64,000 bases of DNA from Oscillospiraceae bacterium (GTDB taxonomy: Bacteria; Bacillota; Clostridia; Oscillospirales; UBA929). Below the pieces are notes generated by a model. That model searched no databases, was not told the origin of the DNA, and saw only the letters and a program-made list of their open reading frames with translations. Of this stretch, positions 1 to 64,000 are shown one piece after another (positions within the stretch are counted from its first letter, which is position 1; each line of letters opens with the position of its first letter). Position numbers and translations under genes: made by a program. Where the stretch lies: assembly GCA_009780275.1 (NCBI GenBank), contig WRAI01000001.1, positions 1 to 64,000 on the forward strand, read 5' to 3'.

Positions 1-110
1 AAGAGTTAGGCGGAAGCGTTGATCACGTCCCGGAAAAAGCAAAAGACTGGAACGGTTATCACTTTTATTTCAGAGATTTAGATGGACATTATTGGGAGAT
101 AGCATATTAA
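1..110 (+). CDS. VOC (glyoxalase/bleomycin-resistance) family protein, C-terminal end
   Basis: The reading frame is open from the window edge to a TAA at 108-110. Its last residues include FYFRDLDGHYWEIAY. The F-R-D-x-D-G-x-x-W-E-x-x pattern is the usual last strand of vicinal-oxygen-chelate proteins, where the Glu is often the final metal ligand. Only about 35 residues are visible, so the substrate cannot be named. It ends 75 bases before trpS and is probably an independent gene. Confidence 0.6.
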   Translation, partial: ELGGSVDHVPEKAKDWNGYHFYFRDLDGHYWEIAY

Positions 111-184
111 ACAACTACACCGAATAAGCATTCGCTTCACATGTAGGGAATGGCGTCCCCGACATCCCGCAAAGGAGAAACATC

Positions 185-1213
185 ATGCAAAACAACTCGC
201 AGGGGACAGCCCCCAAAACCACCATATTCAGCGGCGTAAAGCCGACGGGCGTGCCGACGCTGGGCAACTACCTCGGCGCCATGAAACATTTCGGAACACT
301 GGGCGATGACCCGGACGTGCTGGCGTTATACTGCGTTGTTGACCTGCACGCCATCACCATCCGTGTACCCCCTGCCGAACTGCGTGAAAATACCCTGACA
401 TTGCTGGCGCAGTACATCGCCTGCGGCATGAATCCCCAAAAGTGTGTGCTGTTTTTGCAAAGTCATGTGCCGGCGCACGCCGAATTGACGTGGGTGCTGG
501 ATTGCTACACCATGTTCGGCGAAATGTCGCGCATGACGCAATTCAAGGACAAGTCGGCGAAAACGCCGCAAAACATCAATGTCGGGCTGTTTAACTATCC
601 TGTGCTGATGGCGGCCGATGTGCTGCTGTATCAGGCCGACATTGTGCCGGTCGGCGAGGACCAGAAGCAGCACATGGAAGTGGCCCGTGACATTGCCGAG
701 CGGTTCAATAGTGTATATGGCGATATATTTACCATTCCCGCGCCGCAAATGCCTAAGCTGGGCGCGCGCATTATGAGTTTGCAAGACCCGTCGCGCAAAA
801 TGGACAAGAGTGACGAAAACGAGAACGCCTACATCAGCCTGCTCGATGAGCCGGACGTGATTATGAAGAAATGCAAGCGCGCCGTAACGGACAGCGAGGG
901 CGGCGTGTATGAGTCGGCGGACAAGCCCGGCGTGTCGAACCTGATGACCATATACGCCCAAGGCGCGGGCATGACAATGGCACAGGTGACGGAGCACTTC
1001 GCAGGCAAAGGCTACGGCGACTTCAAGCGCGAAGTCGGCGAGCTTGTGGTAGAACTGCTGACGCCTATTCGAGAGGAAACGGCGCGATTACTTGCCGACA
1101 AGGAATATCTGTACGGCGTTTTGCGTGATGGCGCGGCAAAAGCGGCAGATCTTGCCACACCGACGTTAAGAAAAGTATATGAGGCTGTCGGCTTTATACC
1201 GCAGGGAGGCTAA
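185..1213 (+). CDS. trpS: Tryptophanyl-tRNA synthetase
   Basis: Charges tRNA-Trp with tryptophan in the cytoplasm. At 342 residues it has the normal length of a bacterial class Ic enzyme. The N-terminal GVKPTGVPTLGNYLGA is the TrpRS form of the HIGH signature, and SRKMDKSDEN near residue 205 is the KMSKS loop. GEDQKQHMEVARDIAERF is the conserved helix in front of the anticodon-recognition part. A GGAG ribosome site lies just before the ATG. The next gene starts four bases after the stop with its own GGAGG inside the trpS 3' end, so the two are likely cotranscribed. No T-box or TRAP-like leader is visible in the short upstream gap. Confidence 0.96.
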   Translation: MQNNSQGTAPKTTIFSGVKPTGVPTLGNYLGAMKHFGTLGDDPDVLALYCVVDLHAITIRVPPAELRENTLTLLAQYIACGMNPQKCVLFLQSHVPAHAELTWVLDCYTMFGEMSRMTQFKDKSAKTPQNINVGLFNYPVLMAADVLLYQADIVPVGEDQKQHMEVARDIAERFNSVYGDIFTIPAPQMPKLGARIMSLQDPSRKMDKSDENENAYISLLDEPDVIMKKCKRAVTDSEGGVYESADKPGVSNLMTIYAQGAGMTMAQVTEHFAGKGYGDFKREVGELVVELLTPIREETARLLADKEYLYGVLRDGAAKAADLATPTLRKVYEAVGFIPQGG

Positions 1214-1217
1214 ACTC

Positions 1218-2144
1218 ATGGAATTAACCATCGTCATCCCCGTATACAACGAAGCATCAGCCATCGCACAGAATGTTGATGCTATTCAAGCGCAGCTCGC
1301 CGCTGACGGTATTGCGGCTGCGCTGATTTTGGTCGACGACGGCTCACGTGACGATAGCTGGAAGGTTATCCAAATGTTGGCGGTCGGGCGAGACAATATC
1401 ACCAGCTTACGCCTGTCACGCAACTTTGGTAAAGAAGCCGCGATTTTCGCCGGCATCAAGCAAGTGCAGACTCAATATTGCCTTGTTATGGATGCCGACT
1501 TGCAACATCCGCCGCGCTACATAAAGGATTTTTTGCAAACGGCAAAGGATACTAACATTGACATTGTCGAAGGTATAAAAGCCGATCGCGGCAAAGAAAG
1601 TTTGCGCTATAAATTGCTTGCCAAGCTCTTTTACCGTATCCTCCGCACCGTAAGTGGTGTTGATTTAGCAAACTCCTCTGACTTCAAGCTGCTCAATCGC
1701 CGGGTGATGGATGTGATCAACAGCTTCGACGAAAAAAGAGTATTTTTTCGCGGTCTGGTTGGATGGAGCGGTTTTGAGCGTGCGCAGATTGAGTTTATGG
1801 TCGACGAACGCTCAGGCGGTGAGACCAAATTTTCGACACGAAAACTCTTGGGGATGGCGGTCAACTCTATGCTGTCATATACCGGAAAGCCCATTTACCT
1901 TACGCTCTTTTTTAGCGTACTTTTTGGCATCGGGGCAATGATTTTGGGTGTGCATACGCTATATAACTACTTTGCCGGTCACGCCGTTAGCGGGTTTTCA
2001 ACGGTCATACTATTGCTGCTGACCATTGGCGCGTTGATTTTATTTTCGCTATGTATTATCGGCGCGTATATCGCGCGCATTTATGATGAGGTTAAAAATC
2101 GACCGCAATACATTATCTCGGAAACAACAAGAAAAGAGGATTAG
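1218..2144 (+). CDS. GT2 polyisoprenyl-phosphate glycosyltransferase (GtrB/DPM1-like)
   Basis: Family-2 glycosyltransferase of 308 residues. It opens with ELTIVIPVYNEASAI, has the nucleotide-binding LVDDGSRDDSW and the metal-binding DADLQHPP (DxD). Two C-terminal membrane segments (about residues 225-250 and 260-290) are followed by YDEVKNRPQYII, a tail typical of transferases that load a sugar onto undecaprenyl phosphate. The ATG at 1218 is preferred over an in-frame start at 1179 because GGGAGG at 1204-1209 precedes it. The next gene, a many-span membrane protein, begins four bases later and could be the transferase that uses the lipid-linked sugar. Confidence 0.88.
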   Translation: MELTIVIPVYNEASAIAQNVDAIQAQLAADGIAAALILVDDGSRDDSWKVIQMLAVGRDNITSLRLSRNFGKEAAIFAGIKQVQTQYCLVMDADLQHPPRYIKDFLQTAKDTNIDIVEGIKADRGKESLRYKLLAKLFYRILRTVSGVDLANSSDFKLLNRRVMDVINSFDEKRVFFRGLVGWSGFERAQIEFMVDERSGGETKFSTRKLLGMAVNSMLSYTGKPIYLTLFFSVLFGIGAMILGVHTLYNYFAGHAVSGFSTVILLLLTIGALILFSLCIIGAYIARIYDEVKNRPQYIISETTRKED

Positions 2145-2147
2145 TTC

Positions 2148-3647
2148 ATGAGTAAAGAGCAACGCAGGACGATACTGTTCTTGTTGGCGTTTGGTGCGGC
2201 GTTTTACGCAATGGCGCTGCATTTTCCGTTGTCGGGGGATGATTGGCAGTGGGGCAGCCATCATGCTATTGAAATTCCGCGGCTTAACGGGCGGTATTTG
2301 GGAAACTTAACGGCCATTATGCTGGCGAAAATGGTATGGTTGCGCCCGATTGTAATGGCGATGGCCGTGACGGCCAGTGTCTATTTCGTCTCAGCGATTT
2401 CGGCGCGTATATCCGGCGCCAAGAGCCGTGCGCCTATGTTGCTGACGGCGTTGCTGTTTATGTTGCTTACCCCCGCTATAATGCGGCAGGTTTATCCGTG
2501 GTCGTCGGGCTTTGCCAATTATGTGTTGCCAACGATGTTTGTGCTCGGCACCATCTTTTTCTTTGTGCGCAAACCGGATGCCAAAGCATGGTACATTGCC
2601 GCAGTGTGCGCGTGGGCGATATTAGGGCAATTCTTTGTCGAACATATCACATTGTATGCTGTGGCAGCTTCGTTGTTTGTGACAGGGTGGTATATTGTCA
2701 AATATAAGCGACTTCATCCCTTCTTAACGGCATTGACAGCAACATATGTGGCCGGCGCGGCCTTGATGTTCATGCATGGTGCGTACGGTGCCGAGGATTT
2801 ATACGGCAGTCATCCTATGCCAACGGGGTTGCGTGAACTGCTTGGCAATGTGTCAGAAAATTATTTTGATGTTATTAGTCCGCACGGCATTGCCAATAAT
2901 ATGTTCCTCAATGTGTTGATCGTTGTTGCTGTGCTATTGTTGATTCGATCATCGGACAAACTGAAAACACGATATACGTGGGGCGTGGGCATTGCGGCAT
3001 GTATATCGCTGTTTCCCGTGTATGTGTTTTTGCGGCAACTTCACCCGCATTTGCCGTACGCAAGACTGGTGCGATATTTTGACGGCGTGATGTCGGCACT
3101 GTTTTTTGTTGGGTTTGTTGCAGCGGTCTGTCTGTTTATGCCGCAGAGTAAGCATAAGCGACTGGTGCTTTTCGCGCTGGGTTCAGTGGCAATTTTGCTT
3201 GCACCGTTGATGGGCATCAGGCCCCTTGGACCTCGCTTATTTTTTATTGTGTATGCTATGTTGGTGCTCGCTGCAGTGAGTGTTATTATGCATCTCAAAG
3301 AGCGCAGATTGTTGCCGCAGAGTAAAATGTTGGCTGACCTTTGGCGTGTGGCGGCAAGTGTTGCATTGGCGGCAATGTTCGTTATGTTTTTTGGTGTGTA
3401 TCGACGTATCCACAACGCCGCTGAACAGCGACAAGTATTTATTGAGCAACAGTTAGCACAAACTGATTTGACGCAAGAAGAGGTTTGGATTTATATGCCG
3501 CATTTGCCGTTCGAACATTACGTTTGGGTCGGCACGCCGACGTCATATTGGAATGGGCTTATGTATCGGCGGTTTCATAACATACCCAACAATGTACGAT
3601 TTAAATTCATTTCATATGATGATTGGCAGCGAGGAAACTTCTCATGA
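2148..3647 (+). CDS. Polytopic membrane protein, GT-C/DUF6056-like
   Basis: A 499-residue protein with about ten to twelve hydrophobic helices. After the first helix it has LSGDDWQW, an acidic pair in the first external loop that is typical of GT-C fold glycosyltransferases and of the DUF6056 group. A soluble C-terminal tail of about 90 residues contains W-x-Y-M-P-H. It sits between a GT2 lipid-sugar transferase and a TagO/WecA-like enzyme, which supports a role in putting a sugar on a cell-surface polymer. Substrate and direction are unknown. Its stop overlaps the next start (ATGA), indicating translational coupling. Confidence 0.6.
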   Translation: MSKEQRRTILFLLAFGAAFYAMALHFPLSGDDWQWGSHHAIEIPRLNGRYLGNLTAIMLAKMVWLRPIVMAMAVTASVYFVSAISARISGAKSRAPMLLTALLFMLLTPAIMRQVYPWSSGFANYVLPTMFVLGTIFFFVRKPDAKAWYIAAVCAWAILGQFFVEHITLYAVAASLFVTGWYIVKYKRLHPFLTALTATYVAGAALMFMHGAYGAEDLYGSHPMPTGLRELLGNVSENYFDVISPHGIANNMFLNVLIVVAVLLLIRSSDKLKTRYTWGVGIAACISLFPVYVFLRQLHPHLPYARLVRYFDGVMSALFFVGFVAAVCLFMPQSKHKRLVLFALGSVAILLAPLMGIRPLGPRLFFIVYAMLVLAAVSVIMHLKERRLLPQSKMLADLWRVAASVALAAMFVMFFGVYRRIHNAAEQRQVFIEQQLAQTDLTQEEVWIYMPHLPFEHYVWVGTPTSYWNGLMYRRFHNIPNNVRFKFISYDDWQRGNFS

Positions 3648-4699
3648 CACATACGCACTATACACTTATCATGCTTTTTGTGGCTGGCTTGGTCGCTTTT
3701 GCAGCAACGCCACTTGTAGGCAAGTTGGCTGCTTTCATTGGCGCGATTGACGTGCCGCAGGACGAGCGGCGCATGCACAAACAGCCTATTCCGCGCTTAG
3801 GCGGATTGGCTGTCTTTGCCGGATTTATCATCGCCGTGTTGGGCATGTATGCCTTGACAGAGCAGTTGGTTATGGATTGGACGCTGGTGTGGATGCTCAT
3901 CGGTGCGGTAATGATTGTCGTCATCGGCGTCATTGATGACATTAAGCGGTTGACAGCGTGGGTGAAATTCCCTGTACAGGTCGCGGCGGCGTTGATTGCC
4001 GTGCTCGGCGGCGCGGTGATTGAAGGGTTTAGCAACCCCTTTGTCGACGGTGCGTTTGTCGAGTTGGGCATTTTTGCCGTGCCAATTTCAGTTATTTGGA
4101 TTGTGGGCATGACCAATGCCATAAACTTTATCGATGGCTTAGACGGTCTGTCCGTTGGCGTGTCGGCAATTGGTGCGATTACCATTTTTATCGTTGCAGC
4201 CATGAAAGGTAACTGGCAGATTGCTTTGTTGATGGCGGCACTTGTCGGCGGGACGCTCGGTTTTTTGCCGTATAATGTCAATCCGGCAAGTATGTTTGTC
4301 GGCGACACAGGCGCGACATTTTTAGGCTTTGTGCTAGGCGCAGTGTCGATCATGGGGCTGTTTAAGTTTACCGCTATCGTTAGCTTTGCCGTACCTTTGC
4401 TGATTTTAGGACTGCCGTTGTTTGATATGTTGTTTTCTATTGTGCGCCGCATTCGAGCAGGTAAAAGTCCTATGGAAGCCGATCGCAGCCACGTCCATCA
4501 CAAGCTCATTGATATGGGTTTTTCGCAAAAGCAATCGGTGAGCATCCTCTACGCCGTATCAGCAGTGTTGAGTATCGCTGCGGTTGTGCTTGCTGCATTC
4601 GATGAAGTGCGCGCCTTGATTTTTCTGCTTGCCGTGATGGCGGTGCTTGGCGTGGCAGCATGGGTGATTGTGACGCTGCGGCGAAATCGTAGATTGTAG
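3644..4699 (+). CDS. tagO: Undecaprenyl-phosphate GlcNAc-1-phosphate transferase (TagO/WecA family)
   Basis: Transfers a sugar-1-phosphate from a UDP-sugar to undecaprenyl phosphate, the first membrane step of teichoic acid or capsule synthesis. It has 351 residues and about ten membrane helices. The PNPT signatures are present: PQDERRMHKQPIPRLGG near the start, VIDDIKRL, NAINFIDGLDGLSVG (the catalytic Asp loop), MFVGDTGATFLGF, and ADRSHVHHKL at the last cytoplasmic loop. The HVHHKL form places it with WecA/TagO rather than MraY. The start at 3644 overlaps the previous stop. An in-frame start at 3623 lacks a better ribosome site. Confidence 0.9.
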   Translation: MTHTHYTLIMLFVAGLVAFAATPLVGKLAAFIGAIDVPQDERRMHKQPIPRLGGLAVFAGFIIAVLGMYALTEQLVMDWTLVWMLIGAVMIVVIGVIDDIKRLTAWVKFPVQVAAALIAVLGGAVIEGFSNPFVDGAFVELGIFAVPISVIWIVGMTNAINFIDGLDGLSVGVSAIGAITIFIVAAMKGNWQIALLMAALVGGTLGFLPYNVNPASMFVGDTGATFLGFVLGAVSIMGLFKFTAIVSFAVPLLILGLPLFDMLFSIVRRIRAGKSPMEADRSHVHHKLIDMGFSQKQSVSILYAVSAVLSIAAVVLAAFDEVRALIFLLAVMAVLGVAAWVIVTLRRNRRL

Positions 4700-4773
4700 A
4701 AAAGACGTCTGTGATGCCATGAATAAGGCGCGTTGAGGTCGCCATGCCCGCGAAATAAAAAGGAGGCATTTTT

Positions 4774-5580
4774 ATGTATTCACGAAAGCGTGTTAGAAAA
4801 GGTCGTGTTGTCGGTGTTGCTTTTGTTGCGCTATTTGTAGTAGGCGTTGCATTTGGTCTTGCGTGGTGGATTGTGCAGGGTGGTGACGGGGAAAGCGGCG
4901 GCGGACTCTTCAACAGACCACAATCTACACCGGCCGGAACAGAGGGAACGCCCCCCGAGCCGACGCCGCCTCCCCGGCCAACCTTAGAGTTGGCAATGAA
5001 TATCTCAACAGACAATATCGCGGCATTTTTAGAGAATCAGCAGCCGGTTGCTGCCTTTGTCGCTGAAATCCGCGCTGAATACTTTTGGCAACGCAATGGT
5101 ACACAATCGGCAGCGTTGTACCGCAGATTGTATATCGTGCAAGATGGTGTGAAAATCGAATACACCGACGCCAACGAACATGAGCGGCATGTTTGGTTCA
5201 GTGGCGGTCGTGTCTATGAATGGGTTGGGGGCGAGTACGCCCATGCACCCATTGCGAATCCGCTGCAACCCGCTGATTTCCTAAACATTCCTGAAGTTGA
5301 AACGCTGATTGTTGACAATCTAGATGGTTTGCGTGAGGTGCGCCGCGAAGTGCGCGACGGACGTGAGTTCATTTTTGTCGAACTCGTTAATGCCTCGACA
5401 AATTATCGCTATGAGCTGTATATTTCGACGGACTTCGTTCTACTTGAACAGGCGCGGGTGTATGACGACGCAGAATTGATTTATGAAATGCGCCTTGTTG
5501 CGCCGCCGTCGGAGGACGTGCCGGCGTTTGCACGGCCGCAGATAGAAGCGCCGCCGGCTGGAGATAACGATGGAACATGA
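4774..5580 (+). CDS. Membrane-anchored extracytoplasmic protein of unknown function
   Basis: 268 residues: a basic N-terminus, one membrane helix (about 12-33), a Gly/Pro-rich linker with several PTP and PPP runs, then a roughly 180-residue beta-rich domain. No lipobox cysteine follows the helix, so it is probably an uncleaved anchor. The folded part (RLYIVQDGVKIEY, GREFIFVEL, YRYELYIS, ILYE-like strands) resembles LolA/LppX-type outer-envelope lipid-binding folds, but this is a weak impression. AAAGGAGG precedes the ATG. It overlaps rsmB by 11 bases, so it belongs to the following operon. Confidence 0.6.
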   Translation: MYSRKRVRKGRVVGVAFVALFVVGVAFGLAWWIVQGGDGESGGGLFNRPQSTPAGTEGTPPEPTPPPRPTLELAMNISTDNIAAFLENQQPVAAFVAEIRAEYFWQRNGTQSAALYRRLYIVQDGVKIEYTDANEHERHVWFSGGRVYEWVGGEYAHAPIANPLQPADFLNIPEVETLIVDNLDGLREVRREVRDGREFIFVELVNASTNYRYELYISTDFVLLEQARVYDDAELIYEMRLVAPPSEDVPAFARPQIEAPPAGDNDGT

Positions 5581-6877
5581 CGTGGCACGCAAAGCGGCGT
5601 TGGCGGCGCTAGCGGAGAATCGAAAAAGCGGCACATATATCGAGCGCGCTGTCAATGACGTGACCGAGGGCCTGAGTGCCCGTGACGCTGCGTTTTGTAC
5701 GTGGCTATGCCATGGTGTAGTGCAGAATTTGACGTTGCTCGACTTCTTCATCGCGCAGAAAGCGGATCTTGCTAAAATTGAGCCGCGGGTATTGAATTGC
5801 CTGCGTCTGGGCGTATATCAACTTTTTGCGAGCGAGACAATTCCGCCCTCGGCGGCTGTTAACGAAACGGTCAACTTGGTGCGCGGCTGCGGTGCAAGCC
5901 AACGTGCCGTCAATTTCGCTAACGCCGTTATGCGCAACTTTACGAGAGATGAAAACCCGTGGGCTTTGCCGCCGCGAGAGCCTTTTGACGAGTATTGCGC
6001 CGTGCGGTACAGCTTGCCAAAATGGATGATACAATGCTTTATCGCGCGATTGGGCGAGGCAGCAGCCGAGGCGTTGTGCCAAGCCTTCCACAGCCAACCG
6101 CCTACGACCTTGCAGTTTATGGACGTCAATAAAGAAGAGTTGCGCGCGCAGTTGATGGAGGCGGGCTTGGTTGTAAGCGATAGCCAGCTTTGGTATGAGT
6201 GTTTACAAGTTAACAGTGCGGCACGACTGACATCACTGTCGGCGTGGCGTGACGGGCATATTTGGGTTGCTGATGTTGGCGCGATGCTGGCTATTGAGGC
6301 GGGCGGCGTACAACCCGGCATGAAAATTCTTGATGCCTGTGCTGCGCCGGGCGGCAAGACATTTGCGTTGGCGCGCGCGCTGAACGGTACGGGGCATATT
6401 ACGGCTTGCGATGTGCAAGCAAATAAAGTCAAAGCCTTGCAAGCCGCTGTCAAGCACATGAAGCTGGATAATGTTGACGTGTGTCGTCAAAACGCCAAAG
6501 TCTTTGTGCCGCAATGGGAAAATGCATTTGATTTAGTGGTGTGTGATTTGCCCTGTTCAGGGCTGGGTGTTATTGCTAAAAAGCCCGACATTCGATGGAA
6601 AGAGGAACATGATATTGCGCATTTGCCGGCCATGCAAGCCGATATGCTTAGTAATTTGAGCAGGTATGTTAAGCCGGGCGGCAAGTTGTTGTATGTGACT
6701 TGCACGTTGTTAGAAGAAGAAAACGAGAAAGTGGCCGAGAATTTTACGAGAAAGCACCTTGAATTTGTGCCAAAAAATTTCGAATGCTTAGGACAAACGG
6801 CGTCTAGCGTGACGCTGTGGCCGCATATACATGGGATAGACGGATTTTTCTTTGCCTCATGGGAGAAAATACAATGA
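5570..6877 (+). CDS. rsmB: 16S rRNA (cytosine-967 C5) methyltransferase RsmB
   Basis: 435 residues. An N-terminal NusB-like helical domain (about 1-140, including VNETVNLVRG) is followed by a SAM-dependent RNA m5C methyltransferase domain. Motifs seen are ILDACAAPGGKTFALA (SAM binding), DLPCSGLGVIAKKPDIRWK (motif IV with Pro-Cys) and LLYVTCTLLEEEN (motif VI with the catalytic Cys). Both cysteines needed for attack and release are present. The gene overlaps its upstream neighbour and ends in an ATGA overlap with rlmN. This pairing is standard in Firmicutes and leads into the PP2C-PASTA kinase-rsgA block. Confidence 0.95.
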   Translation: MEHDVARKAALAALAENRKSGTYIERAVNDVTEGLSARDAAFCTWLCHGVVQNLTLLDFFIAQKADLAKIEPRVLNCLRLGVYQLFASETIPPSAAVNETVNLVRGCGASQRAVNFANAVMRNFTRDENPWALPPREPFDEYCAVRYSLPKWMIQCFIARLGEAAAEALCQAFHSQPPTTLQFMDVNKEELRAQLMEAGLVVSDSQLWYECLQVNSAARLTSLSAWRDGHIWVADVGAMLAIEAGGVQPGMKILDACAAPGGKTFALARALNGTGHITACDVQANKVKALQAAVKHMKLDNVDVCRQNAKVFVPQWENAFDLVVCDLPCSGLGVIAKKPDIRWKEEHDIAHLPAMQADMLSNLSRYVKPGGKLLYVTCTLLEEENEKVAENFTRKHLEFVPKNFECLGQTASSVTLWPHIHGIDGFFFASWEKIQ

Positions 6878-7884
6878 CAGCGCTATGTTTGACGCTTGAA
6901 GACTGGCGAAATGCTCTGCCGGATGAGCCGAAATTTCGTGCCGCACAAATTTTCGGCTGGCTGCACAAGGGCATGGATTTTGACGATATGAGCAACTTGC
7001 CAAAAGCCTTGCGGGAGTGGCTAAAAAGTCGATTTGGCAGTGCATTTCCGATTATGGAAGATAAGCAGACTTCACATGATGGCACGCGCAAATATCTTTG
7101 GCGCATGCAAGACAGTGAAAAGGTTGAAAGTGTTGCCATGCAGTACAGTTATGGCTGGTCGGCGTGTTTATCGGTGCAAGTGGGTTGTCGTATGGACTGT
7201 GCATTTTGCGCCACCGCGAAAAACGGCTTTACACGCAACTTATCATCCGGTGAAATTCTGGGTCAACTGCTCGGAATGGCACGGGATATCGGCTCAATGC
7301 CGTCTAAGCTGACGTTGATGGGCATGGGTGAGCCCTTAGACAATTGGAATAACGTGCTGGCGTTTTTGCAGCTGGCACACAATCCGGATGGCTTGAACAT
7401 GGGCTATCGCCACATGTCGCTATCAACATGTGGGCTGTCCAAAGGGTTAGAGCAGTTGTTGCAAGCGGCATTGCCCATTACGTTGTCGATTTCTCTGCAT
7501 GCGCCGGATGACGCCACACGCAGCAAACTGATGCCTTGCAATAAGGCGATGGGTGTTGAACAATTGATAGATTTTGCAAAAATATATAATGACGAAACGG
7601 GTCGCAGAGTCAGCCTTGAATATGTTATGATACAAGGTGTGACTGATGCCGACACGCAGGCGGCGATGCTGGCAAAGTTGTTAAGCGGCTTTGCGGCGCA
7701 CGTCAATTTGATAGGCTTAAACGCTGTGACAGATTCAGTGTATCGCCCGTCGGACAAAGCACAAGTTAAGCGATTTGCGGCGTTGCTTGAACGGCGCGGC
7801 GTGCAGGTGACTGTGCGGAGAAAGTTGGGCGAGGATATTGATGCGGCATGTGGACAATTGAGAGCCGCTGTATACGAGGCGTGA
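6874..7884 (+). CDS. rlmN: 23S rRNA (A2503-C2)/tRNA (A37-C2) methyltransferase RlmN
   Basis: Radical-SAM methyltransferase that puts a C2 methyl group on A2503 of 23S rRNA and on A37 of some tRNAs. It has 336 residues. The cluster-binding motif is CRMDCAFC (CxxxCxxC), inside QVGCRMDCAFCATAKNGF. GMGEPLDN is the SAM-binding GEP motif. The C-terminal VRRKLGEDIDAACGQL carries the second mechanistic Cys of the RlmN pair. The start at 6874 overlaps the rsmB stop; a longer in-frame start at 6817 would only duplicate the rsmB tail. Confidence 0.96.
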   Translation: MTALCLTLEDWRNALPDEPKFRAAQIFGWLHKGMDFDDMSNLPKALREWLKSRFGSAFPIMEDKQTSHDGTRKYLWRMQDSEKVESVAMQYSYGWSACLSVQVGCRMDCAFCATAKNGFTRNLSSGEILGQLLGMARDIGSMPSKLTLMGMGEPLDNWNNVLAFLQLAHNPDGLNMGYRHMSLSTCGLSKGLEQLLQAALPITLSISLHAPDDATRSKLMPCNKAMGVEQLIDFAKIYNDETGRRVSLEYVMIQGVTDADTQAAMLAKLLSGFAAHVNLIGLNAVTDSVYRPSDKAQVKRFAALLERRGVQVTVRRKLGEDIDAACGQLRAAVYEA

Positions 7885-7902
7885 CAGGTGGGGAGTGATT
7901 TC

Positions 7903-8631
7903 ATGCGTGCGTGGGGCGCAACAGATCAAGGCAAAGCGCGTACCGACAACCAAGACGTGTACTACTTTTCGTGCGACGATGATATGGCGTTGTGCGTTGT
8001 TTGTGATGGTATAGGCGGTGCGCGGGCGGGTAAAGTTGCCAGTAAGGTGGCCTGCGATACGGCGGTTGACGAAATTAAACGGCGACGCAAAGCCGGACAA
8101 AAGGCGTCGTTGAGCGAAAAGAGTATTGCCGAAGCTGTTGAAATTGCCAACCGCGTTGTTTATCACATGTCGACGACCAATGAGAGTTACTACGGTATGG
8201 GCACAACGATGGTGGGTGCACTGATTAGTGGCGGCGAAACGCTGGTGTTCAATATCGGTGACAGCCGGGCGTATTTACTGTCGGGTAGTAAGTTGAGCCG
8301 TATCACACGCGACCATTCGGCCGTTGAACATATGGTTGAAAAGGGGGACATTACCGCCGAGGAAGCGCGCAGCCATCCCGATAAAAATTTAATTACCCGG
8401 GCGCTGGGTACGGACGAGGTTGTGGAATGTGACTTCTATCCGCTGAAAGCCAAAAAGGGCGAATGGCTGCTTTTTTGCAGTGACGGATTGAATGATATGT
8501 TGGATGACAACGAGATGGAAAACATTATGACCCGCGATGCCGACATGAGTGGTTGCTGTAAACGCCTAATCGACGCAGCAAATGCGCGGGGCGGGCTGGA
8601 TAATATTACGGTAGTTATCGTTGCTTTATAA
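7903..8631 (+). CDS. prpC: PP2C-family Ser/Thr protein phosphatase (PrpC/Stp)
   Basis: Removes phosphate from proteins modified by the neighbouring PASTA kinase. 242 residues with the PP2C metal-binding motifs in order: RTDNQD near residue 12, DGIGGARAGKVAS, GDSRAYLL, ITRDHS, SDGLNDML and DNITVVIV. The ATG at 7903 is preceded by a GGTGGGGAG stretch; a GTG five codons upstream at 7888 is possible but lacks spacing for a ribosome site. The kinase gene follows after a good AAGGAGG, in the usual phosphatase-kinase order. Confidence 0.94.
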   Translation: MRAWGATDQGKARTDNQDVYYFSCDDDMALCVVCDGIGGARAGKVASKVACDTAVDEIKRRRKAGQKASLSEKSIAEAVEIANRVVYHMSTTNESYYGMGTTMVGALISGGETLVFNIGDSRAYLLSGSKLSRITRDHSAVEHMVEKGDITAEEARSHPDKNLITRALGTDEVVECDFYPLKAKKGEWLLFCSDGLNDMLDDNEMENIMTRDADMSGCCKRLIDAANARGGLDNITVVIVAL

Positions 8632-8647
8632 GGAGGCTTATTTAAAC

Positions 8648-11227
8648 ATGGACAGAACAGCAGAACAATACATCGGAAAACTGCTCGACAATCGGTACGA
8701 GGTGCAAGAACTGGTCGGCTCGGGCGGCATGGCTTATGTCTATAAGGCGTTGTGTCATCGGCTTAACCGCGTGGTGGCTGTGAAAATTCTCAAAGACGAG
8801 TATGTCAATGACGAGGATTTCCGCAGGCGTTTCCACGCTGAGTCGCAGGCTGTAGCGCAGTTGTCACATCCGAATATTGTGTCAGCGTATGATGTGAGCA
8901 AAACGAGTGAAGTTGAGTACATCGTCATGGAGTACATCGACGGCATGACGCTGAAACAATATATGCAACGCAAGGGCGCGCTGCCGTGGCGTGAGGCATT
9001 GCACTATGTGACGCAAATTACGCGCGCACTCAATCACGCCCACGCACGGGGTGTCATTCACCGAGACATTAAGCCGCACAACGTTATGCTGTTGCGTGAC
9101 GGCAGCGTTAAAGTTGCCGATTTTGGCATTGCGCGGTTTATGTCGATGCAAAATACACTTGTGCAGGAAGCCCTTGGCTCGGTGCATTATATTTCGCCCG
9201 AACAGGCGCGCGGCAGTCAGATTGACGTACGGAGTGACCTGTATTCAACTGGTGTTGTGCTCTATGAAATGCTGACGGGTCGCTTGCCGTACGAAGGCGA
9301 CTCGCCCATTACGGTTGCCATTCAACATATCAATTCCATGCCGCTCAGCCCGCGAGATATCAATCCCGATATTCCGCTCGGCTTAGAAGAGATCACCATG
9401 AAAGCCATGGCACCTAACATCGACGCGCGGTATGCCAACACCGACGAGATGTTGTATGATTTGGAAGAGTTTAGAAAAAATCCCGCCATTATATTTGGCT
9501 ATCAGCGGAATATGGCCTCTCGAGGGGAAGACGATCCGACAATGGTAATGGCGCCTGCTACGCTTATCCCCGCGCCCCATGAGTTGGGCAACGATGAAGA
9601 CATGCCGCCGCTGAAAAACAGTGGATATCCCGCCACGGCGAGTGAAGCGGCCGATGGCTTGAACGAAACCGAAGCCTTAATGATGGATCAAAAAAACAAG
9701 AAAAAGAAAAAGTTCAACCACACTTTTATCATCGCCGCGGTAGGTGTGCTGGTTTTGCTCGGCGCGTTGACATGGGCATTTGTGGCATTGCTCGGCGGCA
9801 TTTTTAGTCCCAGCACCGGCGATGTTGTACCGGATTTGGTTGGCCAGCACTACGCTGACGTGTTGGCGGGCGCTGAAGTAGATGAGTACGACGAAGAGGG
9901 GCATCCTGTACGTCATATCTTGCGTGGTTTTATCATCGAAGAAGAGGGACGTGAGTTTGATAATTCGGACACGCCGACTGTGCCGGGTACCATTATTCGT
10001 CAAAACCCGGATGTAGGCACACGTGCCGCGCCCGGCAGTCTTGTAGAATATGTTGTATCACTGGGGCCTGTGCCGGCAACTTTGCGGAGTGAAGACTTCG
10101 CGGGGGAAACGCCGGAGGCTGTTCACATGCGTTTGCGCGCGTTGGGCATTGAATATGTTCTCGAGAGAGAGCCCAGCGACGACGTGCCGGAGGGGTTGAT
10201 TATCCGCATTGAGCCGGACGATGTCGCCATTGCCGCACTGCAAGATGGCGAAGTGTTGACACTGGTCGTCAGCGAAGGCCCGCCGCCGGTAGAAGTGCCT
10301 AACGTCATGGGGTTGAATATCACGGCAGCCCAAGCGCTCTTGGAAAATCTGGGGTTGGTGCTTGCTCCGAACATCTATGTGGTGGGATCTCTCGGACAGG
10401 CTACTGGAACAATTACTGGGCAAGACCCAGAGCCGTTTACTGTAGTTGACCGAGGGGCGGCGGTGCAGTTGACGATAGTCGATCCTGACAACGCCGAAAG
10501 CGGCGAAACTGTCCCCAATATGGTGGGGAGTACTATGGAGGCAGTGCGCGGTAATAATCAATGGAATAACACATTCCATATTGTGGAAGCGGGCCAGACA
10601 GAATACAGTGACGAACATGCTGCAGGGCGTGTGATTCGACAAAATCCGGCATCGGGTACACGCGTAGAAGCCGGTACGACGATCACTTTGACAATCAGTC
10701 GCGGTCTACGGGCAACGGTGCCCAGTATTCAGCAAGGACTGACCGAGGCGTCAGCACGGCGGGCGCTGGAAGATGCCGGCTTGACTGTTAATGTTCAACG
10801 CGAGTATTCGACGGCTGTCAACGCCAATCACGCCATTCGCACTGATCCGGCGGCAGGCGCGCGCCTTAATCCCGGCACTAGTGTGACCTTATTTATCAGC
10901 AACGGACCGCAGCCGCAGCCGTCGCCGCAACCATCACCACAGCCGTCACCGCAACCATCTCCGCCGCCCAGTCCACAACCGTCTCCGCAGCCGCAACCAA
11001 TTACGCGAACGATGAATATTGCTATTCCGGCTGCTTTTGATGGCGGCGATGTGTTGGTGCGTGTCACGCGTGGTGCGGTGGTTGAATTTAACCAAACCAT
11101 CAGTTTTGATGCCGCCAATGGTCGATTTATCCTGGCGGTTACAGGGTTGCCAACGGAGGTAATCATGGTAACGTTTGACGGCGGACATCCGCGGAGCTTT
11201 GCCTTGCAGGATACACCGACGAGCTGA
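8648..11227 (+). CDS. prkC: PASTA-domain Ser/Thr protein kinase (PrkC/PknB/Stk)
   Basis: 859-residue membrane kinase that senses muropeptides or lipid II and controls wall growth and stationary phase. The cytoplasmic kinase domain (about 10-275) has GSGGMAYVYKA, VAVKIL, HRDIKPHNVML and DFGIARF. A Lys-rich patch precedes one membrane helix (about 365-390). Outside are roughly four PASTA repeats, recognisable by V-P-x-V-x-G and by R-x-N-P-x-x-G-x-R. A Pro-Gln-Ser repeat linker (PQPSPQPSP...) then leads to a final beta-sandwich-like domain of about 80 residues. The Pro-rich linker and extra end domain are less usual. The start at 8648 is set by AAGGAGG at 8630-8636. The stop overlaps the rsgA start. 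Confidence 0.95.
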   Translation: MDRTAEQYIGKLLDNRYEVQELVGSGGMAYVYKALCHRLNRVVAVKILKDEYVNDEDFRRRFHAESQAVAQLSHPNIVSAYDVSKTSEVEYIVMEYIDGMTLKQYMQRKGALPWREALHYVTQITRALNHAHARGVIHRDIKPHNVMLLRDGSVKVADFGIARFMSMQNTLVQEALGSVHYISPEQARGSQIDVRSDLYSTGVVLYEMLTGRLPYEGDSPITVAIQHINSMPLSPRDINPDIPLGLEEITMKAMAPNIDARYANTDEMLYDLEEFRKNPAIIFGYQRNMASRGEDDPTMVMAPATLIPAPHELGNDEDMPPLKNSGYPATASEAADGLNETEALMMDQKNKKKKKFNHTFIIAAVGVLVLLGALTWAFVALLGGIFSPSTGDVVPDLVGQHYADVLAGAEVDEYDEEGHPVRHILRGFIIEEEGREFDNSDTPTVPGTIIRQNPDVGTRAAPGSLVEYVVSLGPVPATLRSEDFAGETPEAVHMRLRALGIEYVLEREPSDDVPEGLIIRIEPDDVAIAALQDGEVLTLVVSEGPPPVEVPNVMGLNITAAQALLENLGLVLAPNIYVVGSLGQATGTITGQDPEPFTVVDRGAAVQLTIVDPDNAESGETVPNMVGSTMEAVRGNNQWNNTFHIVEAGQTEYSDEHAAGRVIRQNPASGTRVEAGTTITLTISRGLRATVPSIQQGLTEASARRALEDAGLTVNVQREYSTAVNANHAIRTDPAAGARLNPGTSVTLFISNGPQPQPSPQPSPQPSPQPSPPPSPQPSPQPQPITRTMNIAIPAAFDGGDVLVRVTRGAVVEFNQTISFDAANGRFILAVTGLPTEVIMVTFDGGHPRSFALQDTPTS

Positions 11228-12171
11228 TGAGCGCAGGCACGCTGGTCAAATATGTCGGCGGGTTGGGTACGGTGCTGCTTGATGATGGACAGATACTTGG
11301 AAAGGTGGCTCTCCGCGGCATATTTCGGCATGATGAAATTAAACCATTGGTGGGGGATAAAGTATGCGTGTCATGTGACGATAGTGTGAGGATTGACGAA
11401 ATTCTCCCGCGTCGCAATGTGTTGGTCCGTCCGCCGATCGCTAATGTCGATTGCCTTGTCATGGTACTGTCCGAAGCACCGCCCAAGAGCGACCCTATGC
11501 TGGCCGACAGCTTGACCGTTACGGCAGAATGCTATGGCATTGACGTAGTGATTGCCGTCAACAAGTCAGATATCGACGAGGGGAAGCATTGGCAGGAACG
11601 CTATGCCGCAAGCGGGTATCCCGTCTTTGCCGTAAGTGCCGAAACAGGCAGCGGTATCGCTGGCTTAAAAACCGTATTGTGCGGCAAGATAGTGGTATTG
11701 GCAGGCAAGTCGGGTGTTGGAAAATCGAGCTTGCTCAATGCGCTGTTTCCCGATTTAGCGCTACAGACTGGAGAAATCAGTGAGCGATTAAAATTGGGCA
11801 AACACACCACGCGGCACGTTGAATTGATTTCTTGTGACTGCAATACTAAACCAAGTCAAGAGCAGATAAAAGCGAACACAACATCATCAATAGAACGTCA
11901 AGGTGATTCGGCATTGTCTGCGGCGTCGCGCCGTAGCCTGATTGCCGATACGCCCGGCTTTACCATCTATGATCCCACTTGCATCAAGGGGAAAACGCCC
12001 GGTGAGTTGGCCTATTGCTATCCCGAAATGCGGCCGTATATTGATCAATGCCGTTATCGCAGCTGTCGTCATGAGCGTGACGAGGGCTGTGCTATCTTGC
12101 AAGCCGTGCAAGACGGTAAAATTTCGCCTGAACGACATGCGACTTATGTTGCGTTGTTGGCTGCACTATGA
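11227..12171 (+). CDS. rsgA: Ribosome small-subunit biogenesis GTPase RsgA
   Basis: Circularly permuted GTPase that checks late 30S maturation. 314 residues: an OB-fold start, NKSD (G4) about residue 115, GKSGVGKSSLLNALFP (G1) about 155-170, DTPGF (G3), and a C-terminal zinc knuckle with C-Y-P, C-R-Y-R-S-C, H and C ligands. A region between G1 and G3 (about residues 200-235, NTKPSQEQIKAN...) is longer than usual and polar. This looks like an insertion in the switch loop. The start lies in a TGATG overlap with the kinase gene. Confidence 0.94.
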   Translation: MSAGTLVKYVGGLGTVLLDDGQILGKVALRGIFRHDEIKPLVGDKVCVSCDDSVRIDEILPRRNVLVRPPIANVDCLVMVLSEAPPKSDPMLADSLTVTAECYGIDVVIAVNKSDIDEGKHWQERYAASGYPVFAVSAETGSGIAGLKTVLCGKIVVLAGKSGVGKSSLLNALFPDLALQTGEISERLKLGKHTTRHVELISCDCNTKPSQEQIKANTTSSIERQGDSALSAASRRSLIADTPGFTIYDPTCIKGKTPGELAYCYPEMRPYIDQCRYRSCRHERDEGCAILQAVQDGKISPERHATYVALLAAL

Positions 12172-12179
12172 TATAATAA

Positions 12180-12215
12180 CATTGTAAGGTAAGAATGAGA
12201 CCTTGCTTTACAATG
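12180..12215 (+). terminator. Hairpin after rsgA (possible weak terminator)
   Basis: CATTGTAAGGTAAG pairs with CTTGCTTTACAATG across an eight-base loop, giving a 14-bp stem with two mismatched or wobble positions. No U-run follows. It may be a processing hairpin or a weak terminator between rsgA and the HPr gene. Confidence 0.5.
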
Positions 12216-12251
12216 TGAATCTATTGACCATTTATAATGCGGAGGACAACG

Positions 12252-12518
12252 ATGTATTCCAAAGAATTTACCATCAACAATCAAATCGGGTTGCACGCGC
12301 GTCCGGCTACTTTTTTTATACAAAAAGCCAACGAGTTCCGTTCCAGCATTCATGTAGAAAAAGGCACGCGTAGCGTCAATGCTAAGAGTTTGCTCGGTGT
12401 GTTATCGCTCGGCATTGTGCGCGGCACGGCAATTACCATCATCGCTAATGGTGCTGACGAAGAAGAAGCTGTCAATGCATTGGGTGAGATGATAGAAAGT
12501 GATTTTATGGAAGCGTAA
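12252..12518 (+). CDS. ptsH: HPr-family phosphocarrier protein
   Basis: 88 residues, full length for HPr. GLHARPATFF contains the His that accepts phosphate from enzyme I, followed by the conserved Arg-Pro-Ala. NAKSLLGVLSLG is the regulatory segment, with a Ser in the position phosphorylated by HPr kinase in Firmicutes. GGAGGA at 12241 fixes the ATG at 12252. No PTS enzyme lies nearby, so this could be general HPr or a Crh-like copy used in catabolite control. The Ser-46-type motif argues that it is seen by HPr kinase. Confidence 0.93.
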   Translation: MYSKEFTINNQIGLHARPATFFIQKANEFRSSIHVEKGTRSVNAKSLLGVLSLGIVRGTAITIIANGADEEEAVNALGEMIESDFMEA

Positions 12519-12546
12519 AGCCGCCGCGCAAGAGGCGTGACAGAAT

Positions 12547-12660
12547 AGAACTGCCGAACAGCCGCCTCAGCAAAAATGGAGTCCTGGAAATTTTCGCGTA
12601 GTTGCCACAGGCACCGGAGTCGGAAGTTGGAGCGGGTAAAATTTTGCCGATGAGGCGGCG
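12547..12660 (+). repeat. Dispersed structured repeat, copy 1 (upstream of uvrC)
   Basis: A 114-base element closely matched by 59908-60020. In the 50-base core (12584-12633) 45 bases are identical, including CGGAGTCGGAAGTTGGAG. The flanks pair: GCCGCCTCA and GCAAAA on the left with TTTTGC and TGAGGCGGC on the right. Inside is a small hairpin, TGCC-ACA-GGCA. It ends 25 bases before the uvrC start and also follows the HPr stop. Encoding only short accidental frames, it is more likely an RNA structure or a small mobile palindrome than a gene. Confidence 0.75.
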
Positions 12661-12685
12661 TTGTGAAGCATGACAGGAAAACCAC

Positions 12686-14497
12686 ATGACTGATCGAAAA
12701 CAAAAAGCCCTTGCGCTGCCGTTAGAGCCGGGCGTGTACCTCATGAAAGACAAAACAGGCGCGGTAATTTACGTTGGCAAAGCCAAGCAGTTAAAAAGCC
12801 GCGTTTCGCAGTATTTTCAAGACCATAAGCATGATGCAAAGACGCGCCGCATGGTCGCCAACATCGACGATTTTGATGTCATTGTCGTCAACAGCGAACG
12901 CGAGGCATTGGTGTTGGAAGCCTCGTTGATTGTCAAATATAAACCGAAATATAATATTGCGTTGAAGCGGATTAAAGGCTTTCCCTACATCAAAGTGTCG
13001 GCGCAAGAGGAATTTCCGAAGCTGTCAACGACGTTAAAATGGGAAAAGGACGGCAATAAGTATTACGGACCGTATATGTCACGCACGAATTCAGAAATTG
13101 TATTGCAGAAAATTAGCGAGGCGATGAAATTGCCCACTTGCAAGTACGAGTTTCCGCGTGACATCGGTAAAAAGCCTTGCTTAAATGTACAGATGAACCG
13201 CTGTATGGGCATATGCACGGGCAAGATTTCAAGCCAGCAATACCATGCCATTATCGGCAATATTGTGTCAGTGCTGGAAGGAAAATATATGAAAGTTGCC
13301 GACAGCTTGCAGGCTGAGATGGAAATGGCGTCTGACGAGTTGAATTTTGAGTTGGCAGCGTTGCTGCGCGACCGTTACAAGGCGATTGTGGCACTGGGAC
13401 AGCGGCAAAAGGTTGTTAGCGGCAGTATGGCCGACTGTGATGTCGTGGGGTTGCACGAACAGGACGGACGTTGTTGCGTCGCAGTATTGCATTATGCCGA
13501 TGGCGTGGTGTTTGACAAGCATACTGAGGTGATTGACGCGGTGGTGCACGGCGGTGCATGCGAAACGATGACCGAATTTGTCAAGCAGTTTTACCTGCCG
13601 CGCAACCATATGCCGCGAAAACTTTACTTGTCACATGACATAGATGACAGAGATGTTTTTGCAGCCGCGCTGAAAGAGCAGGTAGGGCATACGGTTGAGG
13701 TTAATGTGCCGCAACGCGGGCAATATAAAGAGATGACCGATTTGGCAGTAAAAAACGCGCGCGAACAGCTGGAATGGATGACTAGCAGCGAGGAAAAAAC
13801 CTCGCGTATGCTGGAATCGCTGCAAAAAACATTGGCACTTGATGAAACGCCCAAACGCATTGAGGCGTGTGATATCTCCAACACCGGCGACGTTGGCATT
13901 GTTGGCGCGATGACAGTGTTTATTGACGGCAAAGCAAAGCGCAGTGAGTACAAGCTGTTTAAGGTAAAGGACGTTACATCGCAGGACGATTACCACAGTA
14001 TGCAAGAAGTGCTGACGCGACGGTTCAAACGCTTGCAGGAGCAGAGCGAGGGCTTTGCCAATGCGCCGGATTTGCTTCTGGTTGACGGCGGCTCGACACA
14101 CGCCGCAATGGCGCGAAAAGTTGTGCGGGAAATGGGCTTTGATATCCCCGTGTTCGGCATGGCAAAGGACGCAAAGCACCGTACCCGCGCACTGGTTACG
14201 CCGGACGGCGACGAAATTGGCTTACTTGCGCATTTGTTTTCGTTTATCGGGCGCATTCAAGAGGAAACGCACCGATTTGCGATACAATTTCACCGAAACC
14301 AACGCGGCAAGGCGAGTTACAGTTCGATACTTGATAAAATTGAGGGCGTTGGCCCGGCACGCCGTGCGGCGTTGCTGACGCACTTTAAGTCAATGAAGGC
14401 CCTGCGCGCCGCGAGCTTAGACGAATTATGCGTGGTTGTGCCATACCCGATTGCTAAAACGGTGCATGAGTTTTTGGGTAGTGAGAATATTTCGTAG
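12686..14497 (+). CDS. uvrC: Excinuclease ABC subunit C
   Basis: Makes both incisions around DNA lesions during nucleotide excision repair. 603 residues: an N-terminal GIY-YIG nuclease (PGVYLMKDKTGAVIYVGKAK), a cysteine-bearing middle (PCLNVQMNRCMGICTGKI), a UVR helical hairpin that binds UvrB (about 195-230), the RNase H-like second nuclease (RIEACDISNTGDVGIVGAM; LLVDGG), and C-terminal helix-hairpin-helix motifs (IEGVGPARRAALLTHF). The ribosome site is weak (ACAGGAAAA), unusual among its neighbours. The structured repeat directly upstream may matter for expression. Confidence 0.96.
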   Translation: MTDRKQKALALPLEPGVYLMKDKTGAVIYVGKAKQLKSRVSQYFQDHKHDAKTRRMVANIDDFDVIVVNSEREALVLEASLIVKYKPKYNIALKRIKGFPYIKVSAQEEFPKLSTTLKWEKDGNKYYGPYMSRTNSEIVLQKISEAMKLPTCKYEFPRDIGKKPCLNVQMNRCMGICTGKISSQQYHAIIGNIVSVLEGKYMKVADSLQAEMEMASDELNFELAALLRDRYKAIVALGQRQKVVSGSMADCDVVGLHEQDGRCCVAVLHYADGVVFDKHTEVIDAVVHGGACETMTEFVKQFYLPRNHMPRKLYLSHDIDDRDVFAAALKEQVGHTVEVNVPQRGQYKEMTDLAVKNAREQLEWMTSSEEKTSRMLESLQKTLALDETPKRIEACDISNTGDVGIVGAMTVFIDGKAKRSEYKLFKVKDVTSQDDYHSMQEVLTRRFKRLQEQSEGFANAPDLLLVDGGSTHAAMARKVVREMGFDIPVFGMAKDAKHRTRALVTPDGDEIGLLAHLFSFIGRIQEETHRFAIQFHRNQRGKASYSSILDKIEGVGPARRAALLTHFKSMKALRAASLDELCVVVPYPIAKTVHEFLGSENIS

Positions 14498-14530
14498 GGG
14501 CGAACAGTGTTCGCCCGTGAATAATCGCAG
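14494..14530 (+). repeat. Short palindromic repeat, copy 1
   Basis: GGGGCGAACAGTGTTCGCCC forms a self-complementary hairpin, followed by GTGAATAATC. It begins inside the uvrC stop codon. A near-identical copy lies at 15545-15576 on the other side of the phosphotransferase-like gene. REP-like elements of this sort (GTAGGGGCG...CGCCC) are common between clostridial genes. Confidence 0.75.
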
Positions 14531-14592
14531 GCGTAAAAGCTGCGGGTCGAAAATTTGATTTTCAACACTTCGGATAAGGATAGGAGGTCGCC

Positions 14593-15540
14593 ATGGTATC
14601 AGATAACCTATTAGAATTTGCGGCAAAAAACTATGGTTTTGACAAAGCAACACTTCAATTTGTCAGTGACTCAACCAATCAGATTTATGCGTTTCAAAAG
14701 GATGGGCAATATTATATCCTAAGATTTTCGAATGGCTCATTTAATGAAACAAAAGCCGAAATGGAGTGGCTATTTTATCTTGCGCAAAACCATATTGGTG
14801 TGGGCTTACCGTTGAAAACGATACACGGTGAGCTTGTAACTTCAACACACGAGAATGGTAAGGATTTTATTATTTCCTCATTTAAAGTTGTTGCCGGAAT
14901 GCCATTTGATAAGAATAATTTAGAAAAATGGAATGAAAAAATATTCTTTAATTGGGGCAAGGTGATGGGTGATATTCATCGTCTTACAAAAGATTTTGCA
15001 TTTACAAGCAATACCATTACACGCGGCTCATTTGACGGTAGATTCGCGCTTGGCGATAGTGTAAAAAGTTGCCCATCGGTGAATATAATTGTTGAAAATT
15101 TGATAAAAGAAATGATGGCACTGCCAAAAGACAAAGACTCTTACGGGTTGATTCACAATGATATGCACCCGTGGAATTTCCATGCAGACGGCGATAGTAT
15201 CAATGTTTTTGACTTTGATGACAGCCTGTACAGCTGGTTTGCTTTGGATATAGGCATAGCATTGTATCATGGGTTGTGGTGGGGACGTAAGGATGATGCC
15301 GGTAATGATTTTACCGATAGCATAATCAAAAACTTTCTCAAAGGATACTTATTTGCAAATAATTTGAGTGATTTTTGGCTTGCAAAAATACCGATGTTTA
15401 TGAAATTTCGGCAGATATGCAAATTCAGTTGGTTTTTTGACCCTGCAAATATAGATGAACATCAAAAGAAACGAATAGATAACATAGAAAACGATATCCT
15501 ATTCACAGACTGCGAGATAAAGCCTTCGCTTTTCGAGTAA
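14593..15540 (+). CDS. Aminoglycoside phosphotransferase (APH)-family kinase
   Basis: 315-residue protein-kinase-like small-molecule kinase. YGLIHNDMHPWNFHADG carries the catalytic loop (H-x-D-x-x-x-x-N) and VFDFDDS the metal-binding Asp. The N-lobe has a nucleotide-binding strand ILRFSNG. Its C-terminal half, with HGLWWGRK and a helical bundle, is like phosphotransferases that are often homoserine, choline or antibiotic kinases; the substrate cannot be deduced. AGGAGG precedes the ATG. The gene is more AT-rich than its neighbours and is flanked by palindromic repeats, which suggests it was acquired. Confidence 0.8.
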   Translation: MVSDNLLEFAAKNYGFDKATLQFVSDSTNQIYAFQKDGQYYILRFSNGSFNETKAEMEWLFYLAQNHIGVGLPLKTIHGELVTSTHENGKDFIISSFKVVAGMPFDKNNLEKWNEKIFFNWGKVMGDIHRLTKDFAFTSNTITRGSFDGRFALGDSVKSCPSVNIIVENLIKEMMALPKDKDSYGLIHNDMHPWNFHADGDSINVFDFDDSLYSWFALDIGIALYHGLWWGRKDDAGNDFTDSIIKNFLKGYLFANNLSDFWLAKIPMFMKFRQICKFSWFFDPANIDEHQKKRIDNIENDILFTDCEIKPSLFE

Positions 15541-15544
15541 GCCC

Positions 15545-15627
15545 GAGGGGCGAACCGTGTTCGCCCATGAATAATCAAAGCGTTTTGGCGTGGTATCATG
15601 CCACGGGCGGCAGAATGCCGCCCCTAC
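15545..15627 (+). repeat. Palindromic repeat copy 2 plus two hairpins
   Basis: GGGGCGAACCGTGTTCGCCC repeats the 14494 element with few changes. It is followed by GTGGTATCATGCCAC and then GGGCGGCA-GAA-TGCCGCCC, an eight-pair perfect hairpin with a three-base loop. Together they form a REP-like cluster between the phosphotransferase gene and rsmD. A terminator role is possible, but no U-run follows. Confidence 0.7.
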
Positions 15628-15643
15628 AAAGGAGGAGCAACAC

Positions 15644-16183
15644 ATGAGAGTTATTACAGGACAATGGCGCGGCAGTAAGTTGCACAGCCTGCCCGGCGAC
15701 GCGACACGGCCGACATCTGATCGTGTGAAAGAAGCGATTTTTAATATTATTCAATTTGACGTCGAGGGACGGCGCGCGCTGGACCTGTTTGCCGGCAACG
15801 GGCAGCTGGGTATCGAGGCATTGAGCCGCGGGGCACGGGATTGTGTATTTGTTGACAACAGTCGTGCGGCGGCAGATATTTTGCGTCAAAACGTCGAAAA
15901 AGTGCATGCGCAAGAACAGTCACGCGTATTGGTCAAGGATGCATTGGCGTTCCTGCAAGGCGCGGAAGAGCCGTTTGGGTTGATTTTTATTGACCCGCCG
16001 TATCGCAGCACTTTCATCCGCAAGGCGTTGGCGTTGATTGCCGAGCGGAATTTACTGCAAGATGGCGGCCTGATTGTCTGTGAAAGCGATATCGATGACC
16101 AATGGGAAGCCCCCGCACAATGGAATGCGGTGGAGTATCGCTACGGGCGGGTGAAAGTGACGGTGTACGGGGGGCGGGCATGA
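15644..16183 (+). CDS. rsmD: 16S rRNA (guanine-966 N2) methyltransferase RsmD
   Basis: 179 residues, the standard length. GDATRPTSDRVKEAIFNII is the diagnostic RsmD N-terminus. ALDLFAGNGQLGIEALSRGA is the SAM-binding loop, with AGNGQLG where AGSGALG is more common. FIDPPY is the catalytic (D/N)PPY motif. AAAGGAGGAG sets the ATG at 15644. It lies two genes before coaD, a typical Firmicute arrangement, and overlaps the intervening MORN gene by ATGA. Confidence 0.95.
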   Translation: MRVITGQWRGSKLHSLPGDATRPTSDRVKEAIFNIIQFDVEGRRALDLFAGNGQLGIEALSRGARDCVFVDNSRAAADILRQNVEKVHAQEQSRVLVKDALAFLQGAEEPFGLIFIDPPYRSTFIRKALALIAERNLLQDGGLIVCESDIDDQWEAPAQWNAVEYRYGRVKVTVYGGRA

Positions 16184-16804
16184 AAAAGGTCAGCCGTTTA
16201 CTATGTATGGTATTGATTTTCATTTCCATACCATTGACTGCAGCGGCGGCACGAATGGTTGAGGATTATGAAATGACCGTGTCGTTTGCGTTTGGTGACC
16301 GTACGGGGATATTCAGCGGAATGCTCGATGAAGATGGTCTGCCGCAAGGATTTGGGCGATTTGAATCTGTTAATCCCAGTGGCCTGGGCTGGATATATGA
16401 AGGTGAACTTGTTGACGGACAGCTTCACGGACAAGGTACAATCACTTGGGAAAATGGCGATCAAGAGGTCGGTGAGTTTTACAACAGTTTGCTACGGAGT
16501 GGATACAGGCGCGATGAAAACCTTTCACGGACGCTTTCTATCCGAGATGGCGTGCTTGTCATCGGTGTTTGGGATTGGACTGTTGTTTTTCTTCCTGTTA
16601 TCATTCCAACTGTGCTCGGTGTTATTATGATTGCTGTTGGTGTTAAAACTTATAAATTGGCACAAAAAAAGAAAGCGAAGGCAGACTATTGAAATCGAAC
16701 AACGGCAGGGAGCCGCTTACTGGATGTGTCCGAGCTGCAGCGCACCCAGTCCAAGCCAAGACCGTCATTTTTGCAAGTTTTGCGGTACGGAAAGACCTGT
16801 GTAG
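16180..16804 (+). CDS. MORN-repeat membrane protein with frameshifted zinc-ribbon tail
   Basis: The uninterrupted frame (16180-16692, 170 residues) has a signal peptide, a MORN-type repeat (YEGELVDGQLHGQGTITW) and a membrane helix (about 138-158), then a Lys-rich end and a TGA. Removing one base from the A7 run at 16664-16670 lets the frame continue to a TAG at 16802-16804. That adds a cytoplasmic tail with MCPSCSAP and HFCKFCGTERPV, a clean four-cysteine zinc ribbon. So the gene is either frameshifted, phase-variable at A7, translated with slippage, or misassembled by one base. It overlaps the rsmD stop and precedes coaD. Function unknown. Confidence 0.7.
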
Positions 16805-16818
16805 GGGAGGAATGACCT

Positions 16819-17325
16819 ATGAAAACAGCCATCTATCCCGGCAGTTTCGACCCATTGACGTATGGGCATCTCGACATTATCGCCCGCGCGGCAAAACTGG
16901 CTGATACACTTATCGTTTCTGTCATGCGCAACATCGATAAAATGTCGCTGTTTATGCCTGACGAACGTGCGACAATGCTTCGCTGTGCTGTTGACGAGCA
17001 AGAGTTGGGGGAAAATATCGAGATTATCACTTCCGAAGGGCTTGTTGCCGACCTTGCGCGGGGGCTTGACACTTATGGTAAACCTGTTATAATAAAGGGT
17101 GTGAGGGATGCGCAAGACTTTTATATAGAACAACAAATGGCGGCATTAAATCAGGCAGAAAACATGATGTTGGAAACGCTTCTGCTGCCCGCCAATCCGC
17201 AATTGGCGCATTTGAGCAGCAGCGCGTTCAAGGAGTTTGCGCGGTATGGTGGCAACTTAGCGCATTTCGCGCCGGATTTTGTTGTTACAGCGGTAAAGAA
17301 AAGAATCACCGAATTGGTGAATTAA
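16819..17325 (+). CDS. coaD: Phosphopantetheine adenylyltransferase
   Basis: Fourth step of coenzyme A synthesis: adenylation of 4'-phosphopantetheine. 168 residues, slightly longer than average. AIYPGSFDPLTYGHLDII holds the nucleotidyl-transferase T/HxGH motif, here with YGH. IKGVRDAQDFYIEQQMAALN matches the conserved RGLR-D-x-x-x-E-x-x-x-A-x-x-N stretch. LSSSAFKEFARYGG is the C-terminal ATP-binding ISST/SS-x-x-K-E equivalent. GGGGAGG precedes the ATG. Confidence 0.95.
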   Translation: MKTAIYPGSFDPLTYGHLDIIARAAKLADTLIVSVMRNIDKMSLFMPDERATMLRCAVDEQELGENIEIITSEGLVADLARGLDTYGKPVIIKGVRDAQDFYIEQQMAALNQAENMMLETLLLPANPQLAHLSSSAFKEFARYGGNLAHFAPDFVVTAVKKRITELVN

Positions 17326-17344
17326 ACATACGGAGGAAACCACA

Positions 17345-17848
17345 ATGTCGGGAATTTCAGGCAACACGGAAAATTTATTGGACAATCTGAGCGAACTTTT
17401 GCAGAAGGCATTTTCTTTGCCGTTTGGTGCGGATAGGTGCATTGTAGACCGTGATAAGGTGCTGGGGTTGATTGACGAGGTGCGTAACGTCATGCCGCCG
17501 GAAATTGAGCAGGCTTGCCAAATTGTGCAAAGCCGCAACGACATTATCAATGATGCCAAGCGTGAGGCGGCGGCGATTAAACGGCAGGCCGAAGAGCGGG
17601 CACTGCAAATTGTCAATGAGAGTAAAATTGTGCAGGAAGCCAAGTCGAAAGCGCGTGAGATTGAGTCAAAAGCGCGGTTGCATGAGCGTGAAGTGCGTGG
17701 TGCGGCGAATGACTATGTTGAAGATACGTTGAAGAAATTGGGTGAGTTCGTGGCGCAATTGGGCGGCGGATTGAATACGATAAACGGTGAGTTGCAGAAG
17801 GTGCGTGGCGAATTTAAGAGCGCGGCAAGGGCAGTGGAGCAGAGATAG
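17345..17848 (+). CDS. Coiled-coil protein downstream of coaD (DivIVA/SepIVA-like)
   Basis: 167 residues. After a short N-terminal part (DNLSELLQKAFSLPFGADRC) comes a long Ala/Lys/Glu-rich coiled coil (about 55-130), with no membrane segment. Proteins of this type often follow coaD in Clostridia and are variably annotated as ATPase or cell-division proteins; no nucleotide-binding motif is visible here. The architecture resembles DivIVA/SepIVA-type septum or pole proteins. CGGAGG precedes the ATG 20 bases after coaD, so cotranscription is likely. Confidence 0.6.
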   Translation: MSGISGNTENLLDNLSELLQKAFSLPFGADRCIVDRDKVLGLIDEVRNVMPPEIEQACQIVQSRNDIINDAKREAAAIKRQAEERALQIVNESKIVQEAKSKAREIESKARLHEREVRGAANDYVEDTLKKLGEFVAQLGGGLNTINGELQKVRGEFKSAARAVEQR

Positions 17849-17896
17849 GGAAACACTTATCACGCTACACGTGCACGAAAGAGGGCTTGTGATTAT

Positions 17897-17936
17897 CCAT
17901 ACCACGGGACGCAATCCCCTGCGTCCCGTGGTATGG
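17897..17936 (+). terminator. Strong hairpin after the coaD operon
   Basis: CCATACCACGGGACGC pairs perfectly with GCGTCCCGTGGTATGG across an eight-base loop (16 bp). A U-run is missing (TGTAAATTTTATC follows), so it may be a mobile palindrome acting as a transcript end. It separates the coaD operon from the AT-rich nuclease gene. Confidence 0.6.
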
Positions 17937-17990
17937 TGTAAATTTTATCGTATGTGCAAATAGATTTGAGTAAAGGAGAAGATATATAAC

Positions 17991-19181
17991 TTGAAAAAAA
18001 CGATAAAAACCTTATGGGAAGAAAACCCGAATTCTTATGAAGATAAAAAACTGCATCAGATTCTTGGGTTTTGCGGAAATGGAAAATTAACTGACAACAG
18101 TTCTACGTCAATTGAGTTTAAGGAACTGTTAAGCAATTTGCCCACAACTAAATTGGAAACTTACATAAATGAGTGCTTGGCAGAGTCAGGTGAAAATGCG
18201 CATAAAGCTTTACAAGATCTAGTAAATGAGATTGGCGTAAGATTGGGTTTTACAGTTGAGTTTGGGCTTTATAAAGGAAAAAAGGGTAGTGTTGGAAACG
18301 ATGGTTTATGGGAAAGTCAAGATAGCGCCATTATTGTTGAAACAAAAACAACGAACGTATACTCTATAAACTTAGATACAATTGCTGAATACAGAAAAAA
18401 ACTTATTGCTGGTGGCAAAATTAATGAAAACGATTCATCGATATTATTGATAATTGGAAGGGATGATACCGGCGGTTTAGAGGCTCAAATAAGAGGGTCT
18501 AAACATGCATGGGATATACGACTGATAAGTGCAGAAGCATTGCTGAAATTATTAAAGATTAAAGAAGACCTAGTCGATAATGAAAACACATTTAAGCAAA
18601 TTAGTCAAATACTAAAACCCCTTGAATTTACAAGGCTTGATTACCTAATTGACACCATATTCACCACAGGTGAAGATGTAAAATATAGCAATGATGAGAA
18701 TAATCTGATTGTTGATGAAGATACAGAACGACGAAATAATGCTAATGAAACGAAAGCTACGCCGGTTAACTTTAATGATGCTTGTATTAAGAGAATCCAA
18801 AAACATCTTAATATCACGGTAAAAAAACAAACAAGAACATTATATGCTAATAAAGAAAGCGATATGGCTATAATTTGCGCAGTATCAAAGAATCATGGGA
18901 CGACAGAAAAGCCAGAGTATTGGTTTGCGTTTCATCCACATCAAAAAGAATCACTTACTAAATATAAAAATGCTTATGTTGCATTTGGTTGTGGCGACGA
19001 TTCGGCAATCTTCGTTTTTGAGTTCGAAGAATTTATATCATTTACGAATGATATGTGGGAAACAAACAATGGACATAGGATGTACTGGCATGTAAAAATA
19101 CGAAAAGAGAAGGGAAAATACATTTTGCGCAGAAGAAATAAGGCGCATGTTGACATTACTGATAAAATAATGCGCGCTTAA
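17991..19181 (+). CDS. Solitary PD-(D/E)XK-type nuclease-like protein
   Basis: 396 residues starting at TTG, chosen because AAAGGAGAA lies ten bases before it. Residues about 85-130 show LGFTVEFGLYKG, then GNDGLW, then AIIVETKTTNVYSI, a D...ExK arrangement on consecutive strands as in Mrr-like or type II restriction nucleases. A C-terminal domain (about 265-390) with WFAFHPHQKE and a Lys/Arg-rich end resembles DNA-reading modules of restriction enzymes. No methyltransferase lies alongside, so it may be a modification-dependent or orphan defence enzyme. It is clearly more AT-rich than flanking genes. Confidence 0.65.
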   Translation: MKKTIKTLWEENPNSYEDKKLHQILGFCGNGKLTDNSSTSIEFKELLSNLPTTKLETYINECLAESGENAHKALQDLVNEIGVRLGFTVEFGLYKGKKGSVGNDGLWESQDSAIIVETKTTNVYSINLDTIAEYRKKLIAGGKINENDSSILLIIGRDDTGGLEAQIRGSKHAWDIRLISAEALLKLLKIKEDLVDNENTFKQISQILKPLEFTRLDYLIDTIFTTGEDVKYSNDENNLIVDEDTERRNNANETKATPVNFNDACIKRIQKHLNITVKKQTRTLYANKESDMAIICAVSKNHGTTEKPEYWFAFHPHQKESLTKYKNAYVAFGCGDDSAIFVFEFEEFISFTNDMWETNNGHRMYWHVKIRKEKGKYILRRRNKAHVDITDKIMRA

Positions 19182-19292
19182 TTTTTTACTATATAACAGC
19201 ATTTTAGGGTTCTGCTATAAATACAGAAATGGTTTCGTGACCACTGAGAAATAACAGTACAAGTTAAGAGCGGGCGGTAAGCCTGTTTTTTA

Positions 19293-19970
19293 CTATCCAA
19301 GGATTAAATCAACCAGCCCCAACGGCTCAACATACACGCCGTCCTTATACACGCGCATATTGCCGCCGCTGATTTCGTCCATCAAGGCAATCTGCCCGTC
19401 AATACGCCCGAATTCCAGCTTGATGTCGTATAGGTCAAGCCCCTTCTTTGCAAGCAGCTGCTTAATCAATCGCGAAATCTCCTGTGTCAAAACGACCAAT
19501 CTATCGTACTCGTCATGGCTCAATAAGCCCAACATGGCCGCGGCATCGCGTGAAATAGGTGGATCGCCGCGCTCGTCGTCTTTGAGCGTCATTTCCACAA
19601 AGGCGTCGAGTTGCTGCCCTTCGGTGCAATAGTCGCCGTACCGCCGCAAGAAACTACCCGCGGCGCGAAAGCGGCAGATAACTTCCAAGCCCTTGCCGAT
19701 GACTTCAGCGGGTTTAGCGGTCAGTGTCGCAGCATCAACATCGGCGGCGATGAAATGCGTGGGATAGCCGGCGTTTTCGATGTGCGTGTAGAAGTATTCG
19801 GTCAAGCGAAGCCCCGCGCGCCCCGCGCCCTCAACGGACAACCCAATAGTGTTGGCGCCCGGGTCAAATTTGCCATCTTCGCCGGTCATGTCGTCTTTGA
19901 ATTTTAACAAATACTGCCCGTTATCGAGTTTGTAAACGTCTTTGGTCTTGCCTTTGTAAACTTGTTGCAT
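19293..19970 (-). CDS. purC: Phosphoribosylaminoimidazole-succinocarboxamide synthase (SAICAR synthetase)
   Basis: Joins CAIR and aspartate with ATP in purine synthesis. 225 residues, in the normal range. It opens with QQVYKGKTKDVYKLDNGQYL. GLRLTEYFY, RAAGSFLRRYG and DIKLEFGRIDGQI are SAICAR synthetase signatures, the last with the substrate-binding Asp. The start at 19970 has GGGGGG-type upstream purines; an in-frame start at 20009 would overlap the promoter. It is isolated from other pur genes. Confidence 0.94.
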   Translation of the reverse strand: MQQVYKGKTKDVYKLDNGQYLLKFKDDMTGEDGKFDPGANTIGLSVEGAGRAGLRLTEYFYTHIENAGYPTHFIAADVDAATLTAKPAEVIGKGLEVICRFRAAGSFLRRYGDYCTEGQQLDAFVEMTLKDDERGDPPISRDAAAMLGLLSHDEYDRLVVLTQEISRLIKQLLAKKGLDLYDIKLEFGRIDGQIALMDEISGGNMRVYKDGVYVEPLGLVDLILG

Positions 19971-19980
19971 CGGAACCCCC

Positions 19981-20041
19981 CTATAATGTAAAATTCTGCA
20001 ATGATGCATTACATTATAGCACGTGAAACCAATATGCGCAA
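19981..20041 (-). promoter_or_regulatory. purC promoter with inverted repeat
   Basis: On the minus strand TTGCGC (20041-20036) and TATAAT (20018-20013) are 17 bases apart. The -10 box overlaps one arm of a perfect 11-base inverted repeat: CTATAATGTAA at 19981-19991 and TTACATTATAG at 20009-20019. The repeat lies across the expected transcription start, where it could be an operator or a 5' hairpin. Confidence 0.55.
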
Positions 20042-20044
20042 CGC

Positions 20045-20425
20045 CTATGTTGTAAAATCGTCGAGCAATTGCTGTAATTTCATATTGTTTTCGACAAGTA
20101 TGCCGTCGACAAGCAAGTTCTGGTCATGTTGTCGCAATGTGCGAACGCGGACATCGGTGCGGTAGAATGGTGTATCAGGGCTTTCGCGTGTGAATACTGT
20201 GAGCAGACCGTTGTAGTCGCGCAGAATGTAATCAAACTCGGCAAGTTCGGCAAACGCAGGAACGTGTGGCGGCTCGTCATTGAGGACAAGTATAAGAGCA
20301 CTGTCAGCGGGTGTAGTATATGCCATGCGCCGCGTGCTGCTGATGGCAATGGCCATAACGATGAGTGCAATCGTGACGCAAGTCAGTAAAACTGACCGCA
20401 CACGCTCTGTATTGAGAATACGCAC
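20045..20425 (-). CDS. BofC C-terminal-domain-like membrane protein
   Basis: 126 residues with one N-terminal membrane helix (about 10-28). The outer part includes YILRDYNGLLTVF, a TDVRVRTL strand, DQNLLVDGILV and a terminal LQQLLDDFTT. This D-G-x-L-x-V-F ... T-D-I ... L-x-x-G-I-x-V ... L-x-x-L-L-x-D pattern is that of the BofC C-terminal domain found in spore-forming Firmicutes, where BofC affects a sporulation signalling protease. GTG start with GGAGGTG before it. No other sporulation gene is nearby, so the role is unproven. Confidence 0.5.
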   Translation of the reverse strand: MRILNTERVRSVLLTCVTIALIVMAIAISSTRRMAYTTPADSALILVLNDEPPHVPAFAELAEFDYILRDYNGLLTVFTRESPDTPFYRTDVRVRTLRQHDQNLLVDGILVENNMKLQQLLDDFTT

Positions 20426-20484
20426 AACTTCACCTCCGTGGTTGATGTAGTGATATTGTGTCCATATTTTGGGAGATTATGCAC

Positions 20485-20513
20485 TTGACATAAATGCCAT
20501 CTTGCGTTACAAT
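20485..20513 (+). promoter_or_regulatory. Promoter of tRNA-Met
   Basis: TTGACA at 20485-20490 and TACAAT at 20508-20513 with a 17-base spacer. The -10 box ends nine bases before the tRNA 5' end. Confidence 0.7.
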
Positions 20514-20522
20514 ACGTTGTAT

Positions 20523-20599
20523 GGGCTCTTAGCTCAGTTGGTTAGAGCGACCGGCTCATAACCGGTTGGTCCCGGGTTCAAGTCCCTGAGAGCCCACCA
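20523..20599 (+). tRNA. tRNA-Met (anticodon CAT), CCA encoded
   Basis: The cloverleaf folds as acceptor GGGCTCT/AGAGCCC, D-arm GCTC/GAGC, anticodon arm ACCGG-CTCATAA-CCGGT (CAT at 20557-20559) and T-loop TTCAAGT. Discriminator A and CCA are encoded. G1-C72 pairs, so it is not the initiator. It best fits elongator tRNA-Met, although a lysidine-modified tRNA-Ile2 also has CAT. The T-stem CCGGG/CCCTG has one C-T mismatch. Confidence 0.9.
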
Positions 20600-20646
20600 A
20601 ATGTCCCTTAGATGAATCCCTTATGGGTTTTTCGAGGGGCATTTTT
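20599..20646 (+). terminator. Terminator after tRNA-Met
   Basis: AAATGTCCC pairs with GGGGCATTT (one G-U pair) and is followed by TTTTTA. The intervening loop of about 28 bases contains a smaller hairpin. Confidence 0.55.
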
Positions 20647-21063
20647 ATTGGTTGCTCGCTTGCGTAGCAATAAATCTCAACTCGTGCATCATCGCCGTCA
20701 AAAATACGGATTTTATCGACAAACGCACCAATCAGCGATATACGAAACGCAGGGTCGTAGGGGTTTGCCGTGCTTGAACTTTTCAAAGAAGTGCTTTACA
20801 TTGTTATACGAGAGTGTCGGACGAATGGCTTGTTCCAAAGTGAGTTGATTTTCTAAATCCTTGCGTTCGGCTTGCCGTTTTTCAATCTGTACGCTTAATA
20901 CATCAACCGCTTTGCCCGATTCGATAGTCTTTATGAGATTTGTGACGGCTTCCTCATTTTCTTTGAGCAACTTTTTGAGTCGTTTGACTATATCAGTATT
21001 GCCCTCTTTGACAGACAAGTCGGATATCTTCTGTGCTATGGCGTAACGGTGTGGCGTGTGGTA
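20604..21063 (-). pseudogene. Serine recombinase, C-terminal fragment with frameshift
   Basis: The upstream frame (from 21063) reads a coiled-coil part with EKRQAERKDLENQLTLEQ and HFFEKFKHGKP, typical of large serine integrase C-termini. It then loses frame at a CCCC run near 20764. In the shifted frame the match resumes as NPYDPAFRISLIGAFVDKIRIFDGD, the usual DP-x-x-R-x-x-L-I-D-x-F-V block. The catalytic N-terminal and DNA-binding domains are absent, and the fragment ends against the tRNA 3' end. This is a decayed remnant of an element once next to the tRNA. Confidence 0.7.
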
Positions 21064-21137
21064 TCATATTTATATTATCCGTATTCGGCGATAAAAATCG
21101 AATACGGAATTTTTATCAAAAACTTTACGAAAAAGGC

Positions 21138-21168
21138 TTGACTCTGCCGTTGGGGAAGAGTTTATAAT
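21138..21168 (+). promoter_or_regulatory. MerR-type promoter with 19-bp spacer
   Basis: TTGACT (21138-21143) and TATAAT (21163-21168) are separated by 19 bases, the stretched spacing that MerR activators correct by twisting DNA. ACTCT (21141-21145) and AGAGT (21157-21161) form the dyad inside the spacer. It lies directly before a MerR gene, so autoregulation is expected. Confidence 0.8.
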
Positions 21169-21210
21169 AGATTTATCTTTGCGATAAATTTAGAAATGAG
21201 GACAAGCATA

Positions 21211-22179
21211 ATGAGCGACCTAATCAAAATCAAAGACGTATCGGACAAGTACGATATTACAGCGCGTACTCTGCGCTATTACGAGGACATGGGGTTGATA
21301 GAAAGTAGCCGTAGTGACGAGTACGCCTATCGCTTATATGACGAAAATGCCGTGCGAAGAATTGAGCAGATTCTAATTCTACGTAAACTCAATATCAGCA
21401 TCAAAGATATACAACGAATTTTCAACACGTCCGGCTCTGATGCCGTTTTGGATGTGTTAGGCAAAAAGGTTGATGATATTGACGGCGAAGTGTCGTTATT
21501 GCACGAACTCAAATCAATAATTTTAGATTTTATCGCAGAAATCAAGCAAGTTGATTTTGGTAAAGGCGCAGATATCAAATCATTATATGACAAAGCAAAT
21601 GAAATCGAAACACGGCTTGTCAATGTGGATTACGGCGGCAATCCAGCAACAGTGAACCGATTGGCAGAAATTACGGAAAAATTAAATTCCAACAAAATGC
21701 CGGAAGTACGTGTTATACAAATACCAAAATGTAAAGTGGCAACTTCGGGAGCACCTGATACTACAAACTCGAAAGTTTGGGATTTTTCAAATTGGTGGTC
21801 TGACTATGAACCGAAAAGGCGATATACTAAATATTATCCATATAACGATTTTTTGTTCGGAGAAGATGGTGGCGCCGTATGGTGGATGATGGTAGAAGAT
21901 GATGCTACAAGCGAAGATTGTGGCGGATATGAAATCATCGACTTTGAAGGTGGGTTATATGCTGTTCACACTGCTATAGACGGTGACGGCGAAAGTAATA
22001 GTCTTGTAATTGAAAAAATTATGAAATGGATTGAATCAACTAATTTTGAGTTTGACGAAATACGCGGCAGACGTTATTGTATGGGACATATGATAAATCC
22101 TACAGAAGAAATAAAAAAAGGATTAGGCTATCATCAATATGAATTATTTGTGCCGATTAAATTGAAAGAGGGTGTGTAA
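21211..22179 (+). CDS. MerR-family regulator with C-terminal ligand-binding domain
   Basis: 322 residues. The N-terminal winged helix (KIKDVSDKYDITARTLRYYEDMGLI) is classic MerR, followed by a long dimerisation coil (about 80-140). The C-terminal half (about 165-320, with WWSDYEPKRRY, WWMMVEDD and YELFVPIKL) resembles GyrI/effector-binding folds that hold small hydrophobic ligands. No metal-binding cysteines, so not a metal sensor. The ATG at 21211 has GAGG nine bases upstream; 21196 is possible. It leads an AT-rich three-gene operon. Confidence 0.88.
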   Translation: MSDLIKIKDVSDKYDITARTLRYYEDMGLIESSRSDEYAYRLYDENAVRRIEQILILRKLNISIKDIQRIFNTSGSDAVLDVLGKKVDDIDGEVSLLHELKSIILDFIAEIKQVDFGKGADIKSLYDKANEIETRLVNVDYGGNPATVNRLAEITEKLNSNKMPEVRVIQIPKCKVATSGAPDTTNSKVWDFSNWWSDYEPKRRYTKYYPYNDFLFGEDGGAVWWMMVEDDATSEDCGGYEIIDFEGGLYAVHTAIDGDGESNSLVIEKIMKWIESTNFEFDEIRGRRYCMGHMINPTEEIKKGLGYHQYELFVPIKLKEGV

Positions 22180-22181
22180 AA

Positions 22182-22715
22182 ATGACTGAAAAATCAAAGG
22201 CAAGGATTGACGATTTAATTGCCCTTTTGCCAGACAACGAAAAGGATTTATATCGCAATATAGCCGAATACGCGACAAAATTAGGATATTCGCCCGCGAA
22301 AGTTAAAGACAAATACGAGCCGGTTGTTTTTGCAAGGAAAATTAAAAATAACAGCTACAACAGACTATGCAAAATTAGTCCGCCTAATCCTTTGACAAGC
22401 AATGACAAAACGACTCTTGCGTTAAAGTTTTATGCCACGTCTGATTATTCGGATATATTCCATGAAGGTGTAAAAAGGGAATGTGAATCCCGAAAAACTC
22501 GTGTCGGAATCGAAAGTGGATGTAATGGAAAATGCGGAGGTTGCTATACTTATATTTATCCTAACGGGAAAAAAATTGCTTGCTGTCACGATAAATTGAT
22601 TATTCTGCCGACAATTAGTGATAGCTATTTAATTGAAATTAAAAATATGATGAAAACACAAAACGATTTCTTAACAAAACATCGCACAGATGGCTCGGCA
22701 ATCAATAGCGATTAA
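22182..22715 (+). CDS. Cysteine-rich protein of unknown function (MerR operon, first)
   Basis: 177 residues, no signal or membrane segment. The N-terminal half is helical and charged. The C-terminal half carries SGCNGKCGGCYTYIYPNGKK followed by ACCH, a set of Cys/His residues that could hold zinc or an iron-sulfur cluster. It starts two bases after the MerR stop with GAGGGTG upstream. The same C-x-x-C and terminal C-x layout appears in the next gene, so the two are probably distant paralogues. Family not recognised. Confidence 0.7.
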   Translation: MTEKSKARIDDLIALLPDNEKDLYRNIAEYATKLGYSPAKVKDKYEPVVFARKIKNNSYNRLCKISPPNPLTSNDKTTLALKFYATSDYSDIFHEGVKRECESRKTRVGIESGCNGKCGGCYTYIYPNGKKIACCHDKLIILPTISDSYLIEIKNMMKTQNDFLTKHRTDGSAINSD

Positions 22716-22736
22716 ACTTTATATTAGGGATGGTTT

Positions 22737-23270
22737 ATGGAAATGATTAGTTCTGCACCTAAAATGTCAAAATTTGAGCAATATATAACAAACTTGCCTG
22801 TAGAAGTACAAAATGAAGCAAGAAAAACAGATGAGTTTTTGATGAAGGATATGAAAAACAGCCTGAATATCAAAAGGACAGTAAACGATTTTGGCATAAG
22901 ATATGTATCTGCTCTTGGATTCATTTATAAAATGCGAAGATTAAATTTTGAAGAGCTGCATGATATGGAAATACCAAAAATAAATGAAAAAAACGGTACA
23001 ATCGAAACACTATCCAAGTTAGCAGAAACATCGCCGGAATTTGCAGATAAAATGTTTTCAAACCTGCCCGGCAATATTGCCGGACGTATATGTAATAATT
23101 GCACAATTCCAAGTGGCGGAAACGGGTGCAGACACGCAATAAAATATGAATACAACGATAAAATAAAAATATCATGTGGCGGGTTACAATTCCAATGGAC
23201 ACCATCTGACTTTCAAGATGCAAGAAAAGTAATAGAAGCTGTAAGTAAACTCTTATCAGCGGAAGTATAG
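22737..23270 (+). CDS. Cysteine-containing protein of unknown function (MerR operon, second)
   Basis: 177 residues, equal in length to the gene before it. Mostly helical N-terminal part, then ICNNCTIPSGGNGCRHAIKY and ISCGGLQF, giving C-x-x-C, C-x-H and a last Cys in the same order as its neighbour. A helical end follows (DARKVIEAVSKLL). Start at 22737 after AGGGATGG; 22743 is an alternative. The operon ends at the terminator at 23346. No function can be assigned. Confidence 0.7.
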   Translation: MEMISSAPKMSKFEQYITNLPVEVQNEARKTDEFLMKDMKNSLNIKRTVNDFGIRYVSALGFIYKMRRLNFEELHDMEIPKINEKNGTIETLSKLAETSPEFADKMFSNLPGNIAGRICNNCTIPSGGNGCRHAIKYEYNDKIKISCGGLQFQWTPSDFQDARKVIEAVSKLLSAEV

Positions 23271-23345
23271 TTCGCAGTATAAGCAAACTCCCGTCTTGCC
23301 CACAATCCCCGACCCATACCATGAGTAGGCACATTATGAATAGCG

Positions 23346-23380
23346 AAAGCAGTACAAGAAAAGCCTTGTACTGCTTTTTT
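23346..23380 (+). terminator. Rho-independent terminator of the MerR operon
   Basis: GCAGTACAAG (23349-23358) pairs perfectly with CTTGTACTGC (23364-23373), extended by A-T pairs, and is followed by TTTTTT. The remaining bases up to 23526 show nothing else recognisable. Confidence 0.9.
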
Positions 23381-23526
23381 CTACCCCTTGACAAAGTAAT
23401 CAAGACGACGCCATGATAGGCGATGCAGATTTACGCAGAAGGAAAACAGGTTGGCATAGGGCTTATTTTGCAAATGGATTAAACGAAGCAGAATAATAGC
23501 TTAATTATCTCGACAATCACTAACTT

Positions 23527-26500
23527 TTAAGAAAGACCGCATGGTGTCTGCCGCTTAATCTTCTCTTTCGATTTATGCCACAAGATAAAGCTTAGTGCAA
23601 CCATAGCCATAATAATCAGAAATCCTCCCAGCAACGTAAATGCCAAAGGAACGCCGGATCCGCCGAACAGAGGCAAGATCAACTGTAACCGATTGCCAAC
23701 AAAGAATGTGCCATCAAAAAATGCACTATCTTCAAATTCGCCGCCGATATTAACAAATGCCGGAATTGTTGAATCCCCTTGATACGTAATTTGGAAGCCA
23801 ACAGCTCCATCACTATCACGCTCCACCGACACAACGCGCCACTGACCTAACGGCAGCGTATATCCTGCAGGAGCTATAGTCTCTACTAATTGATAATAGC
23901 TATCAGGCAATAGCTGAAACTCGATCGGTGCACCAATGAGTCCGCTGCTAATAGCGCTTCCGGCATATACCCAAGTGCCGGTAGTAATCATATCCTCAGT
24001 AACGACCCCAGAATTCGGTGTTCCGTTTCCAGTATAACGGAATATTGAAAAATGCGCGCCGCCGCGCAGAACCGTATCAACCCACCCCGGTGTGTTCCAT
24101 TCAGGCACATTGTATATGTCCTGCCCGGTTTTATGGAACTCAAAGGCAAATGTTCTAAGTTTCCATATCGCTTCAAACTCAGTCGAATTTTCAACTTCCC
24201 ATGCTGCTACATCTGTCCATGTTAAAATATAATCTGAAAAATCGCCGTCCCAATCTTCATCCCAGTCAGGCTCAATGTCGCGGTTACGCCAACCAACGAA
24301 AATGTAGCCTTCTCGAATTAATGCAGGTGGCGGCAACATGCCCGGTACGCGCGCATCGCCGATTATTAGCTGCGCCGGTGACCAATCGGTTTGAAATATA
24401 TGTTCAATAGGACCTTCATTACCGCCAACATTACCACCATCTAAAACAAAAGTTACACGCCAGTTCGATCTGTAATTAATATTGTGATTTGTAAGCAACT
24501 GTCCGTTAAAACGACTAATTGCACTCCAGTTGCTGGGAGGTGCAAATCCGCCCCCGCCGGCAAAGTTGTTGTCGAATGTAACGCTGTTTGAGATCACTTG
24601 AACTCTTTCATAGATAGTATCCGGATCCGCTACGGGATTATCCGTGTAGGTCGGATTTACGAAAATCGCACCGCCGTCACCTCCGGCGGAATTTCTTGTA
24701 AGCGAGCCGCTAGTCATAGAGAATGGGTTTAGATGATTGGCCATCCAAATGCCACCGCCATTGTTATGCGCGGTATTGTTGTCAATTATGCCTCCATCTA
24801 TCGTAACTGTGGCGTTCCTCACATTTATACCGCCACCGTTATGCGCGGTGTTGTCGTAAATAGTGCCGCCTAGCACGATTAAATTGTCATTCGAATTATG
24901 CGCATGAACACCGCCACCGCTGCCGCCGGCCGTGTTGTATCTGATGGTTCCGTCTTCCATCGTGAAACTTCCCGGCGAAACAAGCATGCTCACACTGGCT
25001 GTCACGCCACCGCCATTGACGTTAGCGGTGTTATGATGTATATCACCGCCATGCATGTGGACGTTGCCGCCGCGCATATATAAACCGCCGCCATGATTTG
25101 CTGAGTTTTCATAGATGACAATGGTGTCATGTATATGCAAAGTATTGCTGAAGCTCGATCCTACAAAAATGCCACCACCGGCACCGTTTGTAGTGTTTTC
25201 GTAAAAGATAACGTTCGTATCCAACGTAATATTGCCCGCACTGCCGATTCGCATACCGCCGCCGCGGCTGTTTGCGTGGTTGTTTGCGAAGATGCTGTTT
25301 TGGATTGTAAAATTTTCGATTTGAATGTTAAGCCCGCCCCCGGCGGCATTTGTCATATTACCGCTAATGAGAGACCCATCTATCAAAGCCGTTTGTACAG
25401 CACCGGGAACACCATTGATGATATTCACGCCGCCGCCATCACCGCTGCCCAGACTCTTGTTGTTGCTGACTGTGCCATGCAGTTCCAGCGTGCCGCCGGC
25501 AAAATTCAAACCACCGCCGCCTGTGGCGCCATGAGTGGTATTTCCGATAATAGACGCATCTTCCGAAACATACAAACTATTGCCAACAGCAGTGCCTATG
25601 TGTATGCCGCCACCATCACTTTGCGCGATGTTGCCGCGAATTTCGCCATCGTGAAGTTCTACTGTGCCGTTGCCGCTCATCCTTATGCCGCCGCCGCTTG
25701 AATCCGAGGTGTTGTTTTTAATAACGCCGTCAAGCATTTCAAAGCTGCCTTGGTTGACGTTCACGCCGCCGCCCTGGTTTCTTGCATGATTATAACTGAT
25801 TTCACCGTTTTGCATAACGACATCAAGATTTGTGCCACTAAAAATGCTGACGCCGCCGCCCAAGTGTGCCTCATTCTCAGTGATCATGCCGCTCTCTATT
25901 GTAAATACAGTGGGTGGATCGGCAGAGGGAGCGCTTCGAAGGTTCACAGCACCGCCTTGGCCGGCGTTCGCGTCGGTGCCAAGTGCTGTATTACCGCTAA
26001 TTTCGCCGCCGCGCAGATATGCCCGGCCGCCGGTCATATTTATACCGCCACCATCACGGGCAATAACGCCTACAGTCACAGTACCCGATGTATTATCGCT
26101 GATGATGGCATCCTCATATAGAAACAATCTACTGTTCATGTTGGTCGCAAAATGGATGCCGCCGCCGGCATGGCCGGCGCTGTTGTCATGAATCTTGCCG
26201 CCGGTCATCGTGATCGCAAAACCGGAAAGCCGCATGCCGCCGCCGTTCGTCCTTGCTGTGTTGTCTTCAATCCGACCGCTACTCAGTGTGAATGGCTGCT
26301 GCCCGGCACCCACCGTCACATCAAGATTCAAACCGCCGCCTTGTTGGGCTCTATTTCCGGTGATTGCAGCATCGCCGCTCATGGCAATACTGCTGCCCGC
26401 GCCTGTTGCGTGTATGCCGCCGCCGTTGCCGGTGCCGCTCGTCCAATTTCCGCTGACTTCACCGCTGCTCATTATAAATGTAGTACTCACGAGGTGCAGT

Positions 26501-27702
26501 CCGCCACCATGCGCAGCACCGGTGCCAAGTGTCCTGTTCGTGCTGATTTCACCGGCACTCATCGTGAGTGTAGCGTTCGCAACGTGCAGTCCCGCGCCGG
26601 TACGATTACCGGTCGTCCTGTTATTGCTGATTATACCGCCTCGCAGATAAATTGTACCGGCAGTCGCTTGTACGCCGCCGCCATCGCTGGCGACTTCATG
26701 GTTTGTAATCAAGCTGTTATCATACATATAAAAACTGCTGGCGGCATTATGAAGCCTTACACCGCCGCCACCATCAGCCGGCTGAGCGTCTGTAAGGTTG
26801 TTCGCACTGATTGTGCCGCCGTACATTGTAAAAGTAGCCGCAGTATTAACATTGCCAATATTCACACCGCCGCCGGCTCTTGCGGCATTGCTGTTGATTA
26901 TCCCGCCTTCCATCGTAAAGCTACCGCCGCCGGCAACGGCCACACCGCCACCATAGCGCCCGGTAATCGTGTTGCTGCTGATTGTACCGTTTTCCATCAA
27001 AAATTCGCCGCCATACACCCGCACGCCGCCGCCGCCAATCGTATTGACTGTGCCGAGTGCTTGATTGCCGCTGATTTCACCGCTAAGCATATATATTTCG
27101 CTGTCAGCACCCACAGCATTTATGCCACCACCGCCATTATTGGCAGAGTTGCTGGTTGAAGTATTGCCGCGAATCACACCGCCATCTATGGTGAGCGTGG
27201 CGTCATCCAATTGTACACCACCCCCGGAACTAGCGCGGTTGTTCTCAATCACACTGCCCGGGTCAAGATACAAACGCCCCCCGGCGTTCACTAGAACACC
27301 ACCATGCGCGGTTCCAAGAGTCGGGTCACCACTCAAGGTGACATTCTCCAATTTCAATGTGCCGTTTACATTAAAATGCCGTTGGCTGGTCACGGTAAAG
27401 GTAAAGTTATTGCCTGCTTCGCTCCTTAATATAACATCTGCACCTGCATTGATTGGAAGTGCCGTGTGTGTCCCGTCAATGTCGTCCAATAGCGTGATTG
27501 TTGCCGATACTCCGGCAGCATTCGCTATTACTATCGCATCGCCCAGTTCAGTGCGATCGCTGGCAAACAAGTCCATTGCTGGTACGATGCCTTCGGGTTC
27601 TGCCGCTATGGTTGTTATAAAAATCTGAATAAGCGCAACACTTACAAATAAGACAAATGATAGAAATATTGCAACTTTTTTGAACACGCTGATTTTTGAC
27701 AT
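23527..27702 (-). CDS. Giant beta-helix surface protein with InlB-B repeat, SpaA-like domain and wall anchor
   Basis: 1391 residues. Signal peptide (about 1-38), then roughly 1000 residues of right-handed beta-helix coils. These show some thirty repeats of the form GGGI/GGGV followed by T-x-x-G-x-I-x-x-N-x-A, like Pmp/adhesin parallel helices. Near 1100-1200 an InlB B-type domain (VTFVLDGGN ... GYIFVGWRN) follows, then a SpaA/Cna-B-like beta sandwich with ETIAPAGYTLPLGQW. It ends in LPLFGGSG, a membrane helix and a Lys-rich tail. The sorting motif has Phe where LPxTG has Thr. GAAGGAGAAGG fixes the start at 27702; an upstream in-frame start is unsupported. Likely adhesion or host-surface binding. 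Confidence 0.85.
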   Translation of the reverse strand: MSKISVFKKVAIFLSFVLFVSVALIQIFITTIAAEPEGIVPAMDLFASDRTELGDAIVIANAAGVSATITLLDDIDGTHTALPINAGADVILRSEAGNNFTFTVTSQRHFNVNGTLKLENVTLSGDPTLGTAHGGVLVNAGGRLYLDPGSVIENNRASSGGGVQLDDATLTIDGGVIRGNTSTSNSANNGGGGINAVGADSEIYMLSGEISGNQALGTVNTIGGGGVRVYGGEFLMENGTISSNTITGRYGGGVAVAGGGSFTMEGGIINSNAARAGGGVNIGNVNTAATFTMYGGTISANNLTDAQPADGGGGVRLHNAASSFYMYDNSLITNHEVASDGGGVQATAGTIYLRGGIISNNRTTGNRTGAGLHVANATLTMSAGEISTNRTLGTGAAHGGGLHLVSTTFIMSSGEVSGNWTSGTGNGGGIHATGAGSSIAMSGDAAITGNRAQQGGGLNLDVTVGAGQQPFTLSSGRIEDNTARTNGGGMRLSGFAITMTGGKIHDNSAGHAGGGIHFATNMNSRLFLYEDAIISDNTSGTVTVGVIARDGGGINMTGGRAYLRGGEISGNTALGTDANAGQGGAVNLRSAPSADPPTVFTIESGMITENEAHLGGGVSIFSGTNLDVVMQNGEISYNHARNQGGGVNVNQGSFEMLDGVIKNNTSDSSGGGIRMSGNGTVELHDGEIRGNIAQSDGGGIHIGTAVGNSLYVSEDASIIGNTTHGATGGGGLNFAGGTLELHGTVSNNKSLGSGDGGGVNIINGVPGAVQTALIDGSLISGNMTNAAGGGLNIQIENFTIQNSIFANNHANSRGGGMRIGSAGNITLDTNVIFYENTTNGAGGGIFVGSSFSNTLHIHDTIVIYENSANHGGGLYMRGGNVHMHGGDIHHNTANVNGGGVTASVSMLVSPGSFTMEDGTIRYNTAGGSGGGVHAHNSNDNLIVLGGTIYDNTAHNGGGINVRNATVTIDGGIIDNNTAHNNGGGIWMANHLNPFSMTSGSLTRNSAGGDGGAIFVNPTYTDNPVADPDTIYERVQVISNSVTFDNNFAGGGGFAPPSNWSAISRFNGQLLTNHNINYRSNWRVTFVLDGGNVGGNEGPIEHIFQTDWSPAQLIIGDARVPGMLPPPALIREGYIFVGWRNRDIEPDWDEDWDGDFSDYILTWTDVAAWEVENSTEFEAIWKLRTFAFEFHKTGQDIYNVPEWNTPGWVDTVLRGGAHFSIFRYTGNGTPNSGVVTEDMITTGTWVYAGSAISSGLIGAPIEFQLLPDSYYQLVETIAPAGYTLPLGQWRVVSVERDSDGAVGFQITYQGDSTIPAFVNIGGEFEDSAFFDGTFFVGNRLQLILPLFGGSGVPLAFTLLGGFLIIMAMVALSFILWHKSKEKIKRQTPCGLS

Positions 27703-28257
27703 ATTGCCTTCTCCTTCGTTTTTATATAAATGTTTATTATCTGAAAACATAAACAATATATTCAGGTTATCATAAATTTCTGTACTTTTCAATGGAATTT
27801 ATTTGAAGTTTTCAACAATTTGTTTTTGCACTCAAATACTATATGCTGCATCATAAGATTACTTTTTATGCAACACCTTAAATGTCAATATGCAGATTTA
27901 CTGTTGTAAGTTGCAATAAACAAATGCTAAATGCTTTTTTTATAGCGTGCTCTTAGTCTTATGGTTAATTTTTTCGATAATTTTTTTGCATCACGCGTCT
28001 CTTTAGACAATGATGGTATTATAACACAATCTCTCCTAAAAATCAACTCCGCCTTGTTTTTTCACCTATTTAATGCTATGATGATGACAAATCAGTTTGG
28101 AAATACTCGTAAATTTGTATTGGAGGCAATTTGTTCCACCAGTAGAGGTGTTGTTATGGCAATTTTGTTGTGTCAATGAGGAAAGGTTCGCTCTGTGACA
28201 TAAAATAGGTACTTTCTACATTAACTTCGTTGCAAAGCCTACAATGACATCACCACC
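27703..28257. other. AT-rich intergenic region
   Basis: About 550 bases between the surface-protein start and the tail cluster terminator. It is AT-rich and should hold the surface-protein promoter. A minus-strand TTGAAA with a weak TAACCT 17 bases on (around 27768-27796) is a candidate only. No convincing gene, RNA or repeat is visible. Confidence 0.5.
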
Positions 28258-28293
28258 AAAAATGCCGAAAATCATTGAATTTTCAGCATTTTT
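28258..28293 (-). terminator. Terminator of the tail/lysis cluster
   Basis: AAAAATGCTGAAAAT pairs with ATTTTCGGCATTTTT (one G-U pair) over a six-base loop, followed on the minus strand by more T. It lies 18 bases after the amidase stop and ends the whole minus-strand cluster. Confidence 0.8.
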
Positions 28294-28310
28294 AATGGGT
28301 TTGTTTGCTT

Positions 28311-29264
28311 TTATGCCCTCAGCATCTCGTTTACTCGTCTCTGCACAGCCGCAGCATCATATCCTGCTGCCGTCAATTGTTGCCGACGTTCTGTACCATT
28401 GCCCCAATTGCCGCGAATGACTTCGTGGGCGATATCATCCAATGGGCGGTGTGTTGTCGCTGGTTCCGGTACTTGTGTAGATATCGCATCGCTGCCAACT
28501 ACCGTTAAGTGCCTCACATTGACTGGACTTTTAATAGCATGTGCACCCGATTGGCTCTTGTCAATGACAGCGCGGTCGCCCCATATGGCAGACACAATCC
28601 AGTTTTCGTTCCGTACCCATGCCGGAATGGTCCGGCCGTCGTAATATGTAGCACTATCAGTAAGTCGTACAACATCACCCGCCGCAATAGCGGAAGGTGT
28701 AGGTGGTATTGCAGGACGTGCTGCATGTTGTTCGCTAATACGCCGGATAATCTCATTGAATGGAAAATTTACACCCGGGCAAAATGCCCTTGTACGCGGG
28801 GTAGTTTCATTGTGACCAATGATATTTGTCCGCGTCATAGGAATTTCAAAGTCATAGATGCGTCTAACTTCGTCACGAATATGTGAAATTAAAGCGACTG
28901 CTGTGTCAACCTGCTGCGGGCTGGCATTACCATTAGCCATGTCGGCAAAGCCGATGCCAACGGTATATAAGTTTGCGTTGACTTGGCGATCGCGCACAGT
29001 AGCAATTGTCGAATGTCGATTATCCGCGTTGCCGCCGTTATTGGTCGTTCCGGCGTGCCACGCTGTGTCAATAAGCCGTACAAGCTGCGTCACTGCACCG
29101 TCACGTGCCACGACATAATGATAAGACACTTGATTGGCGGAATTCATGATTGTGTTGATCGCGCTGGTAAAGCTGCCGCCGGTTGTATGGCAAACAATAA
29201 AGTCAGGCGTGTGCCCCTGCCGTCCCACTCTGTGATTTGGGCTATTTCTTTGTGTAATAGTCAT
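28311..29264 (-). CDS. Endolysin: N-acetylmuramoyl-L-alanine amidase (PGRP/Amidase_2) with CW_7 domain
   Basis: 317 residues. Catalytic domain (about 1-165) with zinc ligands in VCHTTGG, AWHAG and the C-terminal CPG loop (HNETTPRTRAFCPGVNF). A middle linker and SH3-like part (DVVRLTDSATYYDG) follows. It ends in a CW_7 (Cpl-7-type) wall-binding repeat: DDIAHEVIRGNWGNG...RRQQLTAAGYD. No signal peptide, so it needs the holin. AAAGGAG sets the start. Its first 23 bases overlap the holin gene. Last gene of the tail cluster. Confidence 0.9.
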   Translation of the reverse strand: MTITQRNSPNHRVGRQGHTPDFIVCHTTGGSFTSAINTIMNSANQVSYHYVVARDGAVTQLVRLIDTAWHAGTTNNGGNADNRHSTIATVRDRQVNANLYTVGIGFADMANGNASPQQVDTAVALISHIRDEVRRIYDFEIPMTRTNIIGHNETTPRTRAFCPGVNFPFNEIIRRISEQHAARPAIPPTPSAIAAGDVVRLTDSATYYDGRTIPAWVRNENWIVSAIWGDRAVIDKSQSGAHAIKSPVNVRHLTVVGSDAISTQVPEPATTHRPLDDIAHEVIRGNWGNGTERRQQLTAAGYDAAAVQRRVNEMLRA

Positions 29265-29493
29265 TGTCAACGTCTCCTTTTGTGAAGTAATAAGTAATGA
29301 TCGAGCCCGCGAATCCCGCAAAAATGGGCGAAATATCATCGCCGCGCAATGATTGTATACATAGCACAAAAACGATGGCTAGCGTGACGAGGGTCTTTAC
29401 CTTCAGTAGGTTTTCGGTGATTCTTAACGGTATATCACTGCGGGTTTTTGACTGTAATTTTGAGTATTGGCCCGCTCTTTCTGCTCTCCTCAT
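29242..29493 (-). CDS. Holin-like small membrane protein
   Basis: 83 residues, two membrane segments (about 33-50 and 55-72) with a short polar turn, a charged N-terminus and a charged tail (GDVDNDYYTKK). It overlaps the amidase start, the usual holin-endolysin layout. GAGGTG precedes the ATG at 29493. By sequence it resembles phage holin-like proteins of Clostridia but no single family can be claimed. Confidence 0.65.
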   Translation of the reverse strand: MRRAERAGQYSKLQSKTRSDIPLRITENLLKVKTLVTLAIVFVLCIQSLRGDDISPIFAGFAGSIITYYFTKGDVDNDYYTKK

Positions 29494-29503
29494 ATGAGAC
29501 ACC

Positions 29504-29797
29504 TCACTTTCGTGTTTGCGCAATCAAAAACTGTCGAATAACCACACTGGTTTCTACGACTGAGCCGTTACACCCTTGCTCTTGCAAGCCTTCAAGGCAA
29601 GCCAATACGCCGCCGAGCAGAACCGCTCTTGCATCCTTAGATGTAGCCATCTCTGCTTGATGTTTATCGAGTTCATTTTCGAGCGCTTCTAATCGACTAA
29701 GTAATTTGCGTACCGGCTTATATACGACAGAGAATCCGGCAATAAGGGTGAGGATAGCTGCAAAAATCGCCGCCATTTCAATGAGTTTATAAGTCAT
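29504..29797 (-). CDS. Phage lysis-associated membrane/coiled-coil protein
   Basis: 97 residues: one N-terminal membrane helix (about 8-26), a short coiled coil (LSRLEALENELDKHQAEM), then a helical end with LACLEGLQEQGCNGSVV. This helix-coil-'GCNG' layout is common in small proteins just before holins in clostridial phages and may act with the holin. It overlaps the upstream gene by four bases. Confidence 0.6.
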   Translation of the reverse strand: MTYKLIEMAAIFAAILTLIAGFSVVYKPVRKLLSRLEALENELDKHQAEMATSKDARAVLLGGVLACLEGLQEQGCNGSVVETSVVIRQFLIAQTRK

Positions 29798-30738
29798 AAC
29801 ATTTCCTCCAAGTGTGTCTTAAGTTTAGTAAGAGCCGGCATTTCGCCCGCGGATGATTTTGTTAGTTCAACAATAGCACGTGTGAGGTCGTCAAGTGTGG
29901 GCGTAGCGATATATGTGCCGTCAACGAGCTGTTGTGCCATCAATGCATCGGTTACGGCAGTGCCTTCCAAATGTGCCACTTCTGCCGGAATATCATTGGC
30001 CTCTACAATATAATCTTCGCCAACCCAAATCTTAGCATTCTCCGTGAGTTCTTGTAGTTCTTCTTCAGAGTAGACTTCAACTTCGACATAATCGGGCATA
30101 TTGAGTGAGTTAATACGTTGGATTAAATCCATGCCCGTATATCGACCACCCAGTGGTTTGTACTCCTTTGGGATGACGGTTAGCATGGCATTGAACTGCT
30201 CTTCACGTCCATACAAGCGGTCATGAATACGTTCAAACTCACTCATCAAGAATAAAGTGCCGTTAACAAGAATATACAATGGGAATTCATCACTGAAATG
30301 CTCAACGACACATCCACGGTTGGTAAACCAATGTTTGAATAAGTGCAGATTGCCTACTTGATGCGGCGGCCAAGCATCATTCCCTTCGCCGGCAAGTGCA
30401 ATAACCTTTTGGATGTCTTCAAGTGTGCCGTGCATAAGGGCAGTCAGAGGGTCGATTTTGAAAAAATCTGTTACATCGATGAGCGCGCCATCCAAGCGAA
30501 TGCGCAGCGGGTTCTTGCCTTCAAAGGAAAACTCATGTCCGGCCCGGCGGAAATACTCTTCGACCGGCACATTGCTTTCATCAGCAACCCACATATTCGG
30601 ATGCTTTGTTTCGACCACACGGCTTTCATCGTAATCCCACTCCACCTTTTCATCGTTTTTTATGTGAACGACATACTTGAGAAATTCTATAAATTTCCCC
30701 TTGGGTGTTTCTGATAGTTGAAAATGTTTGCTTTTCAT
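29794..30738 (-). CDS. Uncharacterised tail-cluster protein
   Basis: 314 residues, soluble, acidic. No recognised motif. It lies between the tail-fibre gene and the lysis genes, where phages often keep a baseplate or receptor-binding accessory protein. A second start three bases upstream (30741) is equally possible; GGAG spacing favours 30738. Function not assigned. Confidence 0.65.
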   Translation of the reverse strand: MKSKHFQLSETPKGKFIEFLKYVVHIKNDEKVEWDYDESRVVETKHPNMWVADESNVPVEEYFRRAGHEFSFEGKNPLRIRLDGALIDVTDFFKIDPLTALMHGTLEDIQKVIALAGEGNDAWPPHQVGNLHLFKHWFTNRGCVVEHFSDEFPLYILVNGTLFLMSEFERIHDRLYGREEQFNAMLTVIPKEYKPLGGRYTGMDLIQRINSLNMPDYVEVEVYSEEELQELTENAKIWVGEDYIVEANDIPAEVAHLEGTAVTDALMAQQLVDGTYIATPTLDDLTRAIVELTKSSAGEMPALTKLKTHLEEML

Positions 30739-30751
30739 CATTTGTTCTCCT

Positions 30752-33700
30752 TTACACAGGGTGGTTATTGATTCTGGTGTTTGCAGCATTATTGCTTGTA
30801 GTGGGAGTAGGACCTAAATTATCAGTTACCAAGGAAGCGTTTAAATCTCTAAATTGACTTATTCCTGAAGAGATGTTGCCGGTTATGCTAAATCTGCTTA
30901 ATTGCGGATTTCCGGTGCCGCTCCTCATAACGATGATCCGATTGCAAATATTATCCGAGATTTTAATCTGATTCACGTTGCTGACACCATAGGTTGAAAC
31001 AAACTTTATATCTCCGGAGAAGCTATTGTTTGAAACATTTATAAGCGACATTGTTCGTTGACACATAATGCTGAAATTCGTACCTGTTGTAGTATTCCCT
31101 GTAATAGCGTGCCGCGTTATTGCCCCCTCGGCAATAAACAATCCGCCGCCAACAACATTGTTGCTTTGTACTCGCCAATTGTCGCCTGATGCACGAATGG
31201 CGTATGAGGTAGATGTTAATTGAAAGAAGTTGTTACCAAAAAGAACGATGTTATTGCCGGTGATTGATATTGGGCGTGTGAAGTGACATGTTCTGATTGT
31301 ACTTCGAGATTGATTGACCGCGGTATGGATCGCATAACTTCTAAATCCGCCTAAGAAGCAGTCGGTAATTCTGCAAGTTTGCGTATTCACAAATACACCA
31401 TGGTTATAGCGCGTTGTAAAAGTTGATGCGTCTCTTGTATTCCCATCAAACACACAGCGTTCAATGATCGTGTCGATGCCTTGGAGGCGAACCAACGCAG
31501 TGGTGTTCGCCGCACTGACAGACTTCACCCGTACATCTTGTAATTGGCTTGCCGCTTGCATATCAATAGCAGTTGCTGCACTTACATTTAATACTGTGGC
31601 ATCCTTTCCCGCACCTACCAAGGTTACGTTTTCCGGAATGTTGATAAGAGTGTTGCCTACATTGTATGTCCCCTCAGATAAGTACACCTTACCACCTGCA
31701 CCGGCGGCTTGTAGAGCTTGATTGATTTGCGTATGGGCATTGGTGGAACCACAACGAAAATCGAAACCGGCGTTGATAGTGTGCTGCCGCGCATCGTGGG
31801 CGGCCACTACAATGGTGCTGGGGCGGCCTGGGGCGGTTGCGTTGCCTGCTGTGTTATTCCACCGTGTACGTTCAGCGGCAGTGATATGTACGGTTGTGTT
31901 GCCGGTGTGTGCAGTGAGATTGGCTGTCGTTGCCGCTCCAATATTAGCCGCCGTAAGGTTGCGTATTGCAAGTCCTGTGGTATGACCTTGTGCGTCTACC
32001 GTAACATTGCTGTACACTTGCCCGCCGGTTAGTTCAGTGTTCCGTGCGGTATGCGCCGGGTGAGTGAAATTGTTCGCGTTGTTCGCTACACCGTCTAATT
32101 TAGCCTTGTCTGCGCTAGACATAAACCCAGCGACTGCCACTGTTGCGCTTCCGTGAGCCGCGCCGGTTGAGCCGACATGGACGGCGGGTGCAGCGCCTAC
32201 ATTGGCCGGTGTGTGTGCGTTAGACGATGTCAAATGCGAGGTCGGAACAGCGCCTACTTGCACCGCTGTATGTGTATGGTTGCCCAAGCTAACTGTTGAC
32301 GCTGTTTCTCCTATTGGAATGCGCGCTATAGTCAATGTGCCGGCAGTGATATCAGCGGCATTGTGATCGTGACCGCCGGTAGCTGCGCCTCTTGCTGTAC
32401 TTTGTGACCCGGATGATGGGCCGCGGCTTAGAGATGCTTGCCTGTCGCCGAATATCAGGCTGCTTTTGATGGGGCTAACAATATCAAGCTGTTGTTCAAT
32501 GAGGCGATACTTGGCATTAATGCCCAAAATATGATTTTTAGCTCGATACGTATTACCCACTTCAAAGGGATTAAAGTTCTCGGCGTCAACTAGCGATAAA
32601 TCAAGTGCGCTGATGGTGACGCTGTTGGGCAACAGAAAATGATCTGACCACGCACTGCCTTGTCTGACTAACTCAGCCGGACTTGATACATCATCAAAGA
32701 TAAGTGCCTTTTCTACAACCGGCAAAGGAGCGTATGCATTTTTTTCATCTGCTATGTTATCGCTTGTATAGCGAATCAACCATCGGATGCGATCTGTTAA
32801 CATGCATCTCTCTTCAGGTGGTGTTCTATCATGAGGACAACCGGGGCACCTAGGCAACCCACGTTCAAAACGACAGGCTACATTAAAGCGGGTTTTCCAA
32901 AAATTCGGTGCGGTAATGGCACCTATTCTTGCAAGTCTGTCAACCGCAGTATCGAACAAATCTTGTCTGTCAACACTTGATGGTCTCACCGGTGTTTCAC
33001 TATAATTGAGCAGTGACAGCATAATCATCAACCGCCCCGCTTCATTGCTGATGAGCGTGTGATTATCTCGCCACCAACGCACATTGCTCTCCTCACTATC
33101 CATGAGCCCGGCGTCAACCAGCCGCTTAATGGCTTCATCAACGCTGGATACAGGAAGCCAATCTCGTTTATCGTTTGTTAGACTCCGCATGGTTAGACGC
33201 TGCCTCGGTGCATCGACCAGCGGTGAGCGAGGGTTATATATGTCTAAAGCATAGTTTACACGGCAGAATAAAAGCCGCAAATTTCCGTGGGTACAATCAG
33301 TTGGACAAGCCTCTGTGCATATGGTTTTCCAATAGTCCGGGTTATTAACAACGCCCGCTGTGCTTAACGAAGCAATAGCAGCATGAAACGCTTCACGGTC
33401 ATGGGGAATGTTAGCAGAGTTTAAATCAACATCGTTGCGAAAATTTGACTCAGAAAAGACAATCAAAGCACGTCCGACCCAGCGAGTTCCCAGAGCACTT
33501 GACTCAGCGAAGCCACCCTCACGATGATACCTGTACAACCACCACTCAGGTGAACGTATGACCCCTTTAAGCTCCAGCCTCCTAATCGCAACTTCTACGT
33601 TGTCTAGCTCCATACCCAACGGCACAATACGAGTAATAGACTGCTCAGGCCGCTGATTGGATTGAATGCTTTGCAAATTGACGGCAAGCTCAATGGTAGT

Positions 33701-34291
33701 GCGCTCATCGGATTCTTGTGTGCTCGGATTCGGCAGGTAATCTAAACGACGACTGCCATTATCATCATAACGCAGCTTGACGTATCCACCCAACTCATTG
33801 ACAAGATTTTTCACATTCTGCCATGAAGACTCGTGTGTGATATGGCGAAAGGTTCTTTGCATCTCAATGTCGATAGTACCAAGTTTAATCTTCTTTTTGC
33901 CGTTGGTTCTTCTGTTATGGTGTTTAAGAATTGCCTTTAAGTATGTCTCCGCCGTGGAGTTATGCAATTCCTGAACATCCTGTACGCTGTCCAATAAATA
34001 CGCCAGTTCACACTCGGCGATGTATTCTTTGAGCATCAGACCGTCATTACCCATCTTTTGTGTGCAATCGATGATACGGCCGCAGAACACTTGCGCGTCT
34101 CCACGCATAACGGTTACGCGCGATCGATACGGCTCAATGCCGCCGTCAAACAGCGGATGGCTCTGTAAAATAGAGAAACGGAAATCATTGATTGCATTGA
34201 GGACAAGTGTAACTTGTCCTCGATACAATACTGCCGAATCCGAGCTCGGATCATGTAAGGGTTTGTTTTCGTCTATATATGCGTAATACAT
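30752..34291 (-). CDS. Tail-associated lysin/fibre protein with inserted helical repeats and beta-helix tip
   Basis: 1179 residues. Residues 1-230 and about 520-620 form a siphophage tail-associated (Tal, minor structural) domain (FRFSILQSHPLF; VGNTYRAKNHILGINAKYRLIEQQLDI). Residues 231-515 interrupt it with four helical units, each A-x-x-x-L-x-x-x-G-[VIA]-I-x-x-P-x-[WY]-W at about 233, 303, 386 and 447. The second and fourth units carry cysteine clusters. Next are fibre-type repeats (NHTHTAVQVG, SSADKAKLDGVA), then from about 860 a pectate-lyase-like beta helix, probably the receptor-binding tip. RBS GAGGAG; start in a TAATG overlap with the gene before it. Confidence 0.82.
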   Translation of the reverse strand: MYYAYIDENKPLHDPSSDSAVLYRGQVTLVLNAINDFRFSILQSHPLFDGGIEPYRSRVTVMRGDAQVFCGRIIDCTQKMGNDGLMLKEYIAECELAYLLDSVQDVQELHNSTAETYLKAILKHHNRRTNGKKKIKLGTIDIEMQRTFRHITHESSWQNVKNLVNELGGYVKLRYDDNGSRRLDYLPNPSTQESDERTTIELAVNLQSIQSNQRPEQSITRIVPLGMELDNVEVAIRRLELKGVIRSPEWWLYRYHREGGFAESSALGTRWVGRALIVFSESNFRNDVDLNSANIPHDREAFHAAIASLSTAGVVNNPDYWKTICTEACPTDCTHGNLRLLFCRVNYALDIYNPRSPLVDAPRQRLTMRSLTNDKRDWLPVSSVDEAIKRLVDAGLMDSEESNVRWWRDNHTLISNEAGRLMIMLSLLNYSETPVRPSSVDRQDLFDTAVDRLARIGAITAPNFWKTRFNVACRFERGLPRCPGCPHDRTPPEERCMLTDRIRWLIRYTSDNIADEKNAYAPLPVVEKALIFDDVSSPAELVRQGSAWSDHFLLPNSVTISALDLSLVDAENFNPFEVGNTYRAKNHILGINAKYRLIEQQLDIVSPIKSSLIFGDRQASLSRGPSSGSQSTARGAATGGHDHNAADITAGTLTIARIPIGETASTVSLGNHTHTAVQVGAVPTSHLTSSNAHTPANVGAAPAVHVGSTGAAHGSATVAVAGFMSSADKAKLDGVANNANNFTHPAHTARNTELTGGQVYSNVTVDAQGHTTGLAIRNLTAANIGAATTANLTAHTGNTTVHITAAERTRWNNTAGNATAPGRPSTIVVAAHDARQHTINAGFDFRCGSTNAHTQINQALQAAGAGGKVYLSEGTYNVGNTLINIPENVTLVGAGKDATVLNVSAATAIDMQAASQLQDVRVKSVSAANTTALVRLQGIDTIIERCVFDGNTRDASTFTTRYNHGVFVNTQTCRITDCFLGGFRSYAIHTAVNQSRSTIRTCHFTRPISITGNNIVLFGNNFFQLTSTSYAIRASGDNWRVQSNNVVGGGLFIAEGAITRHAITGNTTTGTNFSIMCQRTMSLINVSNNSFSGDIKFVSTYGVSNVNQIKISDNICNRIIVMRSGTGNPQLSRFSITGNISSGISQFRDLNASLVTDNLGPTPTTSNNAANTRINNHPV

Positions 34292-35013
34292 TATAACAAC
34301 TCCTCTCGCCATGTAAGTGTAATATCTGCACCCGTAAATAGAAATCTGTTAGCATGCATCCAAATCTCATTTTGGCCCGGGCGCAATTTAAACAGCGTCG
34401 GACGATTGGGCGGGACTTCCTGTAGTTGATTATCATTGAGCCCAATGTTTACGTATCCTGTTGACAGTAAAGTGAGCGGTATAGGCAGTACTCCGTTGTT
34501 AAATATATGGACATTGGTAGGCGAGTCCCATAGAACTGACCATCTTAAAATTTCGGCATCGTTGCGAAGCTTGAACGGATGCAGCTCAAACGTCATCTCA
34601 ACCCGCAACCGCCGATGCGCATATTCGTCGACCACCAGCACCTCGCGGCACTTGCCGCGGTAGAAAAAACCAGACTCGTAGCTGTCATGCAGCGGTTCGT
34701 CAAAATTCAACATCACCAAATTGGTAATTGCAGATTGCATATTACCTGACTCATTCTTGGCCACGCCAAATCGATAGAACGTATAAGTAATGGTCCGATT
34801 CTCATATACACGATGTCCCAGGAGATGGGACATATCAACGCAGCCTTGTTGATAAGGCACGCTGACTTTAATTTCTTTCTCCTGCGGCGTTGGTGCAACG
34901 CGCTCATGCAGAAATAGTTTGTGTTCTTTTGAGTTGAATTTGCCGAATCGAATGCCGTGAGTTATCTCCTTTTCAGCTGAAAGTCTATTTGTTACATTTG
35001 GTAAGTTATTCAT
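34291..35013 (-). CDS. Distal tail protein (Dit)
   Basis: 240 residues. N-terminal part with GIRFGKFNSKEHKLFL and VPYQQGCVDMSHLLG, and the later beta-rich EMTFELHPFKLRN, match Dit/phage tail component proteins that form the hub between tube and fibre. The order tape measure-Dit-Tal is universal in TP901-1/SPP1-like siphophages and is seen here. GGGGAGG sets the ATG at 35013. Confidence 0.82.
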   Translation of the reverse strand: MNNLPNVTNRLSAEKEITHGIRFGKFNSKEHKLFLHERVAPTPQEKEIKVSVPYQQGCVDMSHLLGHRVYENRTITYTFYRFGVAKNESGNMQSAITNLVMLNFDEPLHDSYESGFFYRGKCREVLVVDEYAHRRLRVEMTFELHPFKLRNDAEILRWSVLWDSPTNVHIFNNGVLPIPLTLLSTGYVNIGLNDNQLQEVPPNRPTLFKLRPGQNEIWMHANRFLFTGADITLTWREELL

Positions 35014-35018
35014 AAATA

Positions 35019-37541
35019 TTACCTCCCCCATCTTGAGTTGTACGCAATGGCTTGTCCGCCTGCGGTATCGAAGTGCGAGTATGTCGCGCCAACCAGCTCG
35101 CCGGAGTCCATTACGATTGTTTTGCCCGCCTCTACGGCGCCGATTAACCGCTCCATCATGCGGGTCTGTGTTGTGCTGTCTCCATCGGCTGTGACAAGGG
35201 CTAAGTTGCCGCTGATTTCACCGGAGTTCAATGCAACATTTAGCCCGTCTTGCACCATGCAGGCCGTTTGTGTTATAATGCTTTTGACGCGCCGTTGCAT
35301 GCGTTCTATGCCGAGGCAGAAACCGCTGATAGTGTGTCGCCCGAGACTCATCATCACACGTGATGGCGAATTGATGCGCAAGGCGCGTGAGATGGTGTTG
35401 CTTACACCGTTAGCAATTCTCTGCGCAGCCGATGTTGCGGCTCGCTCTTTGTTGTTTATGCCGTTGATAAAGCCCTGCATGGTCTGAGTGCCCATGTCAT
35501 CCATGACCCGCGATGGCGAGTTGATGCGGAGGCTTCCGCGCAATCGGCCTAAAATGCTGTCGCATATCCTATTAATGGCATCTCCGGCGGCGCCTTCTCG
35601 GCTCCTCAACCCGTTGATTAGCCCATTTATCGAATCCTGACCATATCGTTGGCATCGATCGCTCACATCCAATTCTTGTATTTGTGTTTCGTAAAGAGTT
35701 ACAATGGCTATCATGCCGTTTTCAAAGTCTGACTCAATCTTGGCCATGGCGCTTGCTAAATCCTGTGCGCCCATATCTGCAGAAGCAAACGCGCTATTGA
35801 CAGCGTCCATCTGCTCTTCTGCCGTATCGCCCATCTCTGCCATTGAGTTACAGCCGTTTTCAATGCCGTCCAGCAACGCGTTAAGTTCTCCGGCACGGCT
35901 TACATCGTTAAATGCTGCGACAACTTCCGGTGCCATTCCCATTTGTGCGGCTCTTGCTAAGTTTTCCGTATGTTTTTCAAAGTCCGCTGCTTGACCCAAC
36001 CAAGTGTTAACCATAGACCCGGCAGTTTTTTCGGTTTCAAAGTCAAGGCGGCCAAACAGCCCGATTTGCGACTCAATGCTTGACAATGCCGCGTCATACG
36101 CGTCATCGTAGGCTTGCATAAGTTGATCCATAGCAACAGCGGCCTCTACGGTTGCCCCGGCTAGCTCCGGCGTCATATTGACAAGGTTTTGCATAGGGAT
36201 GCCTTGACGTTCCAGCGTGTCTGTAAGTTCGTCCAACGATACCCCAAACTCATCTGCTCTATCATTAAGCATACCCATGTGCGCCGCCGCATCATCCATA
36301 CAAATATTATAGCGACGCATAGCCCCAACAATCTCATCAGTCGATGTATTATGACGTTTAGCAAGGTCTTCAATCAACTCGCCGGACTGTGAAATTGCGT
36401 ACCGTTCGGCATAGGCATATTGCTCATATGCATCGGCTGCATCTAACAAGCTTTGCTCCATGCTTTCGATACGTTCACGCGATTCGTCGATTTTATCGCT
36501 GTCTTTACTGTTGTTGGATGCTTCCAGTCGCTCAAGCTCCCGCTGTTCTTCTATCAATGCTTGTTGCAGAGAGCTCTGTTCGTCTAAAAGTTCGTTTCTG
36601 CGCGTTTGTATTCGTTGAAGCTCCTCTACACCTTTTGCCTCTCGTATGTGCTTCTGGATTTCATCGGTGGTATGACCGAGCAAATTGCCATACTCATCGA
36701 CGGAAATATTAAGGTCGCTGTATGTACTATTAAGTGTATCAACAATTTCGCGTGTACGCTGTTTATCTGCCGCCGATTTATTTTCTATCCGGTTCAACCG
36801 CTCAAGCTCGTTTGTCAGTCTGCTTGCTGTGGTAGTTTGTTGTTGAATAGATTGACGCGCTCGGTCGTTTGCTCTGGCGTTAGCCGCGATGCTTTCGTTT
36901 AGTTCTTCGTACTGCTTTTGTAGTCGTTTAGATTCGCAATTATTGCGCCTAAAAATTGAAATAAGTCCGCCAACGATGGCTACTAAGGCTACAATAGCCG
37001 CTATAACAGCGAATATGGGGTTCATCATCAGCACTTTGTTAAAGATTTTCACAGCAACAGATGCGACTTTTAGCGCAACACTTACTATTTTAAGACCAGC
37101 AGCTTTTAGTTTGAGTGCTATTGCACTTTTTTTCGCTCCGTATCGGAGAGCTGTTTGTGACGCTAGCAATGCATTGTTCTTGGTTTTCAGCTTCGTTGCC
37201 GCAGCGTCATTAAGTGTTAAGGCGGCTGTTTCGACCTTATATGCAGCGGCACTTAGTTTTGCTTTTGCTGCTGCTATAATTTTTTGGGCATTATAGGCTG
37301 CCTTTACTGCTTTTGCGCGTGTTTCAGCATCCTTGACTTTGTTGATTGCCTTTCTTGCCTTATCTAATGCCCTATAAACGTTATTAAATTGTCCGGCTCT
37401 ATGAGCCATTCTTTCCCATGAACTGGTTGTTTTATTAGCAGAACTCGTTATATCATTTAGGCGTTGACTGATATTTGCTAATTGTGATATAACATTTGTG
37501 GGTAAGTCGAGTTGTAGTGCGATATTTTGTATTTGACTCAT
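35019..37541 (-). CDS. Tail tape-measure protein
   Basis: 840 residues: helical and Ala/Lys-rich N-terminus, hydrophobic stretch (about 165-205), long coiled coil (about 210-350), and C-terminal repeats INGLINGLRSREGAA / LRINSPSRVMDDMG and again LRINSPSRVMMSLG, the signature end of TP901 tape-measure proteins. The length predicts a tail of roughly 120 nm by the usual 0.15 nm per residue. AAAGGAG fixes the ATG at 37541. It is read towards Dit. Confidence 0.9.
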   Translation of the reverse strand: MSQIQNIALQLDLPTNVISQLANISQRLNDITSSANKTTSSWERMAHRAGQFNNVYRALDKARKAINKVKDAETRAKAVKAAYNAQKIIAAAKAKLSAAAYKVETAALTLNDAAATKLKTKNNALLASQTALRYGAKKSAIALKLKAAGLKIVSVALKVASVAVKIFNKVLMMNPIFAVIAAIVALVAIVGGLISIFRRNNCESKRLQKQYEELNESIAANARANDRARQSIQQQTTTASRLTNELERLNRIENKSAADKQRTREIVDTLNSTYSDLNISVDEYGNLLGHTTDEIQKHIREAKGVEELQRIQTRRNELLDEQSSLQQALIEEQRELERLEASNNSKDSDKIDESRERIESMEQSLLDAADAYEQYAYAERYAISQSGELIEDLAKRHNTSTDEIVGAMRRYNICMDDAAAHMGMLNDRADEFGVSLDELTDTLERQGIPMQNLVNMTPELAGATVEAAVAMDQLMQAYDDAYDAALSSIESQIGLFGRLDFETEKTAGSMVNTWLGQAADFEKHTENLARAAQMGMAPEVVAAFNDVSRAGELNALLDGIENGCNSMAEMGDTAEEQMDAVNSAFASADMGAQDLASAMAKIESDFENGMIAIVTLYETQIQELDVSDRCQRYGQDSINGLINGLRSREGAAGDAINRICDSILGRLRGSLRINSPSRVMDDMGTQTMQGFINGINNKERAATSAAQRIANGVSNTISRALRINSPSRVMMSLGRHTISGFCLGIERMQRRVKSIITQTACMVQDGLNVALNSGEISGNLALVTADGDSTTQTRMMERLIGAVEAGKTIVMDSGELVGATYSHFDTAGGQAIAYNSRWGR

Positions 37542-37624
37542 AATAGTCTCCTTTGTATGATTTGATTTTTGAAATGGCATGTGATATAGTGATAATAATT
37601 AAGCATTATAGAAGGGCGTATCTT

Positions 37625-38434
37625 ATGTTATATTTGTTTATAGGACTTAGCGTAATCATTATAATAATTGTGGCAATTGTTTTACATTCTGCTATTTGGG
37701 TTGCGCGAATGTCGAAAAATCCAAAATTTGCACAAAAACAAAATAAAAAGATTCATAAAGAGAATAAAAAGATTGACGAACGAATTGCAAAAAACGCTGA
37801 ACGCATTGCAGAGAATAATGCAAGGGTTGCAATATGTGAAGAGCGTATTGCAAAAAATAAAGAGCAAATTGCAAAAAATAAAGAATTTATCACTAAAAGC
37901 AAAGAGATTATCAAAGAATGCGATAGAGAAGATTCAAGGTTAAAAAGTTTTGAAACTATCGATTTGCCGTTACTCATGAAACTAAAAGGACAAAAAGTTT
38001 TCACATCAGAAGAGGTATTAGAAATCTCGGCACTTGAAGCCCAAGCACAGGAACTTTCGAGCTTTGGTCATGGGGTTTTAAATCGTTACGCTGATTACAC
38101 TAATGACTATTCTGATTTTGTGGAAGCGACTACTTTGCTCGTAAAGACATCAAACTCATTAATGTCACGTATAAAAAAACTTACATTAAAAAGCGCCTCC
38201 TCATTTAGCGACCAAAAAGTGGCTGAATATAGAACTGAGCGCAAAAAAGTAGAGGCTGAGTTAGATAAAATCAATGCCGAAGTAGATGAAAGGGAGTCCG
38301 AGGCTAATAATCGTGCTCAAATTAAAGACGAACTTTATCAACAAGTGTGTAAGTTTTATGCGGACGACAAAGCTATGGAGGCAAGGATTCGAGAGTGGAT
38401 AGCGATAGGGAAGCAAAGACAGGGTGGTGTTTAG
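37625..38434 (+). CDS. Membrane-anchored coiled-coil protein, divergent gene inside the tail cluster
   Basis: 269 residues: an N-terminal membrane helix (about 3-26) and then a very long Lys/Glu coiled coil with a repeating AKNxERIAENNARxA pattern (about 45-100), and a second coil at 195-245. It is the only plus-strand gene in the cluster, is AT-rich, and starts 83 bases from the tape-measure start. Such single reversed genes in prophages are often morons expressed in the resident state, for instance for exclusion. AGAAGGG precedes the ATG at 37625. Function unknown. Confidence 0.7.
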   Translation: MLYLFIGLSVIIIIIVAIVLHSAIWVARMSKNPKFAQKQNKKIHKENKKIDERIAKNAERIAENNARVAICEERIAKNKEQIAKNKEFITKSKEIIKECDREDSRLKSFETIDLPLLMKLKGQKVFTSEEVLEISALEAQAQELSSFGHGVLNRYADYTNDYSDFVEATTLLVKTSNSLMSRIKKLTLKSASSFSDQKVAEYRTERKKVEAELDKINAEVDERESEANNRAQIKDELYQQVCKFYADDKAMEARIREWIAIGKQRQGGV

Positions 38435-39315
38435 GCGTTATTCCAAAACCATTCAAACATGTCATGGCCATAATGCCCTTGTGTCCTTTCGATAACTTCG
38501 CGTGGAGAATATGTGCGTTTTCTCTTTGTGCCCAATAACAGGACAAACTGTTCTACGCCAAGCCGACAAGCGCCGGTGATAACACGATACATAGACAAAA
38601 TTTCGTCCAATGGAATTTGCTCATCAATATCGATATGCCTGTATTGGTCGGCGCCGCGTTCATTCGAGTGCTTAAAGCGCAGGTCGTCCATTGCGGCTTT
38701 AATTGTTTTGCCGTGTGCATACAGCCCATTTTTTTCAACAACAATACAATCATCGAGAACGAGTGCCTTGTGTCGCATCCCGTGAAAGGATTGTGCTTTA
38801 TATACTTTCGTGCCTGCGTTGTATACGCGATAGCCTTGGATAAAGGTCAATATTTGATCAATGCACTTGCACTGATGTGTGATTTCTCCGTCTAGTGAAT
38901 TGAGTGTGATGTTTTCTAGTTCATTACACCCGTGAAAAGCCTCATTGCCAATAAACCTCAGTGTGTTCGGAAGTGTGATTTCAGATAGTTCGGTACAGTC
39001 ACGAAATGCCCAAGCGCCAATGGATGCAAGTCCTTTCGCGAAAGAAATTTCAGTTAGACGTGAGCAATCGCAAAAAGCACCATCGCCAATGGTAACGAGG
39101 CTGCTTGGGAATGTTATGTCAAACAATCCGGTGCATTCGCGGAATGCTATGTTGCCAATTGATAAGATTCCTTCAGGCAATACAATATGCCTTAATTCTT
39201 TTCGCCCTCTAAATACGCCTTTGCCGATGGCCGTAACGCCGTTGGGTACAATAAACTCGCCGTCTTTAATGTCAGCATCGGTGATTGATATCAGACGATT
39301 CCATACAATTTGCAT
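38431..39315 (-). CDS. BspA-type leucine-rich-repeat protein in the tail cluster
   Basis: 294 residues. Residues about 18-140 are five BspA/LRR_5 units (VTAIGKGVFRGRKELRHIVL and similar, with I-G-x-x-A-F-x-x-C). A C-terminal domain (about 170-294) follows with VVEKNGLYAHGKTIKAAMDDL and YSPREVIERTQGHYG, a module also known behind phage-borne LRRs. It lies between tape measure and tail-assembly chaperone and converges with the coiled-coil gene with a four-base overlap. Cytoplasmic, no signal. Probably an accessory (moron) gene. Confidence 0.75.
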   Translation of the reverse strand: MQIVWNRLISITDADIKDGEFIVPNGVTAIGKGVFRGRKELRHIVLPEGILSIGNIAFRECTGLFDITFPSSLVTIGDGAFCDCSRLTEISFAKGLASIGAWAFRDCTELSEITLPNTLRFIGNEAFHGCNELENITLNSLDGEITHQCKCIDQILTFIQGYRVYNAGTKVYKAQSFHGMRHKALVLDDCIVVEKNGLYAHGKTIKAAMDDLRFKHSNERGADQYRHIDIDEQIPLDEILSMYRVITGACRLGVEQFVLLLGTKRKRTYSPREVIERTQGHYGHDMFEWFWNNA

Positions 39316-39352
39316 AATCCTCTCCTCTCTGCGGCGGTTTGCTCTATATCGG

Positions 39353-39661
39353 CTAACCGCCGTTCATCGTGTTGGCCCGCAGCACCATAGCCTTGAGCGC
39401 GTCCATCTCTTGCACCTTCTGTCGCTTCGCTGGCGAATCCTCTTCGGGATATGAGAAAAACGCATCAAAGCTTTTGAAATACGGCACGACTTTCTTGCCG
39501 CGCTGCTTAGTTGCTTTGGCTTGTACATTAAGCCATGCTTGGGCGTGTAAATCGCGCTCTTTGTCAAGTAACTGTAAGCGAACGGCTTTCATTGTGAGAA
39601 AGTACTGCCGCAACGTGAAACGACCCAGTTGTATGGGGTCGTAGATTTTACAGTACCGCAT
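39353..39661 (-). CDS. Tail-assembly chaperone extension (gpT-like second frame)
   Basis: 102 residues from its own ATG, helical and basic. The frame is in fact open upstream to about 39815, overlapping the end of the first chaperone gene, and contains the T6G slip site. This is the arrangement of lambda G/GT and of many siphophages, where a -1 shift fuses the two. No convincing ribosome site precedes the ATG at 39661, which favours the fusion. It directly precedes the LRR and tape-measure genes. Confidence 0.7.
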   Translation of the reverse strand: MRYCKIYDPIQLGRFTLRQYFLTMKAVRLQLLDKERDLHAQAWLNVQAKATKQRGKKVVPYFKSFDAFFSYPEEDSPAKRQKVQEMDALKAMVLRANTMNGG

Positions 39662-39702
39662 GATTTCGATTTTGAGGTCGTCAATCGTGCGGGATTTTTT
39701 GG

Positions 39703-40059
39703 TTACTTCCCGCTGACCTCTGCTGTCAGTTGTCCGAGTTTCTTCATTGTGAAACGAGTCGTCGGTGAGGTCTCTAATTGTGACAAAAAATCGGTCATCA
39801 GCACCTCGATATCAGCGTCTTTTTCGATATAGGCTTTGATATCCTCGGTTTTTGGCTTTGCGCCTGTCTGTGTGCCGGCAACGATAAGGTCGACGAGAAT
39901 GAGCGGATTGCCCAATTCAATTTGCGCCAAGACGTAAGTTAAACCTTGACCGAGTTGAAATCCATTTTGCGAGACATGGTATTTTTTGTCCAAATAGGCA
40001 ATAAAGTCAAGCCCGAAATAGAGGTTGTAATCTTTTTGTTTGATAGTGATTGTCATCAT
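39703..40059 (-). CDS. Tail-assembly chaperone (gpG-like)
   Basis: 118 residues, acidic to neutral: MTITIKQKDYNLYFGLDFIAYLDKKY followed by GLTYVLAQIELGNP and DIEVLMTDFLSQLE. This matches the TP901/Listeria-type tail-assembly chaperone located between tube protein and tape measure. AAGGAG before the ATG at 40059 (40056 also possible). The product ends normally at 39703, or in the -1 frame after the slip site. Confidence 0.75.
   Translation of the reverse strand: MMTITIKQKDYNLYFGLDFIAYLDKKYHVSQNGFQLGQGLTYVLAQIELGNPLILVDLIVAGTQTGAKPKTEDIKAYIEKDADIEVLMTDFLSQLETSPTTRFTMKKLGQLTAEVSGK
39784..39790 (-). promoter_or_regulatory. Candidate -1 ribosomal frameshift site (T TTT TTG)
   Basis: On the minus strand the chaperone frame reads GAT TTT TTG, so the heptamer is in the X-XXY-YYZ phase. 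A -1 shift enters a frame that has no stop until the end of the second chaperone gene at 39353. In the -1 frame a TGA lies about 25 bases upstream, so the open overlap brackets the heptamer closely. Confidence 0.6.
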
Positions 40060-40144
40060 TGTAATCTCCTTATTTAGTTTGGGGGTGGGCGACCCGAAAA
40101 CACCTCTGTGTTGCAAAGACAGTCGCCCAGCCCCTGTGGGTTAA

Positions 40145-40630
40145 TTACGGCGTAGGAATAGGTGTGATACTGAGTCCACCCGCCGCCAATGTAACTTGAC
40201 GAGATGTGCCCACGCCATCGATGGCGGTAGACAACGAAATCTCGACGGAATCTTCTGCACCGGCGGATTCATTCCATTCTGTGATGAAACCCTCATAACG
40301 CATTGCAGGACATTGGCCGCCCGCCGCTGCGTCTACGCCGGTTTTGTTTACATCCCAAAACTCAACCGTTGTGCCAGCCAAATAAGCTGCTTCCAGCGCG
40401 TCGCGAGCTGTATCCGTAACTGCCATCAATGTGGTTAACGAAAACTCAATGACCACTTCTGACAGCGAATTGACGTTGCCGTCTTTTGTGATGGTTGAAT
40501 TAGCGTCACGACTGCTTGATTTCTCGTGGTTGGTTTGAAATGCCATGCGGAACGCATCGCCGGGGGTGCCATTTGCCGGTAGTGGTCGCATAAACAAAAC
40601 GCGATCCGCACCTCTTACTACATTTGCCAT
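40145..40630 (-). CDS. Major tail tube protein (TP901-1 family)
   Basis: 161 residues. ANVVRGADRVLFMRPLPAN at the N-terminus, then KDGNVNSLSEVVIEFSLTTL and EFWDVNKTGV, matching TP901-1-type tail tube proteins. AAAAAGGAG sets the ATG at 40630. In phages, head-completion and tail-terminator genes lie just before this gene; here the next gene upstream is a sigma-like regulator, so those genes are missing. Confidence 0.82.
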   Translation of the reverse strand: MANVVRGADRVLFMRPLPANGTPGDAFRMAFQTNHEKSSSRDANSTITKDGNVNSLSEVVIEFSLTTLMAVTDTARDALEAAYLAGTTVEFWDVNKTGVDAAAGGQCPAMRYEGFITEWNESAGAEDSVEISLSTAIDGVGTSRQVTLAAGGLSITPIPTP

Positions 40631-40945
40631 TGTGTAACTCCTTTTTAAAATGAAAATTTTTCTTACCACAGCCGAATCCTCGTCATGCGAGCCACGCTTG
40701 TATAAATTATGTGCGCGAAATGCGCTGTTTTCGTGTGCGTAGACGACCGATTGACTGTGGTTTTGTCTCACCGTTGTTTAACGTCTAATGGTTCGGAAAC
40801 GACGTATGTTAAACCACCGCGGATGGTTAGCTGGGGAAGAGAGATGAAAATAATTCTCTGTTGCTTAACGTTTTATAGCCAGGCAAGTGACGTGAAAACC
40901 CTCTCATATAGTTGGACACTTAGAAGCAAAAAAGGAAGCTTGACA
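40631..40945 (-). promoter_or_regulatory. Leader between sigma-like gene and tail genes, with inverted repeat
   Basis: A 315-base non-coding stretch. On the minus strand GTTTAACATACGTC (40814-40801) can pair with GACGTTAAAC (40785-40776) with a three-base bulge. It may be an operator or a 5' hairpin controlling the structural genes. No gene with a ribosome site is seen. A clear -35/-10 pair is not evident, as expected if an alternative sigma factor reads it. Confidence 0.4.
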
Positions 40946-41410
40946 TCAAAAGTTTTTCAAATTTTGCTTTATTGCCTCTTTTGCGAGTGCAATGCTATAC
41001 CTTACGGCGCGATCCGTACAGCCCTCAATCACAGCTATTTTCTCGCTGGTAAGCCCAACATCATGATGAAGTATAAATCGTCGCTTTTGCACTTCGGATA
41101 ATTCATCCACCGCTTGTGCAAATAATTCAGTGTACAATGCATCTAATACAGTATCCTCTATGCTTTGCGGCTTATGTAGAGCACGGTTATAAAGTTCTTC
41201 GTCTTGTAAGTCGAGTTGCTCTAGCCGCCGCCTGCCCCAACGAGCAAAAGAGTTATCTTGTCGTTGAGAATCTTCAAGTGTCGTGTAAACCGCTTCTGAT
41301 ACCTCAATATTCTGCAGAATATTTTCGCCGTTTATAAAGCTGACGCAAAACCGTGTGATACCCTCAATCAATTCGGTTTTGAGAATGTAGTCATTTTTGT
41401 TGTCGAACAT
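40946..41410 (-). CDS. Sigma-70 region-4-like / ArpU-type regulator of the tail cluster
   Basis: 154 residues. The C-terminal half has a sigma region-4-like helix-turn-helix: LSEVQKRRFILHHDVGLTSE, then KIAVIEGCTDRAVRYSI. A clear region 2 is not visible; the N-terminal half is helical and acidic. Similar small sigma-like genes stand at the head of phage late operons and of the C. difficile R-type tailocin cluster. TTGGAG precedes the ATG at 41410, with a hairpin touching that site. Confidence 0.7.
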   Translation of the reverse strand: MFDNKNDYILKTELIEGITRFCVSFINGENILQNIEVSEAVYTTLEDSQRQDNSFARWGRRRLEQLDLQDEELYNRALHKPQSIEDTVLDALYTELFAQAVDELSEVQKRRFILHHDVGLTSEKIAVIEGCTDRAVRYSIALAKEAIKQNLKNF

Positions 41411-41421
41411 AGTTGTTACTC

Positions 41422-41453
41422 CAATCTAATTTTTTGATTAAAAAAATAGATTG
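41422..41453 (-). promoter_or_regulatory. Hairpin adjoining the ribosome site of the sigma-like gene
   Basis: On the minus strand CAATCTATTTTTTT pairs with AAAAAATTAGATTG; the 3' arm ends exactly where the GGAG of the sigma-like gene begins. Stacked on the ribosome site, it could limit translation of the regulator. Confidence 0.5.
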
Positions 41454-41498
41454 AAGTTGGCGGCCCGCGTATGGGGCAATATATACGCTCTTCCATAA

Positions 41499-41572
41499 TT
41501 GCCTTTCTGCTTTTTTGCTGGAAAGGCAAAAAAGAGCCTTACATGTAGCTAAAAAAGCTACTTGTAAGGCTC
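41499..41572 (-). terminator. Tandem hairpins, first with U-run, in the leader of the sigma-like gene
   Basis: On the minus strand GAGCCTTACAAGTAGCT pairs with AGCTACATGTAAGGCTC (one mismatch, 41572-41534) and is followed by TTTTTT. This is a strong intrinsic terminator. Immediately after, TTGCCTTTC pairs with GAAAGGCAA (41529-41499). Upstream, 41573-41645 can form ACCCG/CGGGGT and CCCTC/GAGGG stems. The arrangement is leader, terminator, then the regulator gene. Confidence 0.7.
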
Positions 41573-41666
41573 CTACCGCAGACCCCTCAACATCTATGGC
41601 GAGGGCAACCCCGAATTCACAGCCGGGTGAGTGGTGCGCTTGACTAAGTATGTATCGTTAATTTCA

Positions 41667-41846
41667 CTATGTTACAGATATGCCAATCTGCTTTCCGCAC
41701 TTGTGGCATTTGATAAAAATCTTTGCCAGATGATATTGTGGCGGTGGATGGGTATATACGGTTCCTCTCTTATTCACTGCGACATTGACAAGTTTTCCTC
41801 TTCCGCAAATAGGGCAAAATACACTTCGTTGCTTTTGTTCAACCAT
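41667..41846 (-). CDS. Small zinc-ribbon protein
   Basis: 59 residues. RSVFCPICGRGKLVNV and FIKCHKCGKQIGI give two CxxC knuckles about 30 residues apart, a zinc-ribbon typical of small phage Com-like or Cys-rich regulatory proteins. TTGGAG nine bases before the ATG at 41846. It lies upstream of the sigma-like gene on the same strand and may belong to the regulatory part of the cluster. Confidence 0.65.
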   Translation of the reverse strand: MVEQKQRSVFCPICGRGKLVNVAVNKRGTVYTHPPPQYHLAKIFIKCHKCGKQIGISVT

Positions 41847-41861
41847 AAAAATAATCTCCAA

Positions 41862-42046
41862 ATCAAAAAATGTTCGCTAACTTGTAAGTGCTTAGGGCAA
41901 AGTATACACATATTCAGTTCAAATTTAAGCTCATGAAATCGGATTTTCATAGCTTGCTTTGATACTTCAATTATATTAGCAAGTGCTGCAATCACATCCT
42001 TCACCAACTTATTCCCCGGGGTGTACTCTGGTAAATCAAAGCTCAC
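41862..42046 (-). pseudogene. Possible C-terminal remnant of an ImmA/IrrE-type metallopeptidase
   Basis: The frame reads FDLPEYTPGNKLVKDVIAAL then IIEVSKQAMKIRFHEL. 'VSKQAMKIRL-x-x-L' is the usual last helix of ImmA/IrrE peptidases that cleave phage repressors. The HExxH domain is not present upstream, and no ribosome site precedes the GTG at 42046. The frame also runs on into the zinc-ribbon gene. This is a suggestion only. Confidence 0.3.
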
Positions 42047-42059
42047 AGTATTTCGGATG

Positions 42060-42093
42060 CAACAATTAAAGCGTACGTGCCGGTTTAATTGTT
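42060..42093. repeat. Inverted repeat in the regulatory gap
   Basis: CAACAATTAAA and TTTAATTGTTG are perfect 11-base arms around 12 bases. It is 200-250 bases downstream of the consensus promoter at 42315-42343 on the minus strand. Operator or transcript-end hairpin; between 42094 and 42212 nothing else is recognisable. Confidence 0.5.
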
Positions 42094-42212
42094 GTTAAAA
42101 ACTAATTGCTTTTGTAATTCTTGGTGAAATCTTTTGAGATACAGGCCTCGCATCTTTTTTTCATATCGCATAGATATACTATCGTGAGGTGTTCCATGAA
42201 ATTGCCGGACAC

Positions 42213-42343
42213 TTATGTGTGCATGCATTTTGTTGAGGTTTTTTGATGAAGAAATTCGTCGAATGGCGTCATGTCATTTTCCATTTTTCGACTCCTTTCA
42301 CGCATGGTATTCATATTATAGCGAACGAACGAACGTTTGTCAA
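42213..42343 (-). promoter_or_regulatory. Consensus promoter with operator-like spacer and a 23-codon frame
   Basis: On the minus strand TTGACA (42343-42338) and TATAAT (42320-42315) are exactly 17 bases apart, a perfect consensus. The spacer holds AACGTTCGTTCGTTCG; ACAAACGTTCGT around its start is almost palindromic, as for TetR-type operators. Downstream, GAAAGGAG precedes an ATG at 42284 that opens only 23 codons (ending at 42213), perhaps the start of a lost gene. Transcription would run towards the tail cluster. Confidence 0.6.
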
Positions 42344-42406
42344 TAGGAAAAATACAAAATATTTGAATGATGAATATGTCATTGCTGATGATGGGCAGCG
42401 CACATT

Positions 42407-42437
42407 AAAAAAGTCCTCCGCAATCGCGGAGGACTTT
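42407..42437 (-). terminator. Terminator of the ABC exporter operon
   Basis: AAAGTCCTCCGC pairs perfectly with GCGGAGGACTTT over four bases and is followed on the minus strand by TTTT. It sits eight bases after the permease stop. Confidence 0.9.
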
Positions 42438-42444
42438 CTTCGTT

Positions 42445-44052
42445 TTATACGACACCGATATCTCGCCGTCGATAACCTATAAAGCCTAGTGTTGTTAAAC
42501 TCAACGCAACGGCAAGCATTACGATAACCGTTGTCCAGTTAATCGTTTCCATCGGTAATTGTGGGAGCATACCATGGGGCGAAAGGTTGCCTAACCACGT
42601 TAAGCCTTGCATATTGCCAAACATTGCGCCAAAAAAACTGACACCAAACGCAGCCCAAATAAGCCCTGTCAACTTTGGAGCAACTCCAATCAAAAATAAC
42701 GCCAGTCCTAAAAATGCCCATTGTGCCGGCAAGTACGCTAAGTTGGCTTCGATCAACCCTCTCAACGGCAAGTCGGCGGGGCTGTTAAGCAGTTGTGACG
42801 CTACGACGTAGAGCGAAAACGCCGTTACCAGCTGCAACACAATACTGGCAATAAAGGAAATGACAGCATAGCCGTTTAAATAACTGGCTCGCTTGATAGG
42901 TGCTGAGAGAATCAGCTCGCTGCGATGCTCTTTTTCTTCGCCCTTGGCTTTATTGATGTATAGCAATAGAAATATCAGAGAGAAAATCGACATTTGCATG
43001 GTAATCATGCCGGCAAATAACTGCGGCATAGTAAAGCCATCAACGTGGAGCAGCAGTTGTTTATAAAACGCATTGCTTTTGATAAATCCGTCAATGTCGC
43101 CTATAATTGAGCCATAGGATGCGGCTGTTAGAGACATGGTAACAATGCCGATAATTAACAGAGGTAACAGCAATTTCAATGCAAGTCCGATATGATGTGT
43201 CAACAGCTTGCCGCCATAAGGCTTTCCGGATTTGTCAGGCAGAAGCCCTTGATCAATGTCACGCCGCAGATTTAAGCGGTAGGCAATGCCTGCAATGCCG
43301 ACTGCCGTTAATAATAGAATCGGCACAGGCCACCAGTGATTTTCGATAAACGGCTGGGCACGGAGAATCAAACCCATCGGGCTAATACGTGACAGCCATT
43401 CAATGCCACCCGCGTCGCCTGCGCCGCGTAGTAGATAGGATACCGCCAGCGCGGTAAAGCTGTACCCTTTTGCGCCGCGTGAGCTAGATGACAACTGCGC
43501 AAATAGTGCCGCAATCGACGCGAATACGAGCCCAATGGCCATGAGTATTGTGCCCCAAAGCAATGCGCCATTGAGCGTGATACTTGACTCGCCGCGCCCT
43601 ATCAAAAACAACGCCAATGCTACGACTAAACCCATGACGATATTGACCAACACTGCGCTAATCATGGCGGCGTGCAGATTGGAAAGTCGCCCGACAGGCA
43701 ATGAGCGCACGACTTCATAACGTCCTTTTTCCTCGTCGGCACGCGTGTGACGCACAACGAATATAATGTTGGCCACGGCAACGGCAATGGCGGTAAAGAG
43801 CAACATCATAACGGTGTACATTGCGCCGATGGTGAAGTTATCCTGCCCGTAAACAGGGCCGCACATAGCGACCATGGCGGGATTTCCCATCATGCCGGCA
43901 AGCTGCGTACGGCTTGCTTCGTCAGCCATCGCCGAACCAAATGTGATGTAAATCATCGCCAACACGCTCGCCAGCATAAGCACCCAGACAGTAGACATCG
44001 TGCGTTCGCGGCGTAAAGCGAGGCGGGTGAGAGTGGGGGTGTTATGAAACAT
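42445..44052 (-). CDS. ABC exporter permease, fused 12-helix ABC-2 type
   Basis: 535 residues with two repeats of six membrane helices, each half like a single ABC-2 permease. The first outer loop (residues about 40-75) is long. RHTRADEEKGRYEVVRSLP and NKAKGEEKEHRSELILSAP are equivalent cytoplasmic coupling stretches in the two halves (R-x-E-E-x-G-R-x-E-L-x-x-S-x-P), showing internal duplication. Such permeases pair with a single ATPase in tetronasin/multidrug-type exporters. Start directly follows the ATPase stop. Confidence 0.85.
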   Translation of the reverse strand: MFHNTPTLTRLALRRERTMSTVWVLMLASVLAMIYITFGSAMADEASRTQLAGMMGNPAMVAMCGPVYGQDNFTIGAMYTVMMLLFTAIAVAVANIIFVVRHTRADEEKGRYEVVRSLPVGRLSNLHAAMISAVLVNIVMGLVVALALFLIGRGESSITLNGALLWGTILMAIGLVFASIAALFAQLSSSSRGAKGYSFTALAVSYLLRGAGDAGGIEWLSRISPMGLILRAQPFIENHWWPVPILLLTAVGIAGIAYRLNLRRDIDQGLLPDKSGKPYGGKLLTHHIGLALKLLLPLLIIGIVTMSLTAASYGSIIGDIDGFIKSNAFYKQLLLHVDGFTMPQLFAGMITMQMSIFSLIFLLLYINKAKGEEKEHRSELILSAPIKRASYLNGYAVISFIASIVLQLVTAFSLYVVASQLLNSPADLPLRGLIEANLAYLPAQWAFLGLALFLIGVAPKLTGLIWAAFGVSFFGAMFGNMQGLTWLGNLSPHGMLPQLPMETINWTTVIVMLAVALSLTTLGFIGYRRRDIGVV

Positions 44053-44937
44053 TTATATCACCTCGTCCCTGCCGTAATGCTGCATGAATAATTCTTCCAG
44101 GCTCGGTGGAGTGCTCTGTAATAATTTTATGCCAAACTGATTGACATGGTTGATAATCATACCCATTTGTGCCGTATCGACATGGAACGTCAGCGCATCA
44201 CCCATTGGCGCGATATCAAAGATGCCTGGCAAATTCTCCAACCCCTCAATCGGTCGATCGGTGACCACTTTTATGGTGTAGCGGGTCAAATGACGCAACT
44301 CGTCGAGCGTGCCGACCTGCACAACTTCGCCGTCGCGGATAATGCCGATGCGATCACACAGCTTTTCGACCTCGCTCATGATATGACTGGACAGGAAAAT
44401 ACCCTTGCCGCGATTCTTTTGCGCCAAAACGTACTCTTGAAAAACAAGCTCCATCAAGGGATCCAGCCCGCTGGTCGGTTCGTCAAGGATGTATAAGTCA
44501 ACATCAGAAGCAAAAGCGGCAATCAGCGCGACTTTTTGGCGGTTGCCTTTGGAATAGGTGCGACATTTTTTTGTGGTATCGAGATCAAAGTCTTTGACGA
44601 GTTTATCACGTAGGCCTTTGTCATAATGACCGCGCAATTTGGCAAACAAATCGATAACCTCACCGCCGGTTAGATTTGGCCAGAGGTTGACATCACCCGG
44701 GACATAGGCGATTTTCGTGTGAATCCTGACAGCGTCGCGCCAAGCGTCTTGGCCGAAAACTTTGGCTTGACCCTGTGTGGCTTTGAGGATACCCAACAAC
44801 ACGCGGATGGTCGTGGATTTGCCCGCGCCGTTGGGGCCGATGTAGGCGAAGACTTCACCCGATTCGACTTGCAAATTGACGTTGCGCAAGGCCTGCACCT
44901 TGCCGAAGTTTTTGGACAAGTTAGTCAGTTCAATCAT
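44053..44937 (-). CDS. ABC exporter ATP-binding subunit
   Basis: 294 residues. Walker A GPNGAGKST, a signature loop of the form YSKGNRQKVALI in place of LSGGQ, Walker B LYILDEPTSGLDPL and H-loop SSHIMSE are all present. A C-terminal domain of about 80 residues follows, as in drug-export ATPases. GGGGTG precedes the ATG at 44937; a GTG at 44946 is less likely. It forms a two-gene operon with the permease. Confidence 0.9.
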   Translation of the reverse strand: MIELTNLSKNFGKVQALRNVNLQVESGEVFAYIGPNGAGKSTTIRVLLGILKATQGQAKVFGQDAWRDAVRIHTKIAYVPGDVNLWPNLTGGEVIDLFAKLRGHYDKGLRDKLVKDFDLDTTKKCRTYSKGNRQKVALIAAFASDVDLYILDEPTSGLDPLMELVFQEYVLAQKNRGKGIFLSSHIMSEVEKLCDRIGIIRDGEVVQVGTLDELRHLTRYTIKVVTDRPIEGLENLPGIFDIAPMGDALTFHVDTAQMGMIINHVNQFGIKLLQSTPPSLEELFMQHYGRDEVI

Positions 44938-45228
44938 GGCAGTCACCCCATATTAAGTTATTATTTGTAGTGTAGCATATTTTTGTCTTGGGGTCTAGTT
45001 GCCGATGGGCGCTTTCAGCGTCCAATTGCACTTAAAAATGTTTTGTGCGCTGTGTAAACACCCTATAAACATATCTATGCAACACTTGACAAATACCTTA
45101 TAAAATTCGATAAAAGCGTGCTTTTTTGTGGGGTAGCGTTACATCATATGCGGAGTGGGAAAATCATTCGCCATTATGACATTGCTGTGTATAGAGATAT
45201 ATCGTCCTCTCTTTACAAAGAGGAGACG

Positions 45229-45513
45229 ATGGAGTATAATCAACACATGGATATAATATTGACTTACCTCGCCGCGATTTCGATTATCGCTGTCATTGCC
45301 GCCGTTTACGATAAACAAGCCGCTAAGAAGCAACGCAGCCGCGTGCCGGAACGGACGCTGATGCTGATTGCGCTGTTGGGTGGCTCGGTTGCTATGTTTG
45401 TCTGCATGAAGTTGGTGCGGCATAAGACCAAGCATAAGAAATTTATGCTTGGCTTGCCATTGATGGCGGTGACGCAGGGGGCATTGGTTTGGTTAATGTG
45501 GAGCAGGATGTAG
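45229..45513 (+). CDS. DUF1294-family small membrane protein
   Basis: 94 residues with three or four hydrophobic segments. YDKQAAKKQRSRVPERTLML, ALLGGSVAM and RHKTKHKKFMLGLPL are the diagnostic DUF1294 blocks. Function of the family is unknown. AGGAG lies close to the ATG at 45229; ATG at 45247 would give a shorter first helix and is also possible. The 290 bases upstream hold no gene. Confidence 0.8.
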   Translation: MEYNQHMDIILTYLAAISIIAVIAAVYDKQAAKKQRSRVPERTLMLIALLGGSVAMFVCMKLVRHKTKHKKFMLGLPLMAVTQGALVWLMWSRM

Positions 45514-45528
45514 AGAGAACAATAATAG

Positions 45529-45560
45529 AGGCAGTCGATGATGATACATCGACTGCCTTT
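45529..45560. terminator. Terminator after the DUF1294 gene
   Basis: AGGCAGTCGATG pairs perfectly with CATCGACTGCCT around six bases, followed by TT. It lies between convergent genes and may serve both strands. Confidence 0.75.
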
Positions 45561-45628
45561 ATCTTAGCTGTTGTGTTCGAGTTTTGTTGCGTTGTCATTT
45601 ATGGGCATGCCTGTTTCTCTGCTATCGG

Positions 45629-46354
45629 TTACATTTTCGCCGTAAAATCCAGTGCAATCCATCCGCGGCCGTTCAACAGCCGACCCCAACGCCTTGCGCC
45701 CTGGCCGTCGGATTCGGCAACAACGGTGACTTGCGTGTTGCGGGGTAAAGCGCCGACGCGGGCGTAGTTTGTGCCTGCGCCACGGCGGATGTTAAGGCCT
45801 CGGGCTGCCGTCACGTGCACGCGGTAAGGTGTGAATGTTGGCGGTGCAGGCGCGGGTGGTGGCTGTATTGCGCCGCGTACGCGGGCGAGGAATGTGTGCC
45901 AATCATACGGACGCCCGCTGCGGAGCATTTGCGGGCAGCTCTTGCCGTTCCAATGATGGTGTTGTACGATATTTGTTGTTTGAATGTTGTACCGCCGGCA
46001 CAACAACGCTGTTAACTCAGTCGCGCGATTGTTGGCGGCGAGTAGGTCGCCATCGGCATTTTGGCAGATTTCGATGCCGATGGATTGCCGGTTGCCGGGG
46101 CCCGCGCCATCGCCGGCATGAAAAGCGTCTTCGTTGTCGGGCAAGTGTTGAAAAATCTCACGTTCATCGACAGTGTAATGCCAGCTTATTGGTGCGTTGG
46201 TCGCTGTCGTGCTGCGAATGAATGTATTGTGTGCCCGTGCGTTAGCGCCGCGGTCGCTGTTGCCGGTGTTATGGATGGTGATAAAGCGCATGGGGCTCAC
46301 CCGGCCGGGGCGGTTTCTGCGGCCCACAGGGATAAAATCTTGTACAATGTTCAT
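45629..46354 (-). CDS. N-acetylmuramoyl-L-alanine amidase (PGRP/Amidase_2) with SH3b domain
   Basis: 241 residues. Zinc ligands lie in FITIHNTGN, then DAFHAGDG and later HWNGKSCPQMLR. A Pro-rich linker (PPPAPAPP) leads to a C-terminal bacterial SH3 domain (RGLNIRRGAGTNYARVG). It lacks a signal peptide, as an endolysin would. Overlaps the holin gene by four bases. AAGGAGG before the ATG. This lysis pair is about 4.2 kb from the tail cluster, with the ABC operon between. Confidence 0.9.
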   Translation of the reverse strand: MNIVQDFIPVGRRNRPGRVSPMRFITIHNTGNSDRGANARAHNTFIRSTTATNAPISWHYTVDEREIFQHLPDNEDAFHAGDGAGPGNRQSIGIEICQNADGDLLAANNRATELTALLCRRYNIQTTNIVQHHHWNGKSCPQMLRSGRPYDWHTFLARVRGAIQPPPAPAPPTFTPYRVHVTAARGLNIRRGAGTNYARVGALPRNTQVTVVAESDGQGARRWGRLLNGRGWIALDFTAKM

Positions 46355-46557
46355 TTGTCTTCCTCCTTGCATTCGGGCAAGCCGGCCAACGCCGTTAAAA
46401 CTGACAAAATGCCCGATAACGCGACGGCTGAAACAACGATTTGCCAATTGACTTCGCTCAATACGGCTTTGGTACTGATGATTGCAGCCGCTGTCTGTGC
46501 CATGGTACGGACAGCGCGGATGCTTGCGGCGCGGAGCCAGATTTTAATGGCTTGCAT
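46351..46557 (-). CDS. Holin, r1t-like
   Basis: 68 residues. Starts with a basic amphipathic part (KIWLRAASIRAVRTMAQTAA), then two hydrophobic helices with NWQIVVSAVALSGILSVLTA and an end LAGLPECKEE. That layout matches the r1t-type holin family. The ATGA overlap with the amidase makes a minimal holin-endolysin cassette. GGGAGG before the ATG. Confidence 0.8.
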   Translation of the reverse strand: MQAIKIWLRAASIRAVRTMAQTAAAIISTKAVLSEVNWQIVVSAVALSGILSVLTALAGLPECKEEDK

Positions 46558-46592
46558 GGGTTGACCTCCCTTTATTTTTATTTCAACATATG

Positions 46593-46628
46593 AAACAGCC
46601 GCCCCGTTTACGCGCGGAGCGGCTGTTT
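46593..46628 (-). terminator. Hairpin between lipoprotein and holin genes
   Basis: AAACAGCCGC pairs perfectly with GCGGCTGTTT around 16 bases. On the minus strand only TTT follows, so it is a modest terminator for the lipoprotein gene. Confidence 0.6.
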
Positions 46629-46694
46629 GGGCGGAATCGGCTGCCTCTCCGATTCCATGTTATGTTGTTATACGACAAGTTGTGACAAGATGAG

Positions 46695-47291
46695 TTAGCG
46701 TACTGTGAAGGTTTCCAGCATGGTGACAACGTCGTCCATAAAGTCGGTGTCGTCCATGCGTGTGTAGGTGACGGTGAAAATCATGTCGTTGGCAAGAATA
46801 AAAAATTGATAGGTCATCTCTACGCCTGGAAAATCAGATTGGTACATAATAAAGGCGGCTTCTTTGCCGTTGATTTCCAAGTCGTCTTCGCGCTCCATCA
46901 GTTCAAAGCCGCTGAAAAGGTTTTCGAGCATGGGGATTGTAGCGTCAAGCATATCATCAAGATCGAAGCCCTGCGAGTTTTCGGGAATGACGTTGATGTT
47001 AGACGCGCTGTGGGGTGCTGCAAGCGCCGCGATTCCGGGCAGCAAATCTGAAATTTCCCAACCATCGGCGATTTCCATTGTAAAACGTTCGCCTGTCAGC
47101 AAACCCTCTTCATCGATTGGCTCAGTTATAGTTGGTTCTGTTGTTTCGCCATTAGGCTCGGCAGATATTATGGTCTCGGTGGGTGCTGTTGTTTCGCCAT
47201 TTGGTTCGGTTGTCGTGCCGTTATTGTCGCAAGCTGTCAACAGCAGAACGAACAACGCGCACAGGATTGCGGGAATTAAGATTTTCTTCAT
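46695..47291 (-). CDS. Lipoprotein of unknown function
   Basis: 198 residues. Signal peptide with lipobox LLTAC (Cys at residue 21), a Thr/Glu/Pro-rich linker with two EPNGETT repeats, then a 140-residue alpha/beta domain with FTMEIADGWEI and a last strand/helix VVTMLETFTV. The fold resembles small PsbP/LpqN-like surface domains (similar to DUF1795 types), but this is only suggestive. Good AGGAGG before the ATG. Confidence 0.75.
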   Translation of the reverse strand: MKKILIPAILCALFVLLLTACDNNGTTTEPNGETTAPTETIISAEPNGETTEPTITEPIDEEGLLTGERFTMEIADGWEISDLLPGIAALAAPHSASNINVIPENSQGFDLDDMLDATIPMLENLFSGFELMEREDDLEINGKEAAFIMYQSDFPGVEMTYQFFILANDMIFTVTYTRMDDTDFMDDVVTMLETFTVR

Positions 47292-47365
47292 TGAATTTTT
47301 CCTCCTAGATTGGCGGCCCTTTATCAGCCGCAGAAAAAATAGTATACATCACTGTTGGCGGATTG

Positions 47366-48037
47366 TCAAGGCGAGTAGCGGCATAACGTTGTCACATGCG
47401 CCCATGCAATGTCATCAAATGCCGCGAGCGATCCATGCGCCTGTGACTGATCGAGCCTGTGCCGGTTGGTGGCTGTGTAGGCAACACAGGTCATGCCGGC
47501 CGACAATGCTGCTTTGATGCCGTTGGTGGAGTCCTCGATGACCAGACACTCGGACGGGACAGCATCCAATTGCTCAGCGGCTTTAAGAAAAATATCAGGG
47601 AATGGCTTGCCTTGGGTTACGTCGTCACCGGTGACGACGGCTGACAGATATGGCGCCAGCCCGAGCCGTTCAATGACAAAGTTGACCATCTCACGGGTCG
47701 AGGATGAAGCGATGGCCATCTTGATGCCTTGTGTTTGGGCGCGTTGCATCCATGCTTTGACGCCGGGTTGGAGCTGTACATCGCCATGGCGTAAGGCATC
47801 CATTAACGATTTGACGTAGATGGATGACAGTTCATCCTGCGTATGCGGCAAGTGTGGGTACCACTCGCGCATGAGTCGACCGAAAATGTGGTAGGATACG
47901 CCGGTGAGCGCTGCAATTTCCTTTTGCCCAAATGGTAGCCCGAGGTCGGCGAAAAGCGCGGCATCGGCGTCGTTATACAACGGCTCACTGTCGATAAGCA
48001 CGCCGTCCATATCCCAGAGGATGACTTTGAAATGCAT
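47366..48037 (-). CDS. HAD-superfamily phosphatase (beta-phosphoglucomutase/CbbY-like)
   Basis: 223 residues. Motif I DMDGVLIDSEPL (nucleophile and acid Asp), motif II SSSTRE, motif III TQGKPFPDIF (Lys) and motif IV VIEDSTNGIKAA. A helical cap lies at about 17-85. It resembles sugar-phosphate phosphatases or mutases of the CbbY group; the substrate cannot be fixed. AAAGGAT precedes the ATG at 48037. It diverges from the PadR gene. Confidence 0.88.
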   Translation of the reverse strand: MHFKVILWDMDGVLIDSEPLYNDADAALFADLGLPFGQKEIAALTGVSYHIFGRLMREWYPHLPHTQDELSSIYVKSLMDALRHGDVQLQPGVKAWMQRAQTQGIKMAIASSSTREMVNFVIERLGLAPYLSAVVTGDDVTQGKPFPDIFLKAAEQLDAVPSECLVIEDSTNGIKAALSAGMTCVAYTATNRHRLDQSQAHGSLAAFDDIAWAHVTTLCRYSP

Positions 48038-48118
48038 ATTAAAATATCCTTTCTGATGTTGCATTTTTGCGTTATATATGCTATACTGTCGAAAATATGA
48101 CACAGAGGAGATGCCGTC

Positions 48119-48439
48119 ATGACAAACGAAAATGCCATTCGAGAATACTTGCCCATGACAGAGACGATGTATTATATCCTGCTGTCACTGCATGAGCCGC
48201 GCCATGGTTACGGCATATTTCTTGACGTCAAAGCTTTGACCGGCGGGCGCCTGTCGCTTGCTGCAGGCACAATCTACAACAGCTTGTCGCGTTTAGAACG
48301 TGACGGATTGATTGTTGTGTGCGAAGAGACCGAGCGACGGAAAGTATATGCCATTCAGCCATCGGGCAGGGCGGTGTTGCAAGCCGAAGTGGCGCGCTTA
48401 GTAGAGCTTACGACAAACGGAAAGACATTGATAGGGTAG
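48119..48439 (+). CDS. PadR-family transcriptional regulator
   Basis: 106 residues, short PadR-s2 form. MTETMYYILLSLHEPRHGYG, LAAGTIYNSLSRLERDGLI and RKVYAIQPSGR are the PadR winged-helix signatures. GAGGAG precedes the ATG. It converges with the serine hydrolase gene and their ends overlap by 32 bases. PadR proteins usually repress adjacent membrane or drug-export genes; here the divergent HAD gene is the nearest candidate. Confidence 0.9.
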   Translation: MTNENAIREYLPMTETMYYILLSLHEPRHGYGIFLDVKALTGGRLSLAAGTIYNSLSRLERDGLIVVCEETERRKVYAIQPSGRAVLQAEVARLVELTTNGKTLIG

Positions 48440-49739
48440 TTGAGCCAAACATGCCGTTAGCGGGGCAGGTGAGGTAAAGATTGTTGCCGTCAAAGCGCAA
48501 AACCAGCCTATCAAAATGCGGGAAGTTGCGATGTTGCCATTCAATCGTCAGCATGTCACCATCCCAATGGAAGCACGCTGAGACATTGCCGCCGGAGGCT
48601 ACGTCGCTACCCGATGTCCAGTACACTGTGCCGAACGGCAGTGGTTTGTGTGGCGTTGTTAGCCAGTGTTCGCGGCCGGAGGTTATCGTATATGCGCTGT
48701 CATTCATTTGCATGGTCAATATGCAAGTGCCATTGGTGAACTGTAAACGGATTTGCCCGTCTTCGCCTGAGAATACTTTGTTGTTAATGTTTGTCTCAAT
48801 ATCGGGTGCTGCCAACGCAGGTAAGATGTGTGTGTAGACGTGTTCGAGTGTGGCTTGCATATCAACAACGAAACCCGACAGCGCCAATACGGCGTCATGT
48901 TCGGGGAAGACAATGCAGTATTGCCCTAATGCGCCGTCACCGCGAAATGTGCCGTGCTGTCCGCGCCAAAACTGATAGCCGTAGCCTTGAGACCAGTCGG
49001 GGCGTGGATCGAAGATGCCGCTGTCCGAATGGGCGGTGGTTGCTTGTTTTATCCAGTCTTCTGACACAAGGCGTTTGCCGTTATATACGCCGGCATTGAG
49101 GTAGAGTAAACCGAGCTTTGACAGGTCTTCCAACCGTAGCATCAAACCCCAGCCGCCTAAACTTGCGCCCGAGGCGTCGGTTTGCCACGTGATGTCGGAA
49201 AATTCGAGCGGCGCAAAGAGCTTCTCTTGCAAGAAGTTTTCTAATGTACGTCCTGTCACTTTCTGTAAAATGAGTGACAACATATGGCTTGCCGTTGAGT
49301 TATACACAAAGTGCGTGCCGGGCTGTGATTGCAATGGCGCGTCAAAGAAGGCCTGGGCCCAGTCGTCACTTGTGCCGTTATGGCGCGGCCACTCCGGCTC
49401 AATGTGATGTCCTGTGTTCATCGTTAGCAAGTGGTGAATGGTGAGCTGTTTGACGTAGGGACAATCGGGGCGCCCGTCGCCTGCAAGAATCCTTGATTGC
49501 GGAAAGTAATCAACAACGACGTCATCAACCGAAAGTAAACCGTCATCAACACAAATACCGATAGCTGTTGCCGTGAATGACTTGGTGATAGAGTAGACAT
49601 ATACCTTGTCATCAGCTTGGTATGGCTGCCAGGCTGTAGAACGCAAGATTTTGCCGTGTTGCAGCAACGTGTAACCGCGAATGCAGTCCTGCGGATTAGA
49701 CGTGACGGCGCGTTCAAAGGCATCGAGATGGTTGGTCAT
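48408..49739 (-). CDS. Serine beta-lactamase-like hydrolase (class C/penicillin-binding fold)
   Basis: 443 residues. SITKSF is the SxxK nucleophile motif and YNSTASH the YxN motif; GTFRGDGALG lies where the third KTG-like motif is expected (HGTFRGDG). No signal peptide, so it is cytoplasmic or secreted by another route. A C-terminal beta domain (about 330-443) follows, as in many esterase-like family members. CAGGAGG fixes the ATG at 49739. Likely an esterase, amidase or D-aminopeptidase rather than an antibiotic lactamase. Confidence 0.85.
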   Translation of the reverse strand: MTNHLDAFERAVTSNPQDCIRGYTLLQHGKILRSTAWQPYQADDKVYVYSITKSFTATAIGICVDDGLLSVDDVVVDYFPQSRILAGDGRPDCPYVKQLTIHHLLTMNTGHHIEPEWPRHNGTSDDWAQAFFDAPLQSQPGTHFVYNSTASHMLSLILQKVTGRTLENFLQEKLFAPLEFSDITWQTDASGASLGGWGLMLRLEDLSKLGLLYLNAGVYNGKRLVSEDWIKQATTAHSDSGIFDPRPDWSQGYGYQFWRGQHGTFRGDGALGQYCIVFPEHDAVLALSGFVVDMQATLEHVYTHILPALAAPDIETNINNKVFSGEDGQIRLQFTNGTCILTMQMNDSAYTITSGREHWLTTPHKPLPFGTVYWTSGSDVASGGNVSACFHWDGDMLTIEWQHRNFPHFDRLVLRFDGNNLYLTCPANGMFGSTTLSMSFRLS

Positions 49740-49896
49740 GGGGTATCCTCCTGATGGTTTTCGAGGGGTGAGATGGCAAGGTGCCTGTGGATGATAGAGT
49801 ATCGTCACTACAATATATCAGATTGCCTTGTGCTTGTCAAAATGAGAAAAGCACTCACCGTTTTTTTACCGTGGGTGCTTTTCTTATTCACGCGCG

Positions 49897-50067
49897 CTAT
49901 GACTCGGCGTTATGCGAGCCTTTTCTCTTTTGGACCGCTTCATGCAGCAAATATTCAATTTGCCCGTTGAGTGAGCGGAAATCGTCTTCCGCCCACGCGA
50001 CAAGTTCTTTCCACAGCGTGGCAGACAGGCGCAAAGGGATTTGTTTTTTAGCGTTTTGGTCCGCCAT
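49897..50067 (-). CDS. Arc-type ribbon-helix-helix protein
   Basis: 56 residues: KKQIPLRLSATLWKELVAWA then DDFRSLNGQIEYLLHEAVQK, a compact ribbon-helix-helix DNA-binding fold. It begins two bases after the SPFH stop with no clear ribosome site, so it is probably translated by coupling. The SPFH-RHH pair recurs in Clostridia. It may regulate the SPFH gene; no toxin partner is seen. Confidence 0.75.
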   Translation of the reverse strand: MADQNAKKQIPLRLSATLWKELVAWAEDDFRSLNGQIEYLLHEAVQKRKGSHNAES

Positions 50068-50069
50068 GT

Positions 50070-51086
50070 TTAGTATATTGAGCCGCTGTTGACGATGGGC
50101 TGTGCCTCTTTTGTGCCGCACAGCACAACCAGTAGATTGCTGACCATAGCCGCCTTACGCTCCTCATCCAGATGCACCAGCTCGGTCTCTGACAACTTTT
50201 TCAAGGCCATTTCGACGATGCTGACCGACGCATCGACAATCATTTGTTTGGCGTCAATGACGGCGGTTGCCTGTTGCCGCTGCAACATAACAGGCGCGAT
50301 TTCAGGCGCATAAGACAGATGCGTGATGCGCGCTTCGATGATTTCGAGGCCGGCTAGCCCAACTTTTTCTTGGATTTCAGCTTGTAACTTTTGCGCAATT
50401 TCTTGGCACGAACCGCGCAGAGATTGCTCGCTTTCGTTGCCCTGCGCGTCATAAGGATAGCGTTGCGTGATGTCGCGCAATGCTGAATTGCATTGTACGG
50501 CCAAATATTCTTTATAGTTATCGACGTTGAAAACAGCCTTAGCAGTGTTGATAACGCGCCAGTTCAGCACAATGCCGATAGTAACAGGCGTGCCAAGCGC
50601 GTCATTGATTTTTTGCGTGTCATTGGAAAAAGTCAGCACTTTGAGTGAGATTTTGTTGTTGGGCATAAGCGACTGCAAGCTGTTGATGCTTTTTTGTACG
50701 GTATCAACGGGCGTTTGCTCCAATGTTTGGATATTTGTGCCGCGCGCGGGGTTGATGGTGGTGACAAAGGGATTGACAAAGAAGAAGCCGCCAGACTTAA
50801 TTGAGCCGATGTATTTGCCGAACAGTACGAGCACGAGCGCCTCGTTGGGCTTCAAGACTTTGAGGCCGGCATAGAGTGTGGGGCCGATGAGAAGAAGGTA
50901 CAACCCGGCGACAACAAATGCCGTGACAGCCAGCCAGACAGGCATGTTACCGTTGTACAGCAATACGGCGCATACGCCGATTATGGCGCCCATCACCAGC
51001 ATAGCCAGTGTGTTGAGCAGCAGGACCGCCATGCCGCTCTTGGGGGTAAGGACAATTTCCTCTTGATGGATGTTATGATTTGTCAT
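50070..51086 (-). CDS. SPFH/band-7 domain membrane protein
   Basis: 338 residues. Two N-terminal membrane helices (about 20-45 and 50-72), then the SPFH domain (KPNEALVLVLFGKYIGSIKS ... WRVINTAKAVFNVDNYKEYL) and a coiled-coil end (about 240-310). GFFFVNPFV is a family hallmark. Related proteins scaffold membrane microdomains. AAGGAGG before the ATG at 51086. Confidence 0.88.
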   Translation of the reverse strand: MTNHNIHQEEIVLTPKSGMAVLLLNTLAMLVMGAIIGVCAVLLYNGNMPVWLAVTAFVVAGLYLLLIGPTLYAGLKVLKPNEALVLVLFGKYIGSIKSGGFFFVNPFVTTINPARGTNIQTLEQTPVDTVQKSINSLQSLMPNNKISLKVLTFSNDTQKINDALGTPVTIGIVLNWRVINTAKAVFNVDNYKEYLAVQCNSALRDITQRYPYDAQGNESEQSLRGSCQEIAQKLQAEIQEKVGLAGLEIIEARITHLSYAPEIAPVMLQRQQATAVIDAKQMIVDASVSIVEMALKKLSETELVHLDEERKAAMVSNLLVVLCGTKEAQPIVNSGSIY

Positions 51087-51142
51087 GTGAACTCCTCCTT
51101 GATATTGTTTTGATATCATGAATATATCACAGAAATTTTTGG

Positions 51143-51171
51143 TTGTCAAGCGTTTTTTTGCGTGGTATAAT
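51143..51171 (+). promoter_or_regulatory. Promoter of the aldo/keto reductase
   Basis: TTGTCA (51143-51148) and TATAAT (51166-51171) with a 17-base spacer, about 60 bases before the ATG and divergent from the SPFH gene. Confidence 0.7.
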
Positions 51172-51231
51172 AAAAATAATAGAAAATGGCGCGTCGAAGT
51201 CGCTGCGCCCTAAAACGCGGGAGGTATTTTC

Positions 51232-52356
51232 ATGCAATATCGTACATTCGGCAAGACAGGATTGCAGGTTTCGGCACTCGGCTTTGGCGCAATGCGGTTT
51301 ACTGATGGGCTTGACGGAAAGGTTGACCAAAAACTGGTTGATCAACTGGTCGGCACGGCCGTTGAGCGCGGGGTCAATTATTTCGATACATCGCAAAATT
51401 ATCTCAACGGGCAGTCCGAGCCGGTGCTGGGAAGCGCCTTAAAAGGCTTGCGTGACAAGGTGTATATTGCTACAAAGGTCGGCTCATGGCATGACCAAGG
51501 CGGCGGACTGGCCGACCTTGACAAGCACCTTGAAGGACAGCTTAGAGATTTGCAAACCGATTACATTGATTGCTATTTGTTGCACACGCTGAATGATAAC
51601 CATTGGCCAAAGTTTCAAAAGTTAGACGTCTGCAGTTGGTTGCAACGAAAGCAGCGTGAGGGTAAGATTCGATTTTTAGGATATAGCTTTCATGGCGCAG
51701 AGAGTTATTTTTCCGCGATTTTGAACGATTTTGACTGGGATTTTACCATGATTCAGTACAACTATGTTGATGTCAAGTTTCAAGCCGGCGAAGCGGGATT
51801 GCTGGCCTCGCACGCCAAGGGGTGCGGCACAGCAATCATGGAACCTATGCGCGGCGGGACGTTGACCGATAAATTGCCGCCCGCGATGATGGCGTTGCTC
51901 AAAGAGGCCAACCCCGTGCTGTCGCCTGCGGCGTGGGCATTTCGTTTCTTATATGATCGTGAGGAAGTCAACATTGCCATCAGCGGCATGAACTGCATGG
52001 CGCATTTAGAAGAAAATTTGGCATTGGCGGATGTATCGGCCATTGGCTGTTTGTCAGACAGTGAGCGTGCGACGCTGCATAAAGCTGGCCAAATGTTTCA
52101 CCAATTACTGCGTGCGCCGTGCACCAATTGTGGTTATTGCACGCCTGTATGTCCGCAGGGTATCGACATCCCAACGTATTTGCTTAGGTATAATGAACAT
52201 GCACTGTTTGACGTTAAGTGGCACAAGAATGCTTACTTGGAAAGCGTGAAGAAAAGTAAACCATGCATTTATTGTGGTAAGTGCAATGCTGAATGTCCGC
52301 AAGGGATTGATATTCCGAAGATGTTGGGGGAAGTGGAAAAGCATTTTAAGGGCTAG
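51232..52356 (+). CDS. Aldo/keto reductase with C-terminal 2x[4Fe-4S] ferredoxin domain
   Basis: 374 residues. The barrel part carries FDTSQNYLNGQSE (Asp and Tyr), YIATKVG (Lys) and CYLLHTL (His), the usual catalytic tetrad. From about residue 300, CTNCGYCTPVCPQGIDIP and CIYCGKCNAECPQGIDIP bind two [4Fe-4S] clusters. The fused form is common in anaerobes and implies electron transfer from ferredoxin-like chains; the substrate is unknown. GGGAGG before the ATG. Confidence 0.93.
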   Translation: MQYRTFGKTGLQVSALGFGAMRFTDGLDGKVDQKLVDQLVGTAVERGVNYFDTSQNYLNGQSEPVLGSALKGLRDKVYIATKVGSWHDQGGGLADLDKHLEGQLRDLQTDYIDCYLLHTLNDNHWPKFQKLDVCSWLQRKQREGKIRFLGYSFHGAESYFSAILNDFDWDFTMIQYNYVDVKFQAGEAGLLASHAKGCGTAIMEPMRGGTLTDKLPPAMMALLKEANPVLSPAAWAFRFLYDREEVNIAISGMNCMAHLEENLALADVSAIGCLSDSERATLHKAGQMFHQLLRAPCTNCGYCTPVCPQGIDIPTYLLRYNEHALFDVKWHKNAYLESVKKSKPCIYCGKCNAECPQGIDIPKMLGEVEKHFKG

Positions 52357-52409
52357 TTTGCTGTCAACCATTGTGCGCCTTCTTCTGCCCAAAACAGCGT
52401 GGTGTAAAA

Positions 52410-52452
52410 CGCGGTAATCGCTTATTATTAACGATTACCGCGCTCTTTTTTT
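52410..52452 (+). terminator. Terminator of the aldo/keto reductase
   Basis: CGCGGTAATCG pairs perfectly with CGATTACCGCG around 11 bases, followed by CTCTTTTTTT. Confidence 0.92.
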
Positions 52453-52453
52453 C

Positions 52454-52812
52454 TAACATTACCAACGTAAATTTGGATCGTAAGTATAGTCTTGGGACAT
52501 CTGCGTAGTTCTTTTTGAGTTTGGTACAGGTTGATATATTAGCTTCGCAACCTTGTTTTTGCAATTCACACGTTGCATTGATCATCGGAATATCGTCACG
52601 TATGATGTTTGATACTCCGAATTTTTATTATCCCTATCAAGGAACATTACTCTAAAATACCGAACCGCGTATCTAGGCAGGTTAAAATCTACTTATCTTC
52701 ATTGTCCTTGCAGAAACACGCCTTGTGCCGCCGCGTCATTTTCCAACGCGGCGCGAAGGGCATAGACGTTGGCGTGAAGTCTGAGAAAGCAGCAGTATGG
52801 TGTGCACTCATG
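52454..52812. other. Intergenic region without a recognisable gene
   Basis: About 360 bases between the reductase terminator and the PstS-like gene stop. Only a GC-rich hairpin (CGCCGCGT/ACGCGGCG near 52730-52755) stands out. No ribosome site, tRNA or repeat shared with the rest of the window was found. Confidence 0.5.
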
Positions 52813-53961
52813 TTACCCTAACCCCACATATCCCGCCAGTTCAATCAATCGCTGCCCTTGCGGCGACACAAGCCAGTCAAGCACTTTCTGCGTGTTTGGA
52901 TTCTCCAGCCCGCGCGTTGTTGTGATGGCGTAAACGTTACCGGTGAGCGGATAGCTGCTGTCGGCGATGTTTTCGGGCGTGGGTTCAATGCCGTCGATGG
53001 CAAGCAGCCGCAGGCCCTCTTGCGGGTTCATGACCGTGGCGTAGAAGCGGAAGGAATAGCCCAATGCACGCTCGTGGTTGGTGTATTCTGCCACACTACG
53101 CAACATCATACCCATGCCCATCGCTCTTAAATGGCTTTCCGGCTCAATCATCGTCAAGCCCGCCATCACGACTTCTTCCATAGCTGTTTGGCTGCCCGAG
53201 TTTGACTCACGCTGGTAAGCGGCAATTTGTCGATTATGCCCGCCGACGTCGCGCCAGTTGGTAATATCACCACTATAAATCTGCCGGATTTGTTCAATTG
53301 TCAGGCATTCAACGAGATTATTTTCATGGACGAAGAACACAAAGGCTTCTCGCGCAATCGGCGTTTTGATAAACTCTACGCCGTGCCTGCGCGCAAATTC
53401 AACTTGTTCTTGTGATGGTTGAAGAGTAAAGATGATGTCAGTGTGCCCATGCGTTAAATTTTCAAATGCGCCGCGTGTGGTAGACATTTGGATATAATCG
53501 CCGCCTCGGACTGGTATATCGTCTAAACTATAAAAAAGATAAATCGTTTCAGCAATCGCTGAATAAACGGGCAGAAGTGCTGTTGAGCCGTCGAGGCGCG
53601 GCCAGTCTTCCGTGATGACCATGTCAGGCTCAAAGTCGGCGGTGATTGTGCGTGTATTATGCCCGAACGGGTGGAATTGTCTCCAAAAATAATGCGTTTC
53701 TCTGTAATTTTGCATATCATCCCACATATAGGGCCGCCGTGATAATTCACTCACCCACACCGTGTGATGAATGCCGAGTGCCGTAACAAGCAACACAACC
53801 GCCACGCACATTGCAATCACTTTGCGGCGCAAGCTGGGTGCCTTTTTTCGTCCGATCATCCAAGCAATCAGCACGACCGCGCCGATAATTGCCGCCGTCA
53901 AAACGAACACTAAAAATCCGTAACCAAGCATATCAAAAGCGTCAAAAAGGTCGAAATTCAT
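52813..53961 (-). CDS. PstS-like substrate-binding protein with two N-terminal membrane helices
   Basis: 382 residues. Two membrane segments (about 10-35 and 47-67), then a periplasmic-binding-protein type 2 domain with RLDGSTALLPVYSAIAETIY, IREAFVFFVH-like strand, ITNWRDVGG and RESNSGSQTAMEE, all phosphate-binding-protein (PstS) landmarks. There is no lipobox, and no pst transporter genes lie beside it. It may be a membrane-tethered sensor or a non-phosphate binding protein. AGGAGG before the ATG. Confidence 0.82.
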   Translation of the reverse strand: MNFDLFDAFDMLGYGFLVFVLTAAIIGAVVLIAWMIGRKKAPSLRRKVIAMCVAVVLLVTALGIHHTVWVSELSRRPYMWDDMQNYRETHYFWRQFHPFGHNTRTITADFEPDMVITEDWPRLDGSTALLPVYSAIAETIYLFYSLDDIPVRGGDYIQMSTTRGAFENLTHGHTDIIFTLQPSQEQVEFARRHGVEFIKTPIAREAFVFFVHENNLVECLTIEQIRQIYSGDITNWRDVGGHNRQIAAYQRESNSGSQTAMEEVVMAGLTMIEPESHLRAMGMGMMLRSVAEYTNHERALGYSFRFYATVMNPQEGLRLLAIDGIEPTPENIADSSYPLTGNVYAITTTRGLENPNTQKVLDWLVSPQGQRLIELAGYVGLG

Positions 53962-53970
53962 AGCAGCCTC

Positions 53971-55044
53971 CTACACCGCATCCGCAACCAACCGCCCAAC
54001 TTCCTCCGTGCCCACCAGCGTCTGCGTGGCCGTCGGCCGCAAATCCCCGGTGCGATAGCCTGCCTGCAATACAGACTGCACCGCGCGTTCGATGACATTG
54101 GCTTCGTCTTGCAAGTCAAACGTATAACGCAGCATCATAGCTACGGATAATATCGTTGCCATGGGGTTGGCTTTGTCCTGTCCCGCAATGTCGGGCGCAG
54201 AGCCGTGTACCGGCTCGTACATACCAAAATTATCGCCGCGCAAACTCGCCGACGGCAGCATACCAATCGAGCCGGTAATCATGCTCGCCTCGTCGGACAA
54301 AATATCGCCGAAGATATTGCTGGTTACAATTACGTCAAACTGCTGCGGGGCAACCACCATTTGCATGGCGGCATTGTCGATGTACAAGTGGCTGAGCTCA
54401 ACTTCGGGATACTCTTGCGCGACCTGTTCAACGACTTTGCGCCACAGCCGTGAGCTTTCAAGCACGTTGGCCTTGTCTACGCTGGTAAGTTTTTTGCCGC
54501 GTTTCATCGCCATATCAAACGCCACGCGTGCAATGCGCTCAACCTCGCCGACGGCATATTGCTCCACGTCATACGCCGCTTGCCCCAACGGTGTTTCTTT
54601 GTAGCCGCGTTCGCCGAAATAAATGCCGCCCGTCAGTTCGCGTACAATAACGATGTCCAAGCCGCCGCGCACAATTTCGGGCTTAAGCGGACAAGCGTCT
54701 GCGAGTTCGTCAAACAGTATCGCGGGGCGGATGTTAGCAAACAGCCCAAGTTCTTTGCGCAAGCCAAGCAATGCGCGTTCGGGGCGTTGGTCGCCGGGCA
54801 ATGTGTCCCACTTCCAGCCGCCGATGGCGCCGAGTAGTACAGCGTCGGCGTTACAGCAAGTTTCCAGCGTTGCGTCGGGCAACGCCGTGCCGTGCGCGTC
54901 AATCGCGCACCCGCCTGCAAGCGCGTGGGTGTATGTAAACGTGTGGTCAAACTTTTTGCCGACTGCGTCAAGCACGCGCAGAGCCTGCGTTGTGATTTCG
55001 GGACCAATGCCGTCACCGGGGATGATAGCTAGATTGATGTTCAT
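53971..55044 (-). CDS. leuB: 3-isopropylmalate dehydrogenase
   Basis: 357 residues, normal length. [42 protein letters not shown] and [18 protein letters not shown] are the NAD- and isopropylmalate-binding blocks. It oxidises and decarboxylates 3-isopropylmalate in leucine synthesis. AGGAGG fixes the ATG at 55044. Last gene of the leu operon. Confidence 0.97.
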
Positions 55045-55078
55045 GGTGGGTTCCTCCTGCAAATATCGTGCCACGGGC

Positions 55079-55177
55079 ACGGGAAAATCACCCGTCCTGC
55101 GGGACACCCTCTTTAACAAAGAGGGCAAGGTATGCCGCTTGCGTAGCAACTCCGCAGAGGCGGGTGATTTTCCCCGT
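55079..55177. repeat. Nested palindromic element between leuD and leuB
   Basis: Outer arms ACGGGAAAATCACCCG and CGGGTGATTTTCCCCGT pair over the full element. Inside, CCCTCTTT-AAC-AAAGAGGG is a perfect eight-pair hairpin. It has the form of a small mobile palindrome inserted in the operon; it could also modulate the level of leuB relative to leuD. Confidence 0.7.
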
Positions 55178-55184
55178 TGGCCCC

Positions 55185-55673
55185 TTACATCTTCGCCTTA
55201 ATCGCCGCAAGCAGTCCGCCGGCTTTAATAATCTCTTGAATAAACGGCGGAAACGGTACAGATTGATACGTTTCGCCTTTGGTAACATTGGTAATCACGC
55301 CGGTATCGAAATCAACTTCAACTTCGTTGCCGGCATCAATGCCGACGCTTGCCGCCGGGCATTCGAGAATCGGCAGCCCGATATTGATGGCGTTGCGGTA
55401 AAAAATACGCGCATAGCTTGCGGCGATAATGCACGACAATCCGCTTTCTTTCAGCACAATCGGCGCGTGTTCGCGTGACGAACCGCAACCAAAATTTTGC
55501 CCGCCGACCATAATATCGCCTTGCTTGACCTTGGACGCAAAACTCGCGTCAATGTCTTCCATAGCGTATTTCGCCAGCTCTTTCATATCGGAAATTTGCA
55601 AATATCGCGCGGGGATAATCACGTCGGTATCGACATTGTCGCCGTATTTATGGGTTGTTCCTTTGACTGTCAT
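55185..55673 (-). CDS. leuD: 3-isopropylmalate dehydratase small subunit
   Basis: 162 residues, the short LeuD type. [16 protein letters not shown] at the N-terminus and [15 protein letters not shown] (substrate loop) are diagnostic. Acts with LeuC to isomerise 2- to 3-isopropylmalate. AAAGGAG before the ATG. A kinase-like gene separates it from leuC. Confidence 0.96.
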
Positions 55674-55709
55674 GTGGGTGCTCCTTTGTTAAGTTTTTGT
55701 TGATAATGC

Positions 55710-56267
55710 TTATTTGGTACGTTTCACCCAAAGTGTCTTAAAAGCTTGAAAATTATCGGAGCTACCTAACAATGCGATAATCTTGTCTGCACATTCATCC
55801 GTAGTGCTTGCGTGGGTGTCAACTTTAATATCATAAGTATTGCATAAAGGATGCAGCTCTGACAGTTGGCTTATTGCAAGACCAAGTTCTCTGTCGCCAC
55901 GCTCTTTTTCCCTTCTTGCAAGCTCTTCTGAAGGACAAGTTACATGAACAAAAAGCGCGGGAGCGTCATGAAACAACGCAATCATTTTATCCAGCCAAAT
56001 GTCATCATCCATTACTGTGTCTATAATCACGCCCATCCCTAAATTGGAATACATTATTGCAGAGTGATACATCGCATAGATTGAATCAATCCACGCCCAC
56101 TCATACTCATCTTCGTCAAACATATATTTTGCAGGAGTCATTTCCCTAAAAATATCTTCCGAGAACCAGTAATATGGTTTATTCAATTTCTCCTGCAAGG
56201 TCTTCGACAAGGATGTTTTCCCTGCGCTTGACACTCCATTTAGAATAATGATTTTCCCTTTGCTCAT
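55710..56267 (-). CDS. Chloramphenicol-phosphotransferase-like (CPT) P-loop kinase
   Basis: 185 residues. P-loop NGVSSAGKTSLSKTLQ, then YYWFSEDIFREM with a catalytic-type Asp, VIIDTVM and HVTCPSEELARREKERGDR, which are CPT/adenylylsulfate-kinase-like features. It modifies a small molecule; chloramphenicol is only the name-giving substrate. It lies between leuD and leuC, is AT-richer than both and seems inserted. CAGGAGG before the ATG. Confidence 0.82.
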   Translation of the reverse strand: MSKGKIIILNGVSSAGKTSLSKTLQEKLNKPYYWFSEDIFREMTPAKYMFDEDEYEWAWIDSIYAMYHSAIMYSNLGMGVIIDTVMDDDIWLDKMIALFHDAPALFVHVTCPSEELARREKERGDRELGLAISQLSELHPLCNTYDIKVDTHASTTDECADKIIALLGSSDNFQAFKTLWVKRTK

Positions 56268-56296
56268 ATTGCTCCTCCTGCACAAAATATAAACTT

Positions 56297-57556
56297 CTAC
56301 ACCCCCCGCGGGTCGCTGATTTTGCCTGTTAGGGCGCTTGCGGCCGCAACGCTCGCACTCGCCAGATACACTTCACTCTCTACGTGCCCCATGCGCCCGA
56401 CAAAGTTTCGATTTGTTGTTGCCACGCAGCGTTCACCCGCCGCCATGACACCCATGTGACCGCCCAAACACGGCCCGCATGTCGGTGTCGACACCACGCA
56501 ACCCGCCTCGATAAAAGTGCGGATGTAGCCTTTTTCCATCGCGTCAAGGTAAATTTGCTGCGTACCGGGGATAACAATGCAGCGCACACCTTTTGCCACT
56601 TGCTTGCCCGCCATAATTTCGGCGGCGATTCGCATATCTGACAACCAGCCGTTTGTGCAAGAACCAATCACCACTTGATCAATCGCCACATCGCCGACGT
56701 CGACGATCGCGCGCGTGTTTTCAGGCAAATGCGGGAACGCAACCGTGGGTTCAAGCGTTGACAAATCAATATCAATCGTGCGCACGTACGGCGCATCGGG
56801 GTCGGGCGTGTAAATGGTGTAATCGCGCTTAACGCGCCCGTTCATGTACGCAACTGCTACGTCATCAACAGGGAAAATGCCGTTCTTTGCGCCGGCCTCG
56901 ATTGCCATATTGGCAATGCACAAACGGTCGTCCATGGTCAAACTCGCCACACCGTCGCCTGTGTATTCCAAACTTTGGTACAGCGCGCCGTCAACGCCGA
57001 TTAAGCCAATCAAGTGCAAAATAACGTCCTTGCCGCTAACATGCGGGCGCAATTTGCCCGTTAAGCGCACTTGAATACCGTCGGGTACTTTGAACCATGC
57101 TTCGCCTGTCGCCATACCGGCGGCTAAGTCGGTCGAGCCGACACCGGTGGAAAAGGCACCCAACGCGCCGTATGTACAGGTGTGTGAGTCGGCCCCGATG
57201 ATACATTCGCCGGCCGCAACAATGCCTTGTTCGGGCAGCAGGCAATGTTCGATACCCATTGCGCCTACGTCGTAGAAGTGCTCAACATTGTGTGCGCCGG
57301 CAAATTCGCGGCAAGTTTTGCAATTTTCGGCAGACTTAATGTCCTTGTTGGGCGTAAAGTGGTCCATTACCAGCGCGACTTTGGTTGGGTCAAAGACCTC
57401 GGTAAAGCCGGCGGCTTTGAATTCGCGGATAGCAACGGGTGCGGTGATGTCGTTGCCCAGCACCAAATCGAGTTTGGCGTTGATGAGTTGCCCGCCGTGT
57501 ACTTCATCAAGTCCGGCGTGAGCGGCGAGAATTTTTTGTGTCATAGTCATTGGCAT
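56297..57556 (-). CDS. leuC: 3-isopropylmalate dehydratase large subunit
   Basis: 419 residues, the LeuC type found with the small Leu[36 protein letters not shown] and [14 protein letters not shown] provide the three cysteines of the [4Fe-4S] cluster. AAAGGAG before the ATG at 57556 (starting MPMTMTQ). Partner of leuD. Confidence 0.97.
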
Positions 57557-57629
57557 GGTGGTCGCTCCTTTCAGCTGCAAAATAAAAAGTAAGAAATTTT
57601 ATGTATGGGCGATTGTCAATGGGCTGATT

Positions 57630-59294
57630 TCAACTATTCCCCAACTCCAACCGATTCACCGCTGACAGCAACGCGCGCAATGTCGCTTCGGTCACGTCGC
57701 TGTCTGCACCTACGCCCCAAACGTCGCGGCCTTTGCAGTCGCAAAGTTTGACGTAAGACACCGCTTGCGCGTCCGAGCCGCTGCCCAGTGCGTGCTGGCT
57801 GTAATCCTTAAAACTAAACGTGCGGTGCGGCAGTGCGTTAAGCAGCGCATGAGTCAGCGCGTCAATCTGCCCGTTGCCGTTGCCGACGGCTTGGCAAGTC
57901 GCGCCGTGAATCTCGGCGGTAATCTCGGCAATCGTTTGCCCTGCGTCGTCTTTGCGCCACTCGTCTTTGGTCACACGCACGGGACTGTTCACATTCACAT
58001 ACTCACGCAAAAATGCTTCGTGAATCTCGGCGGGCGACAACTCTTTGTGCGCTTTATCGGAAATATTTTTAATAAAATATCCCACCTCGGCACGCAACTC
58101 CGCCGGAATCTGGTAACCGTAATAATGCCCCAGCACATATGCAATGCCGCCTTTGCCCGATTGGCTGTTGATGCGGATTACATCGCTTTCGTACTCGCGG
58201 CTAACGTCGCGCGGATCTAGCGGCAGGTACGGCACATTCCATTCGGCGTTGTCGTCTTGGCGGAACTGCATACCCTTGGCAATCGCGTCCTGATGCGAAC
58301 CCGAAAACGCCGCGAAAACCAATTTGCCGGCATACGGGTGACGGTCGTTGACGATTAAATTGGTGGCTTGCTCGTATTTGCGCACAATATTCGGCATATC
58401 GCTTAGGTCAAGTTGCGGGTCAACGCCGTGGGTGTAGAGATTCAGCGCCATGGTAATGATGTCAACATTGCCCGTGCGCTCACCGTTGCCAAACAACGTG
58501 CCCTCAACGCGGTCTGCGCCCGCCAACACGCCCATTTCGGCGGCGGCAACAGCTGTGCCGCGGTCGTTGTGCGGATGGAGCGACACGATTACATTTTCGC
58601 GATAACGCAGGTTTTGGCTCATGTACGCAATCTGCCGTGCGTAAACGTGCGGCATGGCGTTTTCAACAGTTGCAGGTAAGTTAATAATCACAGGGCGTTG
58701 CTTGCTTGGCAACCAAACGTCAATCACGGCGTTGCAAATATCCAGCGCAAACTGCGGCTCAGTGCCGGTAAAGCTTTCCGGCGAATACTCAAAGCTAAAT
58801 TGTGTTTCGGGCATTTTTGCCGCGTATTCGTTAAACAATTTCGCGCCGTCAACGGCGATTTGCACAATTTCGTCCTTGCTTTTCTTAAAAACCTGCTCGC
58901 GTTGCGCAATTGACGTTGAATTATACAGATGTACAATCACGCGCTTAACGCCGCGAATTGCCTCAAAGGTTTTTTCGATGATATGCTGCCGTGACTGCGT
59001 AAGGACTTGGATTGTCACATCGTCGGGGATTAAATCTTGGTCAATCAGCGTACGCAGAAAGGCGTATTCGGTCTCCGATGCGGCGGGGAATCCGACCTCA
59101 ATTTGCTTGAATCCGACACCGAGCAGGAATTTGTAGTATTCAATCTTTTCGTCCAAACTCATGGGCGTAATCAGCGACTGGTTGCCGTCGCGCAGGTCGA
59201 CGCTGCACCAAATGGGCGCGGCATTAAGTCGGTCTTGTTTTGTCCAGTCGAGATATTCGCCGGGCGGCAAGTGGTATTGCGGCTTGTATTTCAT
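57630..59294 (-). CDS. leuA: 2-isopropylmalate synthase, long (LeuA2) type
   Basis: 554 residues. IWCSVDLRDGNQSL at the N-terminus and VSLHPHNDRGTAVAAAE are the DRE-TIM metallolyase metal-binding motifs (D, H-x-H). The C-terminal 120 residues are the leucine-binding regulatory domain. The opening KYKPQYHLPPGEYLDWTKQ and YEQATNLIVNDRHPYAG are typical of the long LeuA type. AGGAGG before the ATG at 59294. First structural gene behind the T-box. Confidence 0.95.
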   Translation of the reverse strand: MKYKPQYHLPPGEYLDWTKQDRLNAAPIWCSVDLRDGNQSLITPMSLDEKIEYYKFLLGVGFKQIEVGFPAASETEYAFLRTLIDQDLIPDDVTIQVLTQSRQHIIEKTFEAIRGVKRVIVHLYNSTSIAQREQVFKKSKDEIVQIAVDGAKLFNEYAAKMPETQFSFEYSPESFTGTEPQFALDICNAVIDVWLPSKQRPVIINLPATVENAMPHVYARQIAYMSQNLRYRENVIVSLHPHNDRGTAVAAAEMGVLAGADRVEGTLFGNGERTGNVDIITMALNLYTHGVDPQLDLSDMPNIVRKYEQATNLIVNDRHPYAGKLVFAAFSGSHQDAIAKGMQFRQDDNAEWNVPYLPLDPRDVSREYESDVIRINSQSGKGGIAYVLGHYYGYQIPAELRAEVGYFIKNISDKAHKELSPAEIHEAFLREYVNVNSPVRVTKDEWRKDDAGQTIAEITAEIHGATCQAVGNGNGQIDALTHALLNALPHRTFSFKDYSQHALGSGSDAQAVSYVKLCDCKGRDVWGVGADSDVTEATLRALLSAVNRLELGNS

Positions 59295-59336
59295 GTGGGT
59301 ATCCTCCTGGTTGTGGGATTTGGTGCGTGGGGGCAC

Positions 59337-59584
59337 AAAAAAAGTCCTCGCCTCTATGCTCAAGAGACGAAGACATAAAAGCTCCGCGGTACCACTCTTG
59401 TTGACGTCTAAACAACGTGTAAAACACGCTATTGCAACGCCCACTCAAAATGTTTGCACTCAGGGGTGAGATACGTAACCACGCCATACGGTCTTGCAGC
59501 AACCGACCGCTCTCTGAAACGAAATGTCTTCGTCATGGCGCAACGGTTCGCTTATTCCCGTCACAGTGCAGAATTATTTAGTTG
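59337..59584 (-). promoter_or_regulatory. Leucine T-box leader
   Basis: The minus strand carries the T-box sequence AGAGTGGTACCGCGG (59398-59384) ahead of a strong terminator hairpin, GTCTTCGTCTCT / AGAGGCGAGGAC (59374-59344), followed by seven T. The Stem I part has AGAGAG, GGTTGCTG and a candidate specifier CTC (Leu) near 59470-59468, in ATCTCA. Uncharged tRNA-Leu would favour readthrough into leuA. Confidence 0.92.
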
Positions 59585-59590
59585 CTTGAT

Positions 59591-59619
59591 AGTATAGCAC
59601 GAGGACTTGATACTGTCAA
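59591..59619 (-). promoter_or_regulatory. Promoter of the leu operon
   Basis: TTGACA (59619-59614) and TATACT (59596-59591) with a 17-base spacer on the minus strand, placing transcription start just before the T-box Stem I. Divergent from the aromatic operon promoter. Confidence 0.8.
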
Positions 59620-59706
59620 CCCCCCCATACGATACGATATAATAAAAAGCGCATTACTTAAATACCAAAGTCTGCAAAAAATTTCGCTTGCGAGCGCAGC
59701 AGGGGC

Positions 59707-59736
59707 TTGACAGGCATGACTTGAGTGTGTTATACT
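59707..59736 (+). promoter_or_regulatory. Promoter of the aromatic amino acid operon
   Basis: TTGACA (59707-59712) and TATACT (59731-59736) with an 18-base spacer, about 34 bases before the leader-peptide ATG. Confidence 0.75.
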
Positions 59737-59769
59737 ACAAACAATCTCAAAAGTAGAGAGGGCATCGTT

Positions 59770-59823
59770 ATGGAGCGTAGCAACGCATTTAATTTTGGTT
59801 ACTATTACTTTTTTACGAAGTAA
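59770..59823 (+). CDS. Phe/Tyr-rich leader peptide
   Basis: Encodes MERSNAFNFGYYYFFTK, 17 residues with four Phe and three Tyr including a YYYFF run. A purine-rich site (GAGAGGG) lies seven bases before the ATG. The codons TAC TAT TAC TTT TTT (59800-59814) lie in the 5' arm and loop of a 12-bp hairpin, exactly where a stalled ribosome would open it. Its gene product is presumably irrelevant; translation is the signal. It is the sensor of the attenuator in front of the DAHP synthase gene. Confidence 0.8.
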   Translation: MERSNAFNFGYYYFFTK

Positions 59824-59902
59824 TGGTAATTTGTGTTGCGTGAACCAAGGCGGATAATCGCGAGCAGCCACACAGATTACACATCTGGGTGGCGATTTTT
59901 TT
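59799..59902 (+). promoter_or_regulatory. Ribosome-mediated transcription attenuator of the aro operon
   Basis: Three structures can be read. Pause 1:2: TTACTATTACTT (59799-59810) with AAGTAATGGTAA (59818-59829), 12 pairs with one G-U. Antiterminator 2:3: GTAATTTGTGTTGC (59826-59839) with GCCACACAGATTAC (59867-59880), 12 Watson-Crick pairs, one G-U, one mismatch. Terminator 3:4: GCCACACAGA (59867-59876) with TCTGGGTGGC (59884-59893), one mismatch, followed by T7. 2:3 excludes both others. Stalling at Tyr/Phe codons should favour readthrough into the DAHP synthase gene. Confidence 0.8.
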
Positions 59903-59907
59903 ATTCC

Positions 59908-60020
59908 AGAGCTGCCGAGTAGGTGGCCGACGAAATTGGAGCGCCTGGAAATTTTTGCGTAGTTGGCATAGCCAACGGAGTCGGAAGTTGGAGGACCGAA
60001 ATTTTGTCGATAAACCGCTA
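59908..60020 (+). repeat. Dispersed structured repeat, copy 2 (upstream of the DAHP synthase gene)
   Basis: Counterpart of 12547-12660. Inner hairpin GTTGGC-ATA-GCCAAC has six perfect pairs; two of its changes relative to copy 1 are compensatory. The outer arms CGACGAAATT and AATTTTGTCG pair with one G-U. It lies directly after the attenuator terminator and 37 bases before the ATG. Confidence 0.75.
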
Positions 60021-60057
60021 TACACGAGGCGTGATAAATACAACAAAGGAGCATTTT

Positions 60058-61065
60058 ATGGTAGTCGTACTTAAACCCGAGGCGTCATCGGCAAAAATTG
60101 AACATCTCAAACGCTGGTTGGAAGCCAAACAGCTTATTGTGCGCGAATTTCAAGGGCAGGAGCAATGTGTATTGGGACTTATCGGCGATACTGCGCTGGT
60201 TGACATGGACATGCTGCGCAGTCTCGACATTGTCGACTCGGTTGCCGAAATGCGTGAGCCGTTCAAGGCGGCAAGTCGTGCGATGCATCCTGGTGACTCT
60301 GTTCTTTCGACAATGGGCGGCGTAAAAATCGGTGGCGGACATTTTGCGCTGATTGCCGGGCCGTGCTCGGTTGAATCGCGCGAACAGGTCACCGAAGTTG
60401 CCGAACGTGTTAAAAAGTCGGGGGCAAACTTCTTTCGTGGCGGCGCGTTCAAGCCGCGCACATCGCCGTATGACTTTCAAGGACTGGGCGCCGAAGGCTT
60501 GGACCTGCTGATGGAAGTCAAGAAAATCACGGGACTGCCTATTGTTACGGAGTTGATGGATATTCGCAGCCTGTCGTTGTTCGGGCAGGTCGATGTCATT
60601 CAAGTCGGCGCGCGCAATACGCAAAATTATGATCTGCTGCGCGAATTGGGCACAGTTCCCAATAGCGTCATTTTGCTTAAACGTGGACTGGCCGGCACGA
60701 TTAAAGAACTACTGATGAGTGCCGAGTATATCATGGCGAGCGGTAACGAGAATGTCATTCTCTGCGAACGCGGCATTCGGACATATGAAACGGGCTACGC
60801 GCGCAATACGCTGGATTTATCCGCTGTGCCGATTTTAAAAAAGCTGACGCATTTGCCGATTGTTGTTGACCCCAGCCATGCGACCGGTCGTGCCGACCTC
60901 GTGCCATCAATGGCCGCAGCGGCTGTTGCGGCGGGTGCCGACGGCATTATGATTGAAGTGCACAACGACCCACCCAACGCACTGTGTGACGGCGCGCAAT
61001 CGCTGACGCCCGAGCAGTTTGACGAGGCGGCTAAGACAATTTTTAAGATTAGGGCGGCGATGTAG
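60058..61065 (+). CDS. aroF: 3-deoxy-7-phosphoheptulonate (DAHP) synthase, class I-beta
   Basis: First step of the shikimate pathway: condenses PEP and erythrose-4-phosphate. 335 residues: N-terminal ferredoxin-like regulatory domain (about 1-70) and a (beta/alpha)8 barrel with AGPCSVES (metal Cys), FRGGAFKPRTSPYDFQG, GARNTQNYDLL, LKRGLAGTIKE, VVDPSHATGR and EVHNDPPNALCDGAQ. The added N-terminal domain is that of Tyr- or prephenate-inhibited enzymes. AAAGGAG before the ATG at 60058. First structural gene behind the attenuator. Confidence 0.95.
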   Translation: MVVVLKPEASSAKIEHLKRWLEAKQLIVREFQGQEQCVLGLIGDTALVDMDMLRSLDIVDSVAEMREPFKAASRAMHPGDSVLSTMGGVKIGGGHFALIAGPCSVESREQVTEVAERVKKSGANFFRGGAFKPRTSPYDFQGLGAEGLDLLMEVKKITGLPIVTELMDIRSLSLFGQVDVIQVGARNTQNYDLLRELGTVPNSVILLKRGLAGTIKELLMSAEYIMASGNENVILCERGIRTYETGYARNTLDLSAVPILKKLTHLPIVVDPSHATGRADLVPSMAAAAVAAGADGIMIEVHNDPPNALCDGAQSLTPEQFDEAAKTIFKIRAAM

Positions 61066-61092
61066 CGAATTTATATTTTGTGGAGGCTTGTG

Positions 61093-61803
61093 ATGTACGT
61101 TGTATTTCTTCTTTTTGTAATTACAATTACGTTTGTTGTATCAATTTCCAGAGTAGTCAAAGATAAAAAATCGCAGGATGCTATTGTCACTGAAAAAATG
61201 CGGAATAAGAAATATTTTGCGGGAATTGTAAGGTTATGGAGTATGACAATCGCAGTTTTTATCATGAGCATTGTAGGTGGCATTAACCTTGCCGACCTAG
61301 GGTTTACAACAATGAGTTTCAGCTATAATATTTGGTTCACCTCAATTTCTCTTGGTGTATGCGCCGTAATGCTCATATATCACTTGCACTTGTTAATACG
61401 TTCGCTTACAAGCAAAACATTCAGAGACGAAATGAAAAATGATATGGCAGATAGTGGTGCAGGTTCACTTATTCCACGAACAAAAAAAGAAAGACAGATG
61501 TTTTCTTTGATGTGTTTTAGTGCCGCCATTTGCGAGGAAATTATCTTTCGGGGTTTTCTGACATTTCTTCTACTCGCAATCATTCCAGACATCCCCATAT
61601 TACTTGTTGTTTTAATTCCGAGTGCGATATTCGGAATGGGACATCTTTATCAGGGCTTGAGTGGTGTTGTAATGACTGGGGCAACTGGTGCGGGTTTCAT
61701 GGGTTTATTTTTGGTTACTGGTAGCTTGATTCTTCCCTTTATCCTGCATTTTATATTTAATTTTTCATACGCTTTTGTACTTCCTAAAGAGCAAACAGTA
61801 TAA
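61093..61803 (+). CDS. CPBP-family intramembrane glutamic endopeptidase
   Basis: 236 residues with six or so membrane helices. CEEIIFRGFLTFLL carries the EExxxR motif, FGMGHLYQG the H motif and LPFILHFIFNF the second H, as in the Rce1/Abi (CPBP) family. It is AT-rich and stands between the DAHP synthase and tyrA, so it is probably a later insertion. TGGAGG before the ATG at 61093. Roles in the family include bacteriocin self-immunity. Confidence 0.85.
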   Translation: MYVVFLLFVITITFVVSISRVVKDKKSQDAIVTEKMRNKKYFAGIVRLWSMTIAVFIMSIVGGINLADLGFTTMSFSYNIWFTSISLGVCAVMLIYHLHLLIRSLTSKTFRDEMKNDMADSGAGSLIPRTKKERQMFSLMCFSAAICEEIIFRGFLTFLLLAIIPDIPILLVVLIPSAIFGMGHLYQGLSGVVMTGATGAGFMGLFLVTGSLILPFILHFIFNFSYAFVLPKEQTV

Positions 61804-61834
61804 ACATTTACCACTACACACAAGGAGGCAATTC

Positions 61835-62683
61835 ATGACCAAACCACAAACCATCGGTATAGTCGGCTTAGGCTTAATCGGCGGGTCGCTTGCTAAGGCG
61901 TATCAGCGCGTGGACGGCGTGCGTGTGCTTGGCGCAGACAGAGATACGTCTATTATGGAGTTTGCCCGTTTGGCGCAGGCGGTTGATGAAGAATTGACAG
62001 ATGAGAATATAGCGCAATGTGAATTGCTTTTGCTGGCGACGTATCCGCAAGGCGTGATTGACTGGGTGACGGCGAAGGCGGCGAAAATCGCCAAAGACGC
62101 GGTCGTGATTGACTGTACGGGCACGAAAAAGCGGATTTGCGACGCGCTTTTCCCTGTGGCAGCGGCGCATGGCTTTGTCTTTGTCGGGGGTCACCCGATG
62201 GCGGGCACGCATCAGTCGGGGTTCAAACACAGCCGCGAAGATTTATTTGACGATGCGCCGATGGTTATTGTGCCGCCTACATTTGGGGATATTCAGCTCT
62301 TTGAACGCGTCAACCGGCTGCTCAAACCGATCGGGTTTGGGCGCGTATCGATGACAACGGCAGAGGAGCATGATGAGATCATCGCTTTTACCTCGCAGAT
62401 GCCGCATATTATCTCCAACGCCTATATCAAGAGCCGCACCGCCGCGCGGCACAAGGGATATTCGGCGGGTTCGTATCGCGATTTGTCGCGTGTAGCGTGG
62501 CTGAATGCCGATATGTGGAGCGAATTGTTTGTTGAAAATCGCGATGCGCTGCTGGATGAAATGGACGAGTTTATTTACAGCTTGAAGCAGTATCGTGACG
62601 CGCTGAAAGCGAGCGACAGCAAGCGTTTGTGGGCGTTGCTGGAAGAGGGTAGACGGCGTAAGAAAGAGGTAGATGGACCATGA
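61835..62683 (+). CDS. tyrA: Prephenate dehydrogenase
   Basis: 282 residues. IGIVGLGLIGGSLAKAY is the NAD-binding loop; GGHPMAGTHQSGF holds the catalytic His (H-P-M-A-G); FTSQMPHIISNAY and AGSYRDLSRVA complete the family pattern. No chorismate-mutase or ACT domain is fused. It converts prephenate to 4-hydroxyphenylpyruvate for tyrosine. AAGGAGG before the ATG. It overlaps aroB by ATGA. Confidence 0.93.
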   Translation: MTKPQTIGIVGLGLIGGSLAKAYQRVDGVRVLGADRDTSIMEFARLAQAVDEELTDENIAQCELLLLATYPQGVIDWVTAKAAKIAKDAVVIDCTGTKKRICDALFPVAAAHGFVFVGGHPMAGTHQSGFKHSREDLFDDAPMVIVPPTFGDIQLFERVNRLLKPIGFGRVSMTTAEEHDEIIAFTSQMPHIISNAYIKSRTAARHKGYSAGSYRDLSRVAWLNADMWSELFVENRDALLDEMDEFIYSLKQYRDALKASDSKRLWALLEEGRRRKKEVDGP

Positions 62684-63738
62684 CGCGGGTAAATGTGCTA
62701 GGCTACGATGTTTTGATTGCACAGGGGTTGCTTGCCGATGTCGGTGAACAAGTCAGGGTCTTGCACCTTAAGGCGACTGCTGGCTGTGAGACAGCGCGCG
62801 TTGCGGTGATTACCGATAAGACTGTTGCCGCATTGCATTTGTCAACTGTACGACAGTCGTTGGAAGCCGTAGGCTTTGGCGTGATTGACCATGCCTTTGT
62901 GGCAGGTGAAGCGTCTAAAAATGGCGCGACATATCTCGCCTTGCTTGAATGGCTGGCAAGTGAAAAAATCACGCGCAGTGACGTCATTGTTGCGCTTGGC
63001 GGCGGCGTGGTGGGCGATTTGGCAGGGTTCGTCGCGGCGACGTACTTACGGGGAATTCCCTGTATACAAGTGCCGACGACGTTGCTGGCGATGGTTGATT
63101 CTTCGGTTGGCGGCAAGACGGCTATTGACCTTGCGGCGGGCAAAAACTTGGCGGGCGCATTTTATCAACCAAGCGCAGTGTTATGTGACCCGAACGTGCT
63201 TGAGAGCTTGCCGTTGCGGATATATAATGAGGGCATGGCGGAGATTGTTAAGCATGGGGTGATTGCGAGCGCGGCGCTGCTGGAGGTAACGCAGAATGCA
63301 GAATGCAGAATGCAGGAAATCATCGCGGCAAGTGTGACCATTAAGCGGGATATTGTGCGGCGGGATGAGTTTGACCGCGGCGAACGGCAGTTGTTGAATT
63401 TTGGACATACAGTTGGGCATGCTATTGAGCATTTGAGCAATTTTGCCATACCGCACGGATATGCAGTGGCGATTGGCATGGTGGTGGAAATGAAAGCGGC
63501 TGTGGCACAGGGGTTTTGTGCAGTGGAATGTGTGGATGTGCTGCAAGCGCTGTTAGAACGTTTCGATTTGCCGGTACGAACGGACTATACCGCCGAAGCG
63601 CTGGCAAATGCCGCATTGCATGACAAAAAACGGACAGGCGGAGACATTACCATCGTTGTGCCGCGCAAACTTGGGCATTGTGAATTGCAAAAAATTTCTG
63701 TCGAAAAATTAAAAGATTGGATGGCATTAGGGCTATGA
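62680..63738 (+). CDS. aroB: 3-dehydroquinate synthase
   Basis: 352 residues. DVIVALGGGVVGDLAGFVAATYLRG, VPTTLLAMVDSSVGGKTAID, GMAEIVKHGVI and LLNFGHTVGHAIEHLS hold the NAD- and Zn-binding residues. Second step of the shikimate pathway. Between the AEIVKHG and NFGHT motifs lies a segment made by three and a half copies of the heptamer GCAGAAT (63291-63315), read as QNAECRMQ. The next gene begins in its stop (ATGA). Confidence 0.95.
   Translation: MTRVNVLGYDVLIAQGLLADVGEQVRVLHLKATAGCETARVAVITDKTVAALHLSTVRQSLEAVGFGVIDHAFVAGEASKNGATYLALLEWLASEKITRSDVIVALGGGVVGDLAGFVAATYLRGIPCIQVPTTLLAMVDSSVGGKTAIDLAAGKNLAGAFYQPSAVLCDPNVLESLPLRIYNEGMAEIVKHGVIASAALLEVTQNAECRMQEIIAASVTIKRDIVRRDEFDRGERQLLNFGHTVGHAIEHLSNFAIPHGYAVAIGMVVEMKAAVAQGFCAVECVDVLQALLERFDLPVRTDYTAEALANAALHDKKRTGGDITIVVPRKLGHCELQKISVEKLKDWMALGL
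63291..63315 (+). repeat. Heptanucleotide tandem repeat inside aroB
   Basis: Three full GCAGAAT units plus GCAG. Gain or loss of one unit would shift the aroB reading frame, and of three would not. Confidence 0.8.
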
Positions 63739-64000
63739 CAGTAACGATACAACCGGGCAAAATCGCGGGTGATGTGACGATTATACCGTCGAAGTCGCAT
63801 CTGCATAGGTTGCTGATTGTTGCAGCGTTAGCGGACGAGAAAACCTTTGTGCGTTCGGGCGCAACGGAGGCGGAAGATGTCGTGGCAACCTGTGCTTGCT
63901 TGCAGGCGCTGGGTGCGGAGATTGAGCGGGTAGACGGTGGGTTTTCTGTTATGCCCGTCAATCGCAACCAGTTGCCACAACATGCTGTGTTGCCTGTCCA
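63735..64000 (+). CDS. aroA: 3-phosphoshikimate 1-carboxyvinyltransferase (EPSP synthase), N-terminal part
   Basis: 88 codons before the window ends. TVTIQPGKIAGDVTIIPSKSHLHRLLI is followed by AEDVVATCACLQALGAEIE, the opening of EPSP synthase. The usual S-K-S-x-x-x-R substrate loop is present as SKSHLHR. Start coupled to the aroB stop. Catalytic remainder lies beyond 64000. Confidence 0.9.
   Translation, partial: MTVTIQPGKIAGDVTIIPSKSHLHRLLIVAALADEKTFVRSGATEAEDVVATCACLQALGAEIERVDGGFSVMPVNRNQLPQHAVLPV

Follow-up and report, generated by a model that had tools for sequence, protein, structure and literature searches.

The analysis was carried out computationally on a fragmented assembly (GCA_009780275.1, Oscillospiraceae bacterium) and its relatives. 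The window, that is, the whole stretch of 64,000 nucleotides analyzed from contig WRAI01000001.1, contains a gene for DAHP synthase (60058–61065, + strand, ATG at 60058), in which the PF00793 domain and the ferredoxin-like domain PF18152 were identified. DAHP synthase catalyzes the first step of aromatic amino acid synthesis. The gene is followed by a CPBP-type protease gene, the prephenate dehydrogenase gene tyrA (61835–62683, + strand, assigned by ORF and Pfam), and two genes that, judging from their sequence, we take to be aroB and aroA. The spacing and the common pathway indicate that tyrA likely forms one operon with aroB and aroA. The upstream neighbor, leuA, is divergent and preceded by a T-box leader (59360–59573, − strand) scoring 53 bits, below the Rfam cut-off of 93; no other T-box was found in the genome.

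The region 59707–59902, upstream of the DAHP synthase gene, had been predicted to carry a Tyr/Phe leader-peptide attenuator, and direct reading of the sequence confirmed the presence of every element listed, all on the + strand. The leader promoter (59707–59736) consists of TTGACA (59707–59712), an 18-nt spacer, and TATACT (59731–59736) with an extended −10 TG, and it agreed with the consensus at 11 of 12 positions in the promoter scan. A Shine-Dalgarno sequence, AGAGAGGG (59755–59762), precedes the leader ORF MERSNAFNFGYYYFFTK of 17 codons (59770–59823), which starts with ATG at 59770 and includes the stop codon TAA at 59821–59823. Its translation is predicted, and both start and stop lie before the operon. 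The control codons of the leader peptide, YYYFF, form a cluster specifying Tyr and Phe, the end products of the pathway under control.

Fold and covariation identified region 1 (59797–59811) as the 5′ arm of hairpin 1:2; it contains the Tyr codons UAC UAU UAC together with the first Phe bases, and pairs over 15 bp with the 3′ arm (59817–59831), inside which the leader stop codon is located. Region 2, the antiterminator strand GTAATTTGTGT (59826–59836), was delimited by pairing tests and the alignment, and its form conserved across the family is GATTTGTGNTGC. Region 3 (59870–59880), supported by pairing and capture tests, can pair either with region 2 as antiterminator or with region 4 as terminator, so that both pairings share one strand; stem 2:3 comprises 10 contiguous bp between 59826–59835 (GTAATTTGTG) and 59871–59880 (CACAGATTAC). 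The 3:4 hairpin (59867–59893), an intrinsic terminator with one A·G mismatch, was recovered by fold, terminator scan, and covariation, and is followed by a T7 tract (59896–59902). A generic terminator scan missed the 3:4 hairpin, for which its mismatch and the two-base gap ahead of the T tract probably account, but the fold, the dedicated scan, and the homologs do show it. No further promoter-like site was found by the promoter scan on the + strand between the terminator and the DAHP synthase gene. The leader region folded 3.4 standard deviations better than shuffled sequences. Against shuffled spacers, the 2:3 pairing of the window reached a z score of −4.2, with 0 of 200 shuffles as good, and the 1:2 pairing one of −3.6. 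The three mutually exclusive stems (1:2, 2:3, and 3:4) of the original prediction, with Tyr codons in the 5′ arm of the first and the T7 terminator before the first structural gene, were thereby recovered in both sequence and fold. In addition, where the ORF spans region 2, the RNA of this region (59829–59840 in the window, and in the homologs) encodes “-LCC” close to the C-terminal end of the leader, and the stretch (SDLCCK and the like) is code and antiterminator at once.

DAHP synthase homologs were drawn from 57 relatives, 394 genomes of the order, and named genome contigs, and the 450 bases upstream of each gene were searched for an intrinsic terminator preceded by a short ORF in which a stretch of 10 residues contains at least five Phe/Tyr. 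This combination was present in 92 of 134 non-redundant upstream regions (69%), and about nine more regions contained convincing leaders with no terminator detected; homologous leaders thus retain both the short ORF and its Tyr/Phe codons, as had been anticipated. A Shine-Dalgarno-like site preceded 89 of 101 family leaders, compared with 20% of random ATGs, and the densest 10 residues of the 101 leaders consisted of 39% Phe and 32% Tyr (71% together); examples are MKNFMFAYEYFYFYFYFTLKNK.. (L006), MALNCTKKYYYYFSFTSFFGK.. (L010), and MKFLTFAAEYFYFYFSFFFTK.. (L137). The same counts bear on the explanation that a chance short ORF lies before the ordinary terminator of an upstream transcript. In about 10% of shuffles, AT-rich stretches do yield ORFs rich in Phe/Tyr; however, ORF and terminator occurred together in only 0.15% of shuffled controls (3 of 2010) and 0.23% of other stretches taken from these loci (5 of 2143), and since leuA upstream is divergent, no upstream transcript needs a terminator here. 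We regard this explanation, against which the covariation of the stems described below also speaks, as practically negligible.

When 133 DAHP synthases were arranged in a tree, the leader proved clustered and widely kept, and the enzyme of the window grouped with those of L112 and L032, whose leaders resembled that of the window most in the alignment. No leader was seen in 29 of the 134 upstream regions, and no T-box at gathering score was found before the 20 leaderless genes searched, for which a T-box was therefore rejected as the regulator; thus, the regulation is not universal. A divergent subgroup of leaders (L085, L100, L093, L102, L105, and L108) shares an “FFS.GFFCC”-like end, has several members in more distant Clostridia, and is not captured by our models. 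It may represent a second family.

Conservation of the stems was analyzed in two alignments, one of the 15 nearest members, not fitted to the structure of the model, and one of 58 matches collected by the covariance model. In the 15-member alignment, stems 1:2 and 3:4 were kept in 93.9% of cells, and at most 1 of 500 shuffles was as high by any measure. In the 58-member alignment, which was fitted to the structure of the model and therefore leans towards it, 94.7% of cells of the two stems were paired, double compensatory changes occurred in 19 of 21 pairs, double-changed cells numbered 184 compared with 52 in shuffles, and the covariation score was 0.51 versus at most 0.11 when slid. One codon position of region 1 was U-A in 29 members and A-U, the type of the window, in 15. 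This exchange corresponds to Phe UUU versus Tyr UAU and is accompanied by the complementary change across the stem; UAU was found at this position in about 15 members and UUU in most others. The family illustrates how a run of codons and the RNA stem that it helps to form evolve together.

These exchanges also weigh on two other explanations of the locus. The ORF could encode a small hydrophobic protein with a function of its own, and the terminator that follows could be unrelated to it; the leaders are indeed often 17–35 codons long with good Shine-Dalgarno sites. However, beyond the Tyr/Phe runs no peptide sequence is conserved over most of the length, the codons pair with the arm containing the stop codon and undergo compensatory changes, and in most loci only a short distance separates the terminator from the biosynthetic gene, which makes such a protein very improbable. 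Alternatively, the conserved RNA could sense a signal itself, as a metabolite-binding riboswitch or a protein-bound leader, and not through translation of a peptide. The strong sequence conservation of region 2 is in line with this possibility, as is the trpB motif, which has the same hairpin-plus-terminator layout and was classed among riboswitch candidates by those who discovered it (PMC11109978). Nevertheless, the frame, start codon, Shine-Dalgarno sequence, and Tyr/Phe codons are kept while the leader sequences otherwise differ, exchanges between Tyr and Phe codons are matched by compensatory changes across the stem, only two hairpins and no elaborate aptamer-like fold are formed, and Trp codons appear in the trpB-linked members. 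We consider direct sensing by the RNA improbable.

Antiterminator stem 2:3 behaved differently from the other two, and the expected covariation of the stems was thus strong in 1:2 and 3:4, whereas 2:3 was conserved with few double changes. In the 15-member alignment, this stem was kept in 83% of cells versus 21–65% when slid, and its covariation was barely above that of shuffles; few double changes would be expected where region 3 has to serve as the partner of region 4 as well. In a register-free test, each member's own 2:3 partners paired better than swapped ones (Wilcoxon p = 2e-9, with kinship among members not removed). The anatomy of the leader, its conservation, the compensatory changes in the stems, and the recurrence at aromatic amino acid genes are direct observations.

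With a probability of roughly 0.9, we interpret the element of the window as a putative ribosome-mediated transcription attenuator of the trp/phe type, in which the leader peptide would sense charged tRNA-Tyr and probably tRNA-Phe as well. Under this interpretation, the T-box before divergent leuA and the leader of the window make up a back-to-back pair of tRNA-charging attenuators of different kinds. When Tyr- and Phe-tRNA are plentiful, the ribosome would reach the stop codon at 59821 and cover region 2, leaving region 3 free for region 4, and transcription would end at the T tract, short of the DAHP synthase gene. Under scarcity of Tyr (or Phe), a ribosome stalled on codons 11–15 in region 1 would keep hairpin 1:2 from forming; region 2 could then capture the emerging region 3, allowing readthrough into the aromatic pathway genes. 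If the leader were left untranslated, 1:2 would form and the terminator would win. Stalling, readthrough, and dependence on amino acids are what we infer from this arrangement, and translation of a Tyr/Phe-rich peptide probably decides whether transcription stops or continues in this gut-type Clostridium relative.

Of the competing structures originally proposed, equilibrium folding favored the terminator in every ribosome state of the window, with values of 0.99 falling to 0.74 (ribosome at Tyr11), and the stalled states gave no clean switch. Because the terminator wins at equilibrium in nearly every state, the switch must be kinetic. A capture test was therefore applied to RNA ending before region 4, the moment of decision, and the probability that region 3 is captured upstream was calculated. 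In the window, this probability was 0.89 with the ribosome on codons 7–16, 0.45 at the stop codon, and 0.37 without a ribosome, which agrees with the trp/phe logic under kinetic control. Over the whole family, the predicted capture was 0.78 on stalling versus 0.45 at the stop codon, compared with 0.64 versus 0.40 in shuffled sequences (p = 4e-4), so that the test separates stall from stop only moderately.

Within the same genome, the covariance model found two sites, the leader of the window and a copy on contig 16 (L169:1980-2180), which precedes a small membrane-protein-like ORF and then tyrS. Its leader peptide is MTRNNVFGTGNYYCKE. In the alignment, the promoter, Shine-Dalgarno sequence, and regions 2 and 3 of the copy hardly differ from their counterparts in the DAHP synthase leader; the tyrS copy is therefore best read as a duplicate that included the promoter. 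Its control site contains Tyr-Tyr and no Phe, which argues for Tyr as the signal at tyrS. Among 29 relatives, tyrS was preceded by a T-box or by nothing recognizable and in no case (0/29) by the attenuator element, while one other clostridial genome has it (L245); the idea that a tyrS attenuator is general in the order was thus rejected. In part of the order a T-box precedes tyrS, with the motif in 7 of 30 loci and scores above the Rfam cut-off in 6 of 20. The tyrS gene is a natural example of a site at which one sensor of tRNA charging stands where relatives have another. The genome also carries a second TyrS-like gene, 45% identical, at G000:C6:12343-13551.

The existence of a clostridial family, suggested by the original prediction, was borne out by covariance-model matches at the level of the order (67 of 394 genomes), the class (38 of 391), and the phylum (8 of 398), counts that include the genome studied and some doubtful weakest matches; the tyrS copy and the wider targets go beyond what had been proposed. 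The E-values of the home-made covariance models are rough, and doubtful MAG labels (Planctomycetaceae, Kiritimatiellae) were kept out of the range claims. Matches below about 40 bits with no leader (most of L174-L187, L248, L250, L256-L258, and L260) were judged chance terminators, and L171, located before a LeuA-like gene and lacking an aromatic leader, was likewise judged a chance match; neither group was counted. In other genomes the element mostly precedes DAHP synthase, and further targets in other Clostridia are pheA (L230), tyrA (L251), and tyrS (L245). It also precedes the gene of an ABC transporter binding protein (L170:883-2082; ABC_sub_bind, PF04392) with the leader MKFAASANLYFGYSYFYFYFAK.., which predicts an aromatic amino acid substrate for this transporter; in this way the family may assign Tyr/Phe specificity to uncharacterized genes. 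Before trpB, the element was found in L172 and L175 with Trp-containing leaders, and in L173, assigned by its score. Two of the trpB-linked leaders place Trp among Tyr/Phe (AKYWYFYF, AKYWRYFSF), which suggests a switch of specificity. On balance, it seems probable that one homologous, unnamed family of clostridial leader-peptide RNAs runs an aromatic regulon (DAHP synthase, pheA, tyrA, tyrS, trpB, and the transporter), with codons and specificity drifting among Tyr, Phe, and Trp, and that the element can be duplicated onto new genes, such as tyrS of this genome, where some relatives hold a T-box.

Among known systems, the Rfam families Phe_leader and Trp_leader represent the pheA and trp operon attenuators of Proteobacteria, which resemble the window in the aromatic codons of region 1, the three mutually exclusive stems, and the terminator before the operon; they differ in that the host of the window is clostridial and the regulated genes include DAHP synthase and tyrS. 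Neither model reached its gathering score in the window or in 20 loci. At gathering score, Rfam gave no match in the window apart from a tRNA, and none in these 20 loci, most of which hold members; no Rfam family matches the site of the leader. The T-box riboswitch also senses tRNA charging and controls a terminator, but has no leader peptide, and its conserved element is absent from the leader of the window; on the + strand before DAHP synthase, the RF00230 model had no match, the only one being the leuA T-box on the − strand.

The trpB motif (SRC-39-1/RF04312) is likewise found in Firmicutes, combines a hairpin with a terminator, and targets trpB and amino acid ABC transporters (PMC11109978), which are rare targets in the clostridial family. 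It was rejected as the parent, as the window scored 18.4 bits against a cut-off of 59 and 0 of 147 genomes of the order passed. The uORFC-13-1 motif before aroF in Acholeplasma has a short uORF with Phe codons and a terminator, with the DAHP synthase gene next (PMC8632094). Its published description differs from that of the clostridial family: the motif has 24 representatives, from Acholeplasma and environmental sequences only, and at least one Phe with no Tyr run reported (PMC8632094). Leader-peptide attenuators have also been described in Firmicutes for hisS/hisZ in Bacillus (PMC2965389), for the his operon (PMC9413887), and for ilv-leu of Staphylococcus aureus, with support from mutants and promoter-activity data (PMC5794164). 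The his and ilv-leu systems share the kind of mechanism and the phylum with the clostridial element but differ in amino acids and genes, and no common sequence was shown. The analogy with the trp/phe operons drawn in the original prediction holds for the anatomy, while its description as unexpected in a Firmicute was overstated, since his, ilv-leu, and Acholeplasma aroF attenuators are known there. No report of an aromatic attenuator family in Clostridia was found in the open-access literature searched, most subscription journals lying outside the search. Leader-peptide attenuation as such is thus known in Firmicutes, whereas the clostridial aromatic family is apparently undescribed, and it would add a peptide-sensing attenuator family to gut Clostridia, in which such control has mostly been credited to T-boxes.
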